Shown here: piece by piece, positions 1 through 57,823 of the stretch
How positions within the stretch are numbered: position 1 is the first letter of the stretch
How the letters are laid out: each line of letters starts with the position of its first letter
From: Kineococcus sp. TRM81007
GTDB taxonomy: Bacteria > Actinomycetota > Actinomycetes > Actinomycetales > Kineococcaceae
DNA: 57,823 nt
Assembly: GCF_022669155.1 (NCBI RefSeq)
Contig: NZ_JALBVB010000019.1
Location: forward strand, 1 to 57,823
Reading direction: 5' to 3'
Program-made: the position numbers and the translations under genes
Notes under the pieces: generated by a model
Databases searched by the model: none
The model's input: the letters and a program-made list of their open reading frames with translations, nothing else
Told to the model about the DNA's origin: nothing

Positions 1-8
1 GTGAGGTG

Positions 9-58
9 GTGAAAGGCCCTGTGTTCCCTGCTGTGGTGGGGGGTGCAGGGCCTTTCAC
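9..58. terminator. Rho-independent-type hairpin downstream of the alcohol dehydrogenase
   Basis: Perfect 13-bp inverted repeat: arm 9-21 (gtgaaaggccctg) and arm 46-58 (cagggcctttcac) with a 24-nt loop. It lies about 100 bp past the stop of the minus-strand alcohol dehydrogenase. No coding sequence is recognisable in 1-160. It could equally serve a gene to the left of the window. Confidence 0.55.
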
Positions 59-160
59 GCGTTCAGGGCCATCTCGTGGCCTTCGCGGCGCCCCCTCCCG
101 GGGGCGAACACCGAGCACGGCGGGCGCGGCTTCCACGTCACGGGCCCCGCGGGCGCGGGG

Positions 161-1195
161 TCAGGGTCGCAGCACGGTGATGCCGGCGGTCTCCGAACGC
201 TCCAGCTCGCTCAACGCCCGGGGACCCGCCTCCAGCGGGAGTTCGCGGCCCACCAGGCGGTCCAGGGGGAAGGTGCCTGACGTCACCAGCGACATGAGGC
301 GCGGGTAGTCGTGGGCGGCCATGCCGTGACTGCCGAGCACCTGCAGCTCCAGCGCGATGACGCGGTCCATCGGCACCGAGGCCCGGCCCGCCGCAGCCGG
401 CAACAGCCCCACTTGCACGTGGCGACCCCGGCGACGCAGGCAGCGCACCGACGTCTCGCACGTCGCTGGCGAGCCCACCGCGTCGATCGACACGTGAGCA
501 CCGCCGCCGGTGAGGTGTTCGACCGCGGTCGTGACGGAACCGTCGGCGGGGTCGACCACGTGTTCGGCCCCGAAGGCCAGGGCCAGCGCCCGGGCGGCGG
601 GAGACAGGTCCGTGGCGACGACCCGCGCACCAGCGGCGGCGGCGAGCGCCACCGCCGACAAGCCCACGCCGCCGCAGCCGTGCACGGCGACGAACTCACC
701 CGGGCGCACCCGGCCCACGTCCGAGACCGCCCGGAACGCCGTCGCGACCCGGCAACCCAGCGCCGCGGCCGCGCCGGCGGGCAGGTCGTCGCGCAGGTGG
801 ACCAGGTTCACGTCCGCGTGGTCCAGGGCCACCAGCTCGGCGAACGACCCCCAGCCGGTGAAGCCGGGCTGCGTCTGCGCGCGGCACACCTGCTGCTGCC
901 CGGTGGCGCACTCCGGGCAGGTGCCGCAGGCCGTGACGAACGGGGTGGTGACCCTGTCCCCGGGACGCCAGCCGCGCACGTCCGCACCGACCGCCACGAC
1001 GGTGCCGGCCAACTCGTGACCGGGCACGTGCGGCAGTTCCACGTCCTCGTCGTGCCCCTGCCAGGCGTGCCAGTCGCTGCGGCACACCCCCGTCGCCTCG
1101 ACGGCGACGACCACCCCGTGCGGGGCGGGCACCGGGTCGGGGACCTCCGCCACGCGGGGGAGGACCCCGAACTCCTCGACGAGGACGGCGCGCAC
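161..1195 (-). CDS. Zinc-dependent alcohol dehydrogenase (MDR family)
   Basis: This is a 344-residue medium-chain dehydrogenase that should oxidise an alcohol with NAD(P) in the cytosol. Visible are catalytic zinc ligands Cys38, His60-Glu61 (VPGHE) and Cys148, the structural zinc cysteines 90, 93, 96 and 104 (CGTCPEC...C), and the nucleotide-binding glycine turn GCGGVG at about 173-178. Length is normal for the family. The GTG start lies one base after the purB stop (1197), so the two are probably co-transcribed. The substrate cannot be read from sequence. Confidence 0.9.
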   Translation of the reverse strand: MRAVLVEEFGVLPRVAEVPDPVPAPHGVVVAVEATGVCRSDWHAWQGHDEDVELPHVPGHELAGTVVAVGADVRGWRPGDRVTTPFVTACGTCPECATGQQQVCRAQTQPGFTGWGSFAELVALDHADVNLVHLRDDLPAGAAAALGCRVATAFRAVSDVGRVRPGEFVAVHGCGGVGLSAVALAAAAGARVVATDLSPAARALALAFGAEHVVDPADGSVTTAVEHLTGGGAHVSIDAVGSPATCETSVRCLRRRGRHVQVGLLPAAAGRASVPMDRVIALELQVLGSHGMAAHDYPRLMSLVTSGTFPLDRLVGRELPLEAGPRALSELERSETAGITVLRP

Positions 1196-1196
1196 C

Positions 1197-2603
1197 TCAG
1201 GCGCGCGGCTCGTCGAGCACGTCCACCAGCGCGGAGGCGTCGCCGGTGTAGTCGCCCGGCGTGAGCAGCGACAGGCGCGCGGCCTCGCCGTCCGGCAGTC
1301 CCAGGTCCGCGACGAACTCGCGGAGCTTGGACTGGTCCACCCTGCGGCCGCGGGTGAGCTCCTTGAGCCGCTCGTACGGCTCGGGCAGCCCGTGCACGCG
1401 CATCACCGACTGCACCGCCTCGCCCAGGACCTCCCACGTCGCGTCCAGGTCGGCTGCCAGTGCGGCGGGCACCGCGTCCAGGCCGGCCAGGCCCTTGCGG
1501 GCGTTCTCGATCGCCAGCAGGGAGTGGCCGAAGGCGACACCGATGTTGCGCTGCGTGGAGGAGTCGGTGAGGTCGCGCTGCAGGCGGGAGGTCGTCAGCG
1601 TCTCCTCCAGCACCCGGAACAGCCCGCCGGAGACCTCGAGGTTGGCCTCGGCGTTCTCGAAGCGGATCGGGTTCACCTTGTGCGGCATCGTGGAGGACCC
1701 GACGGTCCCCTGACCGCGCACCTGCGCGAAGTAGCCGTAGGAGATGTACGTCCACACGTCGGTGCAGAGGTTGTGCAGCACCCGGCCGAAGCGGGAGACG
1801 TCCGCGTACAGCTCGGCCTGCCAGTCGTGGGACTCGATCTGCGTGGTCAGCGGGTTCCACGTCAGGCCCAGGGACTCCACGAACGCCTTCGACACCGCCG
1901 GCCAGTCGGTGCCGGGCACGGCGGTGCGGTGCGCGGCGTAGGTGCCGGTGGCGCCGTTGAACTTGCCGAGGAACTCCGCGCGGCCCACGCGGGACAGCTG
2001 GCGGCGCAGCCGGTGCGCGAGCACGGCGAGCTCCTTGCCGAGCGTCGTCGGCGTCGCGGGCTGGCCGTGGGTGCGGCTGAGCATCGGCAGGTCGCGCAGG
2101 TCGTGCGCCATCCGGGCCACGTCGTCGGTGAGACCGGTGGCCGCGGGCAGCCAGACCCGGTGCACGGCGTCGCGCACCATGAGGGCGTAGGAGAGGTTGT
2201 TGATGTCCTCACTGGTGCAGAACAGGTGGACCAGCTCGGCCACGTCGGTCAGCGACGTGCCCTCGAGGCGCCGCTTGATCCAGTACTCCACGGCCTTGAC
2301 GTCGTGGACGGTGACGCGCTCGATCTCGGCGAGCTCCTCCACGGCTGCGGCGTCGAAGCGCAGCGGCAGCGTGCGCAGCAGCGCCACCTCGTCCCCGGTG
2401 AGGCGGCGCACGCCCGGCACGACGTCGTGCGTGCCGAGGTGGATGAGCCACTCGACCTCGACGTGGACCCGGCGCCGGTTCAGCGCCGCCTCGGAGAGGT
2501 GCTCGGCCAGCGGTGCGACGGATCGGCGGTAGCGGCCGTCGAGGGGGCCGAGGGCCGGTTCTCCGAGGCTGGCGGGGGTGAGGTCCACGTCGGCTGCGGT
2601 CAC
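1197..2603 (-). CDS. purB: Adenylosuccinate lyase
   Basis: A 468-residue enzyme of purine synthesis that removes fumarate from SAICAR and from adenylosuccinate. The fumarase/aspartase signature SSTMPHKVNP sits at about 303-312 and the RTHGQPATPTT block at 177-187. Length and the opening LDGRYRRSV match the longer, E. coli-like PurB type rather than the shorter Bacillus type. The GTG start is chosen because the ATG eight bases upstream is in another frame and meets a stop at once. It precedes the alcohol dehydrogenase by one base. Confidence 0.96.
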   Translation of the reverse strand: MTAADVDLTPASLGEPALGPLDGRYRRSVAPLAEHLSEAALNRRRVHVEVEWLIHLGTHDVVPGVRRLTGDEVALLRTLPLRFDAAAVEELAEIERVTVHDVKAVEYWIKRRLEGTSLTDVAELVHLFCTSEDINNLSYALMVRDAVHRVWLPAATGLTDDVARMAHDLRDLPMLSRTHGQPATPTTLGKELAVLAHRLRRQLSRVGRAEFLGKFNGATGTYAAHRTAVPGTDWPAVSKAFVESLGLTWNPLTTQIESHDWQAELYADVSRFGRVLHNLCTDVWTYISYGYFAQVRGQGTVGSSTMPHKVNPIRFENAEANLEVSGGLFRVLEETLTTSRLQRDLTDSSTQRNIGVAFGHSLLAIENARKGLAGLDAVPAALAADLDATWEVLGEAVQSVMRVHGLPEPYERLKELTRGRRVDQSKLREFVADLGLPDGEAARLSLLTPGDYTGDASALVDVLDEPRA

Positions 2604-2651
2604 GGCGTCATGGTCCCACGGCCGCGGGCGCCGCCCGCGCGTGCGCCGGGC

Positions 2652-3236
2652 TCAGGGCAGGGGCGTGCGGCGCAGGACGGCCTCGCCGGCGCGGGAGGGG
2701 TCCAGCGGCACCGGTGAGCGCAGCACGGCGGGCCCGCGGGACAGGCGGCCGTCGATCAGCGGCGTGCAGCGCAGGCCGCCGCGCCCGCGCAGCGCCCGAT
2801 GCGCACCGTCGGCGACCACGCGGTCCATCCACGCGCACGGGTTCGCCGGCCGCCCGCCGCGGAAGCGCACCGACCCGGTGGCGGTGACCAGCTCGAACTC
2901 GTGCCCGCGCAGCGGGTCCAGCTCGGCGCCGCGCACGACGAGGTTGCGCCGCGCCAGCAGCGGGTCCGGCACCGCGGGCAGCCGCAGGTCCGCGGCGACC
3001 GCCTCCCACGCCTCGATCGCGAGGAACGTCACGGCGGCGTCCATGTGGGCGGCCTTGCCGAAGAACCGGTCGCCGCGCACGCCCTTGCCGGCCACCACCT
3101 CCACCTCGCCGAGGTCGTGGGTGGGCACGTCGGCGGCACCGTCCCGCGGGCGGCCGAAGTAGGCGTGCTCCGGGGAGACGAGCAGGTGCACCAGGTCCAC
3201 GGGGTGCTCGAACAGCGCTGCGGGGGGCGCGTTCAC
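2652..3236 (-). CDS. MOSC domain protein
   Basis: A 194-residue protein with the MOSC beta-barrel. Visible are GKGVRGDRFFGK at about 48-59, the RRNLVVRG block, and the conserved cysteine in NPCAWMD. MOSC domains are sulfur carriers related to the molybdenum cofactor sulfurase C-terminus; stand-alone members often act on N-hydroxylated compounds or are uncharacterised. Its GTG start overlaps the fructosamine-kinase stop (GTGA), so translation is coupled. Another cysteine follows in LRCTPLIDG. No molybdenum gene is nearby to fix the role. Confidence 0.85.
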   Translation of the reverse strand: MNAPPAALFEHPVDLVHLLVSPEHAYFGRPRDGAADVPTHDLGEVEVVAGKGVRGDRFFGKAAHMDAAVTFLAIEAWEAVAADLRLPAVPDPLLARRNLVVRGAELDPLRGHEFELVTATGSVRFRGGRPANPCAWMDRVVADGAHRALRGRGGLRCTPLIDGRLSRGPAVLRSPVPLDPSRAGEAVLRRTPLP

Positions 3237-4012
3237 AGGGCCAGCGCCCGCTCGGCGGCTCGCACGGCCTGCGCGCCGTAGCCGCCGCCGAACAGGGCGG
3301 CGTGCACGAGCAGCGGGTGCAGCTGGTGCAGCGGCACCCGCTCGCGCCAGCCGTCGGCGGTGCCCGCCGCCTCGGTGTACGAGGCGAGCACCCGGTCCAG
3401 GTGCGGCAGCCCGAACAGCGCCAGCATCGCCAGGTCCGTCTCGGGGTGGCCGCCGTGGGCGGCGCAGTCGATGAGCACCGCGCCGCCGGGGGACCACAGG
3501 ACGTTGCCGGACCACAGGTCCCCGTGCAGGCGGGCGGGTCGCCCGGCACCGGCCACGAGCGCTTCGTCGCCGTCGGCGAGTCGCGCGCAGACGCGCTCCA
3601 CGAGCGCGGCGCCCCCGGCGTCCACGGCGCCGTTCTCGCGGGCGGTGCGCAGGTACGGCTCCAGCCGCCGGGCCGCGTAGAAGGTGCCCCAGGGCTCGGG
3701 CGACGGGCTCATCGGCAACGGCAGCGACGCGATCCAGGCGTCGCCGGTGACCCCGGGGGGAGGGGCGCCGAAGCGGTCGGCGCCGGCGGCGTGGGTGGTG
3801 GCGAGGTCGCGCCCGAGGGCCTCCGCGGCCGCCGCGGAGGCGGGCACCTCCTCCACGCGGTCGAGCACGAGCGCGTCCGGGCGCACCTCGCGCACGGGGC
3901 AGACGGCCGCACCGCCCGCCTCCGCCAGCCACGCCAGGCCGGCGGCCTCGGCCGCCAGCGCTCCCGGTGGCGCCGAGCCCGCCCGCTTGAGGAACTCCCG
4001 TCCGCTTCCCAC
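3233..4012 (-). CDS. Fructosamine kinase / aminoglycoside-phosphotransferase-like kinase
   Basis: A 259-residue protein of the fructosamine-3-kinase family, which phosphorylates ketosamines on glycated proteins or metabolites and so allows deglycation. The catalytic loop HGDLWSGN is at 163-170 and the metal-binding ID at 181-182 is followed by AAHGGHPETDLAML. Cys183 stands where I expect proline in relatives (IDPAAHGG), an odd substitution next to the metal site. A GTG start at 4012 gives normal family length; the long upstream open frame is high-GC read-through. It is upstream of and overlaps the MOSC gene. Confidence 0.85.
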   Translation of the reverse strand: MGSGREFLKRAGSAPPGALAAEAAGLAWLAEAGGAAVCPVREVRPDALVLDRVEEVPASAAAAEALGRDLATTHAAGADRFGAPPPGVTGDAWIASLPLPMSPSPEPWGTFYAARRLEPYLRTARENGAVDAGGAALVERVCARLADGDEALVAGAGRPARLHGDLWSGNVLWSPGGAVLIDCAAHGGHPETDLAMLALFGLPHLDRVLASYTEAAGTADGWRERVPLHQLHPLLVHAALFGGGYGAQAVRAAERALAL

Positions 4013-4161
4013 GCCCCCATGCTCGCCCGGCGCTCCACAAGCCGGCCACCGGGCCGGTCCTCCACAGGGGGTGCCCGCGGGGCCGGTGCCGGGCGAGGCC
4101 CGCCCTAGCGTCCCGGCGGGACGAGCACCGGCCGCAGCCGGCCGGAGGAGGAGGAGCGGGC

Positions 4162-4455
4162 GTGGGAGCGGGACTGGGCGAGGAGCGGTTGGCGGAGCTG
4201 GCGCGGGAGGTCGCCCGGGCCGGCTCCCGGGTGCAGGAGGTCCACGCCCGACTCGTCGGGGTGGACGGCGTCGAGTGGGACGGCGCGAGCGCCGCGGCCT
4301 TCCGCTCGCGCCTGGCGGAGCTGACCCGCGGCGCCGGGGCCGTCGCCGCGGCGTGCGAGGAGGCCGCCGGCCGCCTCGCCGCCCACCGGGCCGCCGTCGC
4401 GGCGCTCGGGGTCGCGACCGCCCCCGGTGCGGGCCCCCTGGCGGGTGCGGCGTGA
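4162..4455 (+). CDS. WXG100-like small helical protein
   Basis: A 97-residue protein predicted to be two helices around a W-x-G turn (VEWDGASAAAFRSRL, residues about 37-51), as in ESX/type VII secretion substrates and the N-terminal helical domains of polymorphic toxins. A strong purine-rich RBS (ggaggaggaggag) precedes the GTG start. The stop overlaps the GTG of the next gene, so the pair is translationally coupled. No EccC-like secretion ATPase occurs in the window, so export is only an inference. It may instead be a chaperone or partner for the hydrolase. Confidence 0.7.
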   Translation: MGAGLGEERLAELAREVARAGSRVQEVHARLVGVDGVEWDGASAAAFRSRLAELTRGAGAVAAACEEAAGRLAAHRAAVAALGVATAPGAGPLAGAA

Positions 4456-6056
4456 GCGGTGCCCTGACCGTCAGCGCGGGCGCCGTCGCCGTCGACCCGG
4501 ACGTGCTGGACGCCGCCGCCGGCGTGCTGGCGGGGGCGGCGGCGGACGTGGTCGCGTGCGGCGCGGACCTGGCGGGCGTCGCGCTGGACCCCGCGCTGCT
4601 GCTGAGCGTCCCGCTGGCGCCGGCCACCGGGGTCCCGGCGGGGCGGGCGCTGGGTGAGCTGCTGCTGGGGCGGGGGGCTGCGGCGCCGCTGGCGGCACGG
4701 GTGCTGCTGCTCGCGGGGCTGCTGCGCACGGCGTCGCTGCGCTACCGGGTGGGTGAGGAGGCCGTGGCGGCCGTCGTGCAGGTCGCGCGTCGCGCCGCCG
4801 CCGAGGTCGTCGTGGGAGCCGCACCGGCGCTGGCGGCCGGGGCGGCGGGCGCGCTCGCGGCCGACGTCGCGCTGCGCACCGCGCAGGCGCAGGACGCCGT
4901 GCTGGTGCGGGCGCTGGCTCAGGTCGCCGCCACGGGTGAGGTGGACCTGGAGGCGCTGGCGGTGATCGCGGCGGAGGAGCACGGCGCCGTCGACGACCGC
5001 GTCCGCGCCGACGTCCAGCGGGTGGGGCTGCTCCTCGCGCGGCACCCGTGGCTGGTGCAGGAGGCCGTCGCCACCACGCCCGCGGTGCTGGGGGCCGCGT
5101 CCGGGCGGGTGCCGGCGCTGGGGGTGGGGCTCACCGTGCTCGCCCCGCAGGTGCTGCAGCCGCACGCGGGGGCGACGGAGCTCGCCGGGGTCTTCACGGC
5201 GCTGGGGGCGTTCGGGCCGCTGTTCCGCGAGACGGCGGTGCGGGTGGTGCCCGCCGCGTCGCGGGCCGTGCCGACCCGGCCGCCGCGGGGCATCGCGGAG
5301 GTCCTCGACGGGGTGGCGCACCAGTCCACCGGCTTCGCCCCGCACGGCCCGGCGGGCTCCGTGGGCGACCGTATGCCCCCGGCCGGCACGCCGGAGCCGG
5401 GGACCGTCCGGCTGGAGCGGGTCACGGGCGCGGACGGGCGGCGGGCGTGGATCGTCGAGGTGCCCGGCACGCAGGACTGGACACCGCTGCCGTCGGCCGG
5501 TGGCACCCCCATGGACCTGACGACCAACCTGCGGGCCGTGGCCGGTGAGCCCACCGCCACCGCCGCGGCCGTCGCCGAGGCGATGCGGCGGGCCGGTGTC
5601 GGGGCGGGGGAGCCGGTGATGCTGGCCGGGCACAGCCAGGGCGGTCTGACCGTGGCGGCCCTGGCCGCCGACGAGGCGTTCCGCGCCCGCTACCTCGTCA
5701 CCCACGTGATCACCGCCGGCTCGCCGGTGGACGGCATCGAGGTGCCGGAGGAGGTGCGGGTGCTCTCCCTGGAGCACACCGGGGACGTGGTGCCCGCGCT
5801 GGACGGGCGTGCCGCGCAGGCGTCGGGCTCGCGCACCGTGGTGCGGCGCGACGTGGGGGAGGACCCGGACTTCGCCGCGGACGTCGCGAAGGACCCGCTG
5901 ACGTCCCACGGGTGGCGCACGTACCTGGACACCGCCGCGCTGGTGGACGCCAGCACCGACGAGGCCCTGGTGGCCTACCGGTCCTCCGCGGCGGCCTTCC
6001 TCGACGCGCCCGGGGCGCGCGTCGACGTCTTCGACTACCGGGCGGAGCGGTCGTGA
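4452..6056 (+). CDS. Alpha/beta hydrolase, lipase-like, partner of WXG-like protein
   Basis: A 534-residue protein. The first ~310 residues are an alanine-rich, probably helical region with a short hydrophobic stretch. The C-terminal ~220 residues are an alpha/beta hydrolase with nucleophile elbow GHSQGG (Ser395) and an Asp in the LEHTGDVVPALDG strand; a late His in DPLTSHGW could complete the triad. The closest recognisable types are PGAP1/lipase-like esterases. The GTG start overlaps the WXG-like stop. No signal peptide is visible. Substrate unknown; an ESX-type effector or a cell-wall lipid esterase are both possible. Confidence 0.75.
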   Translation: MSGALTVSAGAVAVDPDVLDAAAGVLAGAAADVVACGADLAGVALDPALLLSVPLAPATGVPAGRALGELLLGRGAAAPLAARVLLLAGLLRTASLRYRVGEEAVAAVVQVARRAAAEVVVGAAPALAAGAAGALAADVALRTAQAQDAVLVRALAQVAATGEVDLEALAVIAAEEHGAVDDRVRADVQRVGLLLARHPWLVQEAVATTPAVLGAASGRVPALGVGLTVLAPQVLQPHAGATELAGVFTALGAFGPLFRETAVRVVPAASRAVPTRPPRGIAEVLDGVAHQSTGFAPHGPAGSVGDRMPPAGTPEPGTVRLERVTGADGRRAWIVEVPGTQDWTPLPSAGGTPMDLTTNLRAVAGEPTATAAAVAEAMRRAGVGAGEPVMLAGHSQGGLTVAALAADEAFRARYLVTHVITAGSPVDGIEVPEEVRVLSLEHTGDVVPALDGRAAQASGSRTVVRRDVGEDPDFAADVAKDPLTSHGWRTYLDTAALVDASTDEALVAYRSSAAAFLDAPGARVDVFDYRAERS

Positions 6057-6087
6057 CCACCCGCCGCCGGGAGCCGCCGGGAACCGG

Positions 6088-6621
6088 TCAGGAACCGGCC
6101 CGCGGGGTCAGGGCGCGGAAGGAGGAGCCGTGCCAGACGAGCGGCTCGGTGTCGGGGGCGGTGCCGGTGGCGTGCACGCGCAGCAGGACGACGTCGTGGT
6201 CGCCGGCGGGGACCTCCGAGTGCACGCTGCACTCCATCCACACCGGTGCGCCGTGCACGAGGTGGGCGCCGCCGGCCGTCGTCGTCGTCGCGATGCCGGC
6301 GAAGCGGTCGGCCGCCCTCGAGGCCAGCTGCCGCGCCGCGCCGTCGTGGGCCTCACCCAGCACCGACACCCCCAGGCGGGGCGCGGCGCGCAGCCTGGGC
6401 CAGCTCCGGGAGGTGTGCTGCACGGCGAACAGCACGAGCGGCGGGTCCAGGGAGATGCCCACCTGGAAGGAGGAGGCCACCAGCACCACCGGCTCGCCGT
6501 CGACGACCGCGGAGATCGCCGCCACCCCCGACGGGAACAGCGCGAACGTGGAGCGCAGCACCGAGGGGTCGTCCTCGACGTCGACCATCTCCGGGGTCGG
6601 CTCGGGGCTGCCGTCGCGCAT
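6088..6621 (-). CDS. Flavin reductase family protein
   Basis: A 177-residue flavin reductase-like domain (FMN-binding split barrel) that would use NAD(P)H to reduce FMN/FAD for a partner monooxygenase. Typical segments are LRSTFALFPSGVAAISA, LVASSFQVGISLDPPLVLF and VHGAPVWMECSVHSEVPAGDH. The ATG at 6621 is preferred because family similarity begins just after it; the frame also stays open to an ATG at 6723. No partner monooxygenase is adjacent. Confidence 0.85.
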   Translation of the reverse strand: MRDGSPEPTPEMVDVEDDPSVLRSTFALFPSGVAAISAVVDGEPVVLVASSFQVGISLDPPLVLFAVQHTSRSWPRLRAAPRLGVSVLGEAHDGAARQLASRAADRFAGIATTTTAGGAHLVHGAPVWMECSVHSEVPAGDHDVVLLRVHATGTAPDTEPLVWHGSSFRALTPRAGS

Positions 6622-6790
6622 GGGGACCGTCCAGCTGCTCGTGGTGGGTGCGGGGCGGGTGGGCGCACGGGCCGGACCCTGGGCCGGCCGGGACGCTGCC
6701 GCCAGGCGACCGTACCCGCGCACCGGCGGGCGCGCCCGCCGCCCCGGTGGGGCCGTCCGGGTGCGCGGTCCGGGGAGCGCGGTCCGGTCC

Positions 6791-6803
6791 TAAGCTGGCC
6801 GCG
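6791..6803 (+). promoter_or_regulatory. -10 element for a leaderless transcript
   Basis: TAAGCT at 6791-6796 lies six bases before the GTG start of the aminotransferase, the spacing expected when transcription starts at the first codon. No Shine-Dalgarno sequence precedes the GTG, which agrees with leaderless translation. Confidence 0.45.
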
Positions 6804-7897
6804 TGCCGACCTCCAGCGCCGCCGAGCTCCTCCCGCGCCTGCGGGCGAACATGGCGCGGGTGCCCGCCTACGTGGCCGGCAGGCCGCCCGCCGTGCGCGA
6901 GGGCGTGGAGGTCTTCAAGCTCTCCTCCAACGAGAACCCGTACCCGCCGCTGCCGAGCGTGCTGACGGCGATCACCCGGGCGGCCGCCGAGGTCAACCGC
7001 TACCCCGACCCGGCGGCGCGGGCGGTGCACGAGGCGGTCGGGGCGCGCTGGGGCGTGGCGCCCGAGCGGCTGGTGGCGGCCACCGGCAGCGTGCGGCTGC
7101 TCGCGCAGCTGGTCGAGGTCACCTGCGAGGCCGGCGACGAGGTCGTCTTCGCCTGGCGCTCGTTCGAGGCGTACCCCATCGCCGCGAGCATCGTCGGTGC
7201 CACGCCGGTGCCGGTGCCGCTGACGGCCGACGCCCGCCACGACCTGCCCGCGATGCTCGCGGCCGTCACCGAGCGCACCCGGCTGGTGCTGCTGTGCTCG
7301 CCGAACAACCCCACCGGCCCGGCGATCCGCTCCGGTGAGCTGGCCGACTTCCTGGCGCGGGTCCCCGGGGACGTGCTGGTCGTGCTCGACGAGGCCTACC
7401 GCGAGTTCGTGGACGACCCGGACGTCCCGGACGGCGTGGACCTGCTGGACGCCCACCCCAACGTCGTGGTGCTGCGCACCTTCTCCAAGGCGTACGGGCT
7501 GGCCGGGCTGCGTGCCGGGGTGGCTGCGGCCCACCCGGAGGTGGCCGCGACGCTGCGGCGGGCGGCGACCCCGTTCGGGGTGTCCGGCATCGCGCAGGCG
7601 GCGGTCGTGGCCTCCCTGCAGCAGGCGGCCGAGGCCGAGCTGATGGAGCGGGTCGCCGCGCTGGTCGCCGAGCGGCACCGGGTGGCCGACGGCCTGCGCG
7701 AGCAGGGCTGGGAGGTGCCCGACGCGCAGGGCAACTTCGTGTGGCTGCCCAGCGGCGAGCGCACGGCCGCGCTCGTCGACGCCTTCGGCGCCGAGGGGCT
7801 GTCCGTGCGCGGCTACGGCACCGACGGGGTGCGCGTCACCGTCGCCGAGACGGCGGCGAACTCCCGCTTCCTGGACGTGGCGGCCCGCCTGCGCTGA
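6803..7897 (+). CDS. pat: Histidinol-phosphate / aromatic amino acid aminotransferase
   Basis: A 364-residue fold-type I PLP enzyme. The PLP lysine is Lys229 in FSKAYGLAGLRAG, with SSNENP near the N-terminus, SPNNPTGP before the middle and DEAYREF as the cofactor-Asp block. Actinobacteria usually carry one HisC in the his operon and a stand-alone paralogue that aminates aromatic 2-oxo acids; isolation from his genes here favours the latter, hence the tentative symbol. The true substrate (histidinol phosphate or phenylpyruvate type) cannot be settled from sequence. Confidence 0.85.
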   Translation: MPTSSAAELLPRLRANMARVPAYVAGRPPAVREGVEVFKLSSNENPYPPLPSVLTAITRAAAEVNRYPDPAARAVHEAVGARWGVAPERLVAATGSVRLLAQLVEVTCEAGDEVVFAWRSFEAYPIAASIVGATPVPVPLTADARHDLPAMLAAVTERTRLVLLCSPNNPTGPAIRSGELADFLARVPGDVLVVLDEAYREFVDDPDVPDGVDLLDAHPNVVVLRTFSKAYGLAGLRAGVAAAHPEVAATLRRAATPFGVSGIAQAAVVASLQQAAEAELMERVAALVAERHRVADGLREQGWEVPDAQGNFVWLPSGERTAALVDAFGAEGLSVRGYGTDGVRVTVAETAANSRFLDVAARLR

Positions 7898-8083
7898 CGC
7901 GCCGGTCTCGACCCGGCAGTCGCACCGCCGCTCTCGCCGTTCCCGCTCCGGCGCGGCGAGCCGCGGCCGACGAGCGCCTGCACCTCGTGGCGGAACAGGG
8001 CGTTGGCGACGCCCCGGGTCGGCAGCTGGCTGCCCGGGCTCGTCCGTGGGGCGGCGCACGCCTCGTGCTCAGACCTACCCTCG

Positions 8084-8119
8084 CGTAAGGTACGGGGCCG
8101 TAAGGTACGGAACCGTAGG
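8084..8119 (+). promoter_or_regulatory. Direct-repeat operator candidate upstream of the oxoacid dehydrogenase operon
   Basis: Two identical 12-bp copies of cgtaaggtacgg occur at 8084-8095 and 8099-8110, and a partial copy (ccgtagg) at 8113-8119. Centres are 15 bp apart, and the array is 53 bp before the E1alpha start. The arrangement suggests an activator or repressor array; the binding factor is not identifiable. Confidence 0.4.
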
Positions 8120-8171
8120 TTGGCGCGGTGCGTCGAACCGCCACCAGGACCGTCCGACGGAGGAGGAGCAC

Positions 8172-9317
8172 GTGACCGACGCAGCGGCCGGCCCGGCCCG
8201 CGGCGAGGAGATGGTGCAGCTGCTGGACGCCACCGGCGCCCGGCGCGCGCACCCGGACCACGACGTGCACCTGGAGCCCGCCGAGGCGCTGGAGGTGCTG
8301 CGGGACCTGGTGCTGCTGCGCCGCCTGGACGCCGAGGCCGAGGCCCTGCAGCGGCAGGGCGAGCTGGGCCTGTGGGCGGGCAGCCGCGGCCAGGAGGCCG
8401 CGCAGGTCGGCGCCGCACGCGCCCTGCGCCGTCAGGACCACGTCTTCCCCAGCTACCGCGACCACGGCTTCCTGCTGGCGCGCGGGGTGGACCCGCTGCA
8501 CCTGCTGAGCCTGTTCCGCGGTGTCGACCACGGCGGCTGGGACCCCGTGGAGCACGGCGTGCACCCGTACACGCTCGTCATCGCCGCGCAGATGCTGCCC
8601 GCCGTCGGCTACGCGATGGGCGTGCAGCGCGACGGCGCCGTCGGCACCGGTGACCCCGCCCGCGACACCGCCGTCGTCGCGTGCTTCGGCGACGGCGCGA
8701 CCAGCCAGGGCGAGGCCGCCGAGGCGCTGAACTGGGCGGCCGTCTACAACGCGCCCGTGGTGTTCCTGTGCCAGAACAACCAGTGGGCGATCTCCGAACC
8801 CGTGCGCCAGCAGTCGACCGTGCCGCTGCACCGTCGCGCCGAGGGGGCCGGCGTGCCGGGGGTCCTCGTCGACGGCAACGACGTGCTGGCGGTGCTCTCG
8901 GTGGTCCGTTCCGCGCTGGAGCGCGCCCGCTCCGGCGGTGGCCCCACGTTCGTCGAGGCGTACACGTACCGGATGGGCGCGCACACCACCGCCGACGACC
9001 CCGGCCGCTACCGCGACGCCGCCGAGGTCGACGCCTGGCGCGAGAAGGACCCGATCGACCGCTTCCGCGCCCACCTGCGCGCCGAGGGCGTGCTCGACGA
9101 CGCCTTCGAGGAGCGGCTGGCCGCCGAGGCCGACGCCTTCGCCGAGCGGCTGCGCGCCGGGGTGCAGGACATGGCCGACCCGGAACCGGCGTCGATGTTC
9201 GAGCACGCCTACGCCGAGCCGCACCCGCAGGTCGTGGCCGAGCGCGACGAGTTCCTCGCCGCCTGGGCCCGCCACGAGCAGGACGAGCAGCACGCCACCG
9301 CCGGGAGGGACCGCTGA
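8172..9317 (+). CDS. 2-oxoacid dehydrogenase E1 component, alpha subunit
   Basis: A 381-residue thiamine-diphosphate subunit of a pyruvate or branched-chain 2-oxoacid dehydrogenase complex. The ThDP motif begins GDGATSQGE at 173 and ends at Asn202-Asn203 (QNNQWAIS). The phosphorylation-loop region TYRMGAHTTADDPGRYR is typical of BCKDH/PDH alpha chains. The GTG start has a good RBS (ggaggagcac). The stop overlaps the E1beta ATG. Whether the substrate is pyruvate or branched-chain oxoacids is unresolved; a two-chain E1 in actinobacteria is more often the branched-chain enzyme. Confidence 0.92.
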   Translation: MTDAAAGPARGEEMVQLLDATGARRAHPDHDVHLEPAEALEVLRDLVLLRRLDAEAEALQRQGELGLWAGSRGQEAAQVGAARALRRQDHVFPSYRDHGFLLARGVDPLHLLSLFRGVDHGGWDPVEHGVHPYTLVIAAQMLPAVGYAMGVQRDGAVGTGDPARDTAVVACFGDGATSQGEAAEALNWAAVYNAPVVFLCQNNQWAISEPVRQQSTVPLHRRAEGAGVPGVLVDGNDVLAVLSVVRSALERARSGGGPTFVEAYTYRMGAHTTADDPGRYRDAAEVDAWREKDPIDRFRAHLRAEGVLDDAFEERLAAEADAFAERLRAGVQDMADPEPASMFEHAYAEPHPQVVAERDEFLAAWARHEQDEQHATAGRDR

Positions 9318-10300
9318 TGGAGCGCATGCCGATCGCCAAGGCGATCAACGCCGGCCTGCGGGCCGCGATGGAGCGGGACCCGCGGGTCCTGCTGATGGGG
9401 GAGGACATCGGCCGCCTCGGTGGCGTCTTCCGCGTCACCGACGGCCTGCAGAAGGACTTCGGCGAGGACCGCGTCCTCGACACGCCGCTGGCCGAGGCCG
9501 GGATCGTCGGCACCGCCCTCGGCATGGCGCTGCGCGGGTACCGGCCGGTGTGCGAGATCCAGTTCAACGGTTTCGTGTACCCCGCGTTCAGCCAGATCGT
9601 CACCCAGCTGGCGAAGCTGCGGGCGCGCTCGCGCGGCCGGCTGTCCGTGCCGGTGGTGATCCGCATGCCCGCCGGCGGCGGCATCGGCTCGGTGGAGCAC
9701 CACTCCGAGAGCCCCGAGGCGCTGTTCGCGCACGTCCCCGGTCTGCGCGTGGTGTACCCGTCGAGCGCCCACGACGCGTACTGGACGGTGCAGCAGTCCA
9801 TCGCCTCCGCCGACCCGGTGCTGTTCCTGGAACCGGAACGGCGCTACTGGGAGAAGGGCGACGTCGACACCGCCCTGGCCCCGGGTGAGGTGACGTCCCT
9901 GCACCGGGCGCGCGTGCTGCGCTCCGGCACCGACGCCACCGTCGTGGCGTACGGGCCCACGGTGAAGCTGGCGCTGGACGCCGCCGCCGAGGCCGCCGAG
10001 GACGGCACGCAGCTGGAGGTCGTGGACCTGCGCTCCATCTCCCCGTTGGACGTGGACACCGTCACGGAGTCGGTGCGGCGCACCGGCCGGCTCGTCGTCG
10101 TGCAGGAGGCGCCGCTGTCCCACGGCACCGGTGCGGAACTCGCCGCGCAGGTCACCGAGCGGTGCTTCTACTCCCTGGAGGCGCCCGTGAAGCGGGTCGG
10201 CGGGTACCACCTGCCGTACCCGGCGGCGCGGGTGGAGGAGCACTACCTGCCCACGGTGGACCGGGTGCTCGACGCCGTGGAGCAGGCGCTCGCCGCCTGA
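9317..10300 (+). CDS. 2-oxoacid dehydrogenase E1 component, beta subunit
   Basis: A 327-residue transketolase-like subunit that pairs with the alpha chain to decarboxylate the 2-oxo acid and reductively acylate the lipoyl group of E2. Visible are LLMGEDIGRLGGVFRVT, the DTPLAEAGIVGTALGMAL block with the ThDP-activating Glu, and SVEHHSESPEALFAHVPGL. The ATG shares a base with the alpha stop (TGATG), so synthesis is coupled one to one. An imperfect GC hairpin (10319-10342) follows before E2. Confidence 0.93.
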   Translation: MERMPIAKAINAGLRAAMERDPRVLLMGEDIGRLGGVFRVTDGLQKDFGEDRVLDTPLAEAGIVGTALGMALRGYRPVCEIQFNGFVYPAFSQIVTQLAKLRARSRGRLSVPVVIRMPAGGGIGSVEHHSESPEALFAHVPGLRVVYPSSAHDAYWTVQQSIASADPVLFLEPERRYWEKGDVDTALAPGEVTSLHRARVLRSGTDATVVAYGPTVKLALDAAAEAAEDGTQLEVVDLRSISPLDVDTVTESVRRTGRLVVVQEAPLSHGTGAELAAQVTERCFYSLEAPVKRVGGYHLPYPAARVEEHYLPTVDRVLDAVEQALAA

Positions 10301-10318
10301 GGTGCACCCCGCACCGAC

Positions 10319-10342
10319 GGCGCCCCGGGGACCCCGGGCGCC
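10319..10342 (+). other. Intercistronic GC hairpin between E1beta and E2
   Basis: ggcgccccgggg and ccccgggcgcc form a near-perfect stem around a single A, with one bulged C. It sits 19 bp after E1beta and 40 bp before E2. Lacking a U-tract, it may stabilise or process the message or partly attenuate E2 expression. Confidence 0.35.
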
Positions 10343-10381
10343 GAGAAGACCGACGAACCCGAAGAACCCGAAGGGGACCCT

Positions 10382-11695
10382 GTGCACCAGCGGTTCGCCC
10401 TGCCCGACGTGGGTGAGGGACTCACCGAGGCCGAGATCGTGTCGTGGAAGGTCCGGGCCGGCGACACCGTCGCCGTGAACGACGTCCTCGTCGAGATCGA
10501 GACCGCCAAGTCGCTCGTCGAACTGCCCAGCCCGTACGCGGGCACCGTCGTGCAGCTGCTGGCGGCCGAGGGCAGCACCGTCGAGGTGGGGTCGGACATC
10601 GTCGTCATCGGCGACGCCGCGGCCGGAGCGGAACCCGCCGGGCCCGCGGTACCCGCCGAGCCCGCGGAGCCCTCCGGGTCCGCCGCCTCCGGGGGGGCGG
10701 TGGGCGAGGAGTCCTCGGGCGCGACGCTCGTGGGCTACGGCACCCGGGAGAGCACCGCCCGCCGCCGCCGCGCCGCTCCCCCCGCCCCGCGGCCGGAGCA
10801 GCCGCAGGCCCCCGCCGCCCCGGCGAGCGGCCCCGTCCTGGCCAAGCCGCCGGTGCGCAAGCTCGCCCGCGACCTCGGCGTGGACCTCGCCGACGCCACC
10901 CCCACCGGCCCCGGCGGGACCGTCACCCGCGCCGACGTCCTGGCCCTGGTCCCGTCCGCACCCGCGGAACCGGCCCGCCGCGAGGACCGGCACGAGCGGG
11001 AGCGGCACGTGCCGATCCGCGGCGTGCGCAAGGCCACGGCCGCGGCGATGGTGGAGAGCGCGTTCTCCGCCCCGCACGTCACGGTGTTCACCACGGTCGA
11101 CGCCACCCGCACGATGAAGCTGGTGCGCCGCCTGAAGGAGGACCCGGAGTTCGCCGGGGTGCGCGTCTCGCCGCTGCTGCTGGTGGCGAAGGCGCTGCTG
11201 GTGGCGGTGCGTCGCAACCCCGACATCAACGCGACCTGGGACGGGGACAACCAGGTGATCGTGGTGAAGAACTACGTGAACCTCGGGATCGCGGTGGCCA
11301 CGCCGCGCGGGCTGCTCGTGCCGAACGTCAAGGACGCGGACGAGATGACCCTGAAGCAGCTCGCCGTCTCCCTCGGGGAGGTGGCCGGCCGGGCCCGCGA
11401 CGGCAAGGCGCAGCCGGCCGACCTGGCCGAGGGGACCATCACCATCACGAACGTGGGCACGTTCGGCATCGACACCGGCACCCCCATCCTCAACCCGGGG
11501 GAGGCCGCGATCCTGGCCGTCGGCAAGATCGCGCAGAAGCCCTGGGTCCACAAGGGCAAGGTGAAACCCCGCTACCTGGCGACGCTGAGCCTGTCGTTCG
11601 ACCACCGGATGCTCGACGGGGAGAGCGGCTCGCGGGCCCTGGCCGACATCGCCGCCGTCCTGGAAGATCCCGCACGGGCCCTCACCTGGACATGA
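10382..11695 (+). CDS. Dihydrolipoamide acyltransferase (E2)
   Basis: A 437-residue E2 with three parts: a single lipoyl domain with the modified Lys43 in EIETAKSLVELPSP; a Pro/Ala linker; a peripheral-subunit-binding domain (VRKLARDLGVDLADATPTGPGG, here about 158-190); and the acyltransferase domain with catalytic His408 and Asp412 in DHRMLDG. A single lipoyl domain is usual for branched-chain E2. The GTG start lies after a purine-rich stretch (gaaggggaccct). No lipoamide dehydrogenase (E3) is encoded within the window, so E3 must be supplied from elsewhere. Confidence 0.93.
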   Translation: MHQRFALPDVGEGLTEAEIVSWKVRAGDTVAVNDVLVEIETAKSLVELPSPYAGTVVQLLAAEGSTVEVGSDIVVIGDAAAGAEPAGPAVPAEPAEPSGSAASGGAVGEESSGATLVGYGTRESTARRRRAAPPAPRPEQPQAPAAPASGPVLAKPPVRKLARDLGVDLADATPTGPGGTVTRADVLALVPSAPAEPARREDRHERERHVPIRGVRKATAAAMVESAFSAPHVTVFTTVDATRTMKLVRRLKEDPEFAGVRVSPLLLVAKALLVAVRRNPDINATWDGDNQVIVVKNYVNLGIAVATPRGLLVPNVKDADEMTLKQLAVSLGEVAGRARDGKAQPADLAEGTITITNVGTFGIDTGTPILNPGEAAILAVGKIAQKPWVHKGKVKPRYLATLSLSFDHRMLDGESGSRALADIAAVLEDPARALTWT

Positions 11696-11716
11696 GGAGG
11701 TTTCCCCGGAACCCCA

Positions 11717-11732
11717 CCGGGCAGGTGCCCGG
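11717..11732. terminator. Weak hairpin between convergent E2 and SDR genes
   Basis: Perfect 7-bp arms ccgggca/tgcccgg with a 2-nt centre, lying between the E2 stop (11695) and the SDR stop (11782). Too small to be certain. Confidence 0.3.
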
Positions 11733-11781
11733 CCGGAGGACGACGAGGGGGAACGGGGGTGCCTGACCGGCGCCACCGGGT

Positions 11782-12723
11782 TCAGCGGTACCCGGTGGTG
11801 TCCGCGGGGCGGCCGGCCAGCAGCACCTCCGCGACGTACCGGTACCCGTCCGGGCGGCTTCCGTCGACGTCGTCGATGCCGTACTCGCGCGCCAGGGAAC
11901 CGGAGTCCAGGGTGCGGCCGGAGAACCTCGACCGCTGCCGGTCGGTGGCCAGCGCCGCCACGCACCGGCCCGTGAAGGTCGGCGACTCCGAGATGGCGAA
12001 GTGGGGTTCCTGCGCCAGGGCGTCGCGCCAGTTCTCCTCCGTGACGCCGAACCCCTCGAGCATCGCCTCCGAGCGGAGCCACCCGGGTGTCAGCGCGACG
12101 GCGGTGCAGCCGTGCGGGGCGGTCTCCGCGGCCAGCGCCACCGCGAGCGGGTGCGAGGCGGCCTTGGCGACGTGGAACGCCAGGGTGGTGCCGGTGCGGT
12201 AGCGGGAGTTGTGCTCGGCGGTCCCGTCCGTCATCACCACCACGAGGCCACCGGGTTCCCGCAGCAGCAGGGGCAGCAGCGCGTGCGCGGTGACGACGTG
12301 CGACTCGATCCCCAGCCGCAGCATCCGCAGGCTCGCGGCCAGGTCGTGCTCCCACACCGGCGCCCCCCACGTCATCAGGTGGTCGCCGCCCCAGACGCCG
12401 TCGACGAGGACGTCGAGACGGCCGTGCTCGGCGTCCACCCGCGCGGCCAGCGCCTGCACCTGCGCGGGGTCGAGGTGGTCGCAGCGCACCGGCACGCCGC
12501 GGCCGCCGGCGGCGTCGACGAGGGCGGCGGTCTCCTCGATCGTCTCGGGGCGGCCCACCTCGGAGCGGGCGGCGGCGCTGGAGCGGCCGGTCACCCACAC
12601 CGTCGCCCCGGCACGGCCGAGCTCGACGGCGATCGCGCGGCTGGCGCCGCGGGTACCGCCCGCCACGAGGGCGACGCGGCCGGTCAGGTCGGGCGGGGTC
12701 CACGGGGTGCTCTGCTCGCTCAT
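11782..12723 (-). CDS. Short-chain dehydrogenase/reductase (SDR), catalytic Tyr replaced
   Basis: A 313-residue SDR with an N-terminal Rossmann turn AGGTRGASR at 21-29 and the VTPGW-type segment ALTPGWLRSE. At the catalytic YxxxK position the sequence reads Phe183-x-x-x-Lys187 (AFHVAKAA), so the proton-donating tyrosine is absent; the enzyme may be inactive, altered in mechanism, or a sensor. The ATG at 12723 is 18 bp from a perfect inverted repeat shared with the divergent WYL regulator. SDRs of this group are often paired with such a regulator that represses them, as the layout suggests here. Confidence 0.87.
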   Translation of the reverse strand: MSEQSTPWTPPDLTGRVALVAGGTRGASRAIAVELGRAGATVWVTGRSSAAARSEVGRPETIEETAALVDAAGGRGVPVRCDHLDPAQVQALAARVDAEHGRLDVLVDGVWGGDHLMTWGAPVWEHDLAASLRMLRLGIESHVVTAHALLPLLLREPGGLVVVMTDGTAEHNSRYRTGTTLAFHVAKAASHPLAVALAAETAPHGCTAVALTPGWLRSEAMLEGFGVTEENWRDALAQEPHFAISESPTFTGRCVAALATDRQRSRFSGRTLDSGSLAREYGIDDVDGSRPDGYRYVAEVLLAGRPADTTGYR

Positions 12724-12740
12724 GCGGCCACCCTCGCGCC

Positions 12741-12767
12741 GAACCCTGACAGGTGCCGTCAGGGTTC
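12741..12767. promoter_or_regulatory. Operator candidate for the divergent WYL regulator/SDR pair
   Basis: Perfect 10-bp inverted repeat gaaccctgac and gtcagggttc around a 7-nt centre. It sits 17 bp from both the SDR start (12723) and the WYL regulator start (12785), so one protein could control both genes. The inner TGACAGgtgcCGTCA resembles sites bound by HTH-WYL (YafY-type) repressors. Confidence 0.7.
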
Positions 12768-12784
12768 CCGGGCAGGATGTGCCC

Positions 12785-13750
12785 GTGCGGTCCGAGAGGC
12801 TCGTGGCCCTGCTGTTCCAGCTCCAGCGGCGCCGCGCGGTGACGGTGCCGGAACTGGCGCGCGACCTGGGCGTGTCGGTGCGCACCGCCCACCGGGACGT
12901 GGCGGCGCTGCGGGAGGCGGGTGTGCCGATCTGGAGCGAACCCGGCCGCGGCGGCGGCGTGCGGCTCGTCGACGGCTGGCGCTCGCACCTGGACGGGCTG
13001 ACGTCCAGGGAGGCGGTCGCACTGCTCACCCTCACCGCTCCGCCGGCGCTGGCCGCGCTGGGGCTGGACGGGGCGGTCGCCGCGGCGCACGCGAAGGTGA
13101 GCGCCACCCTGCCGGAGGAGCTGCGCGAACGCGCCGGTGCCCTGGCGCAGCGGTTCCACCTCGACGCACCCGGCTGGTTCCGCGCCCAGGACGACACCCC
13201 GGAGCTGACGGTGCTGGCGCGGGCGGTGTGGGAGCAGTCGCCGGTGCGCCTCGCCTACGGCCCGGTGGGGACCGGTTCCGAGCGGACGCTGGAACCGCTG
13301 GGCCTGGTCCTCAAGGCCGGGGTCTGGTACCTGGTGGCGTCCTCGCAGGGGAGGGTGCGCACCTACCGGGTGGCCCGCGTCCGCGGGGCGGAGCTCCTGC
13401 CGGGGCGTTTCGAGCGGCCGCGGGGTTTCGACCTGGCCGCGTGGTGGGCGGCGTCCTCGGCGCAGTTCGAGCGCTCGCTGGGGGGCGTGGTCGTCACCGC
13501 GCGACTGTCCGCGCGGGGGTGGCGGGCCCTGCCGTCGGTCCTCGGCGAGCAGGTGGCGGCCGAGGCGCTGGCGGGCGCCGGGGAACCGGACGCCGCGGGC
13601 TGGTGGACGGCCCGGTTCACCCTGGAGGAACCCGCGGTCGCGGCCGGGCAGTTGCTGGCGCTGGGCGCGGACGTGGTGGTGCTGGGACCGGCCCGGGTGC
13701 GCGAGGAGCTCGCGGGCCTCGCCCGCCGCGTGCTGGAGGCGCACAGCTGA
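12785..13750 (+). CDS. HTH-WYL transcriptional regulator (YafY/DeoR-like)
   Basis: A 321-residue regulator. Residues 1-60 form the winged helix (RRRAVTVPELARDLGVSVRTAHRDV) and about 135-215 the WYL domain (LEPLGLVLKAGVWYLVA), which senses a small ligand, followed by a WCX-like C-terminal domain. Start GTG 12785 is favoured; a GTG two codons earlier (12779) is also possible. It is divergent from the SDR and likely binds the inverted repeat at 12741-12767 to regulate itself and the SDR. Inducer unknown. Confidence 0.88.
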   Translation: MRSERLVALLFQLQRRRAVTVPELARDLGVSVRTAHRDVAALREAGVPIWSEPGRGGGVRLVDGWRSHLDGLTSREAVALLTLTAPPALAALGLDGAVAAAHAKVSATLPEELRERAGALAQRFHLDAPGWFRAQDDTPELTVLARAVWEQSPVRLAYGPVGTGSERTLEPLGLVLKAGVWYLVASSQGRVRTYRVARVRGAELLPGRFERPRGFDLAAWWAASSAQFERSLGGVVVTARLSARGWRALPSVLGEQVAAEALAGAGEPDAAGWWTARFTLEEPAVAAGQLLALGADVVVLGPARVREELAGLARRVLEAHS

Positions 13751-13816
13751 CCTCCGGAGGGGGCTCGCCGCCCCCACCCGTTCGGCCTGCCGTTCCGGGA
13801 CGGGAGGCCCCAGCTC

Positions 13817-13833
13817 GGCGGCCGGGGGCCGCC
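13817..13833 (-). terminator. Terminator hairpin after the CoA-ester lyase
   Basis: Perfect 7-bp arms ggcggcc/ggccgcc with a 3-nt loop, starting 11 bp downstream of the lyase stop on the minus strand. A second smaller stem (13759-13775, gggggc/gccccc) lies just after the WYL regulator stop and could terminate that gene. Confidence 0.45.
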
Positions 13834-13843
13834 GCCCCGCGCC

Positions 13844-14686
13844 TCACAGCGGCTGGATGCCGAACGCCTCGGCGAGCTCCAGGATGCGCCGGGCACGGCC
13901 CAGGCGGGGCAGGTCGGAACCGTCGCGGACCACGCCGCCGTTCTTCTCGAAGTTCTCCACCACGTCGCTGGCCCAGGTGGCGTCGGTGGCGGTGGGGCTC
14001 ATCACCTCGTTGATGACGGGGGCCTGGTCGGCGTCCAGGCACAGCTTGCCCATCATCCCCAGGGACACGGCCACCGAGGAGTTCTCCCTCAGCTCCGGCA
14101 GGCCGCCGCCGACGGTGGGGCCGTCGACCGGGCCGGGCAGCCCACCGATGCGGCTGGCGACGACGAGGCGGCTGCGCGGGTACGCCATCGCGAGGTCGTC
14201 GGCGCTGGCGCCGGTGTCGCGGCGGTAGTCGCCGGAGCCGAACGCGAGGCGGAACGCACCGCGCGCGCACGCGATGGAGCGCGCCTCCTCGATGCCGAGG
14301 GCGGACTCGACGAGCGCCACCACGGGGGTTTCCCCGCCGAGGGCCTCGGACGTGGCGGTGACCTGCTCGCCGGCCTCCGTCTTGGCGAGCACCACGCCCA
14401 GCAGGTTCGGCGTGCCGTGCAGCTGCTCGACGTCGTCGCGCCAGTGGGGGGTGGTGACGTCGTTGATGCGCACGAACGCGCGTCCGCCGGCGCGCAGCCA
14501 CGCGACGACGTTCTCGCGGGCGGTCTCCTTGCGGCTGGGGTCGACGGCGTCCTCGACGTCGAGCACGACCTGGTCGGTGCGGGAGCGGGCCGCGGTGTCG
14601 AACAGCTCGGGGCGGGCGGCGTTCACCAGCAGCCACGTGCGCGCGTACCGCGGCTCCACCACGTGGGTCGTCCGGTCGGTGCTCAT
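13844..14686 (-). CDS. HpcH/HpaI-type CoA ester lyase (citrate lyase beta-like)
   Basis: A 280-residue TIM-barrel lyase of the CitE/malyl-CoA lyase group, which cleaves or forms C-C bonds of CoA thioesters with Mg2+. Visible are the DVEDAVDPSRKETAREN motif (Glu45, Asp46) and the metal ligand Glu127 in ALVESALGIEEAR. A strong RBS (gaggag) eight bases before the ATG fixes the start at 14686; the longer frame is read-through. The neighbours give no pathway. Typical substrates would be malyl-, citramalyl- or methylmalyl-CoA. Confidence 0.85.
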   Translation of the reverse strand: MSTDRTTHVVEPRYARTWLLVNAARPELFDTAARSRTDQVVLDVEDAVDPSRKETARENVVAWLRAGGRAFVRINDVTTPHWRDDVEQLHGTPNLLGVVLAKTEAGEQVTATSEALGGETPVVALVESALGIEEARSIACARGAFRLAFGSGDYRRDTGASADDLAMAYPRSRLVVASRIGGLPGPVDGPTVGGGLPELRENSSVAVSLGMMGKLCLDADQAPVINEVMSPTATDATWASDVVENFEKNGGVVRDGSDLPRLGRARRILELAEAFGIQPL

Positions 14687-14785
14687 GTCCGTCTCCTCAC
14701 CCGGCTGCAGCCGGCTCCCGCTCGCCGGCCCCACCGCCGGCACCAGCACCGCACCGACCGTAGCGGCCGCCGCGGCGGGTCCGTG

Positions 14786-14831
14786 CCCGCCGGCGTCCCC
14801 GGGCGACCGTGAGATGGGGCACGCCGGCGGG
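14786..14831 (-). terminator. Terminator stem after the ArsR-like regulator
   Basis: Perfect 11-bp arms cccgccggcgt (14786-14796) and acgccggcggg (14821-14831) with a 24-nt loop. The stem begins immediately after the minus-strand stop at 14832. Confidence 0.45.
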
Positions 14832-15788
14832 TCACCCCACGAGGGCGTCGCCCAGCTCCGATCGCCGGTACACCACGGAGCGCCCGTGCCGCTCGGAGTC
14901 CAGCAGGCCGGTGGCGCGCAGCGCCCGCAGGTGCTGGTTGACCGCCGGCACGGTGACGCCGCGGCGCGCGGCGAGCTCGGTGGAGGAGGCCGGTGCGGCG
15001 AGCTCGGTGAGCAGCTCGGCGCGGGTGCGGCCCAGCAGGTCCGCCAGCGCCGCGGGGGCCGGTGGGCGCCGCGGCCGCCACAGGGTCCCGACGCCGCGGG
15101 CGCCGTACATGAGGACGGGGGCCTCGGCGGCGGAGACGGGTGTGGAGGCGCGCCGGCAGAACACCGACGGCACGAGGGTGAGGCCGTCGCCGGCGGTGCT
15201 GCGGGTGTACTCCACCGGGGAGCGCAGCCGCACCTCCACGACGCCGTCGGCCAGGCGGACCCCGTCGGCCAGGCCGGCGAACATGCGGGCGCTGCCGTGC
15301 TGGACGGTCTCGCGGGCGCGGTGGGTGACGTCGGCCTCCAGCAGGGCGCGCAGGCGCGGCCAGTGGGCGGCGAAGCAGGCGTCCCAGTAGCCGCGCAGCG
15401 CGGCGACGGCGCGGCGCAGCACGGCGGCGGGCGGGCCGGTCAGCGCTGCGGGGACCCGGCCGTCGTGCAGGTGCGCGAGCTCCGCGGCCAGCGCGCGCGG
15501 GTCGGCGGCGGCGAGCGCGTCGAGCTGCTCGTCGACGCGGGTCAGCGGGGAGGTGGGGCGGGGGGTGAGCAGGTCGGGCGTCCACAGCAGGTCGTTGGTG
15601 AGCGCCAGCAGCGCGGCGGAGTCCAGCTCGTCGCGCGCGGCGTCGACCTCGTGCAGCCACGGCAGGTGCAGCGGGTAGCGGCCGGGGTCGCGGAACGAGC
15701 GCAGCGACAGGGTGAGCTCGTTGAGGGGGGAGACGGCGAAGCGCACCTCGCCGAGGTCCATGCCGGTCAGCTCGTAGCGCACGACCAT
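14832..15788 (-). CDS. ArsR-type winged-helix regulator with DUF5937-like N-terminus
   Basis: A 318-residue protein. A long N-terminal region of unknown fold (FAVSPLNELTLSLR; DUF5937-like) is followed by a C-terminal winged helix at about 260-315: AASSTELAARRGVTVPAVNQHLRAL then SERHGRSVVYRRS for the wing. It is divergent from the MFS gene with 56 bp between starts, so it probably controls that transporter and itself. No clear palindrome is seen in the gap. Ligand unknown. Confidence 0.8.
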   Translation of the reverse strand: MVVRYELTGMDLGEVRFAVSPLNELTLSLRSFRDPGRYPLHLPWLHEVDAARDELDSAALLALTNDLLWTPDLLTPRPTSPLTRVDEQLDALAAADPRALAAELAHLHDGRVPAALTGPPAAVLRRAVAALRGYWDACFAAHWPRLRALLEADVTHRARETVQHGSARMFAGLADGVRLADGVVEVRLRSPVEYTRSTAGDGLTLVPSVFCRRASTPVSAAEAPVLMYGARGVGTLWRPRRPPAPAALADLLGRTRAELLTELAAPASSTELAARRGVTVPAVNQHLRALRATGLLDSERHGRSVVYRRSELGDALVG

Positions 15789-15844
15789 GGAGTCGGACGC
15801 TACATCGTTGGAGGGGGGCGGCTGGCTCCTGGCACAACGGGGCC

Positions 15845-17113
15845 GTGCCCGTGCCGTCCTCCCTCACCGCTGCCCTGCGCCCGGCCGACCCGATCGCCCG
15901 CGCCCTGACCACCTCCACCGCCGCCGCTTCCGCCGCCAACGGCGTCTTCTACAGCGTCAGCGCCCTGTTCTTCACCGGCGTGGCGGGGCTGCCGGCCACC
16001 ACCGTGGGCCTGGGGCTGACGATCGCCGGGGCGGTCGGCGTCCTGGCGGCCCTGCTCGCCGGGCGGCTGTGCGACGCGGTCGGCGCCCACAGGGTGCTGG
16101 CCGTCGCCACGGCCGGGCAGGGTCTGGCGCTGCTGGCCTACGCGCTGGTGCGCGACCCGGTGGCCTTCACGCTCGTCGCCTGCGCCGCGGTCGGTTGCCG
16201 CGCCGTGCAGGGCACCGCGCGTTCGGCGGTGCTCGCGGGGGCCTTCCCGGGCCCGGAGCGGGTGGCGGTGCGCGCCCGGCTGCACGTGGTGGTCAACGTC
16301 TCCATCGGCCTGGGCACCTGCGTCGCCGCGCTGGCGCTGCTGGTGGGCACCGCGGCCGCGTACTCCGCGGCCCTGGTGGGCACCGGGCTGCTCACCCTGC
16401 TGGCGTGCGCGCCGCTGCGCACCCTGGCCGGCCGGGTGGCCGCCCCGCCGCGGCGCGGGGGGAGCGGGGTGGGCGCGGACGCGGGGCGCTCCCCGCTGCG
16501 CGACGGGCGCTACCTGGCGCTGACCGCCCTGAACGCCGTGGTCGGCCTGCACTTCGGCCTGCAGACGGTGGGGGTGCCGCTGTGGATCGCGGCGCGCACG
16601 GACGCCCCGGCGGTGACGGTGTCCCTGCTCATGGTCCTGAACACCGTGCTCGTGGCGTCCCTGCAGGTGCGCGCCTCGCGCGGCACCCACCACGTGCCGA
16701 CCGCGGCGCGGGCGGTGGCGCTGTCGGGTGCGCTGCTGGCGCTGGCGTGCGCGCTGTACGCCGCCTCCGCGGCGGGCGGCGCGCTCGTCGCCGTGGCGCT
16801 GCTGGTCCTCGCCGCCCTCGTGCACGCCCTGGCGGAGGTGCGCGGGGAGGCGGGGGCGTGGGGGCTGTCGTTCGAGCTGGCCGACCCGCGCCGGCCGGGC
16901 GCCTACCAGGGGGTCAGCCAGACCGGGTACTCGCTGAGCGCGGCGGCCGCCCCGCTGCTGGTGACCGCGACCGCCGTGGACCACGGCGCCGCGGGCTGGG
17001 CGGTGCTGGCGGTGCTGTTCGCCGGCGCCGGCGCGGCGGTGCCGCTGGTGGTGCGCTCCGCGCGACCGGCGGGTCCCGCCGGTCCCGCGCCGGCGGTGGT
17101 GGCGGCGGGCTGA
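15845..17113 (+). CDS. MFS transporter
   Basis: A 422-residue membrane protein with about twelve hydrophobic segments, and between segments 2 and 3 a motif-A-like loop (GRLCDAVGAHRVL). It should be a proton-driven exporter of a small molecule; the specificity is not readable. The GTG start lies 56 bp from the divergent ArsR-like regulator, its likely controller. It converges with the glycosyltransferase (stop 17138), leaving 24 bp between stops. Confidence 0.85.
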   Translation: MPVPSSLTAALRPADPIARALTTSTAAASAANGVFYSVSALFFTGVAGLPATTVGLGLTIAGAVGVLAALLAGRLCDAVGAHRVLAVATAGQGLALLAYALVRDPVAFTLVACAAVGCRAVQGTARSAVLAGAFPGPERVAVRARLHVVVNVSIGLGTCVAALALLVGTAAAYSAALVGTGLLTLLACAPLRTLAGRVAAPPRRGGSGVGADAGRSPLRDGRYLALTALNAVVGLHFGLQTVGVPLWIAARTDAPAVTVSLLMVLNTVLVASLQVRASRGTHHVPTAARAVALSGALLALACALYAASAAGGALVAVALLVLAALVHALAEVRGEAGAWGLSFELADPRRPGAYQGVSQTGYSLSAAAAPLLVTATAVDHGAAGWAVLAVLFAGAGAAVPLVVRSARPAGPAGPAPAVVAAG

Positions 17114-17137
17114 ACCGCCCGCGGGCCGCCGGCGCCG

Positions 17138-18361
17138 TCAACGGCTGACCCCACCGCCCCCTGCGCGCACCACGCGCTCCAGCACGCGCAACGCCTCCTC
17201 GGCCCCGCGGTCGGTGCGCACGGCGCGCGCGACCTCCTGCGCCGTGCGGTGGCAGGCCTGCGCCTGCGCCACGGCGGCGGTCAGCGGGGCGGTGTCGAGG
17301 TGGCGGGGGCGCACCGGCCGCGACGCCAGCCCGCGCCGGTGCAGCAGCGCGGCCCAGAACGGCTGGTCCGCCGTGAACGGGACGACGACCGAGGGCACCC
17401 CGGCCCGGGCGACCGCGTGGACGGTCCCCGCCCCGCCGTGGTGCACCGCGACCGAGGCCCGGGGCAGGACGGCGTCGTGGGGGACGGCGGGGACGGCGAG
17501 GACGTCCGGGGCCCGTTCCCCGCGGGGCTGTTCCAGGCCGCCCCACCCCGTCACGAGCAGGGTGCGCAGCCCGTGCGCCCGGGCGGCCGCGACGACGGCG
17601 CGGGCGCGGTGCACCGGGTCGCCGGCGGCCATGGACCCGAAACCGGCGTACAGGAACGGCCCCGCGTCGAGGAACTCGCGCACCGCCGGCCCGGGCTCCG
17701 GCGAGCGCCCGGGGGAGGTCCAGGCACCGGTCGTGACGACGCTCGCCGGCCAGTCCGCGGGCGGGGGCAGCAGGTGGGGGCTGACCGGCACGAGCGAGGC
17801 GGCCGCCGGGGACGGCGCCCGCCCCGCGCCCGCGCCGCCCAGGGGTGCGCAGGCCTCGGCCACCTCCCGCGCGAACAGCCGCGCGGCCGCGGACGCCGCG
17901 CGGTAGGTGAGCGGGTTCAGCGGCCCCAGGTCCCGGGCGGTCGTCCCCGGCATGGGGAAGGCGCGCGTGGGCGTGAGCGTCGGCACCGTCTCGACGACGA
18001 CGTGCGGGACGCCGACCGCGTCCGCCGCGCGGGGGGCGGTGAGGACCTTGGGGTGGTGCACGACCACGTCGGGCCGGTGCTCGAGCACCGCCCGGACCGC
18101 GGACGACAGCATCCGCCGCATCCCCGGCCGCACCGTCGTCCGCACCGCGCGGGCAGCGGCGAGGGGTGAGACGCCCTGCGCGCCCACGAGCCGCGAGAAG
18201 TCGACGCCGAGCCCGAAGGCGTCCACGTCGGCCAGCCCGGCCACCGCCTCGTCGGGCACGCCCAGGGCGACCTCGGCGCCCGAGCGCACGGCGTGCCGCG
18301 CGAGCGCGGCGAAGGGCTCGACGTCGCCGCGGGTCCCGGCGGTGAGCAGCAGGAGCTTCAC
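17138..18361 (-). CDS. UGT/MGT-type glycosyltransferase (GT1)
   Basis: A 407-residue GT-B enzyme that transfers sugar from an NDP-sugar to a small hydrophobic acceptor. The N-terminus MKLLLLTAGTRGDVEPFAAL is typical of the macrolide/sterol type, and the donor-binding motif HHGGAGTVHAVARAGVPSVV is at about 304-323, followed by DQPFWA. An RBS (ggagg) lies nine bases before the GTG start. It stands alone, not in a recognisable biosynthetic cluster; detoxification of antibiotics by glycosylation is plausible. Confidence 0.87.
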   Translation of the reverse strand: MKLLLLTAGTRGDVEPFAALARHAVRSGAEVALGVPDEAVAGLADVDAFGLGVDFSRLVGAQGVSPLAAARAVRTTVRPGMRRMLSSAVRAVLEHRPDVVVHHPKVLTAPRAADAVGVPHVVVETVPTLTPTRAFPMPGTTARDLGPLNPLTYRAASAAARLFAREVAEACAPLGGAGAGRAPSPAAASLVPVSPHLLPPPADWPASVVTTGAWTSPGRSPEPGPAVREFLDAGPFLYAGFGSMAAGDPVHRARAVVAAARAHGLRTLLVTGWGGLEQPRGERAPDVLAVPAVPHDAVLPRASVAVHHGGAGTVHAVARAGVPSVVVPFTADQPFWAALLHRRGLASRPVRPRHLDTAPLTAAVAQAQACHRTAQEVARAVRTDRGAEEALRVLERVVRAGGGGVSR

Positions 18362-18388
18362 GGGGTTCCTCCGGGAGGCGTCGCGGGG

Positions 18389-18412
18389 AGCGCCGGGCGG
18401 CCGCCCGGCGCT
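18389..18412. terminator. Perfect 24-bp palindrome between Gfo/Idh gene and glycosyltransferase
   Basis: agcgccgggcgg and ccgcccggcgct are perfect 12-bp complements with no spacer. It lies 55-78 bp past the Gfo/Idh stop and 28 bp before the next gene on the same strand, so it probably ends the sugar operon; an operator for the glycosyltransferase is the alternative. Confidence 0.5.
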
Positions 18413-18466
18413 GCCGACCAGGCTTCCCGGCGCACCGCGGCACAGCCTAGGCAGGTCCCGCCGCGC

Positions 18467-19642
18467 TCACCGCGTCCAGGGCAACCCGAGCTCGCTGAAG
18501 GTGGAGCGCTCGCGCAGGGCGGTCGCCACCGCCTCCTCCACCCCGGTCAGCCGCCGCCCCTCGTCGCCCCCGGGCAGTTCCAGGCGCTCGAAGAACCCCT
18601 CGGCCACCGGCCTCGGCGCCGGGCCGGTGACGACGGCCTCCAGCACGCGCGTGAAACCGCCCGAGTCCGCCAGCGGCGAGAGCAGGGGCGTGCCGTGCGC
18701 CCGGGCCGCGAGCAGGTCCGTCAGCAGGTCGGTGCGCCCGTGCCGGGTGACCAGCGGCGGCCGGCCCGGCACCTCCTCCACGACCGTGTCGAGCGTGTAG
18801 TAGAGGGTGATCCGGCCGGACGTGCCCTCCACCGCGACGAACGGCTCGCCGCGCTCGGCCGCGCACAGCGTCACCGCGACGAGCAGTTCGTGCCCGCCGG
18901 CCAGGTGCACCCGGGCGGTGGAGGTGTCGTCGGCCTCGATGTCGTGGACGTGGAACAGGTCCGTCTCCACACCGGTGACGTCCTCGGCGCGCTGCGCCCC
19001 GGCCACCGCGAGGGCGCTGGCGACCGCGTGCGCGAGCGGGTTCGTCAGCGCCCCGTCGGCCACGACGCGGCCGTCGAGGTGGCGGTGCCCGGCCCAGCGG
19101 GCCCGCTGGTAGTAGGCGCGGGTGCGCACCCAGCACCCGGCTGCGGAGTACCCGGTGACCTCGCCGACCCGGCCGTCGGCGACCCGCTGCCGCACGTGCT
19201 GCACGGCCGTCGAGCCCAGGCTCTGGAACCCCACCTGGCACAGCCGGCCGGCGGCCTCGACGGTGGCGTTCAGCTCGGTGAACTCCGCCGCGGTCGCGGT
19301 GGGGGGCTTCTCCAGCAGCACGTCCGCGCCGGCGCGCACGGCGGCGGTCGCCAGCGCGGCGTGCGTGTGGATCGGGGTGCTGAGCACCACGACGTCGGGG
19401 GCGCCGTCGCGCAGCAGGTCGCCGAGGTCGTGGTGCCGGCGGGTGCCGGCCGGCAGGTCCGGCAGGTCCTCCAGGCGCGGGTCGGCGACCGCCGCCAGCC
19501 GCAGCCGTCCCGCCGCGTCGGCCGCGAGCGCGCGCTCGAGGTGGCTGCGGCCGTGGCCGTTGACGCCGACCACGGCCACCGACGGCGGGGCGGCGGGCGG
19601 GGCGGCCGTGCCCGCCGGTGCCGGGGACGTGGTGGTGCTCAC
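18467..19642 (-). CDS. Gfo/Idh/MocA family oxidoreductase
   Basis: A 391-residue NAD(P)-dependent sugar or inositol-type dehydrogenase. The Rossmann start is SVAVVGVNGHGRSHLERAL at about 21-39 and the family motif EKPP (LLEKPPTATAAEF) at about 110-122. The GTG start overlaps the stop of the upstream DUF6807 gene (GTGA), so the two are coupled. It is adjacent to hydrolase and amylase genes, which suggests oxidation of a sugar during catabolism; the substrate is not readable. Confidence 0.87.
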   Translation of the reverse strand: MSTTTSPAPAGTAAPPAAPPSVAVVGVNGHGRSHLERALAADAAGRLRLAAVADPRLEDLPDLPAGTRRHHDLGDLLRDGAPDVVVLSTPIHTHAALATAAVRAGADVLLEKPPTATAAEFTELNATVEAAGRLCQVGFQSLGSTAVQHVRQRVADGRVGEVTGYSAAGCWVRTRAYYQRARWAGHRHLDGRVVADGALTNPLAHAVASALAVAGAQRAEDVTGVETDLFHVHDIEADDTSTARVHLAGGHELLVAVTLCAAERGEPFVAVEGTSGRITLYYTLDTVVEEVPGRPPLVTRHGRTDLLTDLLAARAHGTPLLSPLADSGGFTRVLEAVVTGPAPRPVAEGFFERLELPGGDEGRRLTGVEEAVATALRERSTFSELGLPWTR

Positions 19643-20523
19643 GCGTCCACCCCCGTCGCCAGCAGGCCGAGCGCCGCGGCGCGCGCCGCCCCCGGGGCGG
19701 GGGCGGGTCCGTCGGCGACGAGCACGCTCAGCCGCACGCGCAGCGGTTCCTCCGGGCCGACCTCGCGGCGCGCGTCGAACGCCAGGGCGGGGCCGAAACC
19801 CGTGTACTCCTCGGTGCGCACGAACCACGGCAGCGCCTCGCCGTGCTGCACGGCCAGCAGCCACGCGCCGGGCGCGGTCACCGCCAGCCACGGCGAGCGC
19901 GACCCGTGGGCGTGCGCGGTGCCGGTGCCGCCGGCGACGAGGGTGCCTGCGCCGTCGAAGGGGGTCCGCCAGAACCAGCCGCCGTAGAACGCCCCGGGGC
20001 GCCCGTTCGTGGCGGGGCTGCCGACGGTGAGGGGGCGCGGGGCGTGCAGCACGGACGTCCAGTCCAGGCGCCAGCCGCCGGGGGCGGCGACGGCGCGCAG
20101 CCGGCGTTCCTCGCGGAGCTGCTCGCGCCCGGCGCGGTCGCACCAGGTGACGAGCTGGCGCAGGGCGCCGGCGCCGTCGCCGTCCTGGTCCACGACGTGC
20201 TGGGCGCCGTGGTTGCCGAGCATCGTGGAGCCCTTCCCGCGCACGTGGGTGCGCCCGCCCCAGTGGCTGGTGCCGTCCACGTCGGGCACGGCGAGCCCGA
20301 CGCCGCGGTGGTGGCGGTGGTCGGCGGGGGCGCTGTCGCTCACCGGGGTCCCCGCGAGCGTGCGCACGGGGTGCAGGTGCGGGCGGGGGGAGTCGGTCGC
20401 CGGCATCGCGGAGCCGTCGTCGAGCGTGGCGACGACCGTGCCGGCGACGGTCAGCGCCACCGGTGGCGGGGTGGGGTGGGGGGCGGTGCGGGCGAGGGGG
20501 GCGGCGGGGCTGTCGGTGCTCAC
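19639..20523 (-). CDS. DUF6807 / PmoA-like protein
   Basis: A 294-residue protein resembling the DUF6807 'methane oxygenase PmoA' annotation group, which are really soluble beta-sandwich proteins found next to Gfo/Idh/MocA dehydrogenases. Marker segments are HPVRTLAGTPVSDSAPADHRHHRGV, HWGGRTHVRG and GGWFWRTPFDGA. The histidine cluster DHRHHRG looks like a metal or sugar site. It is first in a two-gene operon with the dehydrogenase, and a LacI-type operator lies about 80 bp upstream. Biochemical function is unknown; the context points to sugar metabolism. Confidence 0.75.
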   Translation of the reverse strand: MSTDSPAAPLARTAPHPTPPPVALTVAGTVVATLDDGSAMPATDSPRPHLHPVRTLAGTPVSDSAPADHRHHRGVGLAVPDVDGTSHWGGRTHVRGKGSTMLGNHGAQHVVDQDGDGAGALRQLVTWCDRAGREQLREERRLRAVAAPGGWRLDWTSVLHAPRPLTVGSPATNGRPGAFYGGWFWRTPFDGAGTLVAGGTGTAHAHGSRSPWLAVTAPGAWLLAVQHGEALPWFVRTEEYTGFGPALAFDARREVGPEEPLRVRLSVLVADGPAPAPGAARAAALGLLATGVDA

Positions 20524-20600
20524 GGCGCGACCTCCCCGGGCGCCGGGGGCGGAGGGGTGGAACCGTGCGACGTCATCGTCGGTGGCATGGCCCGACCCTA

Positions 20601-20617
20601 CCGGAAACCGCTTACCT
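20601..20617. promoter_or_regulatory. LacI-family operator candidate
   Basis: The core ggaaaccgcttacc (20603-20616) has the AAxCGxTT centre with flanking G/C typical of LacI/PurR-type operators. It lies between the divergent DUF6807-dehydrogenase operon (start 20523) and the hydrolase (start 20707). No LacI regulator gene is in the window. A small inverted repeat (20617-20631) abuts it. Confidence 0.5.
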
Positions 20618-20706
20618 GGGGGAGTTCCCCACGTCCTGCCCGGTGGGTACGGTGCCGGGACCGGATCGCCGGGGCCGGCGGTCGCGAGGACGAGGAGGTG
20701 CCCGCG

Positions 20707-21912
20707 GTGGGTTCCGGGACCACGACGGGGCGGGGGAGCGGTGCGCCGGCGCCCGCCCCCGCCGCGCTGGGGCGCCTCGGCGCCTTCGACGGGCTGGTGG
20801 AGGTGCTGGAGCGCTCCTGGCCGCTCTTCGGCGCCGACGAGCCCGGCGGCGAGGAGGTCTCCCGGCGGCTGCGCGCCGCCGTCGGCCTGCCGGACGACGA
20901 ACCCGACCCCGCGGTGCGCGTGGAGGGCACCTGGACGCGCGACGGCCTGGACGGCACCGAGCTGAGCTGGGACGCCGGGTTCGGCCCCCGCGCGGCCGGC
21001 CGGCTGCTGCGCCCCGCCGGGGAGGGCGGCCCGCTGCCCGGGGCCCTGGCGCTGCACTGCCACGGCGGCGTCAAGCGGTTCGGCCTGGACAAGCTCGCCG
21101 ACGGCGCCTCCGGGCAGCCGGCCCACCCGCTGCTGCGCGACGTGCGCGAGCAGCTGTACGACGGGCGGGCCGTGGCCGAGGACCTCGCCCGCACCGGGCG
21201 GTCCGTGCTCGTGCACGACGGCTTCGGCTGGGGCAGCCGGCGCCTGCCGGTGGAGGCGATGCCCGAGCGCGGCGAGCGCACCGCCCGCCTGGAGCTGGAC
21301 GCCCGCCGCGCCGCCGGCGAGGCCCTGGACGACGAGGCCCTGGAGTACGACGTGCACGCCGGGCCCGCCGAGGACGCGGTCGCCAAGGCCCTGGGCGTGC
21401 TGGGCACCTCCTGGGCGGGCCTGGCCGCCCGCGAGGACCTGCTGGCAGCCCGCGTCCTCGCCGCCCACCCCGGCACCGCGCCCGGCGGGGTGGCGCTGCT
21501 GGGCCTGTCCGGCGGCGGGGCCCGCGCCGCCACCGCCGCCGCCCTGGGCGCCCCCGCCTCAGCCGTCGTCGTCACCTGCATGGTCAGCACGCTGCGCGAG
21601 GCGCTGCCGGAGCACCTGCACCGGCACACGTGGGTGCTGGTGACACCCGGTCTGGGCCGGGTGGGGGACTGGCCGGACGTGGTGGCCGCGCGGGCCCCGC
21701 TGCCCCTGCTGGTGCAGGCCGGTGCGCACGACGAGCTGTTCCCGCCCGCCGGGGTGCGCCGCGGCGTGGAGCGCATCGCCGCCCGCTACGCCGCCGCCGG
21801 TGCGCCGGGCGCCTTCACCGCCTCCGTGCACGAGACGGGCCACCGCTTCGACGCGGCGATGCAGCGCGAGGCGTTCGCCTGGCTGGACGGCGTGCAGCGC
21901 GGCCCGGGCTGA
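20707..21912 (+). CDS. Alpha/beta hydrolase, acetyl-esterase-like
   Basis: A 401-residue soluble hydrolase with nucleophile elbow GLSGGG (Ser268), acid Asp342 (AGAHDELFPP) and His379 (HETGHRFD), a complete catalytic triad in order. The large N-terminal region and the LHCHGGVKRFGLDK segment recall acetyl-xylan-esterase/dienelactone-hydrolase relatives. The GTG at 20707 follows gaggagg; a GTG three codons earlier is also in frame. Divergent from the sugar operon and convergent with the amylase. Possibly deacetylates sugars. Confidence 0.8.
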   Translation: MGSGTTTGRGSGAPAPAPAALGRLGAFDGLVEVLERSWPLFGADEPGGEEVSRRLRAAVGLPDDEPDPAVRVEGTWTRDGLDGTELSWDAGFGPRAAGRLLRPAGEGGPLPGALALHCHGGVKRFGLDKLADGASGQPAHPLLRDVREQLYDGRAVAEDLARTGRSVLVHDGFGWGSRRLPVEAMPERGERTARLELDARRAAGEALDDEALEYDVHAGPAEDAVAKALGVLGTSWAGLAAREDLLAARVLAAHPGTAPGGVALLGLSGGGARAATAAALGAPASAVVVTCMVSTLREALPEHLHRHTWVLVTPGLGRVGDWPDVVAARAPLPLLVQAGAHDELFPPAGVRRGVERIAARYAAAGAPGAFTASVHETGHRFDAAMQREAFAWLDGVQRGPG

Positions 21913-21928
21913 GCGGGCCCGCTCAGCC
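21907..21928. terminator. Bidirectional palindromic terminator including both stop codons
   Basis: Perfect 22-bp palindrome, ggctgagcggg then cccgctcagcc. The hydrolase TGA (21910-21912) is in the left arm and the complement of the amylase TGA (21923-21925) in the right arm, so one hairpin serves both convergent genes. Confidence 0.6.
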
Positions 21929-23248
21929 GGCCAGCACCGCCCAGCCGTGCGGCGCCAGCCGCAGCCGCTCGGCCCCCGCCGCCCCGTGCAGCTGCCCGGC
22001 CCCGGCCAGCACCGCGCGCGCCCCCGGGGCGGGCACCTCCCCGCCGGTGTCCGAGACGTCCAGCGCCAGGAGCAGCCGGCCGTCGCCGTCCGCGGCGCGC
22101 GACTCGAAGACCGCGCGCTCGTTCTCGACGTGCACCGACGCGGTGCGCGCGTCGTGCAGCCAGCGGTGCCGGCGGCGCAGGCCGATGAGCTCCTGGTGCA
22201 GGTGGAACGTCGGCAGCCCCAGCGGGGACAGCTCCGCCGGGGCCGGTGGCAGGGGCGGGCGCACGGCGTCGTCACCCCCGGCGCGGTCCTCCTTCACGCC
22301 GCGGAAGGCGTGCTCGTCGCCGGCGTAGACGGCCGGGGTGCCGCCCACGGTCATCAGCACCGCGAGCGCGTGCGCCAGGTGCCGCTCGTCGTCCAGGCGG
22401 CTGGCCAGGCGGGTGACGTCGTGGTTGCCGACGAACGTGAACGGCGCGAACGTCTCCAGGAAGCCGTCGTGGCGGCTCAGCGTCCACGCCAGCTCGTGCA
22501 GGTTCGCCTCGTTCAGCGAGCTCCAGACGGCCTTCCACAGCTCGTACTGCGTGACGGAGTCCATGCCGGAGGCGGCGACGGTGCCCGGGTAGTCGCCGTG
22601 GATGACCTCCCCGACGACGTAGGCGTCGGGGAAGCGCTCGCGCACCCGCTCCAGCACCGGCGCCCACCGCTGCGGCGGCACGGCGTACGCGGCGTCCAGG
22701 CGCCAGCCGTCCGCGCCGCGGGCCAGCCAGTGCGTCATGACGTCCACGACGAGGCCGGTCACCTCGGGGTTCGCGTGGTCCAGGGCGACGAGGTCGCCGT
22801 GGCCCTCGAAGTCGTCGTGCTCCGGCACCGCGCCCGGCCCGGCGCCGTCGGGCCAGCGCAGCCGGAACCAGCCGGCCGTGGGCGACGACGGCCCCTCGCG
22901 CAGGACCCGCTGGAAGGCGGGGTGCTCGCGGCCGACGTGGTTGAACACCCCGTCCAGCAGCAGGCGCAGGCCGCGCTCGCGGCAGGCGGCGACGAGGCGG
23001 TCGAAGTCGTCCTCCGTGCCCAGGCGCGGGTCGATCCGGAAGTGGTCGACGGTGTCGTAGCCGTGCGTGGACGAGGCGAAGACGGGGCCGAGCAGCAGGC
23101 CGTTGGCGCCGAGGTCGCGCACGTGGTCCAGCCACGGCAGCAGCCGCAGCAGTCGCGGCTGCGGCCCCGCGTCGGGGTGGGGGAAGGCGCCCGTCGCCCC
23201 CAGCGGGTAGACGTGCCACCAGATCGAATCCCGCACCCACTCGGGCAC
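21923..23248 (-). CDS. GH13 alpha-amylase family glycosidase
   Basis: A 441-residue intracellular glycoside hydrolase acting on alpha-1,4 (or 1,6) glucans or maltooligosaccharides. The TIM-barrel catalytic residues are Asp185 (GWRLDAAYA), Glu214 (VVGEVIHG) and Asp277 (FVGNHDVTR), with the DGVFNHVG region at 99-106. No signal peptide is visible. The C-terminal ~100 residues form a short beta domain. It resembles cyclomaltodextrinase/neopullulanase-type enzymes without their N-terminal domain. Confidence 0.88.
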   Translation of the reverse strand: MPEWVRDSIWWHVYPLGATGAFPHPDAGPQPRLLRLLPWLDHVRDLGANGLLLGPVFASSTHGYDTVDHFRIDPRLGTEDDFDRLVAACRERGLRLLLDGVFNHVGREHPAFQRVLREGPSSPTAGWFRLRWPDGAGPGAVPEHDDFEGHGDLVALDHANPEVTGLVVDVMTHWLARGADGWRLDAAYAVPPQRWAPVLERVRERFPDAYVVGEVIHGDYPGTVAASGMDSVTQYELWKAVWSSLNEANLHELAWTLSRHDGFLETFAPFTFVGNHDVTRLASRLDDERHLAHALAVLMTVGGTPAVYAGDEHAFRGVKEDRAGGDDAVRPPLPPAPAELSPLGLPTFHLHQELIGLRRRHRWLHDARTASVHVENERAVFESRAADGDGRLLLALDVSDTGGEVPAPGARAVLAGAGQLHGAAGAERLRLAPHGWAVLAG

Positions 23249-23313
23249 CCGTGCTCCTCCCGCCGTCGTCCCGCCGTCGTCGCGCCCATGCTGGCAGCGG
23301 CGGGCCGCTCACG

Positions 23314-23348
23314 CGCGACGGCCCCGCAGCGGGGTGCTGCGGGGCCGT
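23314..23348 (-). terminator. Strong terminator hairpin after the DHA2 efflux gene
   Basis: Perfect 15-bp stem: cgacggccccgcagc (23314-23328) and gctgcggggccgtcg (23334-23348) around a 5-nt loop. It starts 14 bp past the minus-strand stop at 23362. Confidence 0.75.
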
Positions 23349-23361
23349 CGGGGTGAGCGGG

Positions 23362-25398
23362 TCAGCTCTGCGCGCCCAGCCGGTCGGGTTCGCGGCCCGC
23401 CCCGGCGGCGGGGCCGTCAGCCGGCCCGGGCGCGACGTGCCCGGCGTGCCGGCCGCGCGGTGCGGCCGCGTCCTCGCCGAGCGCCGCCTCGATGGACGTC
23501 TCGTCCAGGCCGAGGTCGCGCAGCCGCTGCACCGCCACGTCCAGCGCCGCCTCGCGGCGGGCGGTCTCGGCGGCCAGCTCCTCGACCGCGCGCTGCGCGG
23601 CCTTGGCCTCCTGGACCCCGGCGCGCACGCGCTCGGTCAGCTCGCCGGCGGAGGAGGCGTCGGCGGGCACGCCCGTCAGCTGGGCGGGGTGGTCGCGCAC
23701 CTGCGCCGGGTGCACCGCGCCGCCGGCGGCCTGCACCGGGGCGGCGGGGGCGTCGCCGGCACCGGCCGCCGGTGCCTGCGGGCCGGCGTCGCGCCCGCCG
23801 CCGCGCAGCGGCAGGGCGGGCAGGAACAGCACCGTCACGAACCCGGCGACCATGACCAGGGCCGCCACCAGGTAGATCAGGCTCGTGGAGTCGGTGAACC
23901 CGACCTTGAACGGGTGGGCCACGGCCGCCGGCAGGGTGCCCAGCACCGAGGTGTCGTCGCTGGCGCGGGCGAGGACCTGCTGCAGGCCGGCCTGGTCCAG
24001 GCCCGCCTCGCGCAGCCCGGCGGTGAACGGGGCCTCGCCGGCCGCCGCCCGGTACGCCGAGGAGACGTTGTCCCCCAGGCTGGAGAACAGGATCGACAGG
24101 AACACCGCGGTGCCCAGGGTGCCGCCCATCTGCCGGAAGAACGTCACCGAGGAGGTGGCGACACCGATCTCGCGGGGGCCGGCGGCGTTCTGCACGGCCA
24201 GGATGATCGGCTGCATGTTGCCGCCCAGGCCCCAGCCCATGATCAGCATGACGATCATCGTCTGCCAGACCGGGGTGTCGGCGTTCACGCGGCTGAAGAG
24301 GAACAGCGCCACGACCATCAGGGCGGTGCCGACGACCGGCAGCGGCTTGTAGCGGCCGGTGCGGGCGATGAACTGCCCGGCGAACGCGCTGGCGGACATG
24401 ATGCCGAGCACCAGGGGGAGCATCTGCAGGCCGCCGACGGTGGGCGAGGAGCCCTTGACCACCTGCAGGTACTGCGGCAGGACGGCCATCGCGCCGAACA
24501 TGCCCATGCCGAGGATGAGGCTGGCGAGGCTGCCGACGACGAAGGTGCGGCCGCTGAACATGCGCAGCGGCAGCAGCGCCTCCTCGCCGTAGGCGCGCTC
24601 GACGAGCACGAACGCGACCAGGCCGGCCACCCCGAGGGCGTAGCAGAGCAGCGCACCGCCGGAGCCCCAGCCCCACTCGCGGCCCTGCTCGGCGACGACG
24701 AGGAGCGGCACCAGGCACAGCACGAGCGTGAGTGCCCCGGGCCAGTCGATGCGGTGGTGGGTGGTGCGCTTGGGCAGCTTCAGGTTGCGCACGACGACGG
24801 CGAGGGCGAGGGCGCCCAGCGGCACGTTGATCCAGAAGATCCAGCGCCAGCCGGCCAGGCCGAGGAGGGACTCCTGCCCGGCGAAGAACCCGCCGGCGAC
24901 GGGGCCGAGGACGCTGGAGGTGCCGAAGACGGCCATGAACCAGGCCTGGTACTTGGCGCGCTCCCGGGCCGGGACGACGTCGGCGATGATCGTCAGCGCC
25001 AGCGACATGAGGCCGCCGGCGCCCAGGCCCTGCACGGCGCGCCAGGCGGCCAGCTCGTACATCGAGGTGGAGATCCCGCACAGCGCGGAGCCGACGACGA
25101 AGATGCCGATGGCGGCGATGAAGAACGGCCGGCGGCCGTACATGTCGGAGAGCTTGCCGTACAGCGGCGTGGAGATCGTCGAGGTGATGAGGAACGCCGT
25201 GGTGGCCCACGCCTGCAGGGAGAACCCGTCGAGGTCGTCGGCGATGGTGCGGATCGCCGTGGCGACGATCGTCTGGTCCAGGGCGCCGAGGAACATGCCC
25301 AGCAGCAGGCCGGACAGGATGGCCATGATCTGCCGGTGGGTCAGCGCGGGCGCCTCGGTCGGAGCGGCCGGTTCGGCGCCGGCGGTGGTGCTGCTCAT
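23362..25398 (-). CDS. DHA2-family multidrug MFS transporter with long C-terminal tail
   Basis: A 678-residue, about 14-segment proton antiporter of the EmrB/QacA class. Segment 1 holds LGALDQTIVATAIRTIADDL, the segment 2-3 loop is motif A (GKLSDMYGRRP), and the segment 5 region carries a motif-C-like GTSSVLGPVAGGFF. After the last membrane segment (about 535-555) comes an unusual hydrophilic tail of about 120 residues, rich in Ala/Glu/Arg with likely coiled-coil heptads (LTERVRAGVQEAKAAQRAV). It overlaps the upstream MarR gene (ATGA), its likely repressor. Substrate unknown. Confidence 0.88.
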   Translation of the reverse strand: MSSTTAGAEPAAPTEAPALTHRQIMAILSGLLLGMFLGALDQTIVATAIRTIADDLDGFSLQAWATTAFLITSTISTPLYGKLSDMYGRRPFFIAAIGIFVVGSALCGISTSMYELAAWRAVQGLGAGGLMSLALTIIADVVPARERAKYQAWFMAVFGTSSVLGPVAGGFFAGQESLLGLAGWRWIFWINVPLGALALAVVVRNLKLPKRTTHHRIDWPGALTLVLCLVPLLVVAEQGREWGWGSGGALLCYALGVAGLVAFVLVERAYGEEALLPLRMFSGRTFVVGSLASLILGMGMFGAMAVLPQYLQVVKGSSPTVGGLQMLPLVLGIMSASAFAGQFIARTGRYKPLPVVGTALMVVALFLFSRVNADTPVWQTMIVMLIMGWGLGGNMQPIILAVQNAAGPREIGVATSSVTFFRQMGGTLGTAVFLSILFSSLGDNVSSAYRAAAGEAPFTAGLREAGLDQAGLQQVLARASDDTSVLGTLPAAVAHPFKVGFTDSTSLIYLVAALVMVAGFVTVLFLPALPLRGGGRDAGPQAPAAGAGDAPAAPVQAAGGAVHPAQVRDHPAQLTGVPADASSAGELTERVRAGVQEAKAAQRAVEELAAETARREAALDVAVQRLRDLGLDETSIEAALGEDAAAPRGRHAGHVAPGPADGPAAGAGREPDRLGAQS

Positions 25399-25976
25399 GC
25401 GGTCTCCTGCTGGGGGCGGGTGGGGGCTGCGGTGGTGGCTGCGGCGCCGTCGTCGTCGCGGCCGCGCTCGAGGCCGTCGGCGAAGCGGGCCAGCAGCGAG
25501 ACGAGGGTGCCGACGTCGTGCTCGTCCCAGCCGACGACGGCGCGGGCCAGCCGTTCGCGCCGGCGCTGCAGGGTGGCGGCGACGACCTCGCGGCCGGTGC
25601 CGGTGACGGCCACGCGGCAGGCGCGGCCGTCGTCGGGGTCGCGGTGGCGCTCCAGCAGCCCGCGCCGGACGAGCTCGGCGGTCTGCCGGCTGACCGTGGA
25701 GGGGTCGGTGCCGAGCCGTTCGGCGAGCGCGCCGACGCGCTGGGCGCCGTGGTGGTCGACGGTCAGGAGCACGGCGTGCACGGCGCGCTCGGCGTCGTCG
25801 CGGGCCCGGGCGTCCTGCGCCTTGAGGGCGTGCAGGGTGCGCACGGTGCGGGTGACCTCCTCGGCCAGGGCCGGCAGGAGGACGTCGCCGAGGTGGTCGC
25901 GGTCCCCGGGCGGGGGCGCGGGGACCGGGTCCCCGGGCGGGGGCGCGGGGACGGGGGTGGGGTCGTGGTGAGGCAC
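25395..25976 (-). CDS. MarR-family transcriptional regulator
   Basis: A 193-residue winged-helix repressor. The recognition region GALAERLGTDPSTVSRQTAEL is followed by the wing DPDDGRACRVAVTGTGR. An N-terminal tail of about 20 residues contains a tandem 9-residue repeat (PVPAPPPGD twice), produced by a 25-bp direct repeat at 25901-25925 and 25928-25952. The GTG at 25976 is the first sensible start after the non-conserved upstream frame. Its stop overlaps the DHA2 ATG, so regulator and pump form one operon, probably induced by the pump's drug substrate. Confidence 0.87.
   Translation of the reverse strand: MPHHDPTPVPAPPPGDPVPAPPPGDRDHLGDVLLPALAEEVTRTVRTLHALKAQDARARDDAERAVHAVLLTVDHHGAQRVGALAERLGTDPSTVSRQTAELVRRGLLERHRDPDDGRACRVAVTGTGREVVAATLQRRRERLARAVVGWDEHDVGTLVSLLARFADGLERGRDDDGAAATTAAPTRPQQETA
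25901..25952. repeat. Tandem 25-bp direct repeat inside the MarR gene
   Basis: Two identical 25-bp copies begin at 25901 and 25928 (period 27 bp). They encode a duplicated proline-rich nonapeptide near the MarR N-terminus, so the reading frame is kept. Confidence 0.7.
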
Positions 25977-26345
25977 GGTGCTCCGGGCGGGTGCGGTCGT
26001 GGTGCGGGCGGGGCGTTGCCGTGGTGTGGTCGGTGCGGGCGGGGCGCCACGGGGCGCTCCCGGTGTGTCGGGTGGTAGCGGGAGGCGCCGGCCGTGTAAC
26101 GGAGCGGGGGCCGGCAGCGAAGTACCCGCGGGGTCACGGTCCGCTCGAGGATCGTTGACTGCCGCACACAACCGATCGGGACGAATCTAGCAGCCGCTGG
26201 CGGCGACGGGGGAGCGCAGGTGCCGGACAGGGTGGACGGGTGGGCGCCCGGTCGCGCGCACCTCGCGGACGGTGTCCGCGCTACGCCGTTCGGGGGACGG
26301 TGCGCTACGGTCTCCAGTGACCCTAAGTATCGGGAGAGTCACTCT
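25977..26345. other. Intergenic region between MarR and the RsbW-like kinase
   Basis: This 369-bp gap holds no convincing gene. Two weak signals: an imperfect inverted repeat at 26151-26176 (atcgttg and caaccgat with one bulge), a possible MarR site about 175 bp upstream of the regulator; and perfect 6-bp arms agtgac/gtcact at 26316-26321 and 26338-26343, just before the kinase start. A purine-rich cgggagag (26331-26338) lies at RBS distance from the GTG. Confidence 0.4.
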
Positions 26346-26765
26346 GTGTCGTTCAAGGACTGGTCCTGCGTGACCACCCTCGCCCCGGAGCCGGCCTCCT
26401 CGCGCGCCGCTCGGCACGTCGTCGCCGACTGGTGCATCGCCCAGGGCCTCATCGGCGACGTCGTCGACACCCTGCTGCTGCTGACCGCCGAGGTCGTCAC
26501 CAACGCCGTCGTGCACGGCCGCAGCGAGGTCGTCCTGCAGCTGGGCCGGCACGGCTCGCGGGTGCGCGTGGGCGTCGCCGACGAGAACACCCGCCTGCCG
26601 CTGCGCCGCGAGTCCGACCCCGACGCCCTCGACGGGCGCGGCATGGCCCTCGTCGAGGCGCTCGCCGACGCCCACGGCGTCGAGGTCCAGCCCCTCGGCA
26701 AGGTCGTCTGGTTCGACGTCACCACCCACCTGGCCCCGGTCCGCTCCGCGCGCGCCAGCGCCTGA
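26346..26765 (+). CDS. RsbW-like ATP-binding anti-sigma/regulatory kinase
   Basis: A 139-residue stand-alone HATPase_c_2 domain. The N-box is TAEVVTNAVVHG (about 47-58), and the glycine loop is DGRGMALVEALADAHG. Proteins of this kind bind anti-sigma-factor antagonists or sigma factors in partner-switching stress or sporulation-like pathways common in actinomycetes. The GTG at 26346 is used because the frame before it is not conserved in character. A SpoIIE phosphatase (35971) elsewhere in the window belongs to the same type of pathway, though linkage is only inferred. Confidence 0.82.
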   Translation: MSFKDWSCVTTLAPEPASSRAARHVVADWCIAQGLIGDVVDTLLLLTAEVVTNAVVHGRSEVVLQLGRHGSRVRVGVADENTRLPLRRESDPDALDGRGMALVEALADAHGVEVQPLGKVVWFDVTTHLAPVRSARASA

Positions 26766-26804
26766 GCGCCCCGACCGCGGCGAGGACCTGTCGCCGCGGC
26801 GACC

Positions 26805-26818
26805 TACCCTGGGGGACG
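26805..26818 (+). promoter_or_regulatory. -10 element for a leaderless transcript of the CopD-CtaG gene
   Basis: TACCCT at 26805-26810 is seven bases before the GTG start, so the transcript probably begins at the start codon. The intervening bases (gggggac) could still act as a weak RBS if transcription starts further upstream. Confidence 0.35.
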
Positions 26819-28908
26819 TGGCCGACACCCGCCCGTCCGACAGCGCGACCCGTCCGCCCACCCCGCGCCGCGGCTCCCCGGCGGCCCCCGGTGCGACCGC
26901 ACCCGGCGCGGCCGGTGCCGTGCTCACCGCGCTCGCCTCCCTCGCCGCCGCCTGCGCCGCGCTGCTCGTGGCGCTCGCCGCCGGCGGCGGGCTGGTCCCC
27001 TCCGTCCTCGGCGACCCCGGCGCCTTCGTGCGCTACGGCCTGCCGCTGGCCCGCACCGTCCACGACCTGTCCGCGGCCGTGGCCGTCGGCTGCCTCGTCG
27101 TCGCCACCGTCGTGCTGCCGCACCCCTCGGCGGCCTGGACGCGCGCCGTGCGCGCCGCCGGTGTCGCCGCCGGCGCCTGGACGGTCTCGGCGCTGGCCGT
27201 GCTGGTGCTGACCGCGATGGACGTCATCGGCGCCGCCCCCGGCGCCGCGGGCTTCGGCGCCCAGTTCGCCCAGTTCGCCCAGGAGATCGACCTCGGCCGC
27301 GCGCTGCTGGCCACCACCGTCCTGGCCGCCGTCGTCGCCACCGTCGCCGCGGCCGCGGCCACCCCCACCGGTGCCGCCTGGAGCGCCGCGCTGGCGCTCG
27401 TCGCGCTCGTGCCCCTGTCGCTGTCCGGGCACGCCTCCGGGTCCGCCTCCCACGAGACCGCCGTCAGCTCCCTCGGGCTGCACCTGGTGGGCGTGACCGT
27501 CTGGGTGGGTGGGCTGGCCGCCGTGCTGCTCGTGGCCCCGCTCACCGGCCGCCGCCCGGCCGCCGCCGGCGAACGGGCCGTGGACCTGCCCACCGTCGCC
27601 GCGCGCTACTCCGCGCTGGCCCTGTGGTGCTTCGCGGCCGTCGCGCTGTCCGGGGTGGTCAACGCCTCGGTGCGCCTGGGCGGCTGGTCCGGCCTGGCCA
27701 CCGCGTACGGCGCCCTCGTCCTCGCCAAGACCGCCGCCCTCGTCCTGCTCGGCGTCGTCGGCGCCTGGCACCGCCGCCGCACCCTGCCGCTGCTGACCCG
27801 CGCCCCGCGGGCCTTCCGCCGCCTGGCCGCCGGCGAGCTCGTCCTCATGGCCGCCGCCACGGGCCTGGGCGTCGCCCTCAGCCGCAGCCCCACCCCGGTC
27901 CCCGAGACCGAGCCCGGCGCCGACCCCGTCGACCTGCTGCTGGGCGAGACCGCCCCGCCGCCGTTCACGGTCGCCCGCTGGTTCACCGAGGTCTCGCCGG
28001 ACCTGCTGTGGCTGCTCGTCGTCGGCGGCGCGCTCGCCGGCTACCTGCTCGGCGTGCACCGGCTGCGCCGCCGCGGCGACCGCTGGAGCGCCGCCCGCAC
28101 GACCTGGTGGGTGCTGGGCTGCCTGGCGCTGCTGTTCGTCACCAGCGGCGGCCCGGCCGCCTACGGCCGCACCACCTTCAGCGCCCACATGCTCCAGCAC
28201 ATGCTGCTGACGATGGCCGTGCCGCCGCTGCTCGTGCTCGGCGCCCCCCTGACGCTGGCGCTGCGGACCCTGCCCGCGCGCCGCGACGGCTCCCGCGGCG
28301 CCCGCGAGTGGCTGCTGGAGCTGGTGCACTCGCGCTACCTGGCGCTCGTGGGCCACCCGCTGGTCGCCGCCGTCCTCTTCGCCGGCAGCATCATCGTCTT
28401 CTACTACTCGCCGCTGTTCGAGCTGGCGCTGCGCACCCACGTCGGGCACGAGCTGATGATGGTGCACTTCCTGGGCACCGGGTACCTGTTCTGCTCGGTG
28501 CTCATCGGCGTCGACCCCGGCGCGCACCGCCCGGTCTACCCGCTGCGGCTGATCCTCCTGCTGGGCACCATGGGCTTCCACGCCTTCTTCGGCGTCGCGC
28601 TCATGCAGAGCACGCAGCTGCTGGCCGGCGACTGGTTCGCGCTGGTGGCCCCCCCGGGCACCGACCTGCTGGCCGACCAGCACCGGGGCGGGGACATCGC
28701 CTGGGGCATCGGGGAGTTCCCCACCGCCGCGCTCGTCCTCGGCGTGGTGATCGCCTGGTCCCGGTCGGACGCGCGGGAGGTCCGCCGCCGCGACCGCGCC
28801 GCCGAGCGCGACGGCGGCCGCGAGCTCGCCGAGTACAACGCGATGCTCGCGCGCCTGGCCGAGCACGACGGGGTGCCCGGGCGGCCCGGGCACCCCGGGG
28901 AGCGCTGA
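26818..28908 (+). CDS. CopD-CtaG fusion: copper export / cytochrome oxidase assembly membrane protein
   Basis: A 696-residue polytopic protein. After a low-complexity N-terminus, about eight membrane segments (35-320) form a CopD-like domain with LGLHLVGVTVWVGGLAAV and the histidine-bearing LSGHASGSASHETAV. The C-terminal half (about 395-660) is a caa3-type CtaG domain with FSAHMLQHMLLTMAVPPLLV and a HVGHELMMVHFLGTGYLF segment rich in His/Met that should bind copper. It probably delivers copper to cytochrome oxidase. The fusion is known in actinobacteria. Leaderless start likely. The last codons contain a strong hairpin (28870-28896). Confidence 0.88.
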   Translation: MADTRPSDSATRPPTPRRGSPAAPGATAPGAAGAVLTALASLAAACAALLVALAAGGGLVPSVLGDPGAFVRYGLPLARTVHDLSAAVAVGCLVVATVVLPHPSAAWTRAVRAAGVAAGAWTVSALAVLVLTAMDVIGAAPGAAGFGAQFAQFAQEIDLGRALLATTVLAAVVATVAAAAATPTGAAWSAALALVALVPLSLSGHASGSASHETAVSSLGLHLVGVTVWVGGLAAVLLVAPLTGRRPAAAGERAVDLPTVAARYSALALWCFAAVALSGVVNASVRLGGWSGLATAYGALVLAKTAALVLLGVVGAWHRRRTLPLLTRAPRAFRRLAAGELVLMAAATGLGVALSRSPTPVPETEPGADPVDLLLGETAPPPFTVARWFTEVSPDLLWLLVVGGALAGYLLGVHRLRRRGDRWSAARTTWWVLGCLALLFVTSGGPAAYGRTTFSAHMLQHMLLTMAVPPLLVLGAPLTLALRTLPARRDGSRGAREWLLELVHSRYLALVGHPLVAAVLFAGSIIVFYYSPLFELALRTHVGHELMMVHFLGTGYLFCSVLIGVDPGAHRPVYPLRLILLLGTMGFHAFFGVALMQSTQLLAGDWFALVAPPGTDLLADQHRGGDIAWGIGEFPTAALVLGVVIAWSRSDAREVRRRDRAAERDGGRELAEYNAMLARLAEHDGVPGRPGHPGER
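28870..28896. terminator. Hairpin embedded in the end of the CopD-CtaG reading frame
   Basis: Perfect 12-bp arms ggggtgcccggg and cccgggcacccc with a 3-nt loop, lying wholly inside the last codons (encoding GVPGRPGHPG). With the second palindrome at 28906-28927 it forms a double-hairpin end. Confidence 0.55.
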
Positions 28909-28927
28909 GCCGCCCGGCGCGGGCTCA
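28906..28927. terminator. Palindrome spanning both convergent stop codons
   Basis: tgagcc (28906-28911) and ggctca (28922-28927) are perfect complements with a 10-nt loop. The CopD-CtaG TGA starts the left arm and the OsmC stop (complement of 28925-28927) ends the right arm. Confidence 0.45.
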
Positions 28928-29323
28928 CGCCAGCTGCACGTCCAGCGCGGAGGCGTCCAGCGTCTTGGTGAACGGGCAGATCGACAGCGCCTGCTCCAGC
29001 ACCGCCGAGGCGTCCGTGCCCGCGTCCGGCAGCGTCACGCGCAGCGCGTAGCGGGCGGTGTAGCCGGGCTCGTCGTTCGCGAGGGTGACGCGGGTCTCCA
29101 CCTGCGCCCCCTCGGTGCTGCCGCCCGTGCTGGTGGCGGCGATGCGCAGCGAGTCCAGCAGGCAGCTGCCCAGGGCGGCGGCCATGAGCTGCTCGGGGTT
29201 GGTGCCCTCGCCGGGGCCGTCCAGCGTCTTCGGCTCGTTGACGTCGAGGGACAGGGCGCCGTCGTCGGAGCGGGCAGAGCCCGGGGTGGCGGTGACGACG
29301 GCCGTGTACAGGTCGTTGGTCAT
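28925..29323 (-). CDS. OsmC/Ohr-family peroxiredoxin-like protein
   Basis: A 132-residue small thiol peroxidase type protein that should detoxify organic hydroperoxides. The peroxidatic cysteine is in NPEQLMAAALGSCLLDSLRIAA (about 42-63) and the second cysteine in LSICPFTKTLDAS near the C-terminus, the Ohr/OsmC arrangement. Length is normal. It is convergent with the CopD-CtaG gene. No OhrR regulator is adjacent (a MarR lies 3 kb away, but in the efflux operon). Confidence 0.85.
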   Translation of the reverse strand: MTNDLYTAVVTATPGSARSDDGALSLDVNEPKTLDGPGEGTNPEQLMAAALGSCLLDSLRIAATSTGGSTEGAQVETRVTLANDEPGYTARYALRVTLPDAGTDASAVLEQALSICPFTKTLDASALDVQLA

Positions 29324-29478
29324 GCTCCGACGCTAGGGGGCGGTGGCGCGCCGCGCTCGGTGATCACCGGTGGGGCCGCGCGCCGTGCTGCACCCCGACG
29401 CGCCACCGCCAGCGCTCCCCCGCGATGATGGGCGGGCCGGACCGCGCGGACCCCAGCCTGGAAGGACCAGCGACGCTC

Positions 29479-30861
29479 ATGGACAACGCCACCGTGCCCG
29501 ACTTCACGGTCGAGACCCTCGGTCCCTGCACGGTCGACTCACCGCTGGCCCCCCGGTTGCAGGCCCGCCGCACCACGCACCACTACATCGACGAGAACGA
29601 CCGGGTGCTCTTCGACGACACCCTGTCCAAGGTGGCGCGGCGCGTGGAGGGCCAGGACGACCTCGACGGCCTGGCGGACCTGCCGAGCCTGGAGCCCACC
29701 GGTCCCCGCAAGAAGATCTTCTTCGACCCGGCCAAGACCCGGGTCGGCATCGTCACCTGCGGCGGGCTGTGCCCGGGCATCAACAACGTCATCCGCGGGC
29801 TCGTCTCCGAGCTGACGAACCACTACGGCGTGCGCCGCATCTACGGCTTCAAGAACGGCTACCAGGGTTTCGTGCCCAGCTACGGGCACGACGTGGTCGA
29901 CCTGACGCCGGAGGCCGTGGAGGGCATCGACGGCGAGGGCGGCACCATCCTGGGCAGCTCGCGCGGGCAGCAGGACGCCGCCGAGGTCGTGGACTGCCTG
30001 GAGCGCATGGGCATCTCGGTGCTCTTCGTCATCGGCGGCGACGGCACCCTGCGCGGGGCGCAGAAGATCTGCGCGGAGGTCGCCGAGCGGGGGCTGAAGG
30101 TCGCGGTGGTCGGCATCCCCAAGACCATCGACAACGACATCCCGTTCATCGACCAGAGCTTCGGGTTCCAGTCCGCGTTCAGCGAGGCGACCCGCTCGAT
30201 CCGCTCGGCGAAGGTCGAGGCGCGCACGGCCCCGAACGGCGTGAGCGTCGTCAAGCTCATGGGGCGGCACTCGGGTTTCATCGCCTGCTACGCGGCGCTG
30301 GCGCAGAACGACGCCGACTTCGTCCTCATCCCCGAGGTGCCGTTCGTGCTGGACGGGCCGGGGGGTTTCCTGGAGCTGCTGCGGGCCAAGGTCGCCACCC
30401 AGGGGCACGCCCTGGTGGTGGCCGCCGAGGGGGCCGGGCAGGAGCTGTTCGACGCCGACGACCAGGTCGACGCCTCCGGCAACAAGAAGCTGCAGGACGT
30501 GGGCCGGCTGCTGCGCCAGGCCATCGCGGAGGACTTCGCCGCGCACGGGCTGGAGCTGAACCTGCGCTTCATCGACCCCAGCTACGTCATCCGCTCCGTG
30601 CCGGCGAACCCGTACGACAGCGTGTACTGCATCCGCCTGGCGCACGCGGCCGCGCACGCGGCGATGGCCGGGCGCACGAACATGGTGGTGGGCCGCTGGC
30701 GCCGGCGGTTCGTGCACATCCCGATCCGCCTGGCGGTCTCGGCGCGCAACCAGGTCGACCCGCACGGCGACCTGTGGTGGTCGGTGCTGGAGGCGACGGG
30801 GCAGCCGTGGTCGTTCGGCGGGGCCCCGGCGGAGCGGGTCACGGTGTTCGGCGGGCAGTGA
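29479..30861 (+). CDS. ATP-dependent 6-phosphofructokinase (long, plant/trypanosome-like clade)
   Basis: A 460-residue phosphofructokinase that commits fructose 6-phosphate to glycolysis. The phosphate loop is GGLCPG (95-100), GGDGT is at 186-190 and PKTIDND at 214-220. Gly in GGDG argues for ATP as donor (PPi enzymes have GGDD) while Lys in PKTIDND is the residue seen in PPi enzymes; this mixture marks the 'group X' ATP enzymes. Around 80 extra N-terminal residues precede the core, as in plant forms. ATG 29479 follows ggaagga; an in-frame ATG at 29425 is less likely. Confidence 0.9.
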   Translation: MDNATVPDFTVETLGPCTVDSPLAPRLQARRTTHHYIDENDRVLFDDTLSKVARRVEGQDDLDGLADLPSLEPTGPRKKIFFDPAKTRVGIVTCGGLCPGINNVIRGLVSELTNHYGVRRIYGFKNGYQGFVPSYGHDVVDLTPEAVEGIDGEGGTILGSSRGQQDAAEVVDCLERMGISVLFVIGGDGTLRGAQKICAEVAERGLKVAVVGIPKTIDNDIPFIDQSFGFQSAFSEATRSIRSAKVEARTAPNGVSVVKLMGRHSGFIACYAALAQNDADFVLIPEVPFVLDGPGGFLELLRAKVATQGHALVVAAEGAGQELFDADDQVDASGNKKLQDVGRLLRQAIAEDFAAHGLELNLRFIDPSYVIRSVPANPYDSVYCIRLAHAAAHAAMAGRTNMVVGRWRRRFVHIPIRLAVSARNQVDPHGDLWWSVLEATGQPWSFGGAPAERVTVFGGQ

Positions 30862-30884
30862 CGTTCTCCTGACCTTCCGTCACG

Positions 30885-30917
30885 CGTCACCGGGAGGTCA
30901 CAGAGATCGCACAGGGT
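30885..30917 (+). promoter_or_regulatory. PHO-box-like triple repeat upstream of the phosphoesterase
   Basis: Three consecutive 11-bp units, cgtcaccggga, ggtcacagaga and tcgcacagggt, match the actinobacterial PhoP pattern G(G/T)TCAYYYR(G/C)G with decreasing quality. They lie 71 bp before the secreted phosphoesterase start, where PhoP control under phosphate limitation would make sense. Confidence 0.5.
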
Positions 30918-30987
30918 GGGGTGCGCCCCCGGACGCGCCAGGAGCGCCGGGTGTCGACGAGAGCCGACGAAAGGCCACCCCACCGCC

Positions 30988-33084
30988 ATGAGCACCACCC
31001 CGCTCCTGCCCGGAGCCCCGTTCCGCCGCCGCCGCACCCTCGCCGCCGCCGCGGTCGCGCTGGTCGGCGCCAGCGCCCTCACCGCCTCGCTGGAGACCTC
31101 CTCCTCCGCCGCCCCCGCCGAACCCGCGGCCGCCGCCCCCGAGCGGTACGTGGGTTCCGTCGAGGTCGTCCGCGACGCGGGTTCCTCCCCCCAGACCCTC
31201 AGCAGCGACGCGGACACCCTGCGGGGCACCGTGTTCGAGGACTCCGACCGCGACGGCCGCAGCGACGGCGAGGAGGGCGTGGCCGGCGTCACCGTCTCCA
31301 ACGGCCGCGACGTCGTCCGCACCGACGAGCAGGGCCGCTACGAACTGCCCGCGTTCGACGGCATGACCGCGTTCGTCACCCAGCCCTCGGGCTGGCAGGT
31401 CCCCGTGGACGAGGACGGCGTCGCCCAGTTCCACTACCACCACCTGCCCGCCGGTTCCCCGGACCTGCGCTTCGGCGGCCTGGCCCCCACCGGCCCGCTG
31501 CCGTCGGCGGTGAACTTCCCGATCGTCCGCGGTGACGAGCAGGCGCAGGACGACCGGGCCCGCTGCGCGATCCTCGCCGACGTGCAGACCTACAGCGGCC
31601 GCGAGCTGGGTTTCGCCCGCGACGGGCTGGTGGCCGACCTCGTGGGCCTGCAGCGCGGCGAGCAGGAGCAGCGCCTCGCCGAGTGCGGCGCGCTCATGCT
31701 CGGCGACGTCGCCGGTGACGACCTGGGCCTGTACCCGCGCATCAAGGACGTGCTGGGCGCATCCGGCCTGCCGCTGCGCTTCGTGCCCGGCAACCACGAC
31801 ATCGACTTCGACTCCACCGACCCCGAGCACTCCTTCGACACCTTCAAGCGCGAGCTCGGCCCCACCACGTACTCCTACGACGTGGCCGACGTCCACTACG
31901 TCGTGATGAACAACGTGGAGTACCCGTGCGGGCCGGACGACAACCCGAACGGGGAGCGCCCGCACTGCGCCGACCCCGAGGGCTCGCCCTCCTACTCCGG
32001 TGTCCTCGGCGAGGAGCAGCTGAACTGGCTGGAGGCCGACCTGGCCGCGGTCCCGGAGGACAAGCTCGTCGTCCTGGCCACCCACATCCCCATGGTGTCC
32101 TTCGCCGACGCCACGTCGACCAAGCACCAGACCGCCGACGTGCTGAAGGTGTACGAGCTCCTCGAGGGGCGCCCCGCCCTGTCGGTGTCCGGGCACACCC
32201 ACTCCACCGAGCGGATGCTCGCCGGTGACAGCTACGCCGGGTGGCAGGAGGCCGTGGGCGTGACGGAACTGCCGTTCCCGCACGTCGTCGCCGGTGCCCC
32301 CAGCGGTGACTGGTACTCCGGGGACCTCGGCGTCGAGGGCCGTCCGATGGCGCTGCAGCGCGACGGCGCCCGCCCCGGTTTCCTGACGCTCGACGTCGAC
32401 GGCAACGAGTTCACCGACACCTTCCACGTCATCGGCGAGGACGTGCAGGAGCAGATGGCCCTGTCGCTGAACTCCCCGCGCTGGCGCGACTGGTTCACGA
32501 AGCTCGTGGACTTCGCCGAGGCCCGCGAGAGCGGCGAGTGGGACGCGGTGCCCCCGGTGAACGTCAACGACCTGGGCGACCCGGGCGTGGTGACCCCCGG
32601 CGACCTCGCGCAGGACACGTTCCTGACCGCGAACGTCTGGTACGGCTCCAGCGACACCGAGGTGTCCGTGTCGATCGACGGCGGCGCGCCGCAGCCGGCC
32701 ACCCGCACCCAGCAGGCCGAGGGTGAGGCGCCGAACACCGGCGCCCGCTTCGCCGACCCGGCCGCCGCCACCCGCCAGCTGCAGGTGGCCCGCTTCGGCT
32801 TCGAGAGCACCTCGGGTGACGAGGAGGCGCAGGGCTTCGAGCTGTACGGGGGCGCCGAGTACGGTCCGGGCCCGGCGCAGCCGGGCGGCAACCTCGCCGA
32901 CCGCGCCACGCACATCTGGCAGTACCGGCTGCCGGCCGGCCTGGCCGAGGGCGTGCACACCGCCGAGGTGACCGCCACCGACGTCGCGGGCCGCGAGTAC
33001 ACCGACACCCACACGTTCGAGGTCCGCTCGGAGCTGCCGCGCCAGAACTTCCGCGACGAGCTGTTCGAGGAGTCCGAGGACTGA
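30988..33084 (+). CDS. Secreted calcineurin-like metallophosphoesterase
   Basis: A 698-residue exported protein. Residues 1-40 form a signal peptide with an arginine run (FRRRRTLAAAAVALVGASAL), possibly Tat-type. Residues 75-165 look like a SdrD/CNA-B-like beta domain (GTVFEDSDRDGRSDGEEGVAGV, ending in a YELPAF edge). The phosphoesterase core follows: LADVQ, GDVAGDDLG, PGNHDIDFDS, ATHIPM and SGHTHS, the metal ligands of a two-metal site. A C-terminal beta domain completes it. Substrate may be a phosphodiester or lipid head group. Likely PhoP-regulated via 30885-30917. Confidence 0.88.
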   Translation: MSTTPLLPGAPFRRRRTLAAAAVALVGASALTASLETSSSAAPAEPAAAAPERYVGSVEVVRDAGSSPQTLSSDADTLRGTVFEDSDRDGRSDGEEGVAGVTVSNGRDVVRTDEQGRYELPAFDGMTAFVTQPSGWQVPVDEDGVAQFHYHHLPAGSPDLRFGGLAPTGPLPSAVNFPIVRGDEQAQDDRARCAILADVQTYSGRELGFARDGLVADLVGLQRGEQEQRLAECGALMLGDVAGDDLGLYPRIKDVLGASGLPLRFVPGNHDIDFDSTDPEHSFDTFKRELGPTTYSYDVADVHYVVMNNVEYPCGPDDNPNGERPHCADPEGSPSYSGVLGEEQLNWLEADLAAVPEDKLVVLATHIPMVSFADATSTKHQTADVLKVYELLEGRPALSVSGHTHSTERMLAGDSYAGWQEAVGVTELPFPHVVAGAPSGDWYSGDLGVEGRPMALQRDGARPGFLTLDVDGNEFTDTFHVIGEDVQEQMALSLNSPRWRDWFTKLVDFAEARESGEWDAVPPVNVNDLGDPGVVTPGDLAQDTFLTANVWYGSSDTEVSVSIDGGAPQPATRTQQAEGEAPNTGARFADPAAATRQLQVARFGFESTSGDEEAQGFELYGGAEYGPGPAQPGGNLADRATHIWQYRLPAGLAEGVHTAEVTATDVAGREYTDTHTFEVRSELPRQNFRDELFEESED

Positions 33085-33103
33085 TCCGCCCCCCGGGCAC
33101 GCG

Positions 33104-33140
33104 CGACGCCCCGCACCCCCGTCAGGGGTGCGGGGCGTCG
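33104..33140. terminator. Strong bidirectional terminator
   Basis: Perfect 16-bp stem cgacgccccgcacccc (33104-33119) and ggggtgcggggcgtcg (33125-33140) with a 5-nt loop. It lies 20 bp past the phosphoesterase stop and 53 bp past the stop of the convergent membrane-protein gene. Confidence 0.75.
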
Positions 33141-33192
33141 TCGCGTCCCCCACCTCGCGGAGACCCTCGTTCCCGCCCGGGGGAGGGGGAGG

Positions 33193-33780
33193 TCAGGTGG
33201 TGGGGTTGAGGCGGGCGATGACGCCCTTGGCGGTCTGGCCGAAGCGGTAGGACTGCGTCAGGTAGGCGTTGCAGAAGATGTTGCCGCCGGCGAACAGCGG
33301 CACCGCGAACTGCGCCACGCGCTGCCGTCCCTGCCACTTCGCCAGGTCCGCCGGGGTGTTCGGGGTGGGCAGGGTGGCGTCCTTGACGCTGACGGGCTCG
33401 CCGCGCTGCTCGGCCGCGTCCGCCGCCTGGGCGATCTTGCGCCCGGCGAGGCCCGCGTACGCGGTGGCGGCCGCACCGCCGAGGACGAGACCGATCTTCA
33501 GGGCGCCGACGCTGCCGTAGCCCTTCTGCGCCGCGATGCGGTGCCCGCTGGCCGCGGTGAGCATCGAGCCGGTGACCAGGACGGTGGCGATGCCGCCCCA
33601 CTGGGCCGGCTGGAAGCGGCGCCACGCGGAGGAGGCGACGGCGATGCGGTCCGTGCCGGCGGTCAGGTCGCTGCCGGACTTGTTGACGCCGGCGACGCCC
33701 ATGACGGACCCGCCGAACCACAGGGCCGAGGCCAGGTCGTGCACGGCCTGGGTGACGTACCGGTTGTCGCTGCTGCTCAC
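33193..33780 (-). CDS. Conserved actinobacterial membrane protein of unknown function
   Basis: A 195-residue protein with about four hydrophobic segments: near residues 13-32 (AVHDLASALWFGGSVMGVAG), 60-80, 90-112, and a weaker one near 160-175. The early HDLASALWFGG is a conserved-looking motif in small actinobacterial membrane proteins. The GTG start at 33780 follows a purine-rich stretch (gtggaggtcccc). I do not recognise a function. It is on the same strand as the EamA gene, with 65 bp between them. Confidence 0.7.
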   Translation of the reverse strand: MSSSDNRYVTQAVHDLASALWFGGSVMGVAGVNKSGSDLTAGTDRIAVASSAWRRFQPAQWGGIATVLVTGSMLTAASGHRIAAQKGYGSVGALKIGLVLGGAAATAYAGLAGRKIAQAADAAEQRGEPVSVKDATLPTPNTPADLAKWQGRQRVAQFAVPLFAGGNIFCNAYLTQSYRFGQTAKGVIARLNPTT

Positions 33781-33845
33781 GGGGGACCTCCACGGTGCTC
33801 GTCGATCGGTGCTGGTACCGGTCCCCCTTCCCCGTTCCGCGGGCG

Positions 33846-34847
33846 CTACACGCGCGAGCGCACCGCGGGGCGCCTCGAGGTGGCCGGGGCCGGTGCCGTC
33901 CCGGTGCCGCGGGCGGGCCGGTCCGGGCGCACCGCGGCCAGCCACGTGGCGGTCAGCGCGAGGGCCAGGCCCGCGACGGTCAGGGCCGTCACCGGTTCGC
34001 CGAACAGGGCCGCGCCCCACGCCGTCGTCACCGGCGGCACCAGGAACATGAGGCTGTTGACGGTCGTCACCCCCACGCGCTCCAGCAGGAGCCAGTACAG
34101 GCCGTAACCGCCGAAGGTGGGCAGGACGATCAGCCACGCGGTGGCCACCCAGAAGCGGGGCTCGGCGGGGACCCTGGCCGCGCCCCCGGCGAGCGCCAGG
34201 GCGGTGAAGACGACCGCCGAGGTGGTGCAGTGGATCGTCAGGTTCCGCAGCGGGCGGGGGGCGGAGGGGTCGCGGCGCTCGAGGAAGGTCGCCGCGACGA
34301 GGCACAGCATCCCGATCGGGGGGACGGCGTACGCCCACGCGGGGGCGTCGGTGCGCGGGGAGGTCGCGTCGGCCCAGGTGACGAGCAGCACCCCGCCGAG
34401 GCCCAGGCCCAGGCCCAGCCACTGGCGCCCGCTGACGGCCGCTCCCAGCAGCGGGCCGGCGAGCGCGGCGACGACCAGCGGCTGCACGCCGTCGATCAGA
34501 GCGGTCGTGCCGGTGCTCACGCCGAGCCCGATCGCCCAGTAGACGGTCAGCAGGTAGCCGGACTGCGACAGGGCGCCGATGCCGACCTGGCGCAGCAGCT
34601 GCGACCGGGTGAGCCGTGCGGGCGGGTCGGCGCGCCGCCGGGTCGCCCGGTGCCTGATCCCGGTGAGCAGCAGCAGCCCGGCGGCCAGGGGCAGCAGCCG
34701 CCACATCAGCACCGTGCGCACGTCGACGCCCTGCGCGCCCAGCTTGGCGCCGACGAACCCGGAGGACCAGCACACGACGAACACCGCGCACAGCGCGGCG
34801 AGCGCCGCCCGGCCCCTCCAGCGAGGTACACCGATCGGTATAGTCAT
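33846..34847 (-). CDS. EamA/DMT-family exporter
   Basis: A 333-residue drug/metabolite transporter with ten hydrophobic segments in two EamA repeats (AALCAVFVVCWSSGFVGAKLG opens the first; YAVPPIGMLCLVAATFLERRD opens the second). It should export a small metabolite or toxicant. Start ATG 34847 overlaps the first copy of a TetR-type operator (34827-34842, codons 3-7), and it is divergent from the TetR gene, so control by that repressor is very likely. The RBS is weak. Confidence 0.87.
   Translation of the reverse strand: MTIPIGVPRWRGRAALAALCAVFVVCWSSGFVGAKLGAQGVDVRTVLMWRLLPLAAGLLLLTGIRHRATRRRADPPARLTRSQLLRQVGIGALSQSGYLLTVYWAIGLGVSTGTTALIDGVQPLVVAALAGPLLGAAVSGRQWLGLGLGLGGVLLVTWADATSPRTDAPAWAYAVPPIGMLCLVAATFLERRDPSAPRPLRNLTIHCTTSAVVFTALALAGGAARVPAEPRFWVATAWLIVLPTFGGYGLYWLLLERVGVTTVNSLMFLVPPVTTAWGAALFGEPVTALTVAGLALALTATWLAAVRPDRPARGTGTAPAPATSRRPAVRSRV
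34827..34842. promoter_or_regulatory. TetR operator copy 1 (inside EamA codons)
   Basis: The near-palindrome tacaccgatcggtata has a perfect 10-bp core (accgatcggt). It lies inside codons 2-7 of the EamA gene, so repressor binding could block elongation as well as initiation. Confidence 0.65.
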
Positions 34848-34857
34848 GGAGGTAAGG

Positions 34858-34875
34858 TAACCCGGTCGGTATACT
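34858..34875. promoter_or_regulatory. TetR operator copy 2 overlapping the TetR -10 box
   Basis: taacccggtcggtata (34858-34873) shares cggtata with copy 1, 31 bp away. It runs into TATACT (34870-34875), a good -10 hexamer located seven bases before the GTG at 34883. Repression would be autoregulatory. Confidence 0.65.
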
Positions 34876-34882
34876 CGTGCTC

Positions 34883-35524
34883 GTGGAAACCGAGATCGAC
34901 TGGACCCCGGGGGCGCGATCGGTCCTGGACGCCGCCTCCGAGCTCTTCTACGCCCGGGGCCTGCACGCCGTCGGGGTCGAGGCGATCGCCGAGCGGGCCG
35001 GGGTGACGAAGAAGACGCTCTACGACCGCTTCGGCAGCAAGGACCGGCTGGTCGTGGAGTACCTCGCCGCCCGGGACCGGCGCTGGCGGGCCCTGCTCAC
35101 CGAGCGGATCGAGGCGGCCGGCCCCGGCGCCGAGCAGCGGCTGACGGCCCTGTTCGCCGCCTCGCACGAGTGGTCGCGGGCCGAGGGTTCCCGCGGGTGC
35201 GCCATGGTCAACGCCCACGCGGAGATCGACGACCCCGCGCACCCCGCCCGCGCGCTCGTCGTGGAGCAGAAGCGGTGGATGCTCGGCCTCTTCCGGGACG
35301 TCGCCGAGCGCGCCGGGGTCCCCGCACCGCACGGTGCGGCGAAGGCGGTGGCCCTGCTGCACGAGGGAGCGCTGGTGTCCTACGGCACGGGCGCCTTCGA
35401 GGGCGTCTTCGAGGCCGCGCAGGAGGCGGCGCTCCTCCTGATCGGCGGCGCCCGCCCCCGGCGGCTACCGTCGTCGGACGGTCGAACCGGGGCCGGTGCG
35501 GGACGGGACGGAGGTGCGCGGTGA
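34883..35524 (+). CDS. TetR-family transcriptional regulator
   Basis: A 213-residue TetR repressor with the N-terminal helix-turn-helix AIAERAGVTKKTLYDRFGSKDRL at about 34-56. The C-terminal part has GCAMVNAHAEI and ends in a helical ligand domain plus a basic tail (RRLPSSDGRTGAGAGR). I prefer GTG 34883 over GTG 34877 because TATACT at 34870-34875 places transcription start at 34883, making a leaderless message; the second GTG is otherwise equivalent. It probably represses itself and the divergent EamA exporter. Its stop overlaps the next gene (GTGA). Confidence 0.87.
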   Translation: METEIDWTPGARSVLDAASELFYARGLHAVGVEAIAERAGVTKKTLYDRFGSKDRLVVEYLAARDRRWRALLTERIEAAGPGAEQRLTALFAASHEWSRAEGSRGCAMVNAHAEIDDPAHPARALVVEQKRWMLGLFRDVAERAGVPAPHGAAKAVALLHEGALVSYGTGAFEGVFEAAQEAALLLIGGARPRRLPSSDGRTGAGAGRDGGAR

Positions 35525-35802
35525 AGGTCGCGGCCAGCGGGACGTACGACCCCGGCGAGGGCAGCCGGCTGCCCGAGGGGGAGGTGCACGCCTGGGAACC
35601 GGGGCAGAACCAGACGGCGTGCGGGGTGCCGCTGCGTCGGGCGGGGCTCTCGCGCTTCTCCCACGTGGACTTCTCCGACACCGACCCGGTGACCGGCGGC
35701 AGCGCCGACGCCGTGCGGTGGGTGTGCCCGAAGTGCGTGGCGGCCACCACCCCGCGCCGCGAGCGCGGCCGGCGCTGGCAGCGCACCGACCCGCGGCCCT
35801 GA
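35521..35802 (+). CDS. Small conserved-looking protein of unknown function
   Basis: A 93-residue soluble protein translated in coupling with TetR (GTGA overlap). Features: GEVHAWEPGQNQTACGVPL near the middle and WVCPKCVAATT near the C-terminus, so three cysteines including CxxC that could bind zinc; a basic C-terminus (RRERGRRWQRTDPRP). I do not recognise a family with a known role. Its stop codon lies within the first unit of a 14-bp tandem repeat. Confidence 0.65.
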   Translation: MKVAASGTYDPGEGSRLPEGEVHAWEPGQNQTACGVPLRRAGLSRFSHVDFSDTDPVTGGSADAVRWVCPKCVAATTPRRERGRRWQRTDPRP

Positions 35803-35884
35803 CCGGGGCTGCCGGACCGGGGCTGCCCGACCGGGGCTGCCCGACCGGGGCGGACCGACCGGGGCGGACCGACCGGGGCGGCGC
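35801..35884. repeat. Six-copy 14-bp tandem repeat
   Basis: Units of 14 bp begin at 35801, 35815, 35829, 35843, 35857 and 35871. All share gaccggggc; the first three end in tgccg/tgccc and the last three in ggacc/ggcgc, so two sub-types are arranged in blocks. It fills most of the gap between the small CxxC protein and the SpoIIE gene. Confidence 0.8.
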
Positions 35885-35970
35885 CGACCCGCGGGGGTTG
35901 TCCCGGGGCGGACCGCCGTGGGGGAGACTGACCGGGTGGGCGCAGCCGCGCCCGCTGACGAGGAGGCCGG

Positions 35971-38100
35971 GTGTCCGAGCGCGTCGAGGTCCCCACCGGG
36001 ACGCAGGGCGAGACCCGGAGCGTCGCGAGCGCGCCCAGCCCGCTGCCGCCACCGCCGGACGCCGGGCGCATCGCCGACGGCGACGCGCGGCGCGAGCTGC
36101 TGGAGCTGGCGATCGAGGCCGCCGGGGTCGGCACGTTCGACTGGGACCTCGTCGACGGCACCCTGGCGTGGGACGAGCGCCTGGTGGAGCTGTTCGGGTA
36201 CGGGCCGGCCGCCCTCGTGAGCACCATCGAGGCGTTCGACGAGCGCCTGCACCCGGACGACCAGCCGCGCGTCAGCGCCGACCTGCAGACGGCCATCGCC
36301 ACCTGCGGGCGCTTCTCCGCGGAGTACCGGATCGTGCTGCCCGGCGGGGACGTGCGCTGGGTCGGCGCCCGCGGCCGCGCGCTGGGCGACGAGCGCGGCG
36401 TCGCGGTGCGCCTGCTGGGGGCGGCGTGGGACGTCACGGCCCACCGCGAGGCCGAGAGGCGGGTCACCCGCGTGCTGGAGTCGATGTCCACGGCGTTCTT
36501 CTCGCTGGACACCTCCTGGCGGTTCACGTACGTCAACGCCCAGGCCGAGCGGGTGCTGGGCCGCGAGCGCCGCGAGCTCCTCGGCGGGGTGGTGTGGGAC
36601 CTGTTCCCCGCCGCCCCCGGCAGCGACTTCGAGGTGAACTACCGCCGCGCCATGGAGAGCGGCGAGACGGTGACGTTCGACGCGCACTACCCGGCGCCCC
36701 TGAACGCCTGGTACGAGGTGCGCGCCTGGCGCACCGGGGACGGGCTGGCGGTGTACTTCCTCGACGTCACCGAGCAGCGCCGGGCCCAGCACGAGTCCGA
36801 GCGGGCCGCGCGCCGCACGGAACTGCTGGGACGCATCACCGCCGAGCTGACCGGCACGCTGGACAACGACGAGGCGGCCCGCCGGCTGGCGCGGCTGGTG
36901 GTGCCCGCGCTGGCGGACTGGGCGATCGTCACCCTCGTCGACGACACCCACCAGGCGGGCACGCGCCGCGGTCTGCGCGACGCCGCCGCCTGCCACCGCG
37001 ACCCCGCGCTGGAGCCGGTGCTGGAGGAGTACGCGCACGCCCGCATGCGACTGCTCACCGACGACACGGTCGTGGTGCGGGCGATGACCACCGGCCGCCC
37101 GCAGCTCCTGCCCACCGGCGCCACCGCCGCCGTGCAGGCGATGCTGCCGCCCGGCCCGGTGCGCGAGCAGCTGGGGCTGCTGGCGCCGGAGTCGGTGGTG
37201 GTGCTGCCCCTGACCGGGCGGGAGGGGCCGGTGGGCGTGCTCTCCCTGGCCAACGGCGCCGAGCGCGGCGACTTCAGCGCCGACGACCTCGTCACCGTCG
37301 AGCACGTCGGCGCCCGCGCCGGCATCGTGCTGGACAACGCTCGCCTGTACCGCCAGCAGCGCGACCTGGCGGAGACGCTGCAGCGGTCCCTGCTGACCGC
37401 CCTGCCCGAGCCGGAGCACCTGCAGGTGGTGGCCCGGTACCAGCCGGCGGCGCAGGCCGCGCAGGTCGGCGGGGACTGGTACGACGCGTTCCTGCAGCCC
37501 GACGGCGCCACGGTGCTCGTCATCGGTGACGTCGTCGGCCACGACACCCAGGCCGCCGCCGCCATGAGCCAGGTGCGCACCCTGGTGCGCGGGATCGCCG
37601 CGGCCGGCGGGGGAGCGCCCGCCGAGGTGCTGCGCACCGTCGACCGGGTCGTGCACACGCTGCGGGTGGACACCACCGCCACCGCGGTCGTGGCGCGCCT
37701 GGAGCACGACGAGGCGCTGCCGGCGGGCGCCACGCGCATGCGCTGGTCCAGCGCCGGCCACCCGCCGCCGATGGTCATCTCCCCCGCCGGGCGGGTGCGG
37801 GCGCTGAGCGGTGAGCACGCCGACCTGCTGCTCGGCGTCCTGCCGGACGCGCCCCGCGAGGAGTTCTCGGCGGTGCTGGAACACGGCAGCACCGTCCTGA
37901 TGTACACCGACGGCCTCGTGGAGCGGCGCGGGCAGTCCCTCGAGGAGGGCCTGGACCTGTTGCGCCGCACCCTGACCGAGCTGGCCGCGCAGGGGAGCGA
38001 CCTGGACGCGCTGTGCGACGGGCTGCTGGCGCGGATGCTGCCGGGGCAGCAGGAGGACGACGTCGCGGTCGTCGCGGTGCACCTGCACCCGCGGGACTGA
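35971..38100 (+). CDS. PAS-PAS-GAF-SpoIIE protein phosphatase
   Basis: A 709-residue cytosolic signalling phosphatase. Order: PAS at about 45-155 (GVGTFDWDLVDGTLAWDERL), second PAS at about 165-275 (VLESMSTAFFSLDTSWRFTYVN), GAF at about 290-460, then a PP2C/SpoIIE domain with GGDWYD (500) and GDVVGHD (519), and DDVAVVAVHL at the end. It should dephosphorylate an anti-sigma-factor antagonist in partner switching. The GTG has a good RBS (gaggagg). No STAS antagonist is adjacent. It converges with the anti-sigma-like gene, three bases between stops. Confidence 0.9.
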   Translation: MSERVEVPTGTQGETRSVASAPSPLPPPPDAGRIADGDARRELLELAIEAAGVGTFDWDLVDGTLAWDERLVELFGYGPAALVSTIEAFDERLHPDDQPRVSADLQTAIATCGRFSAEYRIVLPGGDVRWVGARGRALGDERGVAVRLLGAAWDVTAHREAERRVTRVLESMSTAFFSLDTSWRFTYVNAQAERVLGRERRELLGGVVWDLFPAAPGSDFEVNYRRAMESGETVTFDAHYPAPLNAWYEVRAWRTGDGLAVYFLDVTEQRRAQHESERAARRTELLGRITAELTGTLDNDEAARRLARLVVPALADWAIVTLVDDTHQAGTRRGLRDAAACHRDPALEPVLEEYAHARMRLLTDDTVVVRAMTTGRPQLLPTGATAAVQAMLPPGPVREQLGLLAPESVVVLPLTGREGPVGVLSLANGAERGDFSADDLVTVEHVGARAGIVLDNARLYRQQRDLAETLQRSLLTALPEPEHLQVVARYQPAAQAAQVGGDWYDAFLQPDGATVLVIGDVVGHDTQAAAAMSQVRTLVRGIAAAGGGAPAEVLRTVDRVVHTLRVDTTATAVVARLEHDEALPAGATRMRWSSAGHPPPMVISPAGRVRALSGEHADLLLGVLPDAPREEFSAVLEHGSTVLMYTDGLVERRGQSLEEGLDLLRRTLTELAAQGSDLDALCDGLLARMLPGQQEDDVAVVAVHLHPRD

Positions 38101-38103
38101 GCG

Positions 38104-39042
38104 TCAGGAACCCGTCGCCGCGAGGCCGCTGCCGCGCAGGTCCGCGACGGCGGCGGTGAGCACCCGCGCCACGTCCGCGTCGCCCTCGGGGCCGGGGTTG
38201 CTCACCGTGACGCCCACGACGAGGTCCCCGGCGCGCGCGGCGCCGGCGGTGACGGGGGTGCCGTCGGTCTGCCAGCGCGCGGCCCACGTCTCGTCGGCGC
38301 CGGGGACGTCGACGGTGCGGCGGGTGAGGTCGTCGCTGAAACCGCAGGTGCGGGAGTCGTTCGCGACGAGGTGGCCGAACGCCCCCGGGCCGGTGCCGGG
38401 CGCCCAGCCGGTGACGACGACGTCCACCGACGTCTGGTCCAGGCGGTTGGAGTCCTCCTCCGCGTAACCCCACTGCCGGCCGGCGATCTGCGGCGGCTCG
38501 ATCTCCGAGCCGCCGCACGCCTGCCCGCTGACGGTGGGGTTCTTCGCGTACTGCCCGAGGTCCAGCAGCAGCACCTGCCCGGCGGGCAGCGCCGCGACGA
38601 GCCCGGGCAGGTCCGGGACGTCGTAGGCGACGGCGTCCGGGTCCGCGGGCGCGGTCGTCGGCAGCGGGGTCGCGGGCAGCGGGGCCGCGGGCAGCGGGGT
38701 CATCGGCACGCCCGGCGCGGTCGCGGGGGTTCCCCGGGGAGTCGCCGTGGGGGTGCTCGCCGTGGGGTCCGCCGTCGCGGCGGTGGGTTCCGGCTCCGTC
38801 GCGGTGGCGCTCGCCGCCGGCCGGGTGCGCACCGCGCCGTCCGGCAGCGCCTGCACGGTCAGCGGCACGGCGGCCAGCGCCGCCAGGGTCGCCACCGCCC
38901 AGGTGACGCGGCGGCGGCGGTGCAGGCGGCGGATGCGGGTGCGGGTGCCGGTGGTCAGCGCCGACTCGTCCACCGCGCCGGTGCGCACGTCCCGCTCCAG
39001 CGCGCTGCGCAGCAGGTCCTCGACGTCGCGGTCGTCAGGCAC
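38104..39042 (-). CDS. Membrane-anchored partner of the ECF sigma factor, anti-sigma-like
   Basis: A 312-residue protein: an N-terminal cytoplasmic helical region (1-50, DVEDLLRSALERDV), one membrane segment at about 47-66 (VTWAVATLAALAAVPLTVQAL), a Thr/Pro/Ala-rich spacer containing PLPAAPLPATPLPTT, then an extracytoplasmic domain of about 170 residues with cysteines in SGQACGGSE and SRTCGFSDD that could form a disulfide. It overlaps the ECF sigma gene by 8 bp. That arrangement suggests a sigma-controlling membrane protein, though the N-terminus shows no zinc anti-sigma motif. Confidence 0.7.
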   Translation of the reverse strand: MPDDRDVEDLLRSALERDVRTGAVDESALTTGTRTRIRRLHRRRRVTWAVATLAALAAVPLTVQALPDGAVRTRPAASATATEPEPTAATADPTASTPTATPRGTPATAPGVPMTPLPAAPLPATPLPTTAPADPDAVAYDVPDLPGLVAALPAGQVLLLDLGQYAKNPTVSGQACGGSEIEPPQIAGRQWGYAEEDSNRLDQTSVDVVVTGWAPGTGPGAFGHLVANDSRTCGFSDDLTRRTVDVPGADETWAARWQTDGTPVTAGAARAGDLVVGVTVSNPGPEGDADVARVLTAAVADLRGSGLAATGS

Positions 39043-39529
39043 GGTCGGTCCCCTCCTCGGCGATGAGCCGCCGCAGCGTCGCCAGGCCCCGGTGGGCGTT
39101 GCTGCGCACGGTGACGGTCGAGCAGTCGAGCAGGTCGGCGATCTCCTCGTCCGGCATCCCCTCGTACAGGCGCAGCACGAGGGTGACGCGCTGGCGGTCC
39201 GGCAGCCGCCGCAGCAGCGCCAGGCAGCGCCGGCGCTCGGCGTGCTCGTCGGCGGCGTCGGGGACGGCGAGGTCGGGCAGGTCGGCGGGGTCGCTGACCT
39301 GCTCGCGCCGCCAGGGCCGGCGGCGCAGCGAGGTGACGGCGTTGACGACCATCCGGTTCAGGTACGCGGAGGGGTCGTCGACGGACTCGATGCGCGACCA
39401 CTTCAGCACGCACGTGGCCAGGACGTCCTGCACGACGTCCTCGGCCTGGTGCGGGTCGCGCAGCAGGGCGCGCGCCAGGCGCACCAGCTGCGGCCCCTTC
39501 CACGCCACCAGGGACTCCAGGTCCCACAC
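39035..39529 (-). CDS. SigE-family ECF RNA polymerase sigma factor
   Basis: A 164-residue ECF sigma factor of the short SigE-like actinobacterial type. Region 2 spans about 12-70 (LVRLARALLRDPHQAEDVVQDVLATCVLKW) and region 4 about 105-155 (LRRLPDRQRVTLVLRLYEGMPDEEIADLLDCSTVTVRSNAHRGL). The GTG at 39529 (VWDLESLVAWKG) gives normal length; the upstream frame is low-quality. It overlaps its membrane partner. Likely responds to an envelope signal through that partner. Confidence 0.88.
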   Translation of the reverse strand: MWDLESLVAWKGPQLVRLARALLRDPHQAEDVVQDVLATCVLKWSRIESVDDPSAYLNRMVVNAVTSLRRRPWRREQVSDPADLPDLAVPDAADEHAERRRCLALLRRLPDRQRVTLVLRLYEGMPDEEIADLLDCSTVTVRSNAHRGLATLRRLIAEEGTDRA

Positions 39530-39967
39530 CCCCGGTCCCCGGCCGTCGGTGGGGTCCCCTCCCTCCCCACCGCGACCGGCGCGGTCCCTCGGCCGCGGGT
39601 GCCGCGCGGGTGCCGCGCGGGTGCCGTCGCCGGAGGGAGCCACACCTGGACGACGCGGCCCGCGGCCGTGGCGTTGCACCGGTCTGCGGACTCCCTCGGC
39701 CGGACGTCTCGGAGGGGTGCCCCGTGGTCCTGGAGCACGCGCTGCTGCACCGCTTCCACGACCCCGCTCCCCGTGGTGGAGCACTCCACCGGGGTCGCCC
39801 GGGCCCGAGCCGCGGCGGCCCTGCCCGTCGGCACGCGCACCGCTCACCCGGTCGGCCGCTGGGGCGGGGACCGTCCGTGGCCGATGCCCCTGTCGGGGTC
39901 GTGCCCGCGGGACCCCGGTCACAGGGACCGGTTCGGCAGCGGGAACGAGCACGTCGAGGAGGTGCCG
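39530..39967. other. Intergenic region between the ECF sigma and GT87-like genes
   Basis: This 438-bp gap lies between divergent genes and holds no convincing coding sequence. A short tandem repeat of gccgcgcgggt appears around 39591-39625 (about three copies). Promoters for both directions are expected here but no consensus pair is clear. Confidence 0.4.
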
Positions 39968-41170
39968 GTGCCGGTCGTCCAACGCGCGCTGACGGTGGTG
40001 GCGGAGCTGGCGCAGCGCCGCGCCGCCACCGCGGCGCTGTGGTCCGCCGCGTCCGTCTGCCTCGTCCTGCGCACGTGGCAGGGGGCCGTGAACGCCTTCG
40101 ACTTCCTCGTCGTCCACGCCGCCGCCCGTGGCGTTCTCGCCGGCCGGGACCCCTACGCCGACCCGCTGTACCTGTACCCGCCCGGTTCAGCCCTGCTGAC
40201 GCTCCCGGTCGCGCTCCTCCCGTCGTCGGCCGCCGCGGTCGTGGCGTCGCTCGCCTGCGTGGCCGCCGTGGTCGTCGCGTGCTGGGGTTCCGCCAGGCTC
40301 CTTGTGGCCGGTGCGCCGCCGTGGCTCGTGCCGCTGACGCTGCTCGTCGTGCTGGTCAGCCCGGCAGGCGGCGCCCTCACGGTCAGCGCCAACACCGAGT
40401 TCTTCGCGGTGGCGGCGCTCCCGTTCCTGTACCGGTGGGCGGCCGACGAGCGGTGGGGGCGCTTCGGTGTGCTGCTGGGCCTCACCCTCGCGGTCAAGCC
40501 GATCCTCCTCGCCCTGGTGGTCCTCGCCGTGCTCGCCCGCTCGTGGCGGGCCGTGGCGTGGGCGGTGGGCGTCCCCGCGGTCACCTCCGCCGTCGGGCTC
40601 GCCGTCACGCCGGGCGGCTCCGGCCTGCTCCCGGTCGTGCTGGAGCGCCTGGCGCACGGCTCGCCCGAGCCGGTCAGCCCGTGGATGGAGGTGTCGGTCG
40701 CCGGTGTCCTGCGCAACGGCGACGTGGGCGCGGGGTGGATCCTCCTGGCCAGGGTCCTGGTGCTGCTGCTCGGCGCCGCCGCGGTCGTCGTCCGGTGGTC
40801 GCGGGGCGGCGCGGGGGCGTCGCGGACCGTCCAGGTGGGAACGCTCCTGGTGCTCACGAGCATCGTGGGGGCCCCGCTGGCCTGGGACCACTACGCGGTG
40901 CTCCTCGTCCCGCTGTTCGTGAGCACCGTCGACGGTGCGACGGCGTCCCGGCACCGTCGCACCGTCCTGTGGTGCTCGGTCCCCCTCGCCGTCCTCCTCG
41001 TCCCCCGCCTGGACCCGGTCCGGGAACCGTTCGGGTACGGGTTCCAGGCGGGGACGGCGCTGCTGGTGGTCCTGGTGGTGCTGTGCGCGGAAGCCCTGGC
41101 CCCTCGCCGGTCGCCGTCACGGCGGGGCGGGGCCCTCGCAGGCGGGGCCCGCCGCGTCGAACCCGCCTGA
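39968..41170 (+). CDS. GT87/DUF2029-type polytopic glycosyltransferase
   Basis: A 400-residue membrane protein with about ten hydrophobic segments. An acidic/aromatic periplasmic loop GRDPYADPLYLYPPGSALLTLP (starting near residue 55) is the signature of DUF2029/GT87 polyprenyl-phosphate-dependent mannosyl- or arabinosyltransferases that decorate envelope glycans. The lipid-type region FGVLLGLTLAVKPILLALVVLA follows. I place the start at GTG 39968, six bases after gaggag; GTG 39962 is in frame. No other envelope-glycan gene is adjacent. Confidence 0.8.
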   Translation: MPVVQRALTVVAELAQRRAATAALWSAASVCLVLRTWQGAVNAFDFLVVHAAARGVLAGRDPYADPLYLYPPGSALLTLPVALLPSSAAAVVASLACVAAVVVACWGSARLLVAGAPPWLVPLTLLVVLVSPAGGALTVSANTEFFAVAALPFLYRWAADERWGRFGVLLGLTLAVKPILLALVVLAVLARSWRAVAWAVGVPAVTSAVGLAVTPGGSGLLPVVLERLAHGSPEPVSPWMEVSVAGVLRNGDVGAGWILLARVLVLLLGAAAVVVRWSRGGAGASRTVQVGTLLVLTSIVGAPLAWDHYAVLLVPLFVSTVDGATASRHRRTVLWCSVPLAVLLVPRLDPVREPFGYGFQAGTALLVVLVVLCAEALAPRRSPSRRGGALAGGARRVEPA

Positions 41171-41220
41171 CGACGCGGCCGGCGGTCCCCGCCGACGCCC
41201 CTGGACCTCCTGGGCGACTG

Positions 41221-41240
41221 CCCAGTACGATCGTCCTGGG
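41221..41240. promoter_or_regulatory. TetR autoregulatory operator candidate
   Basis: A 20-bp near-perfect palindrome: outer arms cccag/ctggg and inner acgatcgt, with a single mismatched pair (18 of 20 symmetric). It ends 37 bp before the TetR start at 41278. A second inverted repeat tgggc/gccca (41211-41224) overlaps its left edge. Confidence 0.65.
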
Positions 41241-41277
41241 CGAACGGCCGAGGGAGAGCGACCGGAGGGAGACCGCC

Positions 41278-41850
41278 GTGGAGACGTCGGTGGAGCGGGG
41301 CAGGCGGGTGCGCCGCCGCCTGCTGGACGCGGCGGCGCAGCTCGTCGCCGAGCGCGGCTGGGGCGCGGTGAGCACCCGGGCGCTCGCGGAGCGGGCCGGG
41401 GTCGCGCCCGGCCTGGTGCACTACCACTTCCCGTCCGTGCAGGAGCTGCGCGCCGAGGCCGCCGTTGACGCGGCGCGCTCGGTGGCCGCCCAGGTCGGGC
41501 GCGAGCTCGACGGGACGCGGGACGCCGACGAGGTCGCCGCCGTGCTGCTGCGGGTCCTCGACGTCCACGACGGCACCGACCCGCTGTCCGTGCTGCTCCT
41601 CGAGGCCTACCTGGCGGCCACCCGGGACGAGGAGCTGCGCCGGGCGCTGGGCGACGTCGTCGCGGAACTGCGCGGCCTCGTCGCCGCCCGCCTCACCGCC
41701 CACGCCGTGCCCGACCCGGACGCCACCGCCGCGGTGCTGGTGGCGGTGGTCGACGGCCTGCTGCTGCACCGCGCCCTCACCCCCGGCCCGGGCGCCGGCG
41801 AGCTGACCGCCGCGGTGCGCGGGCTCCTCGGCCCCGGGGTTGCGCGGTGA
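41278..41850 (+). CDS. TetR-family transcriptional regulator
   Basis: A 190-residue TetR protein with the N-terminal helix-turn-helix at about 27-52 (ALAERAGVAPGLVHYHFPSVQELR). The VAPGLVHYHF recognition helix is of the BetI/AcrR-like type. A good RBS (ggaggga) precedes the GTG. It overlaps the FAD monooxygenase (GTGA), so the regulator is co-transcribed with its probable target, and an upstream 20-bp palindrome (41221-41240) is its likely site. Confidence 0.88.
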   Translation: METSVERGRRVRRRLLDAAAQLVAERGWGAVSTRALAERAGVAPGLVHYHFPSVQELRAEAAVDAARSVAAQVGRELDGTRDADEVAAVLLRVLDVHDGTDPLSVLLLEAYLAATRDEELRRALGDVVAELRGLVAARLTAHAVPDPDATAAVLVAVVDGLLLHRALTPGPGAGELTAAVRGLLGPGVAR

Positions 41851-43037
41851 GGGCGGTCGTCTGCGGCGCCGGCGTGGCGGGGCTGACCCTCGCCGGGCAG
41901 CTCGCCCGCGCCGGTGCGGACGTCGTGCTGCTGGAACGCGCGCCCGGACCCCGCACCGGCGGGTACGTGCTGGACTTCTTCGGCCCCGGCTACGACGCCG
42001 CCGAGGCGATGGGCGTGCTGCCCCGCCTCCTGGCGGCCGGGTACTCGTTCGAGGAGGTCGACCTCGTGGACGCCTCGGGCCGCCGGCGCGCCGGGCTGCG
42101 GTTCGACCGGTTCGCCGCGGCCGCCGGTGGCCGCCTCGTCAGCCTCGCCCGCCCCGACCTGGAGCGGGTGCTGCGCGAGCACCTGCCGGCGGGCGTCGAC
42201 GTCCGCTTCGGCACCACCGTCACCGCCGTGGAGGACCACCCCGGCGGCGTCGCGGTCACCCTCTCCGACGGCGAGCGGGTCGACGCCGACCTGCTCGCCG
42301 GGTGCGACGGCGTCCGCTCCACCGTGCGGGCCCTCGCGTTCGGCCCGGCGGAGCGGTACGTGCGCCCCCTGCCGTTCCGCGTCGCCACCTTCACCGTGGA
42401 GGACCCGGTGCTGCGCGAGGCCGTCGGCGCCCGGGTGTGCCTGACGGACACCGCGCAGCGCACCGTCGGCCTGTACGGGCTGCGCGACGGCCGGGTCGCC
42501 GTGCTCGCCCTGCACCGCACCCGGGCGACGGCGCCGCCCGCCGACGCCCGCGCCGCCCTGCGCCGCGAGCACGCCTCCCTCGGCTGGGTGGTGCCGCGCG
42601 CGCTGGCCGCCTGCCCGCCTCCCGAGCGGATCCACCACGACGAGGTGGCCCAGGTCGTCGCCCCGGCGTGGACCCGGGGGCGGGTGGTGCTCGTGGGCGA
42701 CGCCGCCCACGCGGTGTCCCTGCTGGCCGGCCAGGGCGCCTCGCTGGCCGTGGCCGGCGCGTACCTGCTCGCCGAGCAGCTGCGCCGCCGCCCGTCCGTC
42801 GAGGACGCCCTCGCCGCGTACGAGGCGGCGCTGCGCCCCCTCGTGCGGGACCGGCAGGAGGCCGCGCACCGCAGCGCGCGCTGGTTCGTGCCCGCCACCC
42901 GGCGCGACGTGCTCCTGCGCCGCGCCGCCCTCGCCCTGGTGCGGCTGCCGCTGGCCGACCGCCTGGTGGCGACCTCCCTGACCGGCGGGTCGTCGTCCCT
43001 CGTGGCGGACCTGCGGGCCGGACGCCCCGTGCCCTGA
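41847..43037 (+). CDS. FAD-dependent monooxygenase (aromatic hydroxylase type)
   Basis: A 396-residue class A flavoprotein monooxygenase that would hydroxylate an aromatic or polyketide substrate with NAD(P)H and O2. Visible are the FAD glycine motif CGAGVAGL (6-13), the DG motif GCDGVRSTVR at about 152-161 and the second FAD motif GDAAHAVS at about 284-291. The relatives known from tetracycline or aromatic degradation fit TetR control, because the flavoenzyme substrate is often the TetR ligand. GTG start coupled to TetR. Confidence 0.88.
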   Translation: MRAVVCGAGVAGLTLAGQLARAGADVVLLERAPGPRTGGYVLDFFGPGYDAAEAMGVLPRLLAAGYSFEEVDLVDASGRRRAGLRFDRFAAAAGGRLVSLARPDLERVLREHLPAGVDVRFGTTVTAVEDHPGGVAVTLSDGERVDADLLAGCDGVRSTVRALAFGPAERYVRPLPFRVATFTVEDPVLREAVGARVCLTDTAQRTVGLYGLRDGRVAVLALHRTRATAPPADARAALRREHASLGWVVPRALAACPPPERIHHDEVAQVVAPAWTRGRVVLVGDAAHAVSLLAGQGASLAVAGAYLLAEQLRRRPSVEDALAAYEAALRPLVRDRQEAAHRSARWFVPATRRDVLLRRAALALVRLPLADRLVATSLTGGSSSLVADLRAGRPVP

Positions 43038-43120
43038 CCGGCTCCGCCGCCCGCGCTGTTCCCGCCCCCTCCCCGTCCCCGCGGGCGGCGCCACCCGGCC
43101 GCGGGTGCGATGCTCGCCGG

Positions 43121-43729
43121 GTGCGCAGGTGGGACCCCGTCCAGGAGCAGGGCACGCGGCACCAGCGGCGGATCGCCGCCGCCGGTGCCCCAGAACCCTC
43201 CACCGCGCACGTCCCCGGCTTCGAGCACTACCCCCGCTTCTACGCCAAGCGCCGTCGCGGCCGGGTCGTCGACGTGGCCGTCTCCTTCGACGCGCTGGTG
43301 CGTTCCGCCCGCGGCGGGTGGGCCGCCGGGACGGCGGTCACGGCCACGCACCGGGCGCCCGACGGGCACCCCGTCGTGCTCGACGCGGACGACGGCGAGA
43401 CCACCGCAGCCACCGGCGCCACCTGCGGCTCCAGCCGGTGGGTGCCGGAGGTCCCCGGCGGCCCCGTCGCCGAGGTGGTCGCCGCGGTCCGCACGCTGCG
43501 CGCCCTCGGCGCCGCCCCCGGCCCCGGCGTCCAGGAGGGCCTGGTCGACGGGTCGGTGGCCGAGCGCTCCCAGCGGGCGTGGCTGGACGGCGACGCGCGC
43601 GCCGGGGTGGACGGCTTCCGCGTCGAGTGCCCGCGGCCGGCCGGTCACGACGGGCTGTGCGAGGCGCGCTCGCAACTGGGGGACCTGGTGTGGCGGTGGG
43701 ACCGCCGCGAGCAGACCGTCCACGACTAG
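43121..43729 (+). CDS. Hypothetical protein
   Basis: A 202-residue soluble protein I do not recognise. Visible: an early basic region (YAKRRRGRVVDVAV), a middle acidic/threonine segment, a late helical stretch (VAEVVAAVRTLRALGA) and cysteines at GATCGSS, VECPRPAGHDGLCEAR. The GTG at 43121 comes 83 bp after the monooxygenase; its stop abuts the decayed ABC region on the other strand. The clean reading frame and codon pattern support a real gene. Confidence 0.55.
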   Translation: MRRWDPVQEQGTRHQRRIAAAGAPEPSTAHVPGFEHYPRFYAKRRRGRVVDVAVSFDALVRSARGGWAAGTAVTATHRAPDGHPVVLDADDGETTAATGATCGSSRWVPEVPGGPVAEVVAAVRTLRALGAAPGPGVQEGLVDGSVAERSQRAWLDGDARAGVDGFRVECPRPAGHDGLCEARSQLGDLVWRWDRREQTVHD

Positions 43730-43816
43730 GGCGTGTCCCGCGGGGAGCGTCCGGGCCGGGTGCCGCGCCCGTCGGCGGGGACGCGTTCGATCCGCGTCCA
43801 GCCCTGCCGCCCCCGC

Positions 43817-44116
43817 TCACGCAGGAGCACCAGCAGCCGCCCGTCGATCCCCCCGGACGGCCTCGGCGACCACGACGGCGGGGGAGACCGGGTTCGCCGG
43901 CAGCGAGGTCAGCACGTGGTCGACGTGCGCACCGGGTCCGGGCGCGGCGCCCGCCTCGATGGCGTCGCCGAGCACGTGGACGAACAGCAGCGTGATGGCG
44001 ATCGGCGTGGGTGCCGTCGTGACGATCGTGTCCGGGCCGCGCGTGACGTGCTTGAGCAGCCGCCCGGTCAGCGCGGTGGTGTTCGCGAGCAGGTTCGCGG
44101 CCGTGCCGTCCCCTGG
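43817..44116 (-). pseudogene. Remnant of a DrrB-like ABC-2 permease, N-terminal part only
   Basis: Read in the frame bounded by stops at 44117 and 43817, this stretch encodes NTTALTGRLLKHVTRGPDTI then ITLLFVHVLGDAIEAG and AHVDHVL, the opening of daunorubicin-resistance-type (DrrB) permeases, which normally have about 250 residues and six membrane segments. Only one segment remains. There is no start codon in this frame (the plausible GTG at 44135 is in a different one), and after HVDHVL the sequence diverges (TSLPANPVSP) to the stop. It looks frameshifted at the front and truncated behind. Confidence 0.6.
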
Positions 44117-44374
44117 TCACGACCCGCTCGTCCACCGACGGCTTCGGTGATGGAGCCGTCCACGGGCACGTCGTCGGAGCCGTCCACGGACACGTCGTCG
44201 AGGTCAGGGCCGATCACCGTGTCGCAGGCGGCCAGGGTCGCGGTGAACACCTCCTGCCCGATGCCGGCGGCGGTGGCAGGACGGGCCCCCGGCGAACGCC
44301 TGCCCCGTCCCGTGTGGGCCGCCTGCTGCCGGTCGCTCCAGGACGGTCCAGCCGTGCGGCACCTGCACGCTCAC
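44068..44374 (-). pseudogene. Frameshifted small gene at the end of the exporter operon
   Basis: A GTG at 44374 overlaps the permease stop (GTGA), as in an intact operon. It opens VSVQVPHGWTVLERPAAGG and reads well to FAGGP, where the frame breaks near 44279-44282; dropping one base restores PATAAGIGQEVFTATLAACD and then DDVSVDGSDDVPVDGS. The latter contains a duplicated 24-bp unit (44152-44175, 44176-44199). No family is recognised. It runs into the DrrB remnant, so its 3' end is unclear. Confidence 0.5.
44152..44199. repeat. 24-bp tandem duplication in the remnant gene
   Basis: Two adjacent 24-bp copies differing at one base; on the minus strand they encode DDVPVDGS and DDVSVDGS. Confidence 0.75.
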
Positions 44375-46034
44375 GCGGTCGTGTCCCGCCGGCGCAGGGC
44401 CGCGGTGGCTGCGGCCACCAAGGTGGCGGACGTGATGGTGATGAGGGCCAGCGGAGGCAGGGTGACCGCCTCGTGGGGCGCTCTGGGGGTCAGGGCGAAG
44501 GGCGCCGCCTCCAGGACCGCGCCGGGGAGGTCGAACAGGGGCCCGTACAGGCCGACCAGGATCGAGGCCACGAGCAGCGTCCAGACCCACCACTTGCCCG
44601 CGCGCAGGCCGTGGGCGAGAGCGGCCAGCCCCGTGAAGCACAGCACGGTCGGCAGGTGGGCGAGGGAGGCGAGCGTGAACGCGCCCACGAGGCCAGGATC
44701 GCCGACCGAGCTCGCGGCTCCGGCGCCCACACCCAAGCCGGAGACGAGCAGCAGCACGGTCGAGCTCAGGGCGCTCACCAGGAGAGACCCGCCCAACCAC
44801 GCCGGGCGGCTGACCGCGGTCGCCAGGACCACGCCGGTGCGGCCCTCGTCCTCCTCGTGGTTGAGCCGGTTGATCGAGACCACGGCGTGGACGGCTACCG
44901 CCATGGCGAAGAACGCCAGGAACGCGGACAGGGTCGAGCGCAGCACGTCGTCCTGGCCGGCACCGCCGAAGACCTCCGCGAGCTGCGGCTGGGACTCGAA
45001 GCTGTCCACGATGCCCTGCCCCGTGGAGCCGGTGAGGAGGGCGAACACGAACAACCCGACCGCCCACCACGCGATCGAGGCCCGCTCCGCGCGCAGGGTC
45101 AGACCCGCGGGGCTGAGCAGTCTCGACTCGCCGCGGGGCGACCACGCCGAGCCGGGAGCAGACCGGCGCCGACGTCGCGGTGCCCGACCAGCCCGAACGA
45201 CGCCGTCAGCAGGAGGGCGGCCACGCCGACGCCGACAAGGAGCGGCCACCAGCGCAGATCGACGAACGCTCGGGTCTGCTGCGCCCACCCGATCGGCGAC
45301 ATCCACGACAGCGTGCTGCCGCCGGGCTGGGCGGCATCACCGACCCCGCGCAGCACGTAGGCCAGGCCGAGGAGCCCGCCCGCCGTCCCGGAGGCGGTGC
45401 GGGCGTGCTCGCTGAGCTGGGCGGTGACTGCGGCGAGGGATCCGAGGACGAGTCCGACCACGGCGGCACCGGCAGCGATGGCGGCCGAGTCGGGCAGTGC
45501 GAGGTCGTTGACCAGCAGCGCGGCGAGCAGCACCGCTGCGAGCAGCACCGCTGCGATCGCCAGGTTCGCCACGAGGAGCAGGACGAGCGCGGCGGTCAGC
45601 GGGGCACGGCGTCCGACGGCACCGGCGCGCACGAGGTCGACGCGACCGGCCTCCTCCTCGGCCCGGGTGTGGCGCACGACCAGGAGGATCGACATGAGCG
45701 CGACAGCCACGGCGATCATGCCGAGCACCTCGTTGGCGATCATGACCCCGGGCGTGTAGTCGTCCAGGCCGTAGCCCGGGCCGGTCATGAACGCGCCCGA
45801 GGGGTCCCTCACGATCTCAGCTCGGGTCTGCATCGCGGCGGCGTCCGGGTAGACCGCCGGGATGGCCGCACCGAAGTACGCGATGAGCCCGCCGATGCTC
45901 AAGGCCCACGCCGGGATCCTGACGCGGTCGCGGCGCAGCCCGAACCGCAGCAGGCGGCGGGTGCCGGTCAGTGCGGTGCTCGATGACGGTGCCGCGTGCG
46001 GGCCGCTCTCGCGGCTGCGGGTGAGCGTGGTCAC
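44371..46034 (-). pseudogene. Frameshifted ABC-2 permease of polyketide-exporter type
   Basis: Two consecutive frames together form one permease of about 555 residues, the normal size for tetronasin/polyketide-type ABC exporter permeases. The N-terminal half (GTG 46034, about six membrane segments) reads to GLLPARRGRPAAS and stops at 45099; the C-terminal half continues in another frame as ESRLLSPAGLTLRAERASIAWWAVG to 44371. The break is near 45121-45130 at a CGAGA dinucleotide duplication: removing GA gives SRLLSPAG. It overlaps the ATPase stop (GTGA). A sequencing error is possible, but its neighbours are also broken. Confidence 0.8.
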
Positions 46035-46687
46035 CGCGCACCACCCGACGTGCTGGCCGCACCGGCACGTGCCGGAGCGCCGTCGTAGTGGTGGACGAAC
46101 AGCTCCTCGAGCGTGGGCGGGGTGACCACGAGGTTCGCGATGCCGGAGGCGGCCTCGGTGATGCACTGCTGGAACGTCAGCTCCATCAGCGGGTCGAGTC
46201 CCGAGGTCGGCTCGTCGAGGACGAGCAGCTCCACGTCGCCGGCCAGCGCCGCGACGAGGGCCACCTTGTGCCGGTTGCCCTTGGAGCAGGTGCGGGTCCT
46301 CTTCGTCGGATCCAGGTCGAACCGCTCCAGCAGCTCGGCCTTGCGGGCGCGGTCCAGGCGGCCGTGCAGGCTCGCGAGCAGGTCGATGACCTCCCCACCG
46401 GTCAGCTTGGGCCACAGGTTGACGTCACCGGGCACGAGGCGCCGAACCGGTCGGGCCTGGTGGGCCGCTGCCGAGCCGACGTGGACGGCGCTGCGGACCG
46501 CTCTGGGATCCGGGCGGCACGAGCACCCGGGTCGCGACGCGCACCACCCCGCCGGGTGGGAGCGGCTCTCGACTCCAGCGCGACCGGCTGCGACCCCGGT
46601 GTCGGTTCTTCGGACGAGCCACTCCCCGGACCCGCCGGCACCAGCATCCCCGCTCGGTCCAGCCGTCGCGAGAGGCGCGGTCGACAT
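46031..46687 (-). pseudogene. Decayed ABC transporter ATPase
   Basis: The C-terminal part is plainly an ABC ATPase of the polyketide-exporter family: [40 protein letters not shown] (signature region) and [15 protein letters not shown] (Walker B). Two losses disable it: the region before VPGDV, which should carry Walker A (GPNGAGKS), does not read as such in any frame; and after [10 protein letters not shown] about 100 residues are missing, jumping to [17 protein letters not shown], normally the extreme C-terminus. The possible start ATG 46687 gives 218 residues against a usual 300 or so. Confidence 0.8.
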
Positions 46688-46797
46688 GGAGAGGAACCGT
46701 GACCGTGACGTCGCACCGGTATGGTGCACGCACTCGTTCGGAGGCGCGCGATCAGGGATGCGCCGGTGCCGGTGCGTCGCGCTCGGCGGGTCCCGCG

Positions 46798-47241
46798 TCA
46801 GCCGATCCGCTCCGCCAGGGACACGATGATCCCCTCCGGCCCGCGCACGTACGCCATCCGCCAGGTGCCCTCGTGCTCACCCACGCCGCCGACCAGGCCG
46901 TACCCGTCCGTGGCCAGCTGTTCGATGACGGCGTCCAGGTCGTCCACCTCGAAGGCCACGTTGCGCAGCCCCAGCTCGGTGGCCACGGCGGTGGGCGAGC
47001 CCGGCTGGTGCTGGGGCTGTTCGAAGGTGGACAGCTCCAGCGAAGTGCCTCCCTGCGGTGCTCGGAGCATGACGATGCAGGTGCGGGAGTCGCGGATGCC
47101 GATGACGGTGTCCAGGAAGTCGCCTTCGACCACCGTGGGGCCGGCATCGACTCGAAGGCCCAGGGCGACGAAGAAGGCCGTCACCTGCTCGAGGTCGGCG
47201 ACGGTGATGCCGACGTGGTCGAAGCGGCGGATCGATGGCAT
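46798..47241 (-). CDS. VOC-family (glyoxalase/dioxygenase-like) protein
   Basis: A 147-residue protein of two beta-alpha-beta-beta-beta modules. [22 protein letters not shown] opens the first, and [21 protein letters not shown] the second; His and Glu at module starts and ends (HVGI, LELSTF, YVRGPEG) match metal ligands of the superfamily. The RBS (ggaggaga) is strong. Reaction unknown: lactoylglutathione lyase, resistance protein or dioxygenase are possible. It sits between the decayed exporter and the amidohydrolase-shell genes. Confidence 0.82.
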
Positions 47242-47800
47242 CAGGGTCTCCTCCGTAGCTGCTCAGAGATCACTCCTCGGCGGCGGCGCTGCCCATGGAC
47301 CGGCCGTCACCGTCACAGGTGGGACCGGCGGCAGGTCGTGAGCTCATCGGCCGGCGAACGTCCGAACGGGAGCGGGGCCGGGCTGGGAGCCGGGCGTGCG
47401 CCGGTCGGCCGCAGGTCTGGAGCTCGACCCGCTGTTGCTGGCTCCCACGCGCGGCCCGGGTGGCGTAGCCCTGCGAGCGCCGGCCATGGGTGAGCGGCGC
47501 TGACGGTCTGGCCCGTGCTGGGACCTGGCGGAGGGCGAACCGGTGCCCACCCTGCTCATCGCCCGCACACCGGTGTGACTCCTCCTCGACCTGCCCACCG
47601 CCTCCCCCCGATCACCCGCACATCAAGCACGAGCGGTCAGTCGTTCGCCCGGGTTCCCCCACGGCAGGTCCAGGCTGTCCGTGGGCCGGGCTGCCCAGGG
47701 GATCGCGCCGCAGGACGTGCGGCTCCCCTCGCCGGGGTGCGGCACTCCCTGGGTGAGTCCCGGCCTCCTGCGCCGCGTCGGGCCGCACGAGGGTGGAGCC
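47242..47800. other. 559-bp region without a recognisable gene
   Basis: Between divergent genes. Several short open stretches look partly codon-like (for example one encoding EGEPVPTLLIARTPV, followed directly by a stop near 47575), which suggests gene debris like that to its left. No start-RBS pair or known motif is convincing. Confidence 0.4.
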
Positions 47801-48544
47801 GTGCCCAACACCTTCCCCGCTTTCACGGCCGCCGGACTCGCCGCCGTGCGCGCCGGCGCCGACCGGCCGCTGCTGCTGACCAACGCGACGGTCCACACCC
47901 TCGACCCGCTGATCGGCACCGTGCGCGGCGCCGATGTGCTCGTCGGCGGGGCGCTGATCGTCGGCGTCGGACCCGGCATCGTCACCGCGGCCGAGGACGA
48001 CGGCGCCGTGGTCATCGACGCCACCGGCACCACCGTGCTTCCCGCCCGCCTGGACGCGACCGCCACCCTCGACGCCGCCGCGCGCGGCGCCGGCCCCGGG
48101 ACGCTCGCACCCGGCGCGGACGCCAGCCTCGTCGTCGTGCCCGACGCGCACGCCCCGGACCTGGCCACGGCGCTGCACACCTCGTTCACACGGCCCGAGC
48201 TGCTGCTCGCCGTGCTGCGGGAGGGGCGCCCCGTCCGCTGGGCCGGGGACCCTCTCGGTCCCGCGCCGGCCCGTACTCGGCTGCAGCCCGACCGGCTCGC
48301 GGTCGACCCGAGCCGGGTGGGCGTGTGGGTCGACACCGACGACTTCCTGCACCAGGAACTGACCGCCGACGGCCGCTACGACGAGACTCGCGGTGGCCGC
48401 CCGCACGCCTTCACGGGCCGCTACTGGATCGACGGTGACCGCGTCGACTACCTCGACGACCTCGGCTTCTGGGCCTTCGGCCGGTTCGCCGACGACGCCC
48501 TGCACCACGCCGGCTACACCATGCACCGGGAGGACGCCCGATGA
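47801..48544 (+). CDS. Collapsed amidohydrolase shell fused to an Atu4866-type domain (copy 1)
   Basis: A 247-residue protein. Residues about 22-85 match the N-terminal composite sandwich of amidohydrolases (LLLTNATVHTLDPLIGTVRGADVLV, then VIDATGTTVLPARLDATATLD); normally the metal motif HxH and a 300-residue barrel follow, but here the chain passes directly to the C-terminal sandwich (GTLAPGADASLVVVPDAHAPD). Residues about 172-247 form an Atu4866-like domain (GVWVDTDDFLHQELTADGRYDETRG, ending FADDALHHAGYTMHRED). No metal ligands remain. GTG 47801 follows gtggagcc. The stop overlaps copy 2 (ATGA). Confidence 0.72.
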   Translation: MPNTFPAFTAAGLAAVRAGADRPLLLTNATVHTLDPLIGTVRGADVLVGGALIVGVGPGIVTAAEDDGAVVIDATGTTVLPARLDATATLDAAARGAGPGTLAPGADASLVVVPDAHAPDLATALHTSFTRPELLLAVLREGRPVRWAGDPLGPAPARTRLQPDRLAVDPSRVGVWVDTDDFLHQELTADGRYDETRGGRPHAFTGRYWIDGDRVDYLDDLGFWAFGRFADDALHHAGYTMHREDAR

Positions 48545-49311
48545 GCACCGACCCCACCCCGGACGCGCCGAACCGCTCCGCCACCGCTCCCGACCGCCTC
48601 GTCCTGCTGCGAGGTGCGAGCGTCGTGACGATGGATCCTGCGCCGGGCGCCGTCGCCGCCGGTCACGCCTCGATGCCCCCGCCGCGCGCCGACACGTTCG
48701 TCGTCACGGGTGTGCACGTCAGGACGAGGCCCGGCACCGTGGCGCCCGGCGAGCTGCACGTGGTCGGGAAGCGTCTGGGCGGGGGGCCGGCTGATCCGCG
48801 AGTGGAGGTGATCGGCGCCGACGGCGCCCACGCCGTCCCGCTGCTGGTCGACAGCGCCGTCGCACAACTGCCGCCCGCCCGGCGCGGCGGGTACGACCTG
48901 GTACCCGGCAACCCGGCCACCTTCGCCGTCGTGCGCCGCCCGGTCACCGAGGCGCAGGTGCGCACCGTGCTGGTCGTCGACCCGCGGGACCTGCTGGCGG
49001 TGTGGGTCGCCGGACACCTCGAGGCCTGGGACGGCGAGCCGACCCGGACCGCGGGAGAGGACGTCGCCGACCCGGCCGTCCGGGCAGCGTGGGTGGGCAC
49101 CTGGGAGGACCCCCACCACGGCCTGCTGCAGCACCTGCGACCCGACGGCCGCTACTCCGAGACCCGGGGCGGGCGCGCCGACGCGTACACCGGCCGGTAC
49201 TGGCTGCACGAGGACCGGATCACCTACTTGGACGACTCCGGATTCTGGGCGTTCGGCCAGCTGCTGGACGGCGTCCTGCACCACGCCGGGTTCGTGATGA
49301 CCCGACGCTGA
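48541..49311 (+). CDS. Collapsed amidohydrolase shell fused to an Atu4866-type domain (copy 2)
   Basis: A 256-residue paralogue of the preceding protein, translated in overlap with it. Residues 20-32 (LVLLRGASVVTMD) and about 117-164 (GYDLVPGNPATFAVVRRPV then DLLAVWVAGHLEAWDGEP) are remnants of the amidohydrolase sandwich, again without barrel or metal ligands. An inserted middle part contains VRTRPGTVAPGELHVVGKRL. Residues about 182-256 are an Atu4866-like domain (GTWEDPHHGLLQHLRPDGRYSETRG, ending LLDGVLHHAGFVMTRR). The two domains are about half identical to copy 1. Function unknown. Confidence 0.7.
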   Translation: MSTDPTPDAPNRSATAPDRLVLLRGASVVTMDPAPGAVAAGHASMPPPRADTFVVTGVHVRTRPGTVAPGELHVVGKRLGGGPADPRVEVIGADGAHAVPLLVDSAVAQLPPARRGGYDLVPGNPATFAVVRRPVTEAQVRTVLVVDPRDLLAVWVAGHLEAWDGEPTRTAGEDVADPAVRAAWVGTWEDPHHGLLQHLRPDGRYSETRGGRADAYTGRYWLHEDRITYLDDSGFWAFGQLLDGVLHHAGFVMTRR

Positions 49312-49705
49312 GCAGGCGGCGCGCCGGGCCCCTTCTGCTCCGCCGCGTGCGGCTCCCCCCGCACCGAGGCGGGACCGATCCACCTGGGGGCCGTCTTGAC
49401 CGACTGGACCGGCAGCGACATCCACTGAGGACCTGCGCCACGTCGTGGGGGGAGAGGGCGGAGCACGGACTCGGCGAGGCCACGACTTCACACCCTCGCC
49501 GCGATCCGCGCCCCGACGTGCCCGCGGCAGTTCGGCCCGACGCCCGTGGGCCGCCGTCCCACCGCCGGGTCCGAAGACCCCGCGATCGCGTGGTGGTCCC
49601 GTGCCCGGGTACCGATGAGTTCCGCGGCGACGGCGGGTCGGAGGAGGGTCGGCCCGGATCCGCCGGGCAGCGCAGGTCACCCGGCCCGTTCCCAGGAGGT
49701 TCCCC
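49312..49705. other. 394-bp region without a recognisable gene
   Basis: Between the amidohydrolase-shell pair and the VOC gene. One short open stretch encodes IHLGAVLTDWTGSDIH before a stop at 49426 and may be debris. The last 20 bp provide an RBS (caggagg) for the next gene. No operator or hairpin stands out. Confidence 0.4.
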
Positions 49706-50122
49706 GTGGCACCCCGCCTCAGCCCCTACGTCTCCCTCCCCGGCACCGCCCGCGAGGCGCTGGCGTTCTACCGGTCGGTGCTCGGCGGGGAGGTGAGCAC
49801 CTCCACCTTCGGCGAGTTCGGCGGCGGGGGCGCCGAGGGCGTCGACCCCGACGGCGTCATGCACGGCCAGCTCGACACCCCGTCCGGGTTCACGCTGATG
49901 GTCTCCGACGCGGTGGCCGGGACGTCCCCGGCCACCGGCAGCAACATCGCCCTGTGCCTCTTCGGCGACGACCTCGAGCAGTTGCGAGGCTTCTTCGACG
50001 GCCTCGCCGAGGGCGGGGAGGTCACGACCCCGCTGGAGGTGCAGGTGTGGGGCGACCCGTACGGCGCCCTCACCGACCGGTTCGGGGTCGACTGGATGGT
50101 CAACGCCTCCACCCCCGCCTGA
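49706..50122 (+). CDS. PhnB-like VOC-family protein
   Basis: A 138-residue protein of the 3-demethylubiquinone-methyltransferase-like/PhnB group of the VOC superfamily: LSPYVSLPGTAREALAFYRSVLGGE at the start, GEFGGGG, GVMHGQLDTPSGFTLMVSD in the middle and WGDPYGALTDRFGVDWMVN at the end. GTG start with caggagg eight bases upstream. Members of this subgroup lack a proven activity. It is convergent with the VWA gene (stop 50212). Confidence 0.85.
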   Translation: MAPRLSPYVSLPGTAREALAFYRSVLGGEVSTSTFGEFGGGGAEGVDPDGVMHGQLDTPSGFTLMVSDAVAGTSPATGSNIALCLFGDDLEQLRGFFDGLAEGGEVTTPLEVQVWGDPYGALTDRFGVDWMVNASTPA

Positions 50123-50211
50123 GCGGGGTCAGCGGCGGCCGGTGGGGCCGCGGCGCACCCGCACCGCGGCCCGGCGGCCACCGTCCCCGGACCGCCACCG
50201 GGCCCGCGACC

Positions 50212-51543
50212 TCACCGCAGCGGTTCCTCCCGCTCCACGACGAGCGTGCGCATCCACGCCGGCACGCCCTCGCGCTCACCGTCCAGCAGCAGCACCACGT
50301 GCACCGCGCCCGGGTTCTCCCGCGGCGGCACGTCCGGCCACGGGGTGTCGCCGTCGGTGGCGGTGATGACCAGGTCCACCGCCGGGCGCAGCGCCGCGGC
50401 CGCGGCGATGCCCACGCGCACGTCCGTGCCGCCCCCACCGGTCAGCTCCACGTCCTGCACCCGCCGCACCCGCTGCGCGCGACCGGCCGCCGCGTCGCAG
50501 GCGATCACCTGCACCCCGCTGCCGCGGCAGCGGCGCACCACCGCCTCCGTCTCCGCCTGGACGCGCGCCAGCATGTCCGCGCTCACCGACGCCGACGTGT
50601 CCACCACCACCGCCACCCGCGGCGGTCGCGGCTGGCGCATCGCCGGCAGCACCACCCCCGGCGCCGCGGCCGCGCGCCGCGACGGCCGCGCGTACGTGTA
50701 GTCGCGCACCCCCGCCACGCGGGCGCTGACCCGGCGCGTCACGCTCAGCAGTTCCCGGCGCCAGTCCACCACCGGCGTCAGCGTGCGCTCCGCCCACCGC
50801 CTCCACCCCGCCGGCACCGACCCGCGGGTCCGGGCGTGCTCGAGGACCTCGCGCGCGGTCCGCTGCCGGATGAGTTCCGCGCGCCCGGCGTCCACGCTGC
50901 CGTCGTCCTCGCCCGCGGCGTCGCGGCCGCTGTCGTCCGCCTCCCACGGCCGGCGCCCACCACCCGCGCCGGAACCGCAGTCGTCGAGAACCGACGTGAA
51001 CTCCGCCGCGAACACCGCGGGGGAGCGGCGCGGTCCCGCCGCGGTGGGGCCGGCGGCGAGCAACCGGTAGATCTGCTCCGCCGTCATCCCCGCCGCGGCA
51101 CCGGGGACCTTCTCGGGGTACCACGCCTTCGCCGGGGGCAGGCGGATCCCCGCCGCGCGCAGGTCCTCGTTGATGGTGCAGTCGCCGGCCCGGTTGAACA
51201 GCGGCAGGCGCTCGCGGGGTTCGGCCAGGGCGGTGAACCGCTCGTGGTGCGAGCGCAGGGGATGGCCGACCTCGTGCAGCCACACGCCGACGACCTCGGC
51301 GACGTCCAGGCCGAGGACGAACGCGGGGTTGTAGTACATCCGCCAGCGGGTGTCGATGCCGGCGGCGGGGATCGCGCTGGTGGGTACCGCCTTCACCGCG
51401 TACAGGGCGTCGCCGAGGTACGGCATGAGCTCGCCGGCGCGGGCGCGCCCGGCGGCCAGGCGCAGCGCCGCGCGCTCCTCCACCGTCCCGCCCTCGCCCC
51501 GGATGTGCGGGTTCTGCGGGTTCCGCGGGCTCCGCGGGTTCAC
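50212..51543 (-). CDS. Metallopeptidase-like / VWA domain protein (DUF2201 type)
   Basis: A 443-residue protein with an N-terminal zincin-like helix HEVGH (90-94, followed by PLRSHHER) and a C-terminal VWA-like domain whose MIDAS starts DTSASVSADML, with GGGGTDVRVG and TDGDTPWP as later metal-loop elements. This is the DUF2201 N/C architecture that accompanies MoxR-type ATPases, which are thought to use the VWA protein to load metal or remodel a target. The GTG start overlaps the ATPase stop (GTGA), confirming the pair. Confidence 0.85.
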   Translation of the reverse strand: MNPRSPRNPQNPHIRGEGGTVEERAALRLAAGRARAGELMPYLGDALYAVKAVPTSAIPAAGIDTRWRMYYNPAFVLGLDVAEVVGVWLHEVGHPLRSHHERFTALAEPRERLPLFNRAGDCTINEDLRAAGIRLPPAKAWYPEKVPGAAAGMTAEQIYRLLAAGPTAAGPRRSPAVFAAEFTSVLDDCGSGAGGGRRPWEADDSGRDAAGEDDGSVDAGRAELIRQRTAREVLEHARTRGSVPAGWRRWAERTLTPVVDWRRELLSVTRRVSARVAGVRDYTYARPSRRAAAAPGVVLPAMRQPRPPRVAVVVDTSASVSADMLARVQAETEAVVRRCRGSGVQVIACDAAAGRAQRVRRVQDVELTGGGGTDVRVGIAAAAALRPAVDLVITATDGDTPWPDVPPRENPGAVHVVLLLDGEREGVPAWMRTLVVEREEPLR

Positions 51544-52676
51544 GCGTCGCGGGTGAGCAGGCCGAGCTCGGTCAGGATCGGGCCGAGGGAGGCGACGGTG
51601 GCCGGTTCCGGCATCGCCCCGGGCGGGCGGCCCTGCGCCCACCTGCGTCCGAACGAGAACGCGATGTCCGCGCTGCCGGCGTCGGCGGTGCGGGCGAGCA
51701 CCCGGCCGCACGCGTTCCACCGCTCGACGGTGGTGTCCGCGGCGGTGGCCGCCCACACGGACGACGCCACCGCGTACGTCTTGTCGGTGCGCTGCGGGTC
51801 CACGTCCCAGGAACCCGGGTCCCGCAGCAGGTCCTCCGGGTCGGGCAGGTCCACCTCGCGCACGTACGCCAGGAACTCACCGGCCGCGGCGACGCCCACC
51901 GCCCCGGACACCAGCAGCGTCACCACCGTGCTGTTCGCGCCGGCGGCCTGCGCGTGCGCGTGCAGGCGGGCCGCGGTCTCCCACGAGCGCGGTGTCGGGA
52001 ACGCACGGCCCGCGTCCTCCGACGACGACGGCATCCGCGTGACCAGTTCCGGCCGCGACCCCAGGAACACGCCCACCAGCGTCGTGGTGCGCTCCAGCAG
52101 GGCCGCGACCTCCGCCTCGTCGACGGCGGGGACGGTCACGGCCGGCCAGCCGCTGCTGAAGCCCTCCCGCACGGTGGCGGCGTCCAGGCTCCACGTCAGG
52201 TGCAGGAACCGGTTCGCCACCGGTGGGGCGAGGTCCCAGCCGTCGGCGGCGACGTCCGGGGGGTTCGCGGCGGCGACGGTGCGCACCTGCGGCGGCAGGC
52301 GCAGGTCGCCGACGACGCCCTCCAGGATGGGCCGCAGCAGCGCCGCCTGCGTCGCCGGCGGCGCGGTGGAGACCTCGTCGTAGAACTGGATGCCGGCCCG
52401 GCCGTCCCGCTCGACGGCGTCGCGCAGCCGCACCGCCCACGACGGCGGTGCCAGCGACGCCGTGCCCGTGGCGGCGTCCACGACGGGCAGCCCCGCGAAG
52501 TCGCTGGGTTCGCGGATGGAGGCGATGACGGTCTCCAGGTGCGCGCCCATGCCGTCGGCGAGCTCCCGCACCACCGAGGACTTGCCCTGCCCGGGCGGCC
52601 CCCAGAGGACCACCGGGACGTTCGCGAGCAGGGCGATGCCCAGCGCGGAGCAGGTGTCGGCGTGCTGCTGGCTCAT
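51540..52676 (-). CDS. MoxR-type AAA+ ATPase
   Basis: A 378-residue AAA+ ATPase. Walker A GPPGQGKSS is at 26-34, Walker B IQFYDEVSTAPP near 90-101 (with the acidic pair replaced by Asp-Glu as usual), and sensor 1 in RTVAAANPPDVA. It should act as a chaperone-like motor with the VWA/metallopeptidase protein downstream, to which it is coupled by a GTGA overlap. ATG 52676 starts at MSQQHADTC, 12 bases after the frame's last low-quality segment. Likely one operon with the unknown 214-residue protein (52727) upstream. Confidence 0.87.
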   Translation of the reverse strand: MSQQHADTCSALGIALLANVPVVLWGPPGQGKSSVVRELADGMGAHLETVIASIREPSDFAGLPVVDAATGTASLAPPSWAVRLRDAVERDGRAGIQFYDEVSTAPPATQAALLRPILEGVVGDLRLPPQVRTVAAANPPDVAADGWDLAPPVANRFLHLTWSLDAATVREGFSSGWPAVTVPAVDEAEVAALLERTTTLVGVFLGSRPELVTRMPSSSEDAGRAFPTPRSWETAARLHAHAQAAGANSTVVTLLVSGAVGVAAAGEFLAYVREVDLPDPEDLLRDPGSWDVDPQRTDKTYAVASSVWAATAADTTVERWNACGRVLARTADAGSADIAFSFGRRWAQGRPPGAMPEPATVASLGPILTELGLLTRDA

Positions 52677-52726
52677 GCGGTGCGTCTCCGGGGAATCTGC
52701 GTCGGGGGTCCTCGGTCCACTGTTCC

Positions 52727-53371
52727 TCAGCCCACCGCGCCCTGCAGGGCGGCGAGGAACGCGATGCGGTCGGGGGTGAGGGTGCCCGCCGCGTGCGCGG
52801 CGGCGACGTCCCCGGCGCTCAGCCCGGCGGCGGCCGCGGCCAGCACCAGGCGCAGGTCGACGTCGCCGCCGGGCGGGTGCGCGGCGAGGAACCCGCGCAG
52901 GTCCTCGTGCCGCGCGGCGAACGCGAGCACCTCGTGCGGGTCGAGCTCGACGCGGTGCCCGCGCAGCACCCGGTGCGCGCGCAGCCCGGCCGCCGGGTCG
53001 CCCAGCGCCACGTCGGCGCCGTCCAGGCGGGTCAGGCGGACGGTGGTGCCGACGGCCGCGACCTCCACCCGGTGCCCCAGGCGGGGCAGCAGCAGGTACC
53101 GGTGCAGGGTGAGGGCGACACCGGGCCAGTCGAAGGGCGGCTGCTCCGCGGCGGGTGCCGGTGCGGCCGGCGGACGGCTGTGCGTGAGCGTCAGCCGCGC
53201 CTGCGGCTCCCGCGGCCGCTGCGCGCGCCACAGGCGCCACACCGCCTCGGGCACCCCGCCGTGCGGCGGCGGCCGCAGCGGCGGGTCGGCCACCAGGTCC
53301 AGCGCGTCGAGGACCACGCGCACCGGCGCCGGCCCCGGGCGGGGGCGTCGGTGTCGGCGTCGTGCGGGCAC
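52727..53371 (-). CDS. Unknown protein of the MoxR/VWA locus
   Basis: A 214-residue protein without recognised domain. It has a basic N-terminus, a region PEAVWRLWRAQRPREPQARLTLT, a core of hydrophobic strands (HRVEVAAVGTTVRLTRLDGADVAL) and a helical C-terminus with DVAAAHAAGTLTPDRIAFLAAL. The same strand and a 50-bp gap to the MoxR gene suggest one operon, so it may be a subunit or substrate adaptor. Start GTG 53371 is the first plausible one; an internal start is possible. Confidence 0.6.
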   Translation of the reverse strand: MPARRRHRRPRPGPAPVRVVLDALDLVADPPLRPPPHGGVPEAVWRLWRAQRPREPQARLTLTHSRPPAAPAPAAEQPPFDWPGVALTLHRYLLLPRLGHRVEVAAVGTTVRLTRLDGADVALGDPAAGLRAHRVLRGHRVELDPHEVLAFAARHEDLRGFLAAHPPGGDVDLRLVLAAAAAGLSAGDVAAAHAAGTLTPDRIAFLAALQGAVG

Positions 53372-53412
53372 CGTTCGAGCGTAGGCACGGGCCCCGGCCG
53401 GCGCGTCCCGAG

Positions 53413-53451
53413 CGGCCGTCCGCCTCGGCCGTCCGCCTCGGCCGTCCGCCT
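53413..53451. repeat. Three-copy 13-bp tandem repeat
   Basis: cggccgtccgcct is repeated exactly at 53413-53425, 53426-53438 and 53439-53451, with a partial fourth copy after. It lies in the 185-bp gap between the TerD and the 214-residue protein genes. Confidence 0.8.
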
Positions 53452-53556
53452 CGGCCGGCGGCCTCCGCGCTGCGGGCGCCGGTCACGAGGGCGCCGGCCA
53501 CGAGGGCGGGGGAGCGCGTCAGGCCGTCCACGAGCCGGTCGTCGCAGGAGCGGGCC

Positions 53557-54684
53557 CTACCCGAACAGCAGTTCCCGCGCCGGGTCCACCAGCTTGCGCA
53601 CGGTGCGCCCGGAGCGGAACTCCCCCAGCGCCCGCATCGACCACGCGGCCCCGTCGCGCACCACCGCCGCCATGAGGACGGCCGTGGTGTCCTCGGTGTC
53701 GCTGAGGTCGTAGCGCACGAGTTCCGCACCGCCGGCGTCCAGCAGGCGGCAGAACGCCCGGCTGACGGCGGTGAACCGCTGCCCGCCGAAGGAGTTGATG
53801 GTGAACACCAGCGCGTGCACGTCGGCGGGCAGGTCGCCCAGGCGCACGCGGATCTGCTCGTCGTCGCCCTCGCCGGCGCCGGTGAGGTTGTCGCCGCTGT
53901 GCGCGATCGCGCCGCGGAACGCGTCCTTGGACATGAACCACACCGTGGCGAGGTCCTTCCCGCGGGCGTCGAACGCGATGCAGGAGGCGTCCAGGTCGAT
54001 GTTCCGCCCGCGCGCGGCCGGGTCCCAGCCCAGGCCGAGGGTGACGGCGCTCAGCGGGGGAGCGCCCGTCTTCACCAGCGACACCGTCTGGTTCTTCACC
54101 AGGCTGACGCGGCCCTTGTCGAGGTTCAGCGGGGCGCGTGCCGGTTCCGGCGCAGGTGCCGCGGGCTCGGGGGCGGCTTCCTCGTCGACGGTGATGCCGA
54201 AGTCGGTGGCCAGCCCCGCCAGCCCGCTGTCGTAGCCCTGCCCCACCGCGCGCAGCTTCCACCCCGGCCCGCGCCGGTACAGCTCCCCGGCCACGAACGC
54301 CGTCTCGGCCCCCGCCCGCGGCACGTCGAACCGGGCCAGTTCCGCGCCGTCCGCCCCCAGCACCCGCAGGTGCAGGCCGGGCACCTGCCCGAACGTGCCG
54401 CCGTCCGCGGAGGCGGCCAGCACCACCCGCTCCACCTGCGCCTCCACGGCCGGCAGGTCCACCTCCACGGCGCCGTCGCGGCCGTACCGCACCGCACCCG
54501 AGGGGTGGGCGCTCTGGTTGTAGAACACGAAGTCGTCGTCGGAACGCACCTTCCCCGCGGACGTCAGCAGCAGCGCGCTGGTGTCGACGTCCGGCACGCC
54601 GGGACCGGCGTCCCAGCCGAGGACGGCCCGCACGGGCACGGTCGGCAGTTCGGTGTTGGACCCCTTGGTCAGCTGCGTCGCCAC
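53557..54684 (-). CDS. Double TerD-domain stress protein
   Basis: A 375-residue protein made of two TerD domains. The first (about 1-175) has VRAVLGWDAGPGVPDVDTSALLL; the second (about 195-375) has LGLGWDPAARGRNIDLDASCIAFD and SGDNLTGAGEGDDEQI, with the DxD-type calcium-binding acidic residues. A Pro/Ala linker joins them. TerD proteins belong to tellurite/phage/stress systems and often occur with MoxR/VWA proteins, as here. ATG 54684 (MATQLTKGSN) is the family start. Confidence 0.88.
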   Translation of the reverse strand: MATQLTKGSNTELPTVPVRAVLGWDAGPGVPDVDTSALLLTSAGKVRSDDDFVFYNQSAHPSGAVRYGRDGAVEVDLPAVEAQVERVVLAASADGGTFGQVPGLHLRVLGADGAELARFDVPRAGAETAFVAGELYRRGPGWKLRAVGQGYDSGLAGLATDFGITVDEEAAPEPAAPAPEPARAPLNLDKGRVSLVKNQTVSLVKTGAPPLSAVTLGLGWDPAARGRNIDLDASCIAFDARGKDLATVWFMSKDAFRGAIAHSGDNLTGAGEGDDEQIRVRLGDLPADVHALVFTINSFGGQRFTAVSRAFCRLLDAGGAELVRYDLSDTEDTTAVLMAAVVRDGAAWSMRALGEFRSGRTVRKLVDPARELLFG

Positions 54685-54742
54685 ACCACCACCCTGCCCG
54701 CCGCGGCGGCCACCGCGCCAGCAGGGCCCGACGCCCCCGGCC

Positions 54743-56512
54743 TCACTTCGCCTCCGACCACCGCCGCACCACCGCCACGTCCGCGGCGAACCGCACGTCG
54801 CCGCCCGCCCACCGCCGCGCGGTCCCCGCCAGCGCCGAGCGCAGCAGGTCCGCCGCCGCGCCCGCGTCCCGCTCCGGCACGTGCAGCAGCAGCTCGTCGT
54901 GCAGGCACAGCACGACGCGCCCCGCCCCGCCGGCGCCGGCCAAGCCGGCGCGCACCGACGCCGCCCACGCCTTGAACAGCTCCGCCGCGGTGCCCTGCAC
55001 GACGGCGTTGCGGGCGAAGCGCCCCCGCACGGCCCTCGCCTCCTCCGGCAGGTCCGCGCTGCCCACCCGCACCGGTCGCCCGCCCCACGTCGCCACGTCC
55101 CGCCCCGCGCGCCCGGCCTCCTCGGCGGCGCGCAGGAACGCCAGCGCCGCCGGGTAGGCGCGCTCCATGCGCCGCAGCGCCTCCCCGGCCGCCCCCGACG
55201 TCTGCCCGTACATCGCCGCCAGCACCGCCACCTTCGCGGTGGCGCGGTCCGCGCCCAGGGCGGCGGCCACCGGCGCGTACAGGTCGTCCTCGCGGGCGGC
55301 CGCGGCCAGGCCCGCGTCGCCGGACAGCACCGCCAGCACCCGCGGTTCCACCTGCCCCAGGTCCGCGCGCACCAGCACGTGCCCCGGTTCGGCCGCCACC
55401 GCCGGGCGCAGCTCGGCGGGCAGGTTGTGCAGACCCGCCTGCGCGGTCATCCGCCCGCCCCCGCCGTCGGACGCCGCCCACGCCCCGCGCAGCCGCCCGT
55501 CCGCGCTGACGTGGTGCTCCAGCCAGGCGTAGCCGTACGTGGTGGCCAGGCGCTCCCCCTTGCGCCAGCGCAGCAGCGCCTCCACCACCGGGTGCGAACC
55601 GCGCAACCGCTCCAGCCGCCACGCCCGCGTGTCCGGGACGTCGAAACCCAGCTGCCGCAGCGCGGCCAGCACCTGCGCGGGGTTGCGCAGGTCCACCGGC
55701 CCCAGCAGCTCGCGCACCGGCGCGTCCCGGGCGGCGCGCGCGGCCGCCTCCGCCGCCGGCCCGTCCGGGCGCGGCCCGACCTCCGCGGCGACCACCGCCT
55801 CCGCGGCCGCCCGGTCCACCGGCAGCCCCGTCGTCTCCAGCTCCACCGCCAGCAGCGCGGCGGCCGACTCGCTCCACCCCGTCTGCACCGCCAGCGGCGG
55901 GGGGGCCGGGCGCGGGCGCGGGTCCGGCCGGGCGGCCAGGACCCGCTGCTGCGCGGCCGCGGTGCGCACCGCCAGCGCCGCCCAGCGCGCCGCCCGCTCC
56001 AGGCGCTCGGCCGGTTCGGCGTCCGGCCCGAACGCGCGGCCCTCCACCCAGCCGGCCGCGAGCAACCCGTGCTCGTCGACCGGCCCGCTGTCCCCGGCGA
56101 GGGCGCCGTCCAGGTCCAGCAGTCCCGTGCCGTGCGCGGCCTCGCGGTGCCGGGCCGGCGGCGGTGGCTCGGGCAGGTCGTGCGCCGCCGCCCACGCCGC
56201 GCCCGGGTCGTCGCGCGAACCGCCCACCAGCAGCCGGTGCACCGCGGCCACGTCGTGGCAGCGGGCCAGGTGCACGCCCGCCGCGACCAGCGGGGCGGCC
56301 GTGCCCGCCGCCGACCACCACGTCCAGCGCGGTCCCAGACCACGCTCCACCCGGCGCACCAGGTCGGCCGGGTCGCCCGCCAGCGGCAGCGGGCCGCCGC
56401 CCGCGGCCAGCCCCACGCCCAGGCCGGGCAGCACCACCAGCCCCAGCGGGTCGCCGGGGCGCGCCCCAGCGCGGTGCAGGGCGCCCTCGAGGTCCACGGC
56501 GCCATCCTGCAC
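54743..56512 (-). CDS. Actinobacterial bifunctional 3'-5' exonuclease/family A DNA polymerase
   Basis: A 589-residue polymerase of the short actinobacterial type, distinct from housekeeping Pol I. The first ~190 residues are a degenerate exonuclease-like part without a clear DEDD set. The polymerase motifs are ADLGQVEPRVLAVLSGD (motif A, where Pol I has DYSQIELR), RATAKVAVLAAMYGQTSG (motif B) and LCLHDELLLHVPE (motif C). GTG 56512 gives family length; the frame upstream is not conserved in character. Role: probably repair or stress-related synthesis. Divergent from the chemotaxis receptor, 110 bp between starts. Confidence 0.85.
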   Translation of the reverse strand: MQDGAVDLEGALHRAGARPGDPLGLVVLPGLGVGLAAGGGPLPLAGDPADLVRRVERGLGPRWTWWSAAGTAAPLVAAGVHLARCHDVAAVHRLLVGGSRDDPGAAWAAAHDLPEPPPPARHREAAHGTGLLDLDGALAGDSGPVDEHGLLAAGWVEGRAFGPDAEPAERLERAARWAALAVRTAAAQQRVLAARPDPRPRPAPPPLAVQTGWSESAAALLAVELETTGLPVDRAAAEAVVAAEVGPRPDGPAAEAAARAARDAPVRELLGPVDLRNPAQVLAALRQLGFDVPDTRAWRLERLRGSHPVVEALLRWRKGERLATTYGYAWLEHHVSADGRLRGAWAASDGGGGRMTAQAGLHNLPAELRPAVAAEPGHVLVRADLGQVEPRVLAVLSGDAGLAAAAREDDLYAPVAAALGADRATAKVAVLAAMYGQTSGAAGEALRRMERAYPAALAFLRAAEEAGRAGRDVATWGGRPVRVGSADLPEEARAVRGRFARNAVVQGTAAELFKAWAASVRAGLAGAGGAGRVVLCLHDELLLHVPERDAGAAADLLRSALAGTARRWAGGDVRFAADVAVVRRWSEAK

Positions 56513-56622
56513 GGCGGCCCGGACAGCCGCCGCGGTGCTCCCGCGACCGCTCCAGGAGCACCACGGGCGTGCCGATGCAGAGGTCGACGGCCTGCCCGGG
56601 CCGACCACGGGAGGAACCCGCC

Positions 56623-57823
56623 ATGATGCCGTCGACCCTGCTGCGCCGCGTGCGCGTGGGCACACGCCTCGCGCTGGCGTTCGGCCTCGTGCTGGTGCTG
56701 CTGCTCGCCACCGGCACCGCCGCGCTCGTGGGCATCGCCGAGCAGTCCCGCTCGGTGGAGCACCAGCGCGACATCACCGACCTGGTCCGCTACGCGGAGC
56801 AGCAGCGCTTCTACGCCGCCGACGTCAGCGGCTGGCAGGCCGCGTACGCCTGGGACACCTACCGCCTCGGCCTGCCCGGTGCCGTGGACCCCACCTCGGA
56901 CAACCGCGCCGGCTTCCTCGCCGACGAGGAGAAGCTGCGCCAGGCGCTCGCCGCCGCCCCCACCGACCTCATGGACGCCACCGAGCGCGAGCTGGAGACC
57001 ACCATCGGCGACCTGTGGGACGCCTACTTCGCCTCGGACGATCGCGCCGTCGCCCTCTACTCGGCCGGTGACCTGGCGGGTGCCGAGCGCGTGATCGTCG
57101 AGGAGAGCTGGGTCGCCTACGCCGACATCCTCACCGCCACGCAGGAGTTCGCCGACTCGGTGGACGCCCGCGCCGCCGCGGCCGCCGCCGAGGCCGACGC
57201 CGCCGCCGAGCACAGCCGGACCCTGGTCCTGGTCACCCTCGCCGCTGCCGCCGCGCTCGTCGTGCTCCTGCAGGTCGCGCTGACCCGCAGCCTCGTCGGC
57301 CCGATGCGCCGCACCGTCGCCGACCTGCGCCGCGTCGCCGACGGCGACCTGACCGTCGCCCCCGTCGTCGACGGCGGCGACGAGTTCCGCGAGATGGCGC
57401 AGGCCGTGGAGGCCGCCGTGACCGCCACCCGCCGCACCGTCGCCGACGTCGCCGCCGGCGCCTGCCAGGTCGCCGGGATGGCCGACGACCTCGCGGGCCG
57501 GGCGCAGGAGCTGTCCAGCGCCAACGAGCGCACCGCCGGCGACACCGACCGCGCCGCGCGCTCCGCCGACGCCGTCTCCGCCGACGTGTGCACCATCGCC
57601 GCCGGCGCGGAGGAGCTGGGCGCCGCCATCAACGAGATCTCCTCCGGGATGGCGCGGTCCGCGTCCGTGGCCCGGGAGGCCGTCGAGGCCGCCGAGGCCA
57701 CCCGCGCCACCGTCGCCGAGCTGGGCGAGGCCACCCGCGCCATCGCCAGCGTCGTGGGCACCATCACCGCCATCGCCGAGCAGACGAACCTGCTGGCGCT
57801 GAACGCCACCATCGAGGCCGCCC
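56623..57823 (+). CDS. Methyl-accepting chemotaxis protein (partial, runs off the window)
   Basis: The first 400 residues are present. A membrane segment at about 15-38 (LALAFGLVLVLLLATGTAAL) is followed by a periplasmic four-helix sensor (38-200), a second membrane segment (about 205-225, TLVLVTLAAAAALVVLLQVAL), a HAMP domain (about 225-280) and the start of the cytoplasmic signalling domain, ending within TAIAEQTNLLALNATIEAA, the conserved hairpin region. An RBS (gggaggaa) precedes ATG 56623. It suggests a motile organism. It is cut by the window edge, not broken. Confidence 0.9.
   Translation, partial: MMPSTLLRRVRVGTRLALAFGLVLVLLLATGTAALVGIAEQSRSVEHQRDITDLVRYAEQQRFYAADVSGWQAAYAWDTYRLGLPGAVDPTSDNRAGFLADEEKLRQALAAAPTDLMDATERELETTIGDLWDAYFASDDRAVALYSAGDLAGAERVIVEESWVAYADILTATQEFADSVDARAAAAAAEADAAAEHSRTLVLVTLAAAAALVVLLQVALTRSLVGPMRRTVADLRRVADGDLTVAPVVDGGDEFREMAQAVEAAVTATRRTVADVAAGACQVAGMADDLAGRAQELSSANERTAGDTDRAARSADAVSADVCTIAAGAEELGAAINEISSGMARSASVAREAVEAAEATRATVAELGEATRAIASVVGTITAIAEQTNLLALNATIEAA

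Follow-up and report, generated by a model that had tools for sequence, protein, structure and literature searches.

Two overlapping genes in the window (the whole stretch of DNA analysed, 57,823 nucleotides of contig NZ_JALBVB010000019.1 from Kineococcus sp. TRM81007) end in an Atu4866 domain, and an earlier sequence-only reading took both for the shell of an amidohydrolase without its catalytic barrel. The locus raises the question of whether these genes are a designed pair, members of a stable family or the debris of an enzyme. Two open reading frames overlapping by ATGA are indeed present, and are referred to here as genes A and B. The best overall explanation, which we regard as probable, is that they are a deletion derivative of a conserved gene set, A-M-C-(regulator), with the shells serving as a scaffold and the Atu4866 domains as the ligand-binding part. 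The features of the locus are:

47801-48544, plus strand: gene A, 247 aa, GTG start; amidohydrolase sandwich without barrel, followed by an Atu4866 domain
47861-48262, plus strand: shell (sandwich) of A, residues 21-154, without barrel and without the THRH metal motif
48311-48529, plus strand: Atu4866 domain of A; PF11512, 128.4 bits; PDB 2jmb, E 3.9e-17
48541-49311, plus strand: gene B, 256 aa, ATG start; first 44 codons of M joined in frame to a full C-type gene
48541-48672, plus strand: what remains of M's 5' end, with homology to about 48663; M's start codon kept, GGGAGGA just 5' of it
48663-48673, no strand: deletion junction, with a net loss of about 1256 bp relative to five relatives
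48673-49311, plus strand: C-type shell-Atu4866 gene within B, 212 aa; ancestral start position kept as the ATG at 48673
49090-49305, plus strand: Atu4866 domain of C/B; PF11512, 106.2 bits

Domain composition of genes A and B

Profile searches placed a C-terminal Atu4866 domain (PF11512, cut-off 25 bits) in both A (125.5 bits) and B (103.4 bits), each with the DGRY(D/S)ETRGG motif, as the sequence-only reading had stated. These matches take in the last 73 residues of A and the last 72 of B and lie far above the cut-off. In the Atu4866 structure 2jmb the match nearly fills the chain of 79 residues, whereas in A and B the domain stands behind an amidohydrolase shell. The fold of 2jmb is a streptavidin-like barrel with a supposed hydrophobic ligand, and no activity or role of PF11512 is known to us. 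Across 22 A-type sequences, 31 of 73 residues are invariant in the Atu4866 domain compared with 18 of the 169 ahead of it, and the invariant charged residues of the domain are R192, D194, E195, R197, D219, D220 and H236.

The first part of A had as its top match the N-terminal part of the NF006056 amidohydrolases (E 4.7e-8, profile positions 5-63 of 449), and NF006056 was also the NCBIfam model nearest to the shell (32.2 bits, with the runner-up family at 17.4 bits). The predicted fold of A resembles the two-piece sandwich of triazine hydrolase, 134 model residues being aligned across a span of approximately 440 in the target chain. By this comparison A possesses the composite domain, a sandwich of N- and C-terminal pieces, and lacks the (beta/alpha)8 barrel that lies between those pieces in catalytic amidohydrolases; the THRH metal motif was not found in A. 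It differs from TrzN and similar triazine hydrolases in lacking both barrel and metal motif, and A and C differ likewise from the NF006056/PRK08204 amidohydrolases. The list of fold matches is dominated by the sandwich domain and hardly probes the Atu4866 part, which matches 2jmb in sequence and is modelled with low confidence.

The shell of A bears the closest relation to the enzyme M described below. Alignment of A with M by hhalign gave 98.5% probability and 45% identity over 76 columns, while the C-terminal half of the shell was scarcely detected when the two were compared directly (BLASTP E 0.092). A profile of the A shell matches a full amidohydrolase (locus L098) at residues 29-92 and 381-451, flanking its barrel. 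That A is itself a recent deletion product like B was ruled out, as none of the 22 aligned A members (239-269 aa) has a barrel. In the absence of barrel and metal motif, hydrolase activity is not expected of A or C. As a rule, the amidohydrolase sandwich occurs only together with the barrel. Collapsin response mediator proteins (CRMPs) are non-enzymatic amidohydrolase relatives in which the fold is reused without an enzyme role; CRMP-5 was among the fold matches of A but is full-length (a 485-residue chain), whereas A and C are without the barrel. Two families that keep the sandwich alone indicate that it can stand by itself and be reused.

Gene B and the A-M-C-regulator gene set

A and B are paralogous (BLASTP 37% identity, E 6e-31), but comparison with relatives indicates that B is more than a simple paralogue. 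A scan of GTDB contigs yielded 17 loci. Where A, M, C and the regulator were mapped, six loci have the order A-M-C: Puerhibacterium (L036), Isoptericola (L037), Oerskovia (L038), Nocardiopsis (L047), Cellulosimicrobium (L050) and a member of the same genus as the window (L053, genome G004). Further mapped loci have A and M with C absent. M is a complete amidohydrolase (463 aa, PF01979) with the HxH motif, and that of L036 belongs to NF006056 (408.4 bits, cut-off 391). The next gene after C in all of the six but L047 encodes an MltR/MmyB-like regulator with the MLTR_LBD domain (PF17765). PMC3406030 describes the one structure of this family, with a bound fatty acid, tentatively assigned as myristic acid, and gives the natural ligand as not known. 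In the plasmid records consulted, A- and C-type genes labelled only as ‘Atu4866 domain-containing protein’ adjoin an ‘amidohydrolase family protein’ and a ‘helix-turn-helix transcriptional regulator’, a naming that hides the shell.

The window has neither a full-length M between A and C nor a regulator beside C, and a profile search for the MmyB-like regulator found no match anywhere in the window. A profile of M matches B at 48544-48669 (positions 4-45 of 466), stopping three bases short of the C shell, and the C-shell profile takes over at 48673-49086 (positions 2-139 of 140). The second, very weak M match in B (positions 401-435, E 0.034) lies within C's own shell, the remaining matches in the window being the shell of A; the best NF006056 stretch in B, in its shell, is from the C-terminal end of the profile (352-434 of 449, 16.1 bits). 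The distance from the start of M to the start of C is 1388 nt in five out of five relatives (L036, L037, L038, L050 and L053) and 132 nt in the window, so approximately 1256 bp (about 1.26 kb) has been lost here. This spacing is not constant throughout, since it measures 1586 nt in L047, which is more distant and stands outside the five-relative comparison. Compared base by base with the five relatives, the sequence switches from M-like to C-like within about ten bases, at a junction inside the contig. Since 1388 is not divisible by three, M and C are out of frame with each other in the five relatives, and the deletion in the window brings the M remnant and C into one frame.

These comparisons make it very probable that the locus arose by deletion from the conserved A-M-C-(regulator) set, with M cut to its first 44 codons. 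On the sequence evidence, the “VVTMDP” start of B is that of M, residues 1 to about 41 of B coming from M's 5' end, and the ATGA overlap is the former A-M junction, a product of the deletion rather than the ancestral layout. The sequence-only reading had assigned a barrel-less sandwich to both genes; this holds for A, on the basis of its NF006056 match, fold match and missing THRH motif, whereas the start of B belongs to M and B's own shell begins only at 48673. Nor is the reading of A and B as a designed overlapping pair supported, since the catalytic M separates A and C in the closest relatives and has been excised here. A lies directly before C at no other mapped locus, and the same tandem arrangement, a count of which in other genomes had been suggested, was thereby ruled out as a conserved one.

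Inspection by eye revealed a purine-rich GAGG/GGAG stretch immediately 5' of the start of A, and GGGAGGA ahead of 48541 with nothing similar before 48673. The fused product is therefore likelier to be made than C from the internal ATG. The structure model of B has a mean pLDDT of 45.5, with block means under 40 in the M leader.

Disrupted genes also occur at other loci. In the same-genus locus L053 (G004:C841:1-20000), gene A (4014-4853, minus strand) contains in-frame RSS and DGTH repeats inside the Atu4866 domain and looks damaged, while M is intact and C and the regulator are also kept, the reverse of the window. At L089/L127 (G372:C1, near 9344857), the M that adjoins an A-type gene is itself split over two frames.

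Occurrence of barrel-less shells

A census of the shell families, in which the window's two shells are counted, gave 27 A-type and 14 C-type rows, plus 31 of free-standing Atu4866. It enters one A-type gene twice (L120 and L144), merges rows of the same type with identical Atu4866 segments (e.g., L037 and L045 for A, and L050 for C) and omits Atu4866 matches, among them L052 and L064, with a model coverage below 80%. A full M match and an Atu4866 domain were found in one frame in none of the 41 shell-Atu4866 rows. The THxH motif is present in all 16 M rows, none of the 22 A rows and none of the 13 C rows; three A rows and one C row have a stray HxH elsewhere in the sequence.

Both shell families span a dozen or so actinobacterial genera, and the barrel-less shell-Atu4866 proteins are almost certainly a stable actinobacterial family and not debris peculiar to the genome of the window. 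Here the sequence-only reading was right to propose a stable family, and the pattern that it gave as pointing to debris, homologues that all carry a barrel with only this genome lacking it and elevated substitution rates, was not observed. No description of the class was found in the literature searched, which covered few subscription papers; the one mention of such a gene is a table entry in PMC12904279.

Apparent barrel-less hits were also obtained outside the class (G615, G362, G426 and G467). Those at L098, L101 and L104 were rejected as full amidohydrolases by the M model; at L108, also outside the class, that model matches only positions 21-85 of 466 (42.6 bits) in a 459-residue frame.

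PF11512 is patchily distributed, with matches in 13 of 248 genomes from the order and 25 of 394 from the class, and within the genus an A-type gene occurs in two of 11 genomes, a third (G008) matching residues 17-87 of A only. The M tree, in which four of 15 inner branches are well supported, places members of several families close together. The patchiness of PF11512 and this tree suggest that lateral transfer may have spread the genes.

A full M lies within 2.5 kb of 17 of the 27 A-type and five of the 14 C-type rows, one more A-type row having M in two frames. No M was found within 2.5 kb of nine A-type and nine C-type rows, of which six and seven, respectively, are flanked on each side by 2 kb or more (the window being counted in both), the other three and two being too near an end. 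Such lone A and C rows indicate that M is not obligatory. A regulator occurs within 2.5 kb of 15 A-type, five C-type and 14 free-standing Atu4866 rows. On crude gene calls, the neighbours of lone shells are mixed and include transporters, oxidoreductases, a TPP enzyme, a glucanase and TerC, among others. Three lone C-type shells (L059, L060 and L063) come from genomes of about 8 Mb of one genus, each with TerC nearby; at L060 and L063 the shared neighbours also include an alpha-1,3-glucanase and a thioredoxin-TPR protein. Free-standing Atu4866 genes stand beside an MmyB-like regulator in opposite orientation at eight loci (L121, L123, L125, L128, L129, L130, L132 and L133).

Selection, proposed role and alternative explanations

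Selection was assessed by the Nei-Gojobori method, which is simple and was applied to genes of extreme base composition, so the dN/dS values are rough. The window's A gave 0.39 against L036, 0.40 (L037), 0.31 (L038), 0.28 (L050), 0.33 (L039) and 0.58 (L053), and its C gave 0.28-0.44 against seven relatives, near the values among the relatives themselves; third-position GC is 0.93. M among relatives gave 0.15-0.35. Within A, the Atu4866 domain (0.09-0.50) was lower than the shell (0.36-0.63) in 15 of 15 pairs. These values imply that the genes have been kept, the shell more loosely than the Atu4866 domain. Judged from these codon comparisons, A and C are under purifying selection that mostly predates the deletion; as most of the time measured lies before that event, the dN/dS values are no proof of selection after it.

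The rest of the genome contains an intact paralogue of M (C39:13822-15162; 62% identity over 443 residues) with the same DTHRH motif, which scores 390.9 bits against NF006056, just below the cut-off of 391. In the M tree its branch is long and joins the A-linked M proteins rather than the two outgroups. About 1 kb away lies a regulator gene (C39:16140-16964), whose product shares 48% identity with the L036 regulator. Of the three Atu4866 matches in the genome, two are those of the window and the third stands free at C43:156309, so that none is near the M paralogue. This paralogue could be a substitute for the lost enzyme.

We suggest, tentatively, that the shell is a scaffold and that the Atu4866 domain binds a ligand near M. 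The shell of A would derive from an M-like enzyme and form a folded scaffold, perhaps docking M or its kin via the sandwich, and the Atu4866 barrel would be the working part, holding a small, probably hydrophobic ligand common to M and the MmyB-like regulator. This interpretation draws on the concentration of invariant residues in the Atu4866 domain, the linkage of A with M, the resemblance of the shell to M and the presence of an MmyB-like regulator, from a family with a fatty-acid-bound structure; against it are the shells that occur without M among mixed neighbours. In the window, A and C may form a heteromer. They may either serve the intact M paralogue, which is on a different contig, or function independently of M, as appears to be so for isolated A and C genes elsewhere. 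A more elaborate version, which we consider doubtful, is that in a widespread actinobacterial class the sandwich was freed from the barrel once or twice (in A and in C) and reused as an adaptor bringing the ligand-binding Atu4866 domain to an M-type hydrolase, and that the window's adaptors outlived the enzyme next to them and now act on its paralogue at another locus. The A-M-C-regulator set supplies Atu4866 with an enzyme partner and a probable regulator, which opens the way to a search for the ligand, and the genome of the window, as a natural enzyme deletion, offers a test of the role of the shell without M.

The main alternative to a scaffold and ligand-binding role is that the locus is decaying, A and the fused B being on their way out after loss of M and the regulator, with no present role. 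We regard this as somewhat unlikely, though several observations fit it: M is lost and the regulator was not found in the window, the 41-codon M remnant has somewhat high dN/dS (0.40-0.86 against five relatives), the selection measured mostly precedes the deletion, the A gene of G004 has repeat expansions in its Atu4866 domain, A is broken into several frames at L052, and a neighbouring ABC ATPase frame (46034-46729) matches the later part of its profile only. Against decay, A and C are open over their full length with dN/dS near that of their relatives and the third-position GC noted above, purine-rich sites precede both the A and B starts, and lone A and lone C genes occur elsewhere. It is less likely still that A and C are enzymes with an active site in the Atu4866 domain and a shell that merely stabilises it. 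The many invariant charged residues in 22 sequences would suit such a site, but no PF11512 activity is known to us, and the common free-standing domains (31 rows) neither support nor exclude it.

Two further alternatives concern the junction. The fusion may have been selected, the M leader providing C with a good ribosome-binding site and an N-terminal extension and leaving A and B translationally coupled. B does inherit from M both the GGGAGGA site and the ATGA overlap with A, and is in frame although the M and C frames differ in relatives; yet a random deletion would be in frame one time in three, and the leader is merely 44 codons, not clearly constrained and modelled with pLDDT means under 40, which makes selection for the fusion improbable. 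An assembly error, with a false short junction and M really present, might be entertained for a draft genome of 60 contigs. It is very improbable, since the switch from M-like to C-like sequence takes about ten bases in the interior of a contig, and the sole close M in the remaining assembly is the 62%-identical paralogue at its own locus.

The sequence-only reading had also described the two genes as intact beside a decayed region. A and C are indeed open and conserved, but the locus itself has lost M. Of the 137 positions in the ABC_tran profile, the ABC transporter ATPase frame (minus strand) covers no more than 56-137, and an ABC-2 permease-like frame at 44374-45306 falls below its cut-off; these two frames are probably the decayed region that was meant. 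Glyoxalase-family genes of ordinary appearance lie on both sides of the locus, at 46801-47241 (minus strand) and 49706-50119 (plus strand).
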